Below, in pieces: positions 1 to 35,317 of a DNA stretch of 35,317 nt. Location of the stretch: assembly GCA_016186115.1 (NCBI GenBank), contig JACPMK010000001.1:1-35317 (forward strand), read 5' to 3'. The translations under genes were made by a program, and so were the position numbers. The stretch is from Candidatus Wildermuthbacteria bacterium. GTDB lineage: Bacteria; Patescibacteriota; Minisyncoccia; Minisyncoccales; UBA10102. How positions within the stretch are numbered: the stretch's first letter is position 1; the number at the start of each line of letters is the position of its first letter. The notes under the pieces are model-generated. The model ran no database searches, was not told the origin of the DNA, and saw nothing but the letters and a program-made list of their open reading frames with translations.

Positions 1-141
1 CAGAACCCATTTTGCGGAGAACCCCGATTGACCGCCTCCGCTTCGCTCCGGCGGGACGCTCGGGCGCGGCGGAATTCCCCCCACACCCCCCTTCCGCCGC
101 GCCCTCGCTTCTGGCATTCCGGCGAAAAAATCCGACGGCTA
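1..141. repeat. Left arm of a perfect 141-bp inverted repeat (GC-rich)
   Basis: Bases 1-141 equal the reverse complement of 3081-3221; identity ends at 141/3081. May extend left of the window. Confidence 0.97.
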
Positions 142-226
142 CATTGAAAAAAGAATGGGAAGTTGATATGATTCTATTGCAAGTCATAAAATGTATTATA
201 TCACTTTCCATACATTATAATCTACT

Positions 227-427
227 ATGTCCACAATAGGCAAGAACATCAAGAAATTTCGGCAGGAAAAAGAGCTTTCGCAAGATAAGCTGTCTAAACT
301 TGCCGATTTATCACTCAATACGGTTGTTAAGATAGAACTGGATGAAAGCCCGAACCCGACCATTGAGACAATCCAAAAAATTGCGAAAGCTCTTGATGTT
401 TCGGTTGATGATCTCTTGAAAAAATAA
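227..427 (+). CDS. XRE-family HTH transcriptional regulator (66 aa)
   Basis: IGKNIKKFRQEKELSQDKLSKLADLSLNTVVKIE...PTIETIQKIAKALDVSVDDLL is a canonical HTH_3 pattern. Confidence 0.9.
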   Translation: MSTIGKNIKKFRQEKELSQDKLSKLADLSLNTVVKIELDESPNPTIETIQKIAKALDVSVDDLLKK

Positions 428-428
428 T

Positions 429-1124
429 ATGAACAGACCATATACAACTTTATTTTTGTTAGTTTCAGTGGACGGAAAAATTTCTACTGGTGATACCGAC
501 ACAATGGATGTTGATAAGGATTATCCAAGAATTGATGGGGTGAAAGAGGGTCTGAAGCAGTACTATGATTTAGAGATGGAAACCGACCTATTCTCTCTAA
601 ACACGGGGCGCGTTTTTGCAAAAGTCGGAATGAACGAAAAGACGGACGAACCAAAGAAATTACCAGTTAGTTTTGTTGTGATAGATAACGAACCACACCT
701 GACAGAGAGGGGTGTTTCTTATCTTGCAAAGAAATCAAAAAATCTTATTGTCGCCACCACAAACAAAACTCATTCTGCCATATCGCTAAAAAATAAATTC
801 GATAACATTAGTGTTTTTGAATACCAAGGAAAAGTAGATTTTGGAGATTTATTTTCTAAATTGAAAGAACAATTTGGTGCGGAGAGACTTACTATTCAAT
901 CAGGTGGTACCCTAAATACCACTCTCGTTAGAGAGGGTCTAGTTGATCGTGTTTTTCTTGTGATAGCTCCTGCGCTTGTTGGTGGTAAAAACACCTCCAC
1001 ATTGATGGATGGCGAGTCTCTGCACGCTCCCGATGAGCTAAATAAAATCAAGGCTCTTGAATTGGTAGAGGCAAAACCCCTTAAAAATTCCTACCTGCTT
1101 TTGGAGTACAAAGTCAAAAATTAG
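429..1124 (+). CDS. RibD C-terminal / dihydrofolate reductase-like protein
   Basis: SVDGKIST...LTIQSGGTLNTTLVREGLVDRVFLVIAPALVGGK typical of the RibD_C family; 1-bp gap from upstream gene. Confidence 0.88.
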   Translation: MNRPYTTLFLLVSVDGKISTGDTDTMDVDKDYPRIDGVKEGLKQYYDLEMETDLFSLNTGRVFAKVGMNEKTDEPKKLPVSFVVIDNEPHLTERGVSYLAKKSKNLIVATTNKTHSAISLKNKFDNISVFEYQGKVDFGDLFSKLKEQFGAERLTIQSGGTLNTTLVREGLVDRVFLVIAPALVGGKNTSTLMDGESLHAPDELNKIKALELVEAKPLKNSYLLLEYKVKN

Positions 1125-1125
1125 T

Positions 1126-1674
1126 ATGTCAATAAAAATCACTTATTTTGTTCACGGAACTACGACTGATAACGAACAACATATTTCCTCTGGCTGGAAA
1201 GATATTGAACTCTCGGAACTCGGCGTGAAGCAGTCCATAGAACTGAGAGAGCAGACCAAAGATAAAAATTTTGATGTCGTGTTCTGCTCTGATCTTAAAC
1301 GCGCTTATAACTCCGCAAAACTCGCTTGGGAGGGCATCTGCGACATTATTCCCGACGCACGGCTTCGTGAGTGCAATTACGGCACACTAAACGGGGCATC
1401 ATCGGACATTGTTGAACCCATGCAGGAGGACGAGGCAATCACGAAGCCGTTTCCAGGCGGCGAAAGTTATGAAGATGTTAAAGCCCGTGTCGCGGATTTT
1501 CTCGCGTTCCTAAAACAAAACTACGACGGTAAACACATCGCCATTGTCGCGCACAAAGCGCCACAACTTTCGCTGGATGTGCTCCTCAAGGGTAGGACAT
1601 GGAGACAAGCACTTGCCGAGGATTGGCGTAAGGCCAAAGCATGGAAACCAGGCTGGGAATATGAATTGGAATAG
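1126..1674 (+). CDS. Histidine phosphatase superfamily protein with variant VHG motif
   Basis: YFVHGTTTDNEQHISSGWKDIELSELGVKQ...FCSDLKRAYNSA...IVAHKAPQLSLDVLL; phosphoglycerate-mutase-like fold signature. Confidence 0.82.
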   Translation: MSIKITYFVHGTTTDNEQHISSGWKDIELSELGVKQSIELREQTKDKNFDVVFCSDLKRAYNSAKLAWEGICDIIPDARLRECNYGTLNGASSDIVEPMQEDEAITKPFPGGESYEDVKARVADFLAFLKQNYDGKHIAIVAHKAPQLSLDVLLKGRTWRQALAEDWRKAKAWKPGWEYELE

Positions 1675-1676
1675 TT

Positions 1677-3083
1677 ATGGAAAAACAGATTATTACAATC
1701 GGATACATAATACCGACATTTGATGAAAATCATATTGATTTTTATAGCGGGGCGTCTTTGATGGATGCTGATATTCTACTAATTTCTCCAGAATCATTTG
1801 AGCCAAGGGGAGGTTATGGGAGTTGGATCGAATTTTCTTCAGGAGGAGGTTGCTACAATGCTTCAACATCAAGTGAATACGAGAAAAAAATATCTCATCT
1901 CAAAAAAGAAGTAACGGATTTTTTACAATCTGGAAAAAGTGTTTTTGTCATTTTGTCTAAAGAAGAAAGTCATCTACTTTCATCTGGCGTATCTCACCCC
2001 AGGAAAGGGGAAAATTTACACAGTACATATACGAAAACTAACTATGATTTTTTACCAATCAGTATTGGTACACTAGTGTCCGCCTCCGGGAAAAATATTG
2101 AATTTTCTGGAAACCCACTATTCAGCGATTTTCACGAAAAATTTAAGAAGAGTTTGGAATATCAGCTCTACATTGAGAATCCGGGTAGTGCTCAAGTGAT
2201 TTTTACCGGAAAAGACAAGACGAAAATTCTAGGTGCAATTTATAAAGTTAAAAATGGACATCTTGTAGTATTACCACTCATAAATTATGACGAGAAAAAA
2301 TTTACCGAACACAGGGGTAAGGGTAAAGAAAAGAAAGCATATTGGACAAAAGAGGCAATACAATTCGGCAAATCTCTAGTTAAAACACTTGTTGATGTAG
2401 ATAAAGCTCTTCGCAAAAGCGGAGACAGAACCCCACCTCCCGATTGGACTAGTCAAGCAGATTTTCAATTAACTCAAGAGCAGGTTTTACAGAAAGAGAT
2501 TGAGAAGAAATCAACGGAAATTGATAAGCTCATTTCGCAAAAAAGTGAATTACAGGAGAAAATAGAACAAGAAGTGAGATTGCGTGATTTACTTTTCGAG
2601 AAAGGAAAAATACTTGAAAATGCAATTAATATCGCATTGGAAATTTTGGGTTATACAGCGGAAAATTACAACGACGGAAACCTTGAAATAGATCATGTTA
2701 TCACTTCGCCGGAAAAAGATCGATTTATTGGTGAGGCAGAGGGAAAGGATACTTCTGCGGTAAACATTGAAAAATTCAGCCAGCTAACAAGAATCATTCA
2801 AGAAGATTTACGGAGGGAGGAAGTCGAAAATCCTGCAATTGGTATTTTGTTTGGGAATGGCTTTCGACTGACAAAGCCATCTGAAAGAGTAGAACAATTT
2901 ACGACCAAGTGTATTAGCACTGCGAAGTCATTAAATTGTGTTTTGGTGAGAACGCCCGATTTGTTCCGAGTCGCAAAATACGTAAAAGAGTCTAGGGACG
3001 ATTCTTTTGCGAAAAGCTGTCGAGATGTTATAAAAGATAGTATTGGGAAAATTGTTGATTTTCCTGAAATACCAAAAACATAG
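1677..3083 (+). CDS. Uncharacterised coiled-coil protein with putative C-terminal PD-(D/E)XK nuclease-like domain
   Basis: 468 aa ORF; coiled coil QKEIEKKSTEIDKLISQKSELQEKIEQE; C-terminal EIDHVI...GEAEGKD resembles D...E-x-K catalytic pattern. Function inferred. Confidence 0.6.
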   Translation: MEKQIITIGYIIPTFDENHIDFYSGASLMDADILLISPESFEPRGGYGSWIEFSSGGGCYNASTSSEYEKKISHLKKEVTDFLQSGKSVFVILSKEESHLLSSGVSHPRKGENLHSTYTKTNYDFLPISIGTLVSASGKNIEFSGNPLFSDFHEKFKKSLEYQLYIENPGSAQVIFTGKDKTKILGAIYKVKNGHLVVLPLINYDEKKFTEHRGKGKEKKAYWTKEAIQFGKSLVKTLVDVDKALRKSGDRTPPPDWTSQADFQLTQEQVLQKEIEKKSTEIDKLISQKSELQEKIEQEVRLRDLLFEKGKILENAINIALEILGYTAENYNDGNLEIDHVITSPEKDRFIGEAEGKDTSAVNIEKFSQLTRIIQEDLRREEVENPAIGILFGNGFRLTKPSERVEQFTTKCISTAKSLNCVLVRTPDLFRVAKYVKESRDDSFAKSCRDVIKDSIGKIVDFPEIPKT

Positions 3084-3221
3084 CCGTCGGATTTTTTCGC
3101 CGGAATGCCAGAAGCGAGGGCGCGGCGGAAGGGGGGTGTGGGGGGAATTCCGCCGCGCCCGAGCGTCCCGCCGGAGCGAAGCGGAGGCGGTCAATCGGGG
3201 TTCTCCGCAAAATGGGTTCTG
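3081..3221. repeat. Right arm of the perfect 141-bp inverted repeat
   Basis: Reverse complement of 1-141; supplies the TAG stop of the 1677..3083 ORF. Confidence 0.97.
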
Positions 3222-3263
3222 ACCACCAAAATCCAAAATAACTATTCGAGTCAACGCTAATCT

Positions 3264-3845
3264 ATGCAAAAAAGAGTATTTTTAATTCACGGTTGGGACG
3301 GTTCGCCGGATAGCTGCTGGTTTCCGTGGCTCAAAAACGAATTAGAGCAGCGAGGTTTTGCGGTTGAAGTTCCGGCAATGCCCAATCCCGAAGCGCCAAA
3401 GATTGAGGAATGGATACAATATCTTTCGCAATTGGCAGGCGATGCCGACGAAAATACCTATTTTGTCGGGCACAGCATGGGATGCCGCGCCATTCTTGGT
3501 TTTCTGCAAGGGATCGATGAGGCAAAAAGGATTGGCGGGGCTGTTTTGGTTGCAGGATGGATTAGTTTGTCGCCGTACGCCTTTGAAAGCGAAGAGGATA
3601 AATTAGTTGCCCAGCCATGGCTTCAGATGCCGATTGATTGGGACAGAGTCAAAAAAGTAGGCAACAAATTTGTAGCGATTTTTTCCGATGACGATCCATT
3701 CGTTGCATTGGAAGAAAACAAAGCAACATACGAAGAAAAACTCGGCGCAAAAATAATCGTTGAGCACAACAAAGGGCATTTTAGCGACGACGCCGGCGTA
3801 AAAGAATTGCCCTCTGCCCTCGCCGCCCTTCTCGAAATTGCTTAA
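3264..3845 (+). CDS. Alpha/beta hydrolase, RBBP9/YdeN family
   Basis: VFLIHGWDGSPDSCWFPWLK...YFVGHSMGCRAIL nucleophile elbow; C-terminal GHF. Confidence 0.88.
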   Translation: MQKRVFLIHGWDGSPDSCWFPWLKNELEQRGFAVEVPAMPNPEAPKIEEWIQYLSQLAGDADENTYFVGHSMGCRAILGFLQGIDEAKRIGGAVLVAGWISLSPYAFESEEDKLVAQPWLQMPIDWDRVKKVGNKFVAIFSDDDPFVALEENKATYEEKLGAKIIVEHNKGHFSDDAGVKELPSALAALLEIA

Positions 3846-3872
3846 CTAAGTTAAGCAATTCTGCAGTAGTTT

Positions 3873-4229
3873 ATGGCAAAAATTTGGAAATTAAATTTGT
3901 ATCATCATATATTCCCTTACGTGGCGAACGGGGAGAAAACCGTGGAAGGTAGGGCATGGTCGGAAAAAAGAGATTATCGCAGAATGAGGCGCGGCGATAA
4001 AATTATTTTCAGCGATCTCGGCAGCGACAAAAAAGTTACTGCCGCAATCAAAAGCGTACAGCATTACAAAACCGTTCGGGAGTATTTGAAGAAAGAAGGA
4101 TTAAAAAAGTGTTTGCCGTGGGCAAAAGATTTGGCCGATGGCATCGGCATTTATTACGGCATTGCCGAGGACTGGGAAGAGCGCATCCGCCACGGCGGCA
4201 TCTTCGCAATCCGAATAAAAATGCTGTAG
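3873..4229 (+). CDS. ASCH-domain protein
   Basis: LYHHIFPYVANGEKTVEGRAWSEKRDYRRMRRGDKIIF matches the ASCH pattern. Confidence 0.8.
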   Translation: MAKIWKLNLYHHIFPYVANGEKTVEGRAWSEKRDYRRMRRGDKIIFSDLGSDKKVTAAIKSVQHYKTVREYLKKEGLKKCLPWAKDLADGIGIYYGIAEDWEERIRHGGIFAIRIKML

Positions 4230-4299
4230 GATGAGGAAAAGATTTGGAGAAGTAGAGTTTAATCGAAAATTAAGAATTAAACATTAAAAATTCTGCAAT

Positions 4300-4839
4300 A
4301 TGTATATTCCCATTATTTTGGGCACGGCGAGAGAGGGAAGAAGGGCGGAAAAAGCTGCGAAATTTGTATTGCAGGAGGTTGCGAATGCAGGGATCGAAAC
4401 CGAACTTATTGATGTGCGCGATTTCCCAATTTCTGCAACCGGAGAGCAAGCGCCGGCATTGCAAGAACTTGGCGAAAAATTCAAGCGGGCAGACGGGTAT
4501 ATTATTGTAACGCCAGAGTATAATCACGGCTATCCGGGAGAATTAAAGCAGCTACTCGATTCTTTCTACAATGAGTATGCCAGAAAACCAATCGGGTTTT
4601 GCGGCGTCTCCGGGGGAATTCTGGGTGGTGCGAGGGCAATAGAGCAACTGCGACTGGTTGCGATTGAATTGCACATGGTGCCTATACGCGAGGCAGTGTA
4701 TTTTGGGAACATCAACAATCTTTTTGACGAGCAAGGGAATATTCAGGATCCCTCATGCGCAAAGAGAGTGCAGACCCTTTTAGGGGAGCTCTTGTGGTAT
4801 GCAAAAGCTCTCAAGCCGGCAAGAGAGGAAGGGCGTTGA
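4300..4839 (+). CDS. NADPH-dependent FMN reductase family protein
   Basis: IILGTAREGRRAEK...VTPEYNHGYPGELKQLLD...GVSGGILGGARAIEQLR. Confidence 0.88.
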   Translation: MYIPIILGTAREGRRAEKAAKFVLQEVANAGIETELIDVRDFPISATGEQAPALQELGEKFKRADGYIIVTPEYNHGYPGELKQLLDSFYNEYARKPIGFCGVSGGILGGARAIEQLRLVAIELHMVPIREAVYFGNINNLFDEQGNIQDPSCAKRVQTLLGELLWYAKALKPAREEGR

Positions 4840-4864
4840 CAAGAAAAAGAGGGCATGGTATAAG
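4836..4864 (+). promoter_or_regulatory. Sigma70-like promoter upstream of nusA
   Basis: TTGACA (4836-4841), 17-bp spacer, TATAAG (4859-4864). Confidence 0.7.
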
Positions 4865-4979
4865 AAAAATCAGAAAGAAATGTCCGCGCGAGCGGGCATC
4901 GTTTTATAGAAAACGCAATTTTTAATTTATTTCTCAATTTATTAAAAATTAAGAACTAAAAATTAGAAATTTTATCGGT

Positions 4980-6194
4980 ATGATCGATCTCAAAAGTTTT
5001 TCAGTTCTGCTTGATCAGATCGCAGAAGAAAAAGGTTTGAACAGGCAGCAAGTCATTGAGGCCATCGAGCAGGCAATTGCTGCTGCTTATAAAAAGGACT
5101 ACGGAAAACGCGGTCAGAATATCAAGGCAAAATTAAATCTGGAAACAGGCAAAGTTGAGTTTTGGCAGGAAAAACTTGTGGTGGATGAAAGCATGATTTA
5201 TTCCGAAGAAGAGCTGGAGCAGCTGAAAGAAAAAAGGGAACCGATTGAGGAAGAAGCAGAAGAAGGCAAGAAGATCAGGTTTAATCCCGAGCGCCATCTT
5301 ATGGTTGAGGAGGCAAAGACATTGCAGGAAGATGCAAAAGTGGGCGATGCCATTGAAATTCCTTTGGAAAGCAAAATGGATTATGGCAGAATCGCAGCGC
5401 AAACAGCAAAGCAAGTCATTTTGCAAAAGATTCGCGAGGCCGAGCGTTCTTCGATCTGGAATGAATTTAAGTCCAAAGAAGGAGAGCTGCTTTCCGGCAT
5501 TATTCAGCGCATCGAAGGAAGAGTTATTTTTGTAGACCTTGGCAAAACACTCGGAATTTTTCCAAAAGAAGAACATGTGCCGGGGGAGTTTTACCGCCCC
5601 GGCCAAAGATTGCGGTTTTACGTTTTGCGCGTGGAGGACAGCCCCAAAGGGCCAAGCGTGCTTTTGTCGCGGGCATATCCCAAATTTGTTTCCAAACTTT
5701 TTGAATTGGAAGTTCCGGAGATTCCTGCCGGCACCATTGAAATTAAATCAATTGCCAGAGAAGCGGGATCGCGTTCCAAGGTGGCGGCGGCATCTTCGGC
5801 AGAAGGAGTGGATCCGATCGGCGCTATGGTTGGCCAGCGGGGCACAAGAGTGGGGTCAGTGATCAATGAACTGGGTGGAGAAAAAATTGATATTGTGGAA
5901 TGGGCCGAGGATCCGGAACTTTTTGTTGCGCACGCGCTCTCCCCTGCCAAAGTGTTACAAGTCACTGTATTGCCGAAGAATCGGGTTATTGCTTTGGTGC
6001 CAGAGGATCAGTTGTCGCTCGCAATCGGGAAAGAAGGGCAGAATGTGCGGCTTGCTGCAAAACTTACTGGCTGGAAAATTGATGTGCGCACGCCCGAAGG
6101 CAAACAAGTTGAAATGGAGGAGGGGCAGGAAGAAAAACCCGACGAGCAAGCAGAAGAAAAAACAGAAGAGACAAAAGAAGAAACCCCCGCATAA
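4980..6194 (+). CDS. nusA: Transcription termination/antitermination protein NusA
   Basis: N-terminal NusA domain, S1 (GIIQRIEGRVIFVDLGKTLGIFPKEEHVPGE), KH (DPIGAMVGQRGTRV; LAIGKEGQNVRLAAKLTGWKIDV). Confidence 0.96.
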   Translation: MIDLKSFSVLLDQIAEEKGLNRQQVIEAIEQAIAAAYKKDYGKRGQNIKAKLNLETGKVEFWQEKLVVDESMIYSEEELEQLKEKREPIEEEAEEGKKIRFNPERHLMVEEAKTLQEDAKVGDAIEIPLESKMDYGRIAAQTAKQVILQKIREAERSSIWNEFKSKEGELLSGIIQRIEGRVIFVDLGKTLGIFPKEEHVPGEFYRPGQRLRFYVLRVEDSPKGPSVLLSRAYPKFVSKLFELEVPEIPAGTIEIKSIAREAGSRSKVAAASSAEGVDPIGAMVGQRGTRVGSVINELGGEKIDIVEWAEDPELFVAHALSPAKVLQVTVLPKNRVIALVPEDQLSLAIGKEGQNVRLAAKLTGWKIDVRTPEGKQVEMEEGQEEKPDEQAEEKTEETKEETPA

Positions 6195-6197
6195 AAT

Positions 6198-7220
6198 ATG
6201 GAATATTCTGTTCGGAGGACTCCGAAATCAAAAATTGAAATTGAGATCGTTCTTTCTCCTCAAGAATTGAAAGAATACGAGGAGAAGGCCTTAGAGGTAT
6301 TACGGAAAAATCTTTCACTCGAGGGGTTTCGTCCGGGAAATGTTCCCTTGGAAATTGCTCGTAAAGAATTGGGCGAGAGCCCCGTTCTGGAGAAAGCAGC
6401 AAAAGATGCGATTTCCGAAAGTTATGTCGAGGTTATCGGCAAGGAAAATCTCGATGTGATTGGGGAGCCAGAGATTATGGTCAAGAAATTTGCGCGAGAA
6501 AACCCCTTTATTTTTACGGTCGCAGTTTCTATTGTCCCCGAAGTTGCGCTGCCGGATTATAAAAAGATTGCCAAGCAAGTAGAAAGAAAGAATGTCGCAG
6601 TCCAAGATCAAGAGATTGAGGATACCTTGCGCTGGCTTCAAAGCAACAGAAAACAAGAGGGAGAGGAAAAATTGCCGGAGCTTGATGATGAATTCGCAAA
6701 ATCCCTTGGGGAATTTGAAAATATGGATGGCTTGCGAACGAGCATCAGGGCAGGGCTTACTGCAGAAAAAGAAACGCAAGAGAAAGAACGGGTGCGTCAA
6801 GAAATTTTGAATACTATTGCAAAAGAAACAAAAGTGGAGGTTCCAGATGTTTTGATTGAGCAGGAAAAACATCTCATGCTCGAAAATACCAAACAGGGAA
6901 CAGTTCAGATGTTTCAAATTACATTCGAAGAATATTTGAAGAAAATCAATAAATCAGAGGAAGAATTGTTGCAGTCCTTTCGCCAAGAGGCGGAAAAGCG
7001 GGTAAAGAATTCTTTGATATTGCGGGCAATTATCAAAAAGGAGAATATCGAGGCAAGCGCCCAAGAAGTTGAGGAAGAGGTGAATAAAGCGTTACAACGA
7101 TATAAAACTCCCCAAGCCGCAGAGAAAGAGATTGACCTTGCGCGACTTGTGCGGTATATGAAAAGTGTAATCGAAAATGAGAAAACCCTTCGTTTTCTCG
7201 AAGAGTTTGTACAAAAATAA
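6198..7220 (+). CDS. tig: Trigger factor
   Basis: Ribosome-binding region with [16 protein letters not shown] and trigger factor C-terminal organisation ([10 protein letters not shown]). Confidence 0.9.
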
Positions 7221-7234
7221 TTTTTTATAGAGCC

Positions 7235-7819
7235 ATGAATCTAACTCCTACTGTTATTGAAAAATCCCAATATGGAGAGCGGGCGTATGACATCTACTCG
7301 AGATTGCTCAAAGAGCGCATTATCTTTTTGGGAACGCCAATCAATGATTTGGTGGCGAATTCTATTATTGCCCAGATGCTGTTTTTGGCTTCCCGCGACC
7401 CAAAAAAATCCATTGAATTTTACATCAATACTCCTGGAGGGTTGGTGACCTCGGGTTTGGCAATTTATGACACCATGCAATATATCCAGTGCCCGGTTTC
7501 TACGGTGTGCGTGGGGATGGCTGCTTCCATGGGAGCAGTATTGCTTGCGTCAGGGACCAAAGGACAAAGATATGCCTTGCCCAATGCCCAGATTATGCTT
7601 CATCAGCCAATGGGAGGCGCGCAAGGGCAGGCAATTGAGGTGGAGATTGCGGCAAAGCAAATTGTGAAGATTCGGGAGCGTCTCAACGGTATTCTGGCGA
7701 AGCATACCGGGCAGCCCTATGAGAGAATTGAAAAAGATACGGATCGCGATTTTTACCTTACTGCCGAAGAAGCAAAGGCATACGGAGCAATCGATGAGGT
7801 AATCTTTTCCAAAAAGTAA
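7235..7819 (+). CDS. clpP: ATP-dependent Clp protease proteolytic subunit
   Basis: [49 protein letters not shown]; catalytic Ser/His/Asp context. Confidence 0.98.
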
Positions 7820-7832
7820 CCTCCGCCGGGTT

Positions 7833-7861
7833 TTGACATTCTCATGCGTTTTTGGTATGCT
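7833..7861 (+). promoter_or_regulatory. Sigma70-like promoter upstream of rny
   Basis: TTGACA (7833-7838), 17-bp spacer, TATGCT (7856-7861). Confidence 0.6.
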
Positions 7862-7899
7862 GGAAATAGATATGTGTAGCCAATTGTTTCTCAAACAAT

Positions 7900-9429
7900 A
7901 TGAATCCTTTTATTCTACTGGCGGTAGCATGTTTGACGCTGGCCATAGGAGCTATTCTTGGGTACTTTGCTCGTCAGTCAATTGCCAAGAGGCAGGCGGG
8001 CACAATTGAACAAAAACTCCAAAAGCGCATTGATGAGTTCGAAAAGGAAGGCGAAGCGATTATTGCAAAATCCCAAACCGAAGCGCGGGAAGTTTTAGAG
8101 TCCGCAAAAACGGAAGAAACCGAACGCAGAAAGACATTGCTTGCCGCAGAGCAGCTTTTGTTAAAACGCGAGAGTGCCATTGAACGCAAAGCATCAGAAT
8201 TGGAAGAAAAAGAAAAAAAACTTAAGACCAATGCAGACCAGATCGAGAATATTCAAAAGGAAGTTGAGGGGTTAAAAACAGAAGCATTGCAAAAGTTAGA
8301 ACAGGTGGCAAAGCTTTCACCCGAGCAGGCAAAAGAAGAATTGTTCAGCCGCGTGGAAAAGAAATACGAACAAGATATTCTGGGAAGAGTCCGGAAGCTT
8401 GAGCAGGAAGGCGAGGAACGCTTCGAGCGCAGGGCAAAAGAAATATTGGCATACGCAATTCAAAAAACAGCAGTTTCCCAGAACCAAGAAATTACCACCA
8501 CGACAGTAGTGCTTCCTTCCGAAGATATCAAAGGAAAAATCATTGGCAAGGAAGGAAGGAATATCCGTTCTCTGGAGCGTCTTGCCGGCGTTGAAATTAT
8601 TGTAGACGAGACCCCAGAAGCAGTAGTTATTTCCGGGTTTGATCCGGTGCGCCGTCATATTGCAAAGATCGCCTTGGAACGGCTCATCAAAGACGGGAGA
8701 ATCCATCCTGCCAGAGTGGAAGAAGAAGTGCTCAAGGTTCAGGCAGAAATTGAGACGCAAACCAAAGAAGCAGGAGAGACAGCGATCTACGACGTCGGTT
8801 TGGTGGGGGTAGATCCAAAACTTACTCATTTGCTGGGCCGGTTAAAATTCCGCACCAGCTATGGCCAGAATGTATTGCTTCACTCCATTGAAGTTGCGCA
8901 TTTGGCCTCGGCGATTGCTTCGGAAGTTGGAGTGGATGCATTAGTTGCAAAGAAAGCCGGCTTATTTCACGATGTTGGCAAGGCCTTGGATCATCAGCTT
9001 GAGGGTTCGCATGTGGAAATCGGGATTCGAATTTTGGAAAAGTTTGGAGTCGAAAAACCAGTGATCGACGCCATGAAATCGCATCACGAGGATTATCCCT
9101 ATGAATCGATTGAAGCGGTTATTATTCAGACGGCAGATGCGATTTCCGCCTCGAGACCCGGCGCGAGAAAAGACAATCTTGAAAATTATCTCAAGCGCAT
9201 TGGCGAATTGGAAAAAATTGCGGCAGGGTTTGGAGGAGTGGAAAAGGTGTATGCAATCCAGGCGGGAAGAGAGATTCGGGTCTTTGTGAAGCCAGATGAC
9301 GTGAATGATTTAAGTGCGCAGCAGCTTGCCCGCGATATCGCAAATCGTATCGAGGAAGAATTGCGCTATCCCGGAGAAATCAAAGTTACCCTCATTCGTG
9401 AAAATCGTTTCGTCGAATACGCCCGGTAG
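7900..9429 (+). CDS. rny: Ribonuclease Y
   Basis: N-terminal TM, coiled coil, KH (GKIIGKEGRNIRSLERLAGVEIIVDETP), HD domain (AKKAGLFHDVGKA). Confidence 0.97.
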   Translation: MNPFILLAVACLTLAIGAILGYFARQSIAKRQAGTIEQKLQKRIDEFEKEGEAIIAKSQTEAREVLESAKTEETERRKTLLAAEQLLLKRESAIERKASELEEKEKKLKTNADQIENIQKEVEGLKTEALQKLEQVAKLSPEQAKEELFSRVEKKYEQDILGRVRKLEQEGEERFERRAKEILAYAIQKTAVSQNQEITTTTVVLPSEDIKGKIIGKEGRNIRSLERLAGVEIIVDETPEAVVISGFDPVRRHIAKIALERLIKDGRIHPARVEEEVLKVQAEIETQTKEAGETAIYDVGLVGVDPKLTHLLGRLKFRTSYGQNVLLHSIEVAHLASAIASEVGVDALVAKKAGLFHDVGKALDHQLEGSHVEIGIRILEKFGVEKPVIDAMKSHHEDYPYESIEAVIIQTADAISASRPGARKDNLENYLKRIGELEKIAAGFGGVEKVYAIQAGREIRVFVKPDDVNDLSAQQLARDIANRIEEELRYPGEIKVTLIRENRFVEYAR

Positions 9430-9474
9430 TGCAGCTCCCTTGGACAGGCTTAGCCTGTCTACAATAGGAAAAAG

Positions 9475-9501
9475 AAAAACTGCCTCAAAAAGGCAGTTTT
9501 T
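9475..9501. terminator. Bidirectional Rho-independent terminator
   Basis: AAAAACTGCC-tcaaaaa-GGCAGTTTTT between convergent rny and tRNA-Gly. Confidence 0.85.
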
Positions 9502-9507
9502 CTTTTG

Positions 9508-9578
9508 AGCGGGTGATGGGAATCGAACCCACATGGTCAGGTTGGAAACCTGATGCACTACCACTGTGCTACACCCGC
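9508..9578 (-). tRNA. tRNA-Gly(TCC)
   Basis: Cloverleaf on minus strand GCGGGTG...TCAGG-TTTCCAA-CCTGA...GGTTCGATTCC...CACCCGC. Confidence 0.93.
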
Positions 9579-9640
9579 GCCTACGCCAGCTATCGCTGGC
9601 TTCGGCGGGTAAACCCGCTAGAGTCAGCAAACTCTGGCAA
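9579..9640. repeat. Cluster of three stem-loops between tRNA-Gly and tRNA-Pro
   Basis: GCCAGC-TATC-GCTGGC (9585-9600); GCGGGT-AA-ACCCGC (9606-9619); GCTAGAGT-cagcaa-ACTCTGGC. Confidence 0.75.
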
Positions 9641-9652
9641 TAAATTTTTTGG

Positions 9653-9723
9653 TCGGGGTGTCCAGATTCGAACTGGAACTGCATCCTCCCAAAGGACGCG
9701 TGCTACCATTACACCACACCCCG
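9653..9723 (-). tRNA. tRNA-Pro(TGG)
   Basis: Cloverleaf CGGGGTG...CGTCC-TTTGGGA-GGATG...GTTCGAATC...CACCCCGA. Confidence 0.93.
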
Positions 9724-9784
9724 CAAATCAGGTATGTTATAGCATTTTTGCCTTGCAGATTCAATGTATGGTATACTCATTATA

Positions 9785-10774
9785 ATGATTACCTTTCACG
9801 ACGTCTTGGCTCAGTTAACGTTCAACGATCAGTGCAGGAAGTTTGGAATCCCCTTGTGGCAGTGCCCGCATTTCTTGTTCTTTGTCATGGGCATGCTCAT
9901 TATTGTCTCGATTCTTATTGCGTATGCACTTGGTTCTCAACTGGTGGATGATCCTTTCGTTGTGAATCTTATTATCCTTGGCCTGACCGCTTCTCTTATC
10001 ACGATCGCATTCATTATTACTCACTCTTTTGAAAAATTAGCAGAAGCAAACCGTTTAAAATCAGAGTTTGTCGGTATTGTTTCCCATCAACTTCGCACTC
10101 CTCTTACCAACTTCATCTGGGCGCTCGATTTTCTCAACACCGAGGCAAAGGAAGATGTCACCGAGAAGCAGGAGGGGTATTTTCATATTCTCGAGGCCAA
10201 TGCCGACCGGATGAAAAATCTGGTAAACGAACTTCTTACGGTTTCCCGTATCCAAGAAGGAACATTGCCTTTGTATAAACAAGAATTTTCTTTTGTGCAG
10301 CTTGTCAACGTAGTGGTTTCAGAATTCAGCCCTTTAATTCGCGCTTCTAATATTAAGCTTGTGGTAGAGGGAGGTAGCGATCTTCCCAATGTGTACAGTG
10401 ACCCGGCCCGACTTCGCAATGTGGTTTCGAATTTGCTGGACAATGCTATTAAATACACCAAAAAAGCAGCAGACAAATCACAGAACCAGCAGGAACAGCC
10501 GGTGATTACTCTTCGGTATGAGGCCCGTGGCGACAAACTCTATTTTGAAATTCAAGATCAGGGAATCGGCATCCCGAGAAATGATGAAAAATATATTTTC
10601 CAGCGATTTTTCCGTTCCAGCAACGTGCTTAAACATGAAACACAAGGATCGGGACTGGGCTTGTACATTGCAAAATCAATTGTTGAAAAGGCAGATGGTG
10701 AAATGGGATTCCATTCCGAAGAGTACAAGGGGTCGACCTTTTGGTTTACCGTACCTTTTGCAACCCATGTATAA
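9785..10774 (+). CDS. Membrane sensor histidine kinase
   Basis: Two TM segments; HisKA FVGIVSHQLRTPLTNFIWAL; HATPase NVVSNLLDNAIKYT, DQGIGIP, GSGLGLYIAKSIVEKADGEM. Start at 9785 preferred over 9764. Confidence 0.93.
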   Translation: MITFHDVLAQLTFNDQCRKFGIPLWQCPHFLFFVMGMLIIVSILIAYALGSQLVDDPFVVNLIILGLTASLITIAFIITHSFEKLAEANRLKSEFVGIVSHQLRTPLTNFIWALDFLNTEAKEDVTEKQEGYFHILEANADRMKNLVNELLTVSRIQEGTLPLYKQEFSFVQLVNVVVSEFSPLIRASNIKLVVEGGSDLPNVYSDPARLRNVVSNLLDNAIKYTKKAADKSQNQQEQPVITLRYEARGDKLYFEIQDQGIGIPRNDEKYIFQRFFRSSNVLKHETQGSGLGLYIAKSIVEKADGEMGFHSEEYKGSTFWFTVPFATHV

Positions 10775-10786
10775 AAAGCAATTATT

Positions 10787-11170
10787 ATGAAAACAATTCT
10801 TTTTGTTGAAGACGAGTCAGCATTGCAAAAAACATTTGAAGATACATTAAAAGAGCAGGGATATTCCGTAATTCATGCGCTTGATGGCGAGACAGGGCTG
10901 CGTTTAGCAAAAGAGAAAAATCCCGACTTGGTGTTGCTCGATCTTATCTTGCCCAAGATGAGTGGATTTGAAGTATTGGAAGAGCTTAAACAAGACAAGG
11001 CCACCAAGCATATCCCAGTGATTATTCTTACCAATCTCGAAGACATGCAGAACGTGCAGAAGGCAGTGGATTTGGGAGCTACAACCTATCTTTTGAAATC
11101 AAGTTATCGACTTGAGGAAATTGTATCAAAAGTTAAACAAGCATTAGGAGAAACCCCCTTTTCACAGTGA
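10787..11170 (+). CDS. Response regulator receiver protein
   Basis: ILFVEDESALQKTF...PDLVLLDLILPKMSGFEVLEEL...VIILTN; single REC domain. Confidence 0.94.
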   Translation: MKTILFVEDESALQKTFEDTLKEQGYSVIHALDGETGLRLAKEKNPDLVLLDLILPKMSGFEVLEELKQDKATKHIPVIILTNLEDMQNVQKAVDLGATTYLLKSSYRLEEIVSKVKQALGETPFSQ

Positions 11171-12924
11171 CACGCGTTGAGGATCAACAGCTCAAGGCAT
11201 TTCTCAAAGATGCCGGACTGGTGGCAGATAAACAACTGAAAGAGGCAGAGAAAAAAGCGCACAAAGCCGATCTTTCTCTCGGCGATGTTTTGGTCGCAGA
11301 AGGATTTATTTCTCAAACGGACCGTTCCAAGACAGAAGCGTATATTCTTGGGATCCCATTCGTGAATCTCGAGAATAAAAAAATTGATCCTGAAATTTTG
11401 CGCATTATTCCGGAGCCCATTGCCCGTTCCCACAATATCGTCTCTTTTCGCAAGAATGGAAAAAATTTGGAGGTTGCAATGCTGGATCCCCAGGATTTAG
11501 TGACCATTGATTTTATTCGTAAGAAATCAGACCTCAAAATTTTCCCGCGGCTCACTACTCCCGAAAGTATTAAGCATGCGCTTCGGCAGTATTCAAAAAG
11601 CTTGGAAGCGGAATTCGGGGATATTATCAGGCAGGAAGTAACGGGTATTAAAGCCATTCAGCAGGCAGATATAGAAGAAGGGGCAGAGGTGGAAGAGCTG
11701 CAAAAAGCAGCAGAAGATCTTCCCGTGATCCGGATCGTGGATACATTGCTCAAGCACGCGGTACTGCAACGCGCCTCGGACATTCATATTGAGCCAACCG
11801 AAAAAGAAGTGCTGGTGCGTTACCGTATCGATGGAGTTTTGAGAGACGCGATGGTGCTTCCCAAGCAAGCAGCATCCGGAATTGTAGCCCGTATCAAGGT
11901 TCTTTCGAATTTGAAACTCGATGAGCACCGCCTTCCGCAGGACGGCCGTTTTAAAATTGAAACCGAGGACTACAAATATTCTATTCGTGTTTCTATTTTA
12001 CCGGTATTCGACGGCGAAAAGATCGTGATGCGTTTGCTTTCCGAAACATCCAAGGCCTATACCCTAGAGCAGTTGGGATTACGCGGCGAGGCATTGGAGC
12101 ATGTTCAGAGGGGCCTCAAGCGTCCGGTTGGCATGATTTTGATTACGGGCCCCACTGGCTCCGGGAAAACAACAACTTTGTACGCCATGATGGAAATTTT
12201 GAATACTCCCGAAGTCAATATTTCGACCGTAGAAGATCCAGTAGAATACCGTATGCTCCGCATCAATCAGACCCAGGTGAATCCGAAAATTGGACTCACG
12301 TTTGCCTCGGGACTGCGCTCTCTTTTACGCCAAGATCCAGATATCATCATGGTTGGAGAGATTCGCGACAAAGAAACAGCGGGCCTCGCAATCAATGCCG
12401 CGCTTACCGGGCACTTGGTGCTTTCAACTTTGCATACGAATACTGCCGCCGGCGCAATTCCCCGTTTGATTGATATGAAGGTTGAGCCATTTTTGTTGGC
12501 TTCCACCGTGAATCTTGTGATTGCGCAGCGACTGGTTCGTCGATTGTGCGAAGACAAGGAAGAGTACCGGCTTTCGCCACAGGATCTCGAACGTTTTAAG
12601 GAATATTGTGATATCGAAAAAGTAACCAAGACCATGCGGGAATCAAAAATGATTCCTTCCAACCGGACATTGCTGGACGTGTCATTTTATAAACCAAAAC
12701 CAAATGCAGAATCCCCTGACGGCTACCGGGGAAGAGTTGGAATTTATGAAGTATTGCCCGTGACCGAAACCATCAAGGGGTTGTTGGTAGAGCGCGCTTC
12801 TTCTGATCGGATTCAGCAACAGGCAGAACGCGAAGGCATGCTGACCATGATTGAGGACGGGCTATTAAAAGCAATCCAAGGCGTTACGACCATTGAAGAA
12901 GTCCTGCGTGTTATTAACGAATAA
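11167..12924 (+). CDS. pilB: Type IV pilus assembly ATPase PilB (GspE/PulE family)
   Basis: ASDIHIEPTEKEVLVRYRIDGVL; Walker A GPTGSGKTTTLYAMM; MVGEIRDKETAGLAINAALTGHLVLSTLHTN; GTG start. Confidence 0.96.
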   Translation: MTRVEDQQLKAFLKDAGLVADKQLKEAEKKAHKADLSLGDVLVAEGFISQTDRSKTEAYILGIPFVNLENKKIDPEILRIIPEPIARSHNIVSFRKNGKNLEVAMLDPQDLVTIDFIRKKSDLKIFPRLTTPESIKHALRQYSKSLEAEFGDIIRQEVTGIKAIQQADIEEGAEVEELQKAAEDLPVIRIVDTLLKHAVLQRASDIHIEPTEKEVLVRYRIDGVLRDAMVLPKQAASGIVARIKVLSNLKLDEHRLPQDGRFKIETEDYKYSIRVSILPVFDGEKIVMRLLSETSKAYTLEQLGLRGEALEHVQRGLKRPVGMILITGPTGSGKTTTLYAMMEILNTPEVNISTVEDPVEYRMLRINQTQVNPKIGLTFASGLRSLLRQDPDIIMVGEIRDKETAGLAINAALTGHLVLSTLHTNTAAGAIPRLIDMKVEPFLLASTVNLVIAQRLVRRLCEDKEEYRLSPQDLERFKEYCDIEKVTKTMRESKMIPSNRTLLDVSFYKPKPNAESPDGYRGRVGIYEVLPVTETIKGLLVERASSDRIQQQAEREGMLTMIEDGLLKAIQGVTTIEEVLRVINE

Positions 12925-12938
12925 AGATGCGCTGATCT

Positions 12939-14162
12939 ATGCCCATCTATTCTTACTCAGCCATTTCCCATAAGGGAGAAAAAATTACGGGCAAGGAAAA
13001 TGCGAGCAGCGAGCGGGAGCTTGCGCAAACATTGCGCCAAAGGGGATTTATCCTCACTTCATTTGAAGAGGAGGGAGTAAAAATCAAAAAATCATTGCTC
13101 AAGGATTTTACTGGAGGGCTTTTTGGAGTAGGGCTCGTGGACAAACTTGTGTTCATACGAAACCTCAAGGTCATGGCTTCTGCAGGAGTTCCTATCCCCC
13201 GTGCTTTGGACATACTTTCAAAGCAAGTCAAGAAAAAAAAGTTTCGCGATGCAATTCTTGATGTGAGGGAGCGTGTACTAAAGGGGCAGGCGCTTTCTCA
13301 GGCAATGGAGGCATACCCGGATATTTTTTCAGAGCTGGTGGTTAATATGGTGCGCGTGGGTGAAGAATCAGGAGGACTCGAAGAAGTATTGTCTCATCTT
13401 GCGTTTCAGTTGGAGAGAGAGCATGACGTCAAATCAAAGATCATGGGTTCTTTGCTGTATCCTGCGGTGGTGATTACGGCAATGATTCTGATCGGGATTG
13501 TCATGCTTATTTTTGTGGTCCCTCGTATGGCCAGCGTCTTTGATGAGTTGGGAGTGCACCTGCCCATCACAACAAGAATTGTGATTGGAATCGGTCAATT
13601 CATGGCTACCAAGTGGTACCTGTTCTTCTTGGGATTAGGGGGAGCTGCTTTTTTCTTTCGGTGGATCTACAGAAAAACTTTCTGGGGGAAAAATATGGCT
13701 GGCAGAATTGTGCTTTCTTTTCCTATTATCTCTGGGATTGTGCGTAAAACAAATACGGCTTTTACGGCCCGAACCTTGAGTTCTTTGATTGCCGCAGGAG
13801 TTGCGTTGGTGCGTTCTATCGAAATCACTTCCCGCGTGGTGGGGAATGTGTATTTTCAAAAAGCGCTTCAGCATTGCGCAGAGAGGGTGCAGACCGGAGA
13901 AAAATTTTCTCAAGTATTAAAGCATTATGAAAATTTGTACCCCGTTGTTTTGATTCAGATGGTGGAAATCGGGGAAGAAACCGGCCAGACCACGGAAGTG
14001 CTTTCCAAACTCGCCGAATTTTATGAAGAGGAGGTAACGAATCTCACGAAAAATCTCACCTCTATTATTGAGCCGATTCTTATGCTGGTCATTGGAGCTG
14101 TGGTTGGATTTTTTGCCATTTCAATGGTCCAGCCCATGTATTCGATGCTCAGTGCTTACTAG
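12939..14162 (+). CDS. pilC: Type IV pilus inner membrane protein PilC (GspF family)
   Basis: Duplicated GspF domains; LVVNMVRVGEESGGLEEVLSHLA and LIQMVEIGEETGQTTEVLSKLAEFYEEEV. Confidence 0.95.
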   Translation: MPIYSYSAISHKGEKITGKENASSERELAQTLRQRGFILTSFEEEGVKIKKSLLKDFTGGLFGVGLVDKLVFIRNLKVMASAGVPIPRALDILSKQVKKKKFRDAILDVRERVLKGQALSQAMEAYPDIFSELVVNMVRVGEESGGLEEVLSHLAFQLEREHDVKSKIMGSLLYPAVVITAMILIGIVMLIFVVPRMASVFDELGVHLPITTRIVIGIGQFMATKWYLFFLGLGGAAFFFRWIYRKTFWGKNMAGRIVLSFPIISGIVRKTNTAFTARTLSSLIAAGVALVRSIEITSRVVGNVYFQKALQHCAERVQTGEKFSQVLKHYENLYPVVLIQMVEIGEETGQTTEVLSKLAEFYEEEVTNLTKNLTSIIEPILMLVIGAVVGFFAISMVQPMYSMLSAY

Positions 14163-14170
14163 GCTTTTTT

Positions 14171-15082
14171 ATGCATGAGCCATGGCAGAGAAAAAAGATG
14201 CAGAATGGGTTTACATTAGTGGAACTTATGTTCTTTGTGCTGATTTTGGGAATTATTGTTGGTATGACCGTGGTCCTGTTTGCAAATCTTCAAAGGGGAT
14301 CAGACGTGAAACGTATCAGCGAAGATATGATTGGGATTCTTCAGTTGGCTCAAAGCAAAACCTTATCGTCAAATGGCGCAAGCAAATATGGAGTGTACTT
14401 TGAGACCAGTACGAACCCTCATCAGTATATTCTTTTTAAGGGCAATACTTTTAGCACGAGCGATCCCAATTCAAAAGAAATTTACAAGTTGCCATCGGGC
14501 GTAGAAATTTCTGCAATCAATCTGGGAGGAGGAAGTGAAATTGCCTTTGACCGTCTCACCGGAACATTGAATCCCTCGGGCAGTATCGCGTTACGATCTA
14601 TTGCAGACCCCTCTCTTGTCCAGACCATTTATATTGAGGACTCGGGCGTAGTGGGAATTGCAAGTTCTTCTGCTCCTTCTGATGCCAATCGTACCAAGGA
14701 TTCGCGTCATGTCCATTTTACCTATGATAGTATCTTGCGCCCTATCGACCCGGCCACAGAAAAACTTGTGTTGACGTTTGCCACAACAACCAAAGAAATT
14801 CTCCTGACGCAGAACATGCAGGCAGGCCAGATATATTGGGAAGGCGAGGTGGATGACGGCGGAGAAATTCAGCAGGTAAAAATTCATACCCATGCATTCA
14901 ATGATCCTGTGCTTGGAACCCGATTTTCCATTCATCGCGACCGGAGATTCAACACCAAACCTTTAACCATTGATATTGACGGGACCGTCGATCCAGATCC
15001 CGGTACTCTTATTCAGTACAATGCAAATGGTCAAACCAGCCAAGGAACTTCTATTTATGTGTCAGAACCAGAGCGGCAATAA
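14171..15082 (+). CDS. Prepilin-type protein (pseudopilin)
   Basis: Type III signal/prepilin motif MQNG|FTLVELMFFVLILGIIVGM. Confidence 0.9.
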   Translation: MHEPWQRKKMQNGFTLVELMFFVLILGIIVGMTVVLFANLQRGSDVKRISEDMIGILQLAQSKTLSSNGASKYGVYFETSTNPHQYILFKGNTFSTSDPNSKEIYKLPSGVEISAINLGGGSEIAFDRLTGTLNPSGSIALRSIADPSLVQTIYIEDSGVVGIASSSAPSDANRTKDSRHVHFTYDSILRPIDPATEKLVLTFATTTKEILLTQNMQAGQIYWEGEVDDGGEIQQVKIHTHAFNDPVLGTRFSIHRDRRFNTKPLTIDIDGTVDPDPGTLIQYNANGQTSQGTSIYVSEPERQ

Positions 15083-15623
15083 CAAAGGCCTCGCCCGCCA
15101 TAGCTCATTTCAGCGAGCGAAGGCGGGTGTCCTCCTTATGGAAGTTATTATTGCAACTGCGCTCGTCAGCGTGGTCGCGGTAAGCATTCTTGGTCTTGCT
15201 GCGTTTGCATTGGATCAGAACGCATACGCCAGAGAGGCAACGCAAGCCGTTTTTCTTGCTCAGGAAGCATTGGAAGGAGTGCGAAATTTTCGGGATGGAA
15301 TTGCTTGGAATGCTAACGATCCTGCCAATGAATATGACGGGCTTGGCGTGGTAAGTACCGGAGTTCCTTATCATACAAAGAAATCGAACGGCGCTCCCCC
15401 TCAATGGCAGCTCATCCAGGGGCAAGAGGTAGTGGGCAATTTCACGAGGAGCATTCAATTTGATAACGTGCAGCGCGACGGAAATGACAATATTGTTTCT
15501 TCGGGGGGTACCACGGATGTCAATACAAAAAAAGCAACGGTAACGGTTTCGTGGCAGAGAAAAGGAGCAATTCGACAAATTATTCTTGCTTCGTATTTTA
15601 CGAATTGGAGTATAAGTCCATGA
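15057..15623 (+). CDS. Prepilin-type protein
   Basis: RAKAG|VLLMEVIIATALVSVVAVSILGLAAFALDQ; start 15057 inferred (longer ORF starts 14970). Confidence 0.85.
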   Translation: MCQNQSGNNKGLARHSSFQRAKAGVLLMEVIIATALVSVVAVSILGLAAFALDQNAYAREATQAVFLAQEALEGVRNFRDGIAWNANDPANEYDGLGVVSTGVPYHTKKSNGAPPQWQLIQGQEVVGNFTRSIQFDNVQRDGNDNIVSSGGTTDVNTKKATVTVSWQRKGAIRQIILASYFTNWSISP

Positions 15624-16135
15624 ACAACAAAGAAAAAGGCACAACCATATTGGAGGTCGCTATCTATATTGCGGTCTTGGCGATTATTGTAGCAGCAGTC
15701 GGTTCCCTATTGCTTTGGGCAATACGTTCGCAGACAAAAGCGCGGGTACTCAAAGAGACCACGCTGTACGCCAGCAATGCCATGGACGCGATGACGAGAA
15801 AAATCAGGGAGGCGCAGAGCATATACGAGCCCACGACCTCTCTCAATCAGCTTTCTCTCGAAACAGCAGCCAATCCCCCAATTGATGAGAGTAGTACGTA
15901 TGTTGATTTATTTCTCTGCGATACAAGAATTTGTCTAAAGCGGGAGGGGGAAAATCCGGTGCCCCTTACTTCAGAAGAATTGGAGGTGCAGACATTGGAA
16001 TTTCGCGAGGTCACAACCACATTCATTCCTTCGGTTGAGATTACCCTCGAAGCACAATATAAGAATCCGTCTGCAAAGCCGGAACTTACGGCTTCTGCCA
16101 GAATAGTATCAACAGTTTCTTTCCGAGCATATTAA
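15620..16135 (+). CDS. Prepilin-type protein
   Basis: MNNKEKG|TTILEVAIYIAVLAIIVAAVGSLLLWAI; ATG at 15620 preferred. Confidence 0.85.
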   Translation: MNNKEKGTTILEVAIYIAVLAIIVAAVGSLLLWAIRSQTKARVLKETTLYASNAMDAMTRKIREAQSIYEPTTSLNQLSLETAANPPIDESSTYVDLFLCDTRICLKREGENPVPLTSEELEVQTLEFREVTTTFIPSVEITLEAQYKNPSAKPELTASARIVSTVSFRAY

Positions 16136-16140
16136 TTCAT

Positions 16141-17388
16141 ATGTCTTTACAAGAGGTATCAGCAATGCAAAGGGGTTTTGTCGTATTTTTCCTTACTTTG
16201 GTTCTTTTTGGAGTTATTCTTGTCATTGTGCTGGGGATTGCCTTGATAAGTACAACCCAGCAGCGTGCTCTCGGCGAGACCATCCAATCTGCCAAAGCAT
16301 ATTATGCAGCAGAGTCAGGAGTTGAAGATGCCTTGCTGCGTTTATCAAAGGCAATGAATTGGTCGAATACGTATTCCTTTCCCGTGGAATCTACAGCCAC
16401 TGTAGACGTTGATATTTCTGACGTAGCAGCCGGCACAAGAACTGTCCTTGCAGAGGGAAATTCGTCAAGCAGGGTGCGAAAAGTCAAGATTATCTACGAG
16501 CTTTCAGCGGGCAATGCCCAATTTTTCTATGGCGCTCACATCGGAGAAGGAGGATTACGGTTGAGTCCCAATAGTGCGGTCTTCGGCAACGTATTTTCGA
16601 ACGGCGATGTGATCCAAGGGTCCAATGCGGGAATTAAAAATACGGTCGAGATTGCTGGCGCAGGTCATCGAATCTCGGGAGGATATGTCAATGATAATGC
16701 GTATGTGGATGTTTGCCAAAATACCAATGTGATCGGGGATTTGCATGCCAATAGCAGTTCGGGATGCGGTGCGTTTATTCCTTTGGGCGCCCCTCCTGCG
16801 TCCATTCCCCTGCCCCTTTCTTCTGCCCAGATTGATCAATGGAAGGCAGATGCAGAAGGCGGAGGGGTTATCGTCGGAGATTACACCGTTCCCTTTGGAG
16901 GAGGAGCGATAACGTTGGGACCTAAAAAAATAACAGGAAACCTTATTGTTCAGAATAATGCCGAATTGATTCTGACAGGCACTCTTTGGGTGAATGGGAA
17001 TGTGATCCTTAATAATAATTCATGGGTTCATTTGCACGGTAATTACGGCACCACAAGCGGCATGATCATAAGCGATAGCGTGATTACTCTTTCGGAGAAT
17101 AACGACTCTACGGGCTCTGGCCAACCCGGAAGTTACCTCATGTATATTTCCACTTCTTCGGCAAACCCTGCGATTATTGTGGAGGAGAATGTACAAGTCG
17201 ATATTCTGTATGCAGGAAATGGATGGGTTGACATAGCAAATAACGCCTCGGTGAGAGAAGTAAACGCATATGGAATTGAGCTTGGGAATAATGCCGGATT
17301 GTACTATGAGATCGGTCTTCAGGATGTGCTTTTTACCAATGGCCCAGGCGGAGGATGGACTGTTGCAAGTTGGCAAGAAGTAGAATAA
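16141..17388 (+). CDS. PilX-like pilus-associated protein with beta-solenoid-like C-terminal region
   Basis: N-terminal TM then AKAYYAAESGVEDALLRLS; C-terminal repeats such as ITGNLIVQNNAELILTGTLWVNGNVILNNNSWVHLHG. Confidence 0.75.
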   Translation: MSLQEVSAMQRGFVVFFLTLVLFGVILVIVLGIALISTTQQRALGETIQSAKAYYAAESGVEDALLRLSKAMNWSNTYSFPVESTATVDVDISDVAAGTRTVLAEGNSSSRVRKVKIIYELSAGNAQFFYGAHIGEGGLRLSPNSAVFGNVFSNGDVIQGSNAGIKNTVEIAGAGHRISGGYVNDNAYVDVCQNTNVIGDLHANSSSGCGAFIPLGAPPASIPLPLSSAQIDQWKADAEGGGVIVGDYTVPFGGGAITLGPKKITGNLIVQNNAELILTGTLWVNGNVILNNNSWVHLHGNYGTTSGMIISDSVITLSENNDSTGSGQPGSYLMYISTSSANPAIIVEENVQVDILYAGNGWVDIANNASVREVNAYGIELGNNAGLYYEIGLQDVLFTNGPGGGWTVASWQEVE

Positions 17389-17405
17389 AAAGGTACAATA
17401 CAAAA

Positions 17406-18509
17406 ATGTTTGATTTCCTTACTTTAAAACCCCAGGCATTCGGACTTGATATATCGGATCTTTCGATTAAAGTAGCGCGACTCAAAAAGAGAGGGGGCCG
17501 GTATCGTCTTGCTTCGTTTGGAGAATTTCCATTGCAGCAAGGCATTATTGAGAATGGCGAAATAAAAAAAGAAGAAGCGCTTATCGATATTCTTGGGAAT
17601 CTTCAGAAGCATACCAAGGGAACGCGATTGGACACTGCTTATGTTATTGCTTCTCTTCCGGAAGAGAAAGCATTTCTTCAGGTGATTCAGCTGCCCTTGA
17701 TGAAGAAAGAAGAATTGAAGCAAGCCGTGCTGGTGGAGGCAGAAAATTACATCCCCTATTCAGTGGAGACCGTTTACATTGATTATGCGTTGCTTCCTCT
17801 GGCGCCCAATAATTCCAATCATCTTGATGTGCTTTTGGCGTCTCTGCCGCGGGAAATCGTGGATTCGTATGTTGCCGCACTGCGCAAGGCGCGTCTTACT
17901 CCTCTCGCATTTGAGATTGAGTCCCTTGCTATTGCCAGAGCCCTTATTAAAAAAGAGACAATCCCGTACCCTTATTTATTGATTGATGTCGGCGCAACAA
18001 GGGCAAGTTTTAGTGTGTTCGCCGGTTCCAGTTTGAAATTCACTTCTTCGATTCCAATTTCTGCTGTTCAGTTCACGAGAGCAATTGCAAAATCCTTTGC
18101 CGTTGATGAAAAAGAAGCAGAAGAGATCAAAAAGCGCTATGGTCTTTCCGCAAAAGATCATCCTGATGGAAAAAGGGTTTTCGATGCTTTGGTTCCGGTG
18201 CTTACCGATTTGGTTGAGCAGATGGAAAAATATATCGACTATTACGAGTCGCATGCGAAAAACGGATATTCCTCCGTTAAGGAGGGCAAGATTAAAAAAG
18301 TGCTTTTGTGCGGAGGAGGAGCTGTGCTGCGCGGATTCCCCGAGTTTCTCTCCCAGCAACTGCGAATTGATGTTGAACTCGGCAACCCCTGGGCAAATAT
18401 TCTGCCCGAAGTTACCAGAGAAGTGCCCCAGATCCCCTATGAGGAATCCCTCCGCTACGTGACGGCACTGGGGCTTGCTATCCGCGGAGTGCAATCATCA
18501 AGAGAATAA
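17406..18509 (+). CDS. pilM: Type IV pilus assembly protein PilM
   Basis: FGLDISDLSIKVARLKK...VLVEAENYIPYS...LLIDVGATRASFSVF...VLLCGGGAVLRGF actin-like fold. Confidence 0.93.
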   Translation: MFDFLTLKPQAFGLDISDLSIKVARLKKRGGRYRLASFGEFPLQQGIIENGEIKKEEALIDILGNLQKHTKGTRLDTAYVIASLPEEKAFLQVIQLPLMKKEELKQAVLVEAENYIPYSVETVYIDYALLPLAPNNSNHLDVLLASLPREIVDSYVAALRKARLTPLAFEIESLAIARALIKKETIPYPYLLIDVGATRASFSVFAGSSLKFTSSIPISAVQFTRAIAKSFAVDEKEAEEIKKRYGLSAKDHPDGKRVFDALVPVLTDLVEQMEKYIDYYESHAKNGYSSVKEGKIKKVLLCGGGAVLRGFPEFLSQQLRIDVELGNPWANILPEVTREVPQIPYEESLRYVTALGLAIRGVQSSRE

Positions 18510-18513
18510 TTTC

Positions 18514-19071
18514 ATGATCAACCTCCTTCCCCCTTCATATAAAGAAGAACTGCAGAGAGAAGAGCAGTTTCGAATTTTTGCGACGATCGCAATCGCTCTT
18601 ATTTGCGGTCTTCTTTCCTTTGCGCTTATTCTTCTTTCCATCCGCATCTACGCGAGAGGCGTGGTATCGAATGAAACATTTCAAATTTCTTCCATGAAAA
18701 CCATAAGCAAAGAAGGGGAGCAAATCAAAGAAGAGATCAAAAATCGCAATGCAACCCTCTCTGGGCTTACTTCGTTTTATGACCACAACACATCTGCATA
18801 CTCGCTTATGAAAGAAATTGAGGCAACGCTTCCCTCTGATGTTGCGCTTACATCTTTTTCCTTTTCCTCCTCTGCGACAAAGGAAAAGGAAGTGCAGTGG
18901 CGTATTGCGCTTGCAGGAATTGCGCCCACCAGAGAAAGCATCCACGTGGTGCAGGAAAATTTGAAAAAGAACCCAAATTTCGCAAAGGTTTCTTTTCCTT
19001 CCACCACATGGACGGGTCCTGCAACGAATGTCGCTTTTAATGTTACGTTTGAGGCAAAGCCAATTCGTTAG
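18514..19071 (+). CDS. pilN: Type IV pilus assembly protein PilN
   Basis: MINLLPPSYKEELQREEQFRIF + single TM, PilN-like C-terminus; directly after pilM. Confidence 0.85.
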   Translation: MINLLPPSYKEELQREEQFRIFATIAIALICGLLSFALILLSIRIYARGVVSNETFQISSMKTISKEGEQIKEEIKNRNATLSGLTSFYDHNTSAYSLMKEIEATLPSDVALTSFSFSSSATKEKEVQWRIALAGIAPTRESIHVVQENLKKNPNFAKVSFPSTTWTGPATNVAFNVTFEAKPIR

Positions 19072-19086
19072 AATACATTTTTATTT

Positions 19087-19665
19087 ATGTTTCAAAGGAG
19101 AAGATTTATTGTCACCATTGGGATTGTTTGCATGATGGTGCTTGGCATTGGGGTTGTGATAGTCATGCAGGTGAAAAATGGGATTTTCCAGAGCGCACAA
19201 GAGCTGCGTACGATGAGAGTTGAAGCCGCAAAGCTTGAGATGGAGAGAAAAGACATCGAGCGCTATCGTTCTTTTGTATTGCAGAAAGGTTCTGAATGGC
19301 AGTCCGTCAATGCCCTTTTTGTCAATGCGGAAACGCCGATTGATTTTGTGGAATTTCTTGAAGAAGTTGCCGGCAAATCGGGAGCTGTTTTTTCTATTAA
19401 TCCCGGCGAAAGAAGAGCCGAAGAGGGCGAACGCTGGCCCTTCATGAGATTTCAAATTTCTTCTTCCTCTTCGTATCTGGAATTTCTTAAGATTCTTTAC
19501 GAGCTCGAAAATTCTCCCTATTTGATAACTGTAGAGGGCGTAACGGTAAACAATAGCCGTCTTCTTCCGCAGCAAGGTCAACCTTCCGGCATAGCCAAGA
19601 ACTTACCGCAAAATCCGGAGGGCATTGTTGATTTTTCTATCAGTTTTAAAGTATACGTACGATGA
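19087..19665 (+). CDS. PilO-like pilus assembly protein
   Basis: N-terminal TM, coiled coil, position after pilN. Confidence 0.65.
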   Translation: MFQRRRFIVTIGIVCMMVLGIGVVIVMQVKNGIFQSAQELRTMRVEAAKLEMERKDIERYRSFVLQKGSEWQSVNALFVNAETPIDFVEFLEEVAGKSGAVFSINPGERRAEEGERWPFMRFQISSSSSYLEFLKILYELENSPYLITVEGVTVNNSRLLPQQGQPSGIAKNLPQNPEGIVDFSISFKVYVR

Positions 19666-19964
19666 AATCTCGATCTTCTTTTCGCGCCGTTGGATCCGTT
19701 GTTTCCAAAGCCCCGCGTTTCTTGGCAGAACACGCATTTTTCTTTTATCTCTTTCTGATCTTGGCTTTTTGCATTTTTGCGACTTTCCTTTTCTATTTTT
19801 ACGTCTGGATCCCGCAGCGCGAGCAGCCGAAAAATATTCGCAGCAATACGCAATTCTATCAGAATGTTTTTGAACGCGTGCAGCAAATTCGCCAAGATCG
19901 CGCGAAAAATTTTCAAGACGCAGATACTTTTCATCCCCGCAATCTCTTTCGCTACCCCATGTAG
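19662..19964 (+). CDS. Small single-TM protein at the end of the pilus operon
   Basis: ATGA overlap with upstream gene; FFYLFLILAFCIFATFLFYFYVWIP TM. Confidence 0.6.
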   Translation: MKSRSSFRAVGSVVSKAPRFLAEHAFFFYLFLILAFCIFATFLFYFYVWIPQREQPKNIRSNTQFYQNVFERVQQIRQDRAKNFQDADTFHPRNLFRYPM

Positions 19965-20038
19965 GATCTCTCTTTTCAGAGCTTGCGCATACGCGACTTT
20001 TTCTGTATTATTGGATGGGAGTTCTGCCCGTTCAGCGC

Positions 20039-20110
20039 GCCCCTATAGCTCAATGGATCGAGCACGGGCCTTCTAAGCCTGGGATGTAGGTTCGACTCCT
20101 ACTAGGGGCA
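20039..20110 (+). tRNA. tRNA-Arg(TCT)
   Basis: GCCCCTA...CGGGC-CTTCTAA-GCCTG...GGTTCGACTCC...TAGGGGC. Confidence 0.93.
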
Positions 20111-20126
20111 CCCTGCCTACTTGGAT

Positions 20127-20198
20127 GGAGGTATTGGTGTAGTGGCAGCACAAGGGTCTGTGGAGCCCTTAGGAGGGGTTCAAATCCCCTATACCTCC
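20127..20198 (+). tRNA. tRNA-His(GTG) with G-1:C73
   Basis: G + GAGGTAT...AGGGT-CTGTGGA-GCCCT...AGGGGTTCAAATCCCCT...ATACCTC + C. Confidence 0.93.
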
Positions 20199-20221
20199 CT
20201 GTCAGCAGGTGTACAATAAAT

Positions 20222-20251
20222 CAAAAACCCGCTACGTACAGCGGATTTTTG
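20222..20251. terminator. Rho-independent terminator
   Basis: aaaaacCCGCTacgtacAGCGGatttttga. Confidence 0.7.
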
Positions 20252-20266
20252 ATAATGATTCAGAGT

Positions 20267-20437
20267 TTATTCTTCTTCGGTTTCAGGTTCTTCTGCTGGA
20301 GATTCAACAGTTTCTGCTGCCTCCTCCTCTTCTTCTTCCGGGACTTCATCAAATTTTTCGGTTTCGCCGTCATCAGCGCCGAATGTATCGTCATCGAAGC
20401 CGATGAATGGATTGAGCCGAATATCTTCAAATGTCAT
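20267..20437 (-). CDS. Small highly acidic protein (56 aa)
   Basis: MTFEDIRLNPFIGFDDDTFGADDGETEKFDEVPEEEEEEAAETVESPAEEPETEEE; followed by terminator. Confidence 0.5.
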   Translation of the reverse strand: MTFEDIRLNPFIGFDDDTFGADDGETEKFDEVPEEEEEEAAETVESPAEEPETEEE

Positions 20438-20687
20438 GATGTTTGATGTCGATATAATTGTGAGTGCCAAATGGTTGAAATTTGGACGCTCGACCTTTGC
20501 ATACGCCCTATTATAAAAATCCAAGCATTGTTGTCAACCCCTGCGGCGAAAGTTTTCCCCAGAATATTTTTTAAAAAGCAAATTATTGCAGATTCTCTCC
20601 TTTTGTGGTATTTTATAAAGGTATAGTTTTCCTCTTTGGGGCTTACTATGAGCTTGTGTGCGATGAGCTTGTTGAATCCGATGGAGA

Positions 20688-20759
20688 GCTCCTGTAGTTC
20701 AACGGATAGAACAGAGGACTCCTAAGCCTCTAATGTAGGTTCAATTCCTGCCAGGAGCA
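20688..20759 (+). tRNA. tRNA-Arg(CCT)
   Basis: GCTCCTG...CTCCTAA anticodon loop...GGTTCAATTCC...CAGGAGC. Confidence 0.9.
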
Positions 20760-20772
20760 CCGAGAGTATATC

Positions 20773-20843
20773 GGGCCCGTAGTATACCGGCAACACGCCT
20801 CCATGGCATGGAGGAGTAAGGGGTTCAATTCCCCTCGGGTCCA
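20773..20843 (+). tRNA. tRNA-Ala(GGC)
   Basis: GGGCCCG/CGGGTCC acceptor with G3:U70 identity pair; anticodon loop ATGGCAT. Confidence 0.93.
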
Positions 20844-20890
20844 CTCGTGGCAAGCCATCCTAGGCGAATCGAGTGGAGGCGCGAAAAGAA

Positions 20891-20973
20891 GGAGGGTTGC
20901 GCCGAATGGTAAGGCACTGGTTTCGAAAACCAGCGGGTGAAAACCCTTGCAGGTTCGAGTCCTGCACCCTCCG
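20891..20973 (+). tRNA. tRNA-Ser(CGA)
   Basis: GGAGGGT...CTGGT-TTCGAAA-ACCAG, long variable arm, GGTTCGAGTCC, ACCCTCC. Confidence 0.93.
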
Positions 20974-20993
20974 CAGCGTACTACTTTCTTTCT

Positions 20994-21392
20994 ATGAAAT
21001 TCTTTTTCCAAAAATCAAAAAAATCCATTGGTTCCTTCGGGGAAGTCGAAAAGCAGATTGAAGAAATCCAGACAAGGATCGACGAACTTTCGCATTCCCT
21101 TGAGGAGTTAAGTAGCCAGATGAAAAAAGCAATCAGCAGAATTGCGGTGATCCGATTTAATCCTTTTCGCGAAGTGGGGGGAGATCAAAGTTTTACTATA
21201 AGTTTTCTGGATGAGGAGAATAATGGGGTTGTTGTTACGAGTCATTACCTTCACGACTCCACGCGGGTCTACGCAAAGTCCATCAAAAATGGAACATCGG
21301 AATACTCGCTTTCTGAAGAAGAAAAGCAGGCGATTGAAAAAGCCCATTCTTCGAAACCCGAAACGAAGAATTCAAGATCTGTTGCGGTATGA
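20994..21392 (+). CDS. DUF4446 family protein
   Basis: RIAVIRFNPFREVGGDQSFTISFLDEENNGVVVTS signature; ATG at 20994 preferred. Confidence 0.85.
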   Translation: MKFFFQKSKKSIGSFGEVEKQIEEIQTRIDELSHSLEELSSQMKKAISRIAVIRFNPFREVGGDQSFTISFLDEENNGVVVTSHYLHDSTRVYAKSIKNGTSEYSLSEEEKQAIEKAHSSKPETKNSRSVAV

Positions 21393-22894
21393 GAGCGCGG
21401 GAAAAAGTTTCCGAAACAAGACCTCCTATTATTGTCGTAATGGGTCATGTTGATCACGGGAAATCTTCGTTGCTCGAAGCAATTCGAGAGGATTTCCGTA
21501 TCACCTCTCGCGAGTCAGGAGGCATCACGCAGCACATCGGAGCATATCAGGCAGAGTATCAAGGCAAGGCACTCACGTTTATTGACACCCCGGGACACGA
21601 GGCGTTTTCTGCGATGCGTTCAAGAGGCGCAAGGGTGGCGGATATCGCAATTCTGGTGGTTGCCGCGGACGAAGGAGTAAAACCCCAAACCGAGGAAGCC
21701 ATTGAACAAATCAAAAAAGCAGGGATTCCTTTTGTTGTAGCATTGAATAAAATTGATAAGCCCGGAGCAAATCCCGACAAAACAAAAATGGAGCTGGCGC
21801 AGCGCGAGATTCTGGTTGAGACATTGGGGGGAAAAGTTCCGAGCGTTGCAACGTCGGCTATCACAAAGAAGGGTATCCCGGAACTTCTTGAGCTTTTGCT
21901 TTTGATTGCAGAAATGGAAGGGCTTAAGGCCGATCCTGAAAAGTTGGGAGAGGGCATTGTGATTGAGTCCACCGTGAACAGCAAACGCGGCACAGCAGCT
22001 ACGCTTTTGATCCGTGACGGGAGTTTGGAGGTCGGCAATGGCGTTGCGACGCCTTCCACGTTTGGCAAAATTCGCGCAGTCGAAGATTTTCAGGGCAACG
22101 CGATTCGCAAAGCAGGTCCCTCTGCTCCTGTTGTGGTGATTGGTTTGGAGGGGTTCCCGAAAGTCGGAGAAGAATTCCATGTGTTCGAGAATTTGGATGA
22201 AGCGAAACAATTTACTTTTTCTCATCAGGAAAAGATAGCGGAAAAAGCGAACGAGAAAGCGTCTCAAGAGGACGAGGGAAAACCATCTATTGTCCTCGTA
22301 CTGAAAGCAGACGTTGCTGGTTCCCTTGAGGCCCTAGAGAACGTGATTAGTTCTATTCCGCAGGATAAGGTGAAGATTGATATCGTGAAGAGAGCGGTTG
22401 GTGATATGAACGAAGATGATGTAAAATTCGCACAAAGTGCGGGAGCCCGGATTCTTGGCTTTCGCACAAAGATCGAAAAGGGAGCAAAAGAATTCGCAGA
22501 GAGAACAGGAGTTTCTGTGGCTCTATTCGATGTGATCTATGAAGTGGTGGAAAAATTGCGAAAGAGTATGGAAAAAATTATTGTGCCAGAGATTGTCAGG
22601 GTTGAGAAGGGAAGAGCCCGCATTTTGGCGGTATTCGGTAAAGAGAAAAATCGGCAGATCATTGGCGGGAGGGTTGTTGAAGGAGAAATGCGCAAGGGCG
22701 CAACCGTGGAAGTTGTAAGGCAAGAAACAAAGCAGGGGGAGGGAAAGATCGTAAATCTTCAGCGCAATAAACAGGATGTGCCGAGCGCAACCAAGGGTTT
22801 TGAGGTTGGGATGCTGTTTGAGTCGGCTGTACAGGTTCAGCCCGAAGACGTGCTTACCTTCTCTGTCGAGGAAGAAGTGAAGGGGGAATTGTAA
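21389..22894 (+). CDS. infB: Translation initiation factor IF-2 (short form)
   Basis: VMGHVDHGKSSLLEAIR, DTPGHEAFSAMRSRGA, ALNKIDKP, IF-2 domains II-IV; ATGA overlap with upstream gene. Confidence 0.97.
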   Translation: MRAREKVSETRPPIIVVMGHVDHGKSSLLEAIREDFRITSRESGGITQHIGAYQAEYQGKALTFIDTPGHEAFSAMRSRGARVADIAILVVAADEGVKPQTEEAIEQIKKAGIPFVVALNKIDKPGANPDKTKMELAQREILVETLGGKVPSVATSAITKKGIPELLELLLLIAEMEGLKADPEKLGEGIVIESTVNSKRGTAATLLIRDGSLEVGNGVATPSTFGKIRAVEDFQGNAIRKAGPSAPVVVIGLEGFPKVGEEFHVFENLDEAKQFTFSHQEKIAEKANEKASQEDEGKPSIVLVLKADVAGSLEALENVISSIPQDKVKIDIVKRAVGDMNEDDVKFAQSAGARILGFRTKIEKGAKEFAERTGVSVALFDVIYEVVEKLRKSMEKIIVPEIVRVEKGRARILAVFGKEKNRQIIGGRVVEGEMRKGATVEVVRQETKQGEGKIVNLQRNKQDVPSATKGFEVGMLFESAVQVQPEDVLTFSVEEEVKGEL

Positions 22895-22906
22895 TTCTAT
22901 GCGAAT

Positions 22907-23254
22907 ATGGCGAAAGAGCGAGTCCCTCGGGTGAATAATCTTGTCCAGAAAGTGCTTGGAGAAATTTTATTGCGCGAGTATGATTTTGGCAAACATATTC
23001 TTATTACCATTACAAGGGTTGAGGCGACTCCAAACTTGCAAGAAGCCAGAATTTATATTACGGTAATACCGGAGGAAAAACAGGGGCAGATATTGAAAAT
23101 TCTTTCCCGGAATGTATACCATATTCAGCAAGAGCTTAATGAGCGTCTCCGCATGAGGCCCGTCCCCCGCATCAAGTGGCTTATTGAGAAAGGAACAGCC
23201 CAAGCCCAGCGAGTGGAAGAGCTATTGGAAGAGATCAAAAGAAAGGAGCAGTAA
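22907..23254 (+). CDS. rbfA: Ribosome-binding factor A
   Basis: VNNLVQKVLGEILLREYDF...ITITRVEATPNLQEARIYITV...LRMRPVPRIKW. Confidence 0.9.
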   Translation: MAKERVPRVNNLVQKVLGEILLREYDFGKHILITITRVEATPNLQEARIYITVIPEEKQGQILKILSRNVYHIQQELNERLRMRPVPRIKWLIEKGTAQAQRVEELLEEIKRKEQ

Positions 23255-23271
23255 AATTGGCAAAAGAGTTT

Positions 23272-23343
23272 GGCGTCGTGGCGAAGTGGCAACGCAGCGG
23301 TCTGCAAAACCGCTATACGTGGGTTCAATCCCCACCGACGCCT
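23272..23343 (+). tRNA. tRNA-Cys(GCA)
   Basis: GGCGTCG...GCGGT-CTGCAAA-ACCGC...GGTTCAATCC...CGACGCC. Confidence 0.93.
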
Positions 23344-23361
23344 CTTGGGATTATTGAATGG

Positions 23362-23442
23362 GCCCGGGTGGCGGAATGGTATACGCGGAGGACTTAAAAT
23401 CCTCTGCCGCAGGGCTTGTGGGTCCGAGTCCCACCCCGGGCA
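23362..23442 (+). tRNA. tRNA-Leu(TAA)
   Basis: GCCCGGG...GAGGA-CTTAAAA-TCCTC...GGTCCGAGTCC...CCCGGGC A, followed by CCA. Confidence 0.93.
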
Positions 23443-23453
23443 CCAGAACCATA

Positions 23454-23480
23454 AAAAGCACAAAGAGCTGTGCTTTTTTG
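23454..23480 (+). terminator. Rho-independent terminator
   Basis: aaaaaGCACAaagagcTGTGCttttttg after tRNA-Leu. Confidence 0.8.
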
Positions 23481-23559
23481 TTTGTGATAATTTTTGGGCT
23501 TGTGGTGCGTCTCCAAAAGATCAGAGAAAAGGTCGAAAGATAAAGTAATATTGTTGTGT

Positions 23560-23781
23560 ATGGATAATCAAACACGAATAGGTTTGGGAGTATTGGTTGT
23601 TAACATCCTGATCATAGGAAGTATTTTGGGGTATTTGATGGGTGCGAATAATGCGCTTGGCCGGTTGCTTGGGGAGGAAAGAATGGCGAGCATTGAGAAT
23701 GGTTTGAAGGGCACAACGGAGCAAGGCGCGGTTTCCGAGTCGCGTGATGAATGCGAGGATGCGCAATCAATGGGACGATGA
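23560..23781 (+). CDS. Small membrane protein (73 aa)
   Basis: MDNQTRIGLGVLVVNILIIGSILGYLMGANNALG: N-terminal TM. Confidence 0.5.
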   Translation: MDNQTRIGLGVLVVNILIIGSILGYLMGANNALGRLLGEERMASIENGLKGTTEQGAVSESRDECEDAQSMGR

Positions 23782-24022
23782 AATTGATACATTGATTTTG
23801 GCAACTTTGTTTATTTTTATTGCCGTCTGTAAGAATGGAAAGCAACAGTCGTCTTGTAAGATGTCACCCCTTTCGATAGCTTCGTTCTTTTACATCATAA
23901 TGTTTGGATTTGATGCGCCTTGAACTCATACGGCTCGAGGTCGACTCGTATGGGGAATTATTCGGGATAGCCGGTGCTTCAATCCAACAGAGAGCAGATA
24001 AGTAATAACTAATGTATTACTT

Positions 24023-24208
24023 ATGACAGAAGCAGGCAGAGAACGGCGAGGATTTGCCGCAATGGATCCGGAAAAACAGAGGAGAATTGCGAGCAAAGGA
24101 GGGAAGGCAGCTCATCAATCGGGTAGAGCGCACGAATTTACTTCCGAAGAAGCAGCTGAAGCTGGCCGGAAGGGCGGAAGGGCATCTGCGCGCAGCCGAA
24201 CGTCCTAA
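24023..24208 (+). CDS. KGG-motif stress-induced protein (GsiB-like)
   Basis: RGFAAMDPEKQRRIASKGGKAAHQSGRAHEFTSEEAAEAGRKGG. Confidence 0.9.
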   Translation: MTEAGRERRGFAAMDPEKQRRIASKGGKAAHQSGRAHEFTSEEAAEAGRKGGRASARSRTS

Positions 24209-24232
24209 GAAGCTTGCGCGATCCTCGAAAAC

Positions 24233-24263
24233 AAATTACGGGAGATTTAATCTCCCGTAATTT
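24233..24263. terminator. Terminator hairpin between convergent genes
   Basis: AAATTACGGGAGAT-ttA-ATCTCCCGTAATTT-like palindrome. Confidence 0.75.
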
Positions 24264-24278
24264 GTTTGTATCAACCCT

Positions 24279-24773
24279 TTATCTTTCCAAAATTTCGATC
24301 GTACTTTTCTTCACGCCGAATTGGAGAGCTTGACCATAGCTTGGAAACCAGATATCGACTTGATCGCGCTTTCTCGGGTGCATACGGTCTTCTACAACGA
24401 AGACCCTTTCGCCATAAAGATCCGGAAGCTTAATCCTTGTTCCCAAGGGGAGCATGTTCGTCGCCACAATTCCATCCCTTACCATTGTCCCTGCGGCAGT
24501 AATAAACGGAGTATCATCAGTTTGTTCGGGCGTAGAGGAATAGGCAGTGACAAGAATATGAGACCGGGGGATGGCAAGTTTGGGCTTGTCGTGAGCAATC
24601 GTTGAGAGGAGGGAACTGGATCGGATTACGATCATTCCCTCCCCAATACTTGGGGGATCATCCGTTGTGGCGGTCAGCTCTTCATTTGCCCCGTTGCTTC
24701 CCAGCGTGGGGGTAACGGAGAGGGTGAGAACTACCACTCCAGCGATGACAATTTTACGTATAGGTATTCTCAT
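24279..24773 (-). CDS. 3D-domain (double-psi beta-barrel) secreted protein
   Basis: N-terminal signal; VTAYSSTPEQTDDTPFITAAGTMVRDGIVATNMLPLGTRIKLPDLYGERVFVVEDRM...VDIWF. Confidence 0.85.
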   Translation of the reverse strand: MRIPIRKIVIAGVVVLTLSVTPTLGSNGANEELTATTDDPPSIGEGMIVIRSSSLLSTIAHDKPKLAIPRSHILVTAYSSTPEQTDDTPFITAAGTMVRDGIVATNMLPLGTRIKLPDLYGERVFVVEDRMHPRKRDQVDIWFPSYGQALQFGVKKSTIEILER

Positions 24774-24927
24774 AAAAAAATCCCATCATTAAAGGGATTA
24801 TTCTTGAGTATACATCAAACCAGAGCAAAAGTCAAGGGCTGGGAGCGGTAAAGCGATAGTCCTTTCTCTCGCCGGCAGAAGTCAATAATTGGTATGGTAG
24901 CATGGTTTTTCTCCACAATTTTCTCTT

Positions 24928-24955
24928 TTGACAATGATAGGTGGAATGATACAAT
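24928..24955 (+). promoter_or_regulatory. Sigma70-like promoter upstream of nrdR
   Basis: TTGACA (24928-24933), 16-bp spacer, TACAAT (24950-24955). Confidence 0.5.
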
Positions 24956-24993
24956 TGGAATATTCCCCATTGGTATAGCACGTTCTCAACAGG

Positions 24994-25009
24994 ATACAAT
25001 ATATTGACA
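24994..25009 (+). promoter_or_regulatory. Candidate NrdR box
   Basis: ataCAATATATTGaca; palindromic core matches the CwAtATaTwG core of the known NrdR box. Confidence 0.5.
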
Positions 25010-25018
25010 TTTTCCCTT

Positions 25019-25468
25019 ATGCGTTGTCCTATTTGTCACCGCGAGTCGCGAGTCACCAATTCACGGATCGCAGATCAGGGGCGCGCAATCAAGCGGCGGA
25101 GAGTGTGCGTAGGATGCAGAAGGCGTTTTACTACCTATGAGAGAGCGGAATTGGTTGGCACAGAAGTGCTTAAAAGGGATGGGTCGCGGGAACCCTATTA
25201 TCGCCATAAGCTTGAGTTAGGTCTTCGCAAGGCCTTAGAAAAGCGACCCCTTACCGAAGCACAGTTCCAGAAGCTGATTTCCGCTATCGAGGGCGAGATT
25301 TTGAACCAAGAGAAGGAGCTTATCACTTCTGAAGAGATCGGACAGATTGCGCTTTCCCATCTTAAGTCCTTCGATAAGGTAGCGTATTTAAGATTTGCCT
25401 CTGTGTACAGAAACTTTCGCAGTCCGCACGCCTTTGAGCGGGAAATTGAAAAGCTTTCCCAAAAATAA
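25019..25468 (+). CDS. nrdR: Transcriptional repressor NrdR
   Basis: MRCPICHRESRVTNSRIADQGRAIKRRRVCVGCRRRFTTYERAE + ATP-cone; ATG at 25019. Confidence 0.97.
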   Translation: MRCPICHRESRVTNSRIADQGRAIKRRRVCVGCRRRFTTYERAELVGTEVLKRDGSREPYYRHKLELGLRKALEKRPLTEAQFQKLISAIEGEILNQEKELITSEEIGQIALSHLKSFDKVAYLRFASVYRNFRSPHAFEREIEKLSQK

Positions 25469-25501
25469 ACGTCATCCATGTAATAGCAACTTCATTACCC
25501 T

Positions 25502-27889
25502 ATGCTTCAAATCACCAAACAAGAGAAGGAGTATACGAATGCCCGTTTTTCAGAAAACGCCCTGCGAATGATGAAAAAACGCTATTTAGTTGTGAATGGG
25601 CAGGGAGAACAGGAAACGCCAGCAGATTTATTTCTGCGCGTGGCGCGTGCCTTGGCTGAAGTGGAGAAAGCGTATGGAAAAGGCGATGGAGAAATTGATC
25701 AAATTACCAAGGACTTTTTTGATGTGCTTGCCAATAAAGAGTTTACTCCGGCCGGCCGCACCCTCCGCAATGCCGGGAACGAAACCGTTTTGATCGCAAA
25801 TTGTGTGGTACTGCCGATCGAGGACTCCATGGAGGGCATTTTCCAAACCTTAAAGGAGGCCTCTCTGCTTCAGCAAGTTGGATGCGGGCTGGGTTTTGAT
25901 CTTTCGTCTTTGCGCCCCGTGGGATTTCCTACCAAAAGAACGCAGGGTGAGGCCTCTGGCCCCGTTTCTTTTTTGAGGGTATACAACGAAGCATTTAGGA
26001 CCGTGAAACAGCAAGGTCGCCATGGCGCGAACATGGCCATGATGCGCATTGACCACCCTGATATTTTGGATTTTATTCATGCCAAGAATCGGGAGGGAGA
26101 AATCGAGTGTTTCAACATTTCTGTTACAGTTACAGATGAATTTATGAATGCCCTGGAGCAAGATCCTAATCAAGCATGGCATTGTAAATTCAAAGATAAG
26201 AAAACCAAGCCCCGGATGGTCTCGCGCTATCCAAATGGTTCTGTGTACAATATCGAAGAAGTTGATATGTCCGTAGGACAGCTTTGGCAGGAGTTGGTTC
26301 ATTCTGCATGGTTGAATGGAGAACCGGGAATTGTATTTATCGATACGGTGAATAAAACCAATCCCCTGCCGGGGTTGGGCCCTATTGCAACTTCAAATCC
26401 TTGCGCAGAGCAATTTCTTCATCCTTACGATAATTGTAATTTGGGATCGATTAACTTGGCCGCTTTTGTAAAAGAAGGAAGGGTGGACTGGGATCGATTA
26501 AGTTTCGTGACAAGAACGGCAGTCCGGATGCTCGATAATGTTATTGATAAATTTGATTTCCCAGTGGCAAAACTCAATGAGATGGCACGAGGGAATCGCA
26601 GAATAGGGTTGGGAATTATGGGATTTGCGGATATGTTGTATCAATTGCGAATACAGTATAATTCTCGAGATGGGTTGGAAATGGCAGAAAAGGTGATGGG
26701 TTTTGTTCAAGACGAATCCCACAAAATGTCTGAAGAGCTTGCAGCGGGAAAAGGCATTTTCCCCAACTATCATTTGAGTGTTTTTGCCAAGCAAGGAATC
26801 AAACAGCGGAATGCCGCTCTTACCACAGTGGCTCCTACGGGCTCCATCAGCATGATGACTGATGCCTCTTCGGGTATCGAACCAAATTTTGCTTTGGCCT
26901 ATGTGAAGCAAGATAAAGACGGCATGCAATATCGTTACTTCAATACCTATTTTGAACAAGCCCTCAATCAACTTAATTTGAGCTCCGAAGAAAAAGAACT
27001 CGTGAAAAAAGAAATTATTGAAAAGGGGACAATTCAACATTTGAAGAATTTGCCAGAGGATTTTCGCGATGTATTCGTGATTTCTATGGATATGTCGGGA
27101 AAAGAGCATATGCAGATGCAGGCCGCGTTTCAAAAACATGTCGATAACTCTATTTCCAAGACCATTAATTTTCCCAATTCGGCAACCGAAAAGGAGGTTT
27201 CCGAAAGCTTTGCCGATGCATGGCAACTGGGTTGTAAAAGTTGCACCGTATATCGTGAGGGCAGCAGAGTGATTCAAGTACTGAATCTTGGAACGGGGGA
27301 GAATATCGCTGCTCCGACAGGAGCCCCCTCTCAAAAAGGCGGAGGATCTTTTGGCGGCAGCTATAAAAAAATTTCGCCAAGGCCGCGGCCGGAGGTCATG
27401 AATGGGAAGACCTATCGCGTAAAAACTGGCTATGGAAATTTGTACGTTACGATCAATAGCGATGAAAAAGGCGAACCCTTTGAAGTTTTTGCTAATATTG
27501 GGAAAAGCGGCGGATTCTTTCAGGAGCAATCCGAGGCGATTACCCGTCTTATCTCTTTGGCGTTGCGATCTGGCATCAAAGTGGAGAAGGTGATCGATGA
27601 TTTGAAGGGAATCCGCGGGCCAATGCCTATTTTCACTGACAAGGGTACTATTCTTTCGCTTCCCGATGCAATTGGAAAAATATTGGAGCAGCACGTAACC
27701 GGTACCCCCCAAGTGGAGGATTTATTGCAAAAGCCGGAGAATCAGGAAGCATTTCCCTTTGTGCAGCAGGAAGACAAATCAATTGCGGATCTTGGGTTTA
27801 TGCCCGGCTGTCCGGAATGCGGCTCTCCTCTGGCCATGGCCGAGGGATGCATCAGTTGCAAAAACTGCGGATTTAGCCGGTGCACATAA
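25502..27889 (+). CDS. nrdJ: Adenosylcobalamin-dependent (class II) ribonucleoside-diphosphate reductase with C-terminal TSCPD domain
   Basis: EFTPAGRTLRNAG, NPCAEQFLHPYDNCNLGSINLA, TVAPTGSISMMTDASSGIEPNFALAY, zinc-like PGCPECGSPLAMAEGCISCKNCGFSRC tail. Confidence 0.95.
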   Translation: MLQITKQEKEYTNARFSENALRMMKKRYLVVNGQGEQETPADLFLRVARALAEVEKAYGKGDGEIDQITKDFFDVLANKEFTPAGRTLRNAGNETVLIANCVVLPIEDSMEGIFQTLKEASLLQQVGCGLGFDLSSLRPVGFPTKRTQGEASGPVSFLRVYNEAFRTVKQQGRHGANMAMMRIDHPDILDFIHAKNREGEIECFNISVTVTDEFMNALEQDPNQAWHCKFKDKKTKPRMVSRYPNGSVYNIEEVDMSVGQLWQELVHSAWLNGEPGIVFIDTVNKTNPLPGLGPIATSNPCAEQFLHPYDNCNLGSINLAAFVKEGRVDWDRLSFVTRTAVRMLDNVIDKFDFPVAKLNEMARGNRRIGLGIMGFADMLYQLRIQYNSRDGLEMAEKVMGFVQDESHKMSEELAAGKGIFPNYHLSVFAKQGIKQRNAALTTVAPTGSISMMTDASSGIEPNFALAYVKQDKDGMQYRYFNTYFEQALNQLNLSSEEKELVKKEIIEKGTIQHLKNLPEDFRDVFVISMDMSGKEHMQMQAAFQKHVDNSISKTINFPNSATEKEVSESFADAWQLGCKSCTVYREGSRVIQVLNLGTGENIAAPTGAPSQKGGGSFGGSYKKISPRPRPEVMNGKTYRVKTGYGNLYVTINSDEKGEPFEVFANIGKSGGFFQEQSEAITRLISLALRSGIKVEKVIDDLKGIRGPMPIFTDKGTILSLPDAIGKILEQHVTGTPQVEDLLQKPENQEAFPFVQQEDKSIADLGFMPGCPECGSPLAMAEGCISCKNCGFSRCT

Positions 27890-27902
27890 AGATAGAAAAG
27901 CT

Positions 27903-28457
27903 ATGAAGGATAGATTGATTTTTTGCCTTCTTCTTCTGTTGGCGATTGTAAGTATTGGCGTACGTTTTCTCCCGCATTTTCCAAATTTTACGCCCATAGG
28001 CGCCTTCGCCTTGTTTGCGGGAGCATACTTTTCTCGGAAGTATAAGTGGGGGCTTGGTTTGCCCTTGCTCCTTATGCTTGTTTCAGATTTCTTTATTGGT
28101 TTTTATGATTGGAAATTAATGGCTGTGGTGTACGCAAGTTTTGCCATATATGGCATTATTGGGATGCTTGTGGCGAAGAGGCAAAACGCAGGCACAGTGG
28201 TATTGGGAAGTTTTGCTGGGGCAGTTTTCTTCTATCTTGCGACGAATTTTGCGGTCTGGGCGTTTTCTCCGTGGTATGAGAAAACTTTTGAGGGTTTGAT
28301 ACTTTCCTATGCGCTCGCCTTGCCATTTTTTCGATTTACCCTTCTGGGAGATTTAGTTTTCTCTGGAATTTTCTTTGGCGTATACGAGTTCGCAAGACAA
28401 CTTGTCTTGCGTCCGAGCTCTTTCCAGCAAAGTGTCTTTATGATAAAGAAGAAGTAG
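27903..28457 (+). CDS. DUF6580-like multi-TM membrane protein (possible transporter S-component)
   Basis: LPHFPNFTPIGAFALFAGAYFSRKYKWGLGLPLLLMLVSDFFIGFYDWKLM; about 6 hydrophobic segments; ATG 27903. Confidence 0.75.
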   Translation: MKDRLIFCLLLLLAIVSIGVRFLPHFPNFTPIGAFALFAGAYFSRKYKWGLGLPLLLMLVSDFFIGFYDWKLMAVVYASFAIYGIIGMLVAKRQNAGTVVLGSFAGAVFFYLATNFAVWAFSPWYEKTFEGLILSYALALPFFRFTLLGDLVFSGIFFGVYEFARQLVLRPSSFQQSVFMIKKK

Positions 28458-28498
28458 CTATACACCACACAGCTCTTTAAACTTTTGAAAGGAGTACA

Positions 28499-28879
28499 AT
28501 GCCACAAGAAATGAGAGTTCCGAGGGAGAGACCAAGAACCGTAGGGGGAAAAACGGAAAAAATTCGTACTGGCCACGGCAATACCTACATCACCATCAAC
28601 TTCGATGACCAGGGCAAGCCCTTTGAGGTGTTCACCACGCTGGGGAAGGCTGGTGGCTGCGATGCGGCCAATCTGGAGGCCATCTCCAGGCTGGCCTCAC
28701 TGGCCCTGCGGTCGGGGATTGACGTGAAAGAGGTTATCGAGCAGCTTCGGGGCATCACGTGCCACCCGCAGTGGGACCAGGGCGTCCTCATCAAATCGGC
28801 GCCGGATGCCATTGGCATTGTCCTTGAGAGGCATGCCGTGGGCAGGGACCGTCGACAGTTGCGTTTGACTCCAGCTTGA
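28499..28879 (+). CDS. Stand-alone TSCPD-domain protein
   Basis: GKTEKIRTGHGNTYITINFDDQGKPFEVFTTLGKAGGCDAANLEAISRLASLALRSGIDVKEVIEQLRGI aligns with the nrdJ C-terminus; GAAAGGAG SD. Confidence 0.88.
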   Translation: MPQEMRVPRERPRTVGGKTEKIRTGHGNTYITINFDDQGKPFEVFTTLGKAGGCDAANLEAISRLASLALRSGIDVKEVIEQLRGITCHPQWDQGVLIKSAPDAIGIVLERHAVGRDRRQLRLTPA

Positions 28880-28899
28880 GGCAGCCGTTTCCTAAAACC

Positions 28900-28936
28900 A
28901 GAGGACGACTTTTTTGCAAAGTCGTCCTCATTTTGT
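28900..28936 (+). terminator. Rho-independent terminator
   Basis: GAGGACGACTTttttgcAAAGTCGTCCTCattttg. Confidence 0.85.
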
Positions 28937-28952
28937 TCGAGATTTAATGAAG

Positions 28953-29023
28953 AGCGGGTGATGGGAATCGAACCCACGTACTCTGATTGGCAACCAGATG
29001 CACTACCATTGTGCTACACCCGC
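28953..29023 (-). tRNA. tRNA-Gly(GCC)
   Basis: GCGGGTG...TCTGG-TTGCCAA-TCAGA...GGTTCGATTCC...CACCCGC. Confidence 0.93.
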
Positions 29024-29070
29024 AACGTAAGAAATTTCTGAAAGAAATTTCTACGTCTCGCATTTCGCGG

Positions 29071-29142
29071 TGCCGCGGGGGTGAATCGAACACCCGACGC
29101 CATCCTCTTCAGGGATGCGCTCTACCACTGAGCTACCGCGGC
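29071..29142 (-). tRNA. tRNA-Phe(GAA)
   Basis: GCCGCGG...CATCC-CTGAAGA-GGATG...GTTCGATTC...CCGCGGC A. Confidence 0.93.
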
Positions 29143-29166
29143 ATAAATTAAATTGTTACATTGCTG

Positions 29167-29240
29167 TGGGCGCGTCCTGACTCGAACAGGAGACCTTCTC
29201 GGTGTAAACGAGACGCTCTAACCAACTGAGCTACGCGCCC
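29167..29240 (-). tRNA. tRNA-Val(TAC)
   Basis: GGGCGCG...TCTCG-TTTACAC-CGAGA...GTTCGAGTC...CGCGCCC A. Confidence 0.93.
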
Positions 29241-29284
29241 TCTCGGTGGGACGCTGAGCGTCCCCAGAACAACGCTAAGCGTTG

Positions 29285-29369
29285 TGCCCAGGGCGGGAGT
29301 CGAACCCGCACGGCCTTGCGGCCACTACCCCCTCGAAGTAGCGCGTATAGCCAATTCCGCCACCTGGGC
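29285..29369 (-). tRNA. tRNA-Leu(GAG)
   Basis: GCCCAGG...CTACT-TCGAGGG-GGTAG, long variable arm, GGTTCGACTCC, CCTGGGC A. Confidence 0.92.
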
Positions 29370-29393
29370 CCGACTACAAACTGCCAGCTTGTA

Positions 29394-29819
29394 TTATTTT
29401 TTCGTCTCCGTAGGTTCGGTTATCTCTTCGGCTGTCTCGGTTACTTCTGCTTCCTTCTCCGTACCTGCCGTTGCTTCCTTCACTTTCGCACGTACTCGTT
29501 TTGCAGTTGCCTGTCTGAGATAATACAATTTTGCCCGGCGTACCCTTCCTTTTTTTACCACCTCTATTTTGGAAATCGACGGAGAATGAAGTGGGAAAAT
29601 TCGCTCCACCCCTACTCCATGACTGATTTTGCGGACTATAAAAGTTGCGGAAATCCCGGCCCCGTGTTTTCTTGCTATGACAATACCCTCAAAGGGCTGG
29701 ATTCTTTCTTTGTCCCCTTCTTTCACCTTTTGGTACACCCTTACAGTATCTCCCGCACGAAAATCGGGTATCTCCTTTTTGATATATGGTTGTACAAACG
29801 TTTCAATTGATGAAGACAT
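29394..29819 (-). CDS. rplS: 50S ribosomal protein L19 with acidic/Thr-Glu C-terminal extension
   Basis: [65 protein letters not shown]...RRAKLYYLR. Confidence 0.96.
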
Positions 29820-29823
29820 ATGT

Positions 29824-30501
29824 TTATTGCGATTCGATTCTTTGCAAAACTTCTTGTAAATCTTTCGGCAATTCCGAAGAAAACTCTTTTGTGATGCCGT
29901 TGGGCAGTGGTATTTTTAGATAACTGGCATGAAGGAATTGGCGATTGAGCCCTTCGGGAATCGGCTGATTTTTAAACCCATACAGTTTGTCTCCTGCAAT
30001 GGGATGAGATTTCCAAACCATATGAGCTCTGATCTGATGCTTCCGGCCTGTTTTGGGGGTAATTTCCAAAAGCGTATATTGAGGAAAACGCTTGAGCACT
30101 CGATACAAGGTTACAGCTTCCCTGCCATTTTTTGTCTGCGCGTGCTCTGGCAGATATGCTTTTTGTTTTCTGCGATCTTGAGGCGACCTGCCAAGCAACG
30201 TTTCGATTATTCCTTTGTCCTCCTTTACATTTCCCACTACGAGACAGATATATTTTTTCTCAACACGCCGTTCTTTGAATTGCTGCTGAAGAAAGGAAAA
30301 AAGTTCCTTGGTTTTCGCCACCAAAAGCACGCCAGAGGTATCCTTGTCGAGCCGGTGGACAATGCCGCATCTTCGTTCTGCGCCCAGCTCCTTTTGAGAA
30401 GGACGCTGCTCTAAAAGAACTTGTGCTTTTTCAATAGGCAATCCCGCGGGCTTGTCGAGCACTAACAGTGTAGCATCTTCGTATAGGATTTTCAATGGCA
30501 T
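29824..30501 (-). CDS. RluA-family pseudouridine synthase
   Basis: [13 protein letters not shown]...[19 protein letters not shown]...[16 protein letters not shown]. Confidence 0.93.
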
Positions 30502-30564
30502 AGGGTACAGGAATATTGTGCTCTTTTCTTAATCAAAAGGCAAGCTAAGAAAAACCGGGCGCCT

Positions 30565-30993
30565 TTATTCAAGCACCCGGTATATTCCCCGGAACTTTGG
30601 GCCGAGGAACTTTTCTAGTGGATCCTCCACGACTCGTCTTGCCCGCCACGAGGCGTGAATTACCGTGTGGTGTTCTGTTATGATCCCGACATGGCCGACT
30701 GGAAAACATGCTCGGTTTTCGTCTCGGTATCCTCCCCATCGGCCTTGGGTGAAAATAAGATCTCCCGGCGCGTGTTCGCCAAAGGGAATTGGTTTCCCAG
30801 CATAGAGCTGCCCGAGAAGATCTTGCGGCAATGCAATGCCGTGTGCATGAAATACGCAGGAGATAAAGACAAAACAATTCACTAATTCCGGAGGTCTGCA
30901 TTCTTCTTCCAAAAAGCAATAACGTGCTCGCGCGACAAATGCACGAGCTGTTTGTACCGCAAGGAGTCCTGTTGATGTTCTGGCAATACTCAT
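30565..30993 (-). CDS. NlpC/P60-like cysteine peptidase/amidase
   Basis: PPELVNCFVFISCVFHAHGIALP...GDLIFTQGRWGG...GHVGIITEHHTVIHASW; ATG 30993 preceded by GGAGG; longer ORF (to 31125) runs through the tRNA. Confidence 0.75.
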   Translation of the reverse strand: MSIARTSTGLLAVQTARAFVARARYCFLEEECRPPELVNCFVFISCVFHAHGIALPQDLLGQLYAGKPIPFGEHAPGDLIFTQGRWGGYRDENRACFPVGHVGIITEHHTVIHASWRARRVVEDPLEKFLGPKFRGIYRVLE

Positions 30994-31037
30994 CTTCCCT
31001 CCATGCCCTGCAGATTTTAAAGAGCATTCATGAGATG

Positions 31038-31109
31038 TGGGCGCATCAGGATTTGAACCTGAGACCCCTTCCGTGTCGAGGAAGTGCTCTGCCACTGAGC
31101 TATGCGCCC
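31038..31109 (-). tRNA. tRNA-Val(GAC)
   Basis: GGGCGCA (5' 31109)...CTTCC-TCGACAC-GGAAG...GGTTCAAATCC...TGCGCCC A; intact cloverleaf with normal T-loop. Confidence 0.92.
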
Positions 31110-31798
31110 GTATATTGATTGACAACTTTTTCGCAGAAGAATTTACTTAAAGATAAGAGTTTTCTCTGGATTGCAACATTTCCGCAGCGTATATGGCAGA
31201 CGCCATTATAGTTAGCATAAGTCTTAGAGCCGAGCGTACGTTTGTCTATATTTACCTGTTTGAAACAATTTAATGGGAGTTTCAATTCTCTTGCCCAGAA
31301 TTGTTTTATCTCTTTCGGAATTTGGTCTGCTCGTATGTACAGCTCACACCGTATTTTTTCAACTTCTATGTGATAAATGTTCTGTATAAGTGCGAGGAAG
31401 AATTTTAGGATAAGAGGATCGGAGCTACCAAGAGCAGTTTCTGTATTTTTCTTGGCTCCTTCTCCAAAATATAGAAGCGCTAGAGTTAATTCAAGGATTT
31501 CTTTTTTGAGGACGTCAACCTTTCGTAAGGTGATGAGTGCTTGATTTTCTGCATCCTGCAATCGTTTTGCTTTTTGTGCATTGTGCCACCGAACAGCTTT
31601 GCTTCTTGCTTTCGTTAGTGCTCGTTCCCATCGCAAATGAAGTCGCTCTCGCTGCCTTTTTGTAAGTATCACTTCTTGGAGCCATCCGCTTAGTGTTGAC
31701 CGTGGTATTCCTAATTTTTGTTCGATATTCCTAAGGGAGATTCCTTGCTTTCTCAATTTGAGCGCATCTGGTTTTAACTCGTACCACCTCGATTTCAT
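31100..31798 (-). CDS. HTH protein with LAGLIDADG/homing-endonuclease-like C-terminal domain
   Basis: N-terminal HTH ISLRNIEQKLGIPRSTLSGWL; LTLALLYFGEGAKKNTETALGSSDPLILKFFLALI resembles a degenerate LAGLIDADG-like motif. 3' end overlaps tRNA-Val. Confidence 0.55.
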   Translation of the reverse strand: MKSRWYELKPDALKLRKQGISLRNIEQKLGIPRSTLSGWLQEVILTKRQRERLHLRWERALTKARSKAVRWHNAQKAKRLQDAENQALITLRKVDVLKKEILELTLALLYFGEGAKKNTETALGSSDPLILKFFLALIQNIYHIEVEKIRCELYIRADQIPKEIKQFWARELKLPLNCFKQVNIDKRTLGSKTYANYNGVCHIRCGNVAIQRKLLSLSKFFCEKVVNQYTGA

Positions 31799-31902
31799 GT
31801 ATCCATGATAACACTTGTTGTTCGGTTAGTAAAAGCTTTCTATCCACAATGTGCCCTTTGTTTGAAAATGCGCGAACCTTCTTTGAACGAAACTGACGCT
31901 CC

Positions 31903-32045
31903 GCCCCGCCGCCGCTCGCTAACGCTCGCCACCCCGCAAAAAAGTTTTCTTCACATTTTTTGATTTGCGCGCCCGATTTTTTCTTTTAAAAGGAAAAGAA
32001 AACTTTTTTGCTGGGTTCTGCTCTGAACGAGCAGGGCGGCGGGGC
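31903..32045. repeat. Long imperfect GC-rich inverted repeat
   Basis: GCCCCGCCGCC (31903-31913)...GCAAAAAAGTTTTCTT (31936-31951) / AAGAAAACTTTTTTGC (31996-32011)...GGCGGCGGGGC (32035-32045). Confidence 0.85.
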
Positions 32046-32095
32046 TTCGCTTCGGCTCGGGCGCGCTTTGGACGCCGACGGAATTTGTGCCAGCG

Positions 32096-32485
32096 TTAGC
32101 TGGCGCGCCGCTCAAAATTTTTCAAATAATCCTTAATTCTTTCACGGTCTTCGTTTTCTTTTTCGCCCTTGAAATATATCTCAATAAAATCAATTTTACA
32201 ACTTTGGCAATGAAAGGCGTAGATAACTCGTATTCCACTCTTTGAACCCCGCCCTTTTAGGGCCTTGCAAGCGAATTTTTTTATTTTACAAACATAAATT
32301 TCTTCCGTGCAAAAACCTTGTATCGGAAAAACGCTTGAATTATTTATCTTCTGAATATGATAAAACTCAATAGCCGCTATTTTTGCGAGCTCTAAATCAC
32401 TCTCAAGTGATTTGAATTTTTTGAGTAGTTTTTTGAAATCTTTTTGAAATTCCGGCGTTTCGCCATAATTAATCTTGCTGGTCAT
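32096..32485 (-). CDS. RelE/ParE-like putative toxin
   Basis: FQKDFKKLLKKFKSLESDLELAK...KGRGSKSGIRVIYAFHCQSCKIDFIEIYFKGEKENEDRERIKDYL; overlaps antitoxin by 17 nt. Confidence 0.75.
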   Translation of the reverse strand: MTSKINYGETPEFQKDFKKLLKKFKSLESDLELAKIAAIEFYHIQKINNSSVFPIQGFCTEEIYVCKIKKFACKALKGRGSKSGIRVIYAFHCQSCKIDFIEIYFKGEKENEDRERIKDYLKNFERRAS

Positions 32486-33248
32486 AGTTTCTCACAGAAG
32501 TTTTAGGAGTGCGGTAGAATACGGCCTCGTAATCAAGCGGCTGATTTTCTTTCGCAACGAGCCAAGGAGTGTCCTCGTGAGAATATTCGCTTAATTCTGT
32601 GGCGTTCTTATCGCCCAATCTTGCTATTACTTCGTCAATATGACGCAATTCGCGCGCGTCTTTTAATTTTGTCAAATCCGGTTCACGAATTGGCAAGTAT
32701 TTTCTTTGCGGATAATTAAAATATTTTCCTTCTACTTTTACAACCTCGCCGTTTTTGATCATATCGTCAACAATAGTTTTGAACTCAACGGGTGTAGGCC
32801 CATAATGATTTTTAATATATGTCGCGCCGACAAGCTGTTCCTCAAATTTTTCGTAAAAATCAAAATCAATAAAATAAAGCAATTTATAAACCACGGCTTC
32901 GCCGACATTCGGCTTGCCGCCTACTTTTGATAAAACATAAAGTAAAACTTCTTTGAATTTTTCAAGATTTTTTTGAGGAACGCTTATTCTCATTCCTGAT
33001 TTTTCTTCTTTTATTTTTTTCACAATTTTTTTAATCTCTGCCGTATTGGAGGGAACCTTGCCCTTGATAAAATCGTTAAAATCAATGCCAAAAACATCTG
33101 CAAGTTTTTTTGCTTCTGAAATAGTTATGTCACGCTCGCCTTGTTCTATCTGAATATAAGTCGGGCGAGAAACGCCAATCTTTGACGCCAAAAACTCCTG
33201 CGTCAAATTGTGCTTTTTTCGTTGTTCTAATATAAATTTACCAAGCAT
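32469..33248 (-). CDS. XRE HTH + Panacea (SocA/DUF4065-like) antitoxin
   Basis: HTH LGKFILEQRKKHNLTQEFLASKIGVSRPTYIQIEQGERDIT; LLYFIDFDFYEKFEEQLVGATYIKNHYGPTPVEF is the Panacea pattern. Confidence 0.85.
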   Translation of the reverse strand: MLGKFILEQRKKHNLTQEFLASKIGVSRPTYIQIEQGERDITISEAKKLADVFGIDFNDFIKGKVPSNTAEIKKIVKKIKEEKSGMRISVPQKNLEKFKEVLLYVLSKVGGKPNVGEAVVYKLLYFIDFDFYEKFEEQLVGATYIKNHYGPTPVEFKTIVDDMIKNGEVVKVEGKYFNYPQRKYLPIREPDLTKLKDARELRHIDEVIARLGDKNATELSEYSHEDTPWLVAKENQPLDYEAVFYRTPKTSVRNYDQQD

Positions 33249-33497
33249 ATTGTTATCTCCAGTATAATCCTTGTAAAATTCTTTGTCAAGCCAGTGCCAA
33301 GATATTTGACAAACACCACGAAAGGACTAAAATAAATAGGGAGTGACGATTGTTTGCGGCAATAGCATCTCTCCCCATTCACAGAAATGTCTTTTTCGCC
33401 CTTTGGGGCATTTCAGCTAGACCTGTAATAAACCACAACTTTATTTTAACAGATTTAGACAATTTAATAAACAAGAGCGGTTAATAATCCAAACAAC

Positions 33498-33719
33498 ATG
33501 GTTAATCAAGTATTCGTTAGCCCTGACGGCGAGGATTGGAAAGTTAAGGTTGTCGGTAATCAAAAGGCTTCGGCCATTTGCGACACAAAAGCGGAAGCGG
33601 TTGAGCGCGCCAAAGAAATCGCGCAAAATCAACGCCTTGAACTTCTTGTCCAAAACTTAGACGGGACTATCGGCTGGAGAAATTCCTACGGGAACGATCC
33701 GAGAAAATCAAAAGGATAG
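33498..33719 (+). CDS. DUF2188-family protein
   Basis: VFVSPDGEDWKVKVVGNQKASAICDTKAEAVERAKEIAQNQRLELLVQNLDGTIGWRNSYGNDPRKSKG. Confidence 0.85.
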   Translation: MVNQVFVSPDGEDWKVKVVGNQKASAICDTKAEAVERAKEIAQNQRLELLVQNLDGTIGWRNSYGNDPRKSKG

Positions 33720-33727
33720 AAGATAGA

Positions 33728-33760
33728 AAAAGAACGAGACCGCAACTCGTTCTTTTTTTG
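33728..33760. terminator. Terminator hairpin between convergent genes
   Basis: aaaaAGAACGAGaccgcaaCTCGTTCTttttttt. Confidence 0.8.
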
Positions 33761-33776
33761 CATTTTTCAAAAATTT

Positions 33777-34862
33777 TTAACTTCTATTTCCCTTTTTAAT
33801 ATTGCAAGGACGGCATCGTAATTCAGCGTTTGAAAGTTCGGTTCTACCGCCCTTACTCCACGGGTCTACATGATCCATTGTTAATTCCTCGGTATAAAAA
33901 TACTTTTTGCAGTCCGCACATTGATATTTATTCTCTTTATTCGGCTTCTTCTTTCTTAAAAATTCTTTTTTGTCGTCGCTAGAAAATAATCTTTTATCGT
34001 CAACGCTGATATTATTAACAATGGCTTGAATAATATCTTCTATTTCTTTTGCTTTATCAGTCAATTTTGCGTCGTCGCTCTTTAAATATCTTTTGACACG
34101 AGAATTTATTTCGTCTTTATTTTGTTTCCATATAACCGAGTCCTTAAAATATTTTCTCGCCAAATCAAAATAAATATCTAATTGTCCATAGTCATCAAAA
34201 ATTTCCCTAACGAATTTAATATATTTGCCTATCTCTCTTTGGTCGTCTGTAAAAGATTTTTTCTGATTTGCATTTATATAGTCGTTTATACTCTGCGCGT
34301 CTTTCGGCAAATTTTTCAATTCCATCAATAATTGCAAAACTCTATATTGATTTTTACCTCGGCTGTTGGCGTTTAGAACTTTCAGCGCGTCTCTATCTTG
34401 CCCGACATAAACAGTTAAACCTCTTAAATACTCGCCGTGAAAAAGGCCGTTCAAGACTTCATAAGGAGAAAGTGGAACGCCCAAAGTGTTAATTCTTCTA
34501 AATATCTCCCTTTTTAATTGTTCTTTGCCTTCACAAACAATGATTGAAAGCTCGGCATTATTGATTATATCTTGAACTTTTTTGTCCGTTTGTTTCCACA
34601 ATTTATCTTGATATTGGATGTCGTTTTCAATAAATTTTTTAATGGCTTCTATTCTTTGTTTGCCGTCCAATACTTCCAAAATTCCTTCGTCATTTTTCCA
34701 AAAATAAAAAGCGGGTAACGGAATCCCATTAACGATACTGTCTATAACTAGTATTTGTTTTCCGGTATCATAAACTATCTCTCTTTGGAGTTCTATGTCG
34801 CTGATAATTTTTCCGTCCCTAAGTTGTTCGTATAAAGTTTTGATATTCATATTATTTTTCAT
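33777..34862 (-). CDS. DUF262 (GmrS/ParB-like) protein fused to C-terminal HNH endonuclease
   Basis: DIELQREIVYDTGKQILVIDSIVNGIPLPAFYFW...LEVLDGKQRIEAI...FRRINTLGVPLSPYEVLNG; HNH CADCKKYFYTEELTMDHVDPWSKGGRTELSNAELRCRPCNIKKGN. Confidence 0.9.
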   Translation of the reverse strand: MKNNMNIKTLYEQLRDGKIISDIELQREIVYDTGKQILVIDSIVNGIPLPAFYFWKNDEGILEVLDGKQRIEAIKKFIENDIQYQDKLWKQTDKKVQDIINNAELSIIVCEGKEQLKREIFRRINTLGVPLSPYEVLNGLFHGEYLRGLTVYVGQDRDALKVLNANSRGKNQYRVLQLLMELKNLPKDAQSINDYINANQKKSFTDDQREIGKYIKFVREIFDDYGQLDIYFDLARKYFKDSVIWKQNKDEINSRVKRYLKSDDAKLTDKAKEIEDIIQAIVNNISVDDKRLFSSDDKKEFLRKKKPNKENKYQCADCKKYFYTEELTMDHVDPWSKGGRTELSNAELRCRPCNIKKGNRS

Positions 34863-35317
34863 TTTTAATTACCTCTCTATTTTTTATTAAAATTCTTTCA
34901 AAAGGTGCCCTGAAAGGTTTTCCGTCCTTTTCAATCCAGAGCGTAGCCTTATCACCCTTGAACCTTACTGTTTTTTCAACCTGAACCCCTTTTCCTACAA
35001 TCTTAAACTGCTGTGGATTATACTTTGTCAAAAAAGTAACTGGAACACCCATAATACCATCAAAATCAGAAGGTATTTTTTTTGTTTTTTCTACGTCCAC
35101 GCCATTATAATTGTAATATTTTGGGTATTTTTCGGGGCTATAATTCTCCGTCAAAATCATCCTATCGTGCCTATAAGCAACATCCAAATTCGTGTACCAT
35201 TTACAAGCACGAGGCACTGATCCTTCGGGATTTTTTGAAAGAACAAGAGTACCATCAGCTAATCGAAATCCGGATAATTGTTTTGCGTAACCAAGCCACA
35301 TTTTATTGTCTTTTATA
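34852..35317 (-). CDS. EcoRI-family adenine-specific DNA methyltransferase (C-terminal part, 5' truncated by window edge)
   Basis: WYTNLDVAYRHDRMILTENYSPEKYPKYYNYNGVDVEKTKKIPSDFDGIMGVPVTFLTKYNPQQFKIVG; frame stays open to 35317 (IKDNKMWLGY...). Confidence 0.85.
   Translation of the reverse strand, partial: IKDNKMWLGYAKQLSGFRLADGTLVLSKNPEGSVPRACKWYTNLDVAYRHDRMILTENYSPEKYPKYYNYNGVDVEKTKKIPSDFDGIMGVPVTFLTKYNPQQFKIVGKGVQVEKTVRFKGDKATLWIEKDGKPFRAPFERILIKNREVIKNEK

Follow-up and report, generated by a model that had tools for sequence, protein, structure and literature searches.

The question raised by this locus is what kind of genetic unit lies between the two inverted arms found at the start of the window, by which we mean the whole stretch of DNA analysed here (35,317 nucleotides from a Candidatus Wildermuthbacteria bacterium, which make up all of contig C1 in a genome of three contigs and 667 kb). 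Positions 1-141 are the exact reverse complement of positions 3081-3221, with 2939 nt separating both arms. An exact match of 141 nt is far above chance expectation, and the perfect inverted repeat claimed by a first-pass annotation of this DNA was confirmed. Since the window is a whole contig, its first base is a contig end and not an element boundary, and the 141 bp of the left arm (1..141, + strand), cut off by the contig end, are a lower bound. The value itself looks as if it had been set by the k-mer length of the assembler, as contigs from two relatives (L066 and L116) are bounded on both sides by inverted repeats that are again exactly 141 bp long and the L116 contig is named k141, a label present in many contig names; 141 is the usual last k of MEGAHIT. 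The true arm may be longer. The contig end at base 1, this common final k-mer length and the same 141-bp ends in L066 and L116 would also fit an artefact of assembly, in which a collapsed repeat or a chimera gives rise to the inverted arm at base 1. However, the assembler accounts for the length of 141 and not for the existence of two arms, and many independent loci obtained with different assemblers have both arms, of 70-356 bp, inside contigs, so we consider an artefact very improbable.

Four genes lie between the arms on the + strand. Their coordinates confirm the gaps of 1-2 nt described earlier, and neither gene nor Pfam annotation places a transposase or recombinase inside the cassette, again as first described. 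The first gene (227..427) encodes a small XRE/Cro-type HTH regulator (PF01381, 3e-14), followed by a protein with a RibD C-terminal domain, pyrimidine/dihydrofolate reductase-like (429..1124; PF01872, 5.5e-22), a histidine phosphatase of branch 1 (1126..1674; PF00300, 6.8e-31) and a 468-aa protein with no family assigned (1677..3083), the stop codon of which falls within the right arm. This last protein had been labelled nuclease-like, a label that we could not maintain: it has no match in Pfam, PDB or NCBIfam, and the PD-(D/E)xK-like ExK motif near its C-terminus, located in GEAEGKD and invariant as GExEGKD across three homologues, is only suggestive. Its AlphaFold model, built from three sequences, reached a pLDDT of 53 and was too poor for a structure search. 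With Padloc, the four cargo proteins gave no strong match, the regulator excepted. Another cassette (G130) ends with a gene for a homologue of the 468-aa protein and also encodes an XRE regulator, a DNA methylase and a restriction subunit of type III-like character. A relative of the histidine phosphatase, 75% identical, is found near another arm (L145). These two contexts make a defence role plausible for the four genes between the arms, which form an XRE-led operon whose products probably have defence or accessory functions.

The arm core recurs as inverted pairs in relatives. Its exact pattern was detected in at least 119 stretches of GTDB genomes, mostly Patescibacteria, and in 58 of the 387 genomes of the class, against 0 for the reversed-pattern control. 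A total of 45 cassettes, nearly all from Patescibacteria MAGs, were analysed (35 for statistics). In these, near-perfect GC-rich arms, 70-356 bp long, enclose low-GC cargo of 1.5-7.3 kb, the median GC content being 60% in arms, 36% in cargo and 43% in flanks, with cargo lower than flank (0.36 versus 0.43, Wilcoxon p=2e-5). The median arm identity is 0.995 within an element and 0.73 between elements, and arms of different elements in one genome share 0.72-0.83 identity. Such homogenisation within elements (median 99.5%) and not between them (73%) fits the recent origin or gene conversion previously proposed for the repeat. Arm cores were also observed in records labelled Methanoperedens, Syntrophaceae, Bacteroidia, Nitrospira and Marinimicrobia (L109, L123, L133, L150, L157 and others), which are candidates for mis-binning or transfer, and a 4.4-kb IMG/VR contig listed as viral (L202) is a cassette bounded by 99-bp arms that was probably misclassified.

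Each arm carries a covarying hairpin, whose conserved core GGGCGCGGCGG-AATTCCCCCCACACCCCCCTT-CCGCCGCGCCC occupies 62..104 (+) in the window and is mirrored at 3118-3160; it was defined from the fold and from compensatory stem changes among 115 distinct cores. At the first three positions flanking the invariant core, the stem is Watson-Crick paired in 103, 110 and 107 of the 115 cores, compared with 33, 46 and 57 expected. Palindrome-driven repair could be an alternative source of this covariation. An Rfam search with the arm returned nothing except tRNAs and spurious matches. The arm might be a common intergenic hairpin or terminator repeat unconnected to cassettes, a GC-rich hairpin being conserved and some copies being solo. 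Against this, pairs of arms around cargo are almost always oriented + then -, in association with tRNA/LSR and XRE genes, and the solo copies of this genome are att sites next to tRNAs, which makes this explanation the least probable of all those considered. The search for other arm copies in the genome, advised by the first-pass annotation, yielded solo sites beside tRNAs that repeat the target ends. Among them, two remnants on contig C2 are decayed elements, one at tRNA-Ser(gga) (L038, 3600-4760) with CCGCCA as the distal copy of the tRNA end, and the other at tRNA-Gln(ttg) (L039, 5200-5560) with CAGCCA.

What lies beyond the arms was seen in six complete elements (L062, L063, L088, L157, L186 and L262). 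In these, the arm on the XRE side overlaps by 3-10 bp a second inverted-repeat unit of 1.6-1.8 kb, which encodes a large serine recombinase (LSR) and ends at the 3' end of a tRNA or tmRNA gene. LSR genes were convergent on a tRNA/tmRNA 3' end in about 18 of 20 evaluable cases (near full length and with enough flank, as judged by hand), with many tRNA species concerned and often an antisense overlap. The reverse complement of the LSR/cargo junction is the attP predicted from attR and attL, exactly in 4 of the 6 complete elements and nearly so in 2. On this basis, an element holds two inverted attP copies, one split into attL and attR at the tRNA and the other intact between LSR and cargo. The features of an LSR-type element were found together (an encoded LSR, an attP at the junction of the element, and attL and attR whose joining restores the target), along with those of a tRNA genomic island, that is, insertion at a tRNA 3' end and repetition of this end on the distal side. 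The LSR reading frame of several loci (L062, L063, L088, L157, L186, L100 and others) stops inside the opposite-strand tRNA gene, so that its final codons are supplied by the target and excision would alter them.

Long terminal inverted repeats with no transposase inside could also belong to a non-autonomous transposon or to a MITE- or IS-bounded composite mobilised in trans by a DDE or HUH transposase, and a MITE-bounded composite had been suggested for this locus. However, the outer ends correspond to tRNA-derived att sites with cores of 3-10 bp and not to random target duplications, the recurrent neighbour is an LSR, and the arms of different elements in one genome diverge to the extent given above. 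Neither a transposase-type target-site duplication nor a DDE/HUH gene was found in the loci examined, and we judge this reading as improbable as an artefact. The perfect inverted arms and the serine recombinases nearby may also recall an invertible cassette, in which recombination between the arms flips the operon like a phase-variation switch; homologous recombination between the arms could homogenise them as well. In contrast to what inversion would give, the XRE gene lay towards the LSR/tRNA in every one of the 14 informative loci, namely those with the LSR/tRNA side known and an XRE gene found (p=1.2e-4), and the operon has its own first gene as well as promoter-like sites in the arms, the frequency of which is not above chance there. 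The inversion switch put forward earlier is thus disfavoured and, although it stands ahead of the other alternatives, very unlikely.

We come back to the integrative element and to its site in this genome. In 13 relatives, tRNA-Ala(cgc) is located upstream of nusA. Here, nusA is found on C1 behind the cassette, in a chromosomal right flank assigned by Pfam and synteny that encodes a serine hydrolase, an ASCH protein, an FMN reductase and NusA (3264..6194, +), and tRNA-Ala(cgc) is found at the start of C3 after the 3' part of an LSR gene, the only part assembled at this site, and before tRNA-Pro(cgg) and tRNA-Arg(tcg) in conserved order. The right repeat is adjoined by ACCACCA at 3222-3228, and we read the two together as an attachment site. 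The attR core, CCAC (3223-3226) then CA (3223..3228, +), is read as the displaced end of tRNA-Ala(cgc), the attL counterpart being at the C3 start. With a slash marking the joint, the occupied tRNA at attL ends GGGTCCAC/ATTTCC and attR on the distal side of the window reads TGACCAC/CAAAATCC; once rejoined, they give GGGTCCAC/CAAAATCC (GGGTCCACCA), a normal tRNA CCA end. The right arm (3081..3221, - strand) is read as the distal cargo arm, the P side of attR, and the left one, by the exact repeat and the arm class shared with relatives, as the recombinase-proximal cargo arm, the P side of an inverted attP copy.

As no contig spans the C3-C1 junction and the LSR 5' part is missing, the link within this genome rests on synteny and att sequences, from which we infer that C3 joins C1 and that the cassette sits between tRNA-Ala(cgc) and nusA. 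Contig C2, with an LSR at tRNA-Ala(tgc) or tRNA-Ile, was also considered as the neighbour of C1 and dropped, nusA synteny pointing to C3 and tRNA-Ala(cgc). The attR half-site of the window lacks about 16 bp relative to its counterpart in L088, which has the same target tRNA, and may therefore be damaged. Near-empty sites (G013, G008 and G021) show tRNA-Ala close to the FMN reductase gene or nusA without a cassette. At the orthologous site of G009, a decayed arm, 88% identical over the inner 48 bp, accompanies unrelated cargo, encoding Fic-like and SGNH-hydrolase-like proteins (named by eye). This suggests that cargo can be replaced while arms persist. In total, four LSR genes or fragments were counted in the 667-kb genome, at tRNA-Ile(tat), tRNA-Arg(tcg), tRNA-Ala(tgc) and tRNA-Ala(cgc). 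They are positioned at the C2 end (L035, 4176-5756), on C3 (L036, 2727-4433) and at the starts of C2 and C3, three of the four coinciding with contig breaks. The LSR at the C2 end has 527 aa and the Resolvase, Recombinase and zinc ribbon domains (PF00239/PF07508/PF13408).

Altogether, we hold it highly probable that the adjacent LSR mobilises an integrative element whose cargo module is this segment, and that the element entered the tRNA-Ala(cgc) gene at its 3' end, upstream of nusA. The cargo element or non-autonomous mobile unit originally proposed was essentially right, the segment being the cargo-bearing half of an element of the LSR integrative type, with the LSR itself just beyond the contig end. 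In the mechanism that we propose, the element would carry two extended attP copies inverted relative to each other, with the A arm (the attP side repeated here) bordering the cargo and the B arm (the other side) bordering the LSR gene. Integration, most likely catalysed by the LSR and presumably through a circular intermediate, would recombine one attP with the tRNA gene 3' end. The tRNA would then abut the B arm and LSR, the second attP would remain intact where LSR and cargo meet, and the displaced chromosome would be joined to the distal A arm. In this genome, the target would be tRNA-Ala(cgc) upstream of nusA, with the LSR end at the C3 start and the window beginning at the cargo arm. The arms would be extended attP flanks homogenised within each element. 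Arm pairs, arm family, LSR-tRNA linkage, inverted attP, synteny and att-site reconstruction are direct observations; our leading guess is that the inverted attP duplication and the hairpin conservation serve cassette exchange through shared arms.

The window contains a second, partial cassette at its right end (31851-35317), of the same arm family and with restriction-type genes. Its distal-type arm (31851..32118, +), matched by eye to the L062 and L063 arms, includes an AT-rich hairpin (31931-32016), and its cargo (32472..35317, -) encodes an XRE-SocA/Panacea antitoxin, a GmrSD/HNH nuclease and an EcoRI-type methylase whose gene runs off the contig. Across the family, a small XRE gene came first in 42 of 45 cassettes, and in 41 of these it was less than 400 bp from the arm and read away from it. 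HTH_3 was found in 23/129 cargo ORFs versus 0/112 flank ORFs (p=4e-7), and two DNA methylase families had 12 matches in the same cargo ORFs versus 2 in the flank ORFs (p=0.013). Cargo is rich in restriction-modification genes, for instance type I in L063 (from translations) and type II in L066, and L062 encodes a CBASS-type SMODS nucleotidyltransferase with a methylase. Not all cargo is related to defence, since L064 contains arsenic/redox-like genes (by eye). The element design recurs across ultra-small Patescibacteria, mostly with restriction and other anti-phage-type genes.

Among known systems, the closest analogue is the cassette chromosome of Staphylococcus and Enterococcus (SCC/ECC), which uses CcrAB large serine recombinases, enters a conserved gene at its 3' end, is bounded by att repeats and combines few conserved genes with variable cargo (PMC6222049). 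The elements described here resemble it in that their recombinase is of the LSR type, their insertion point is the 3' terminus of a conserved gene, att repeats mark either end, and few genes are conserved beside a variable cargo. They differ in targeting tRNA/tmRNA and not rlmH 3' ends, in having one LSR and not a ccrAB pair, in carrying two inverted attP with 70-356 bp arms where SCC/ECC has direct repeats of about 50 bp, and in their kb size and fixed XRE-led cargo. Against NCBIfam, the LSR matched CcrA (3.9e-24) and CcrB (2e-20) below cut-off, the best Ccr score being 85.6 bits for a cut-off of 700. Membership in SCC/ECC was rejected, as both rlmH targeting and assignment to ccrA, ccrB or ccrC failed. 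With tRNA-targeted genomic islands, the elements share the tRNA 3' end target and the displaced tRNA-end copy at the far side; such islands usually have tyrosine integrases and simple direct repeats, whereas the elements here combine an LSR with a very short core and with attP copies in inverted orientation. Acinetobacter pdif modules hold cargo between inverted 28-bp dif sites used by Xer tyrosine recombinases. As generally described, they are alike in their small cargo between inverted recombination sites with the recombinase outside the module, and unlike in having neither an LSR nor arms of 70-356 bp. In Patescibacteria, genomic islands that carry restriction-modification genes, a cargo similar to that seen here, were reported (PMC12455944), and the main text of that report contains none of the terms recombinase, inverted repeat and tRNA. 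Within the limited coverage of open papers, no earlier description of the arm/LSR-tRNA family was found, and its novelty is provisional.

A wider reading is that these are undescribed, Patescibacteria-wide modular elements, in which inverted attP arms would act as sockets for XRE and defence cassettes swapped between hosts and tRNA sites, with arm hairpins aiding the exchange; we see this as an even call. Defence systems are often said to be scarce in Patescibacteria, and a compact, uniform vehicle loading restriction-modification and defence-type genes beside tRNAs would explain how these bacteria acquire such genes. The arm core, together with an LSR at a tRNA end, would provide a simple sequence handle for finding defence-type genes, and the elements a further group of new serine recombinases that target tRNA ends. 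Finally, two features pose puzzles that can be tested, namely the second attP in inverted orientation and the covarying hairpin of the arms.
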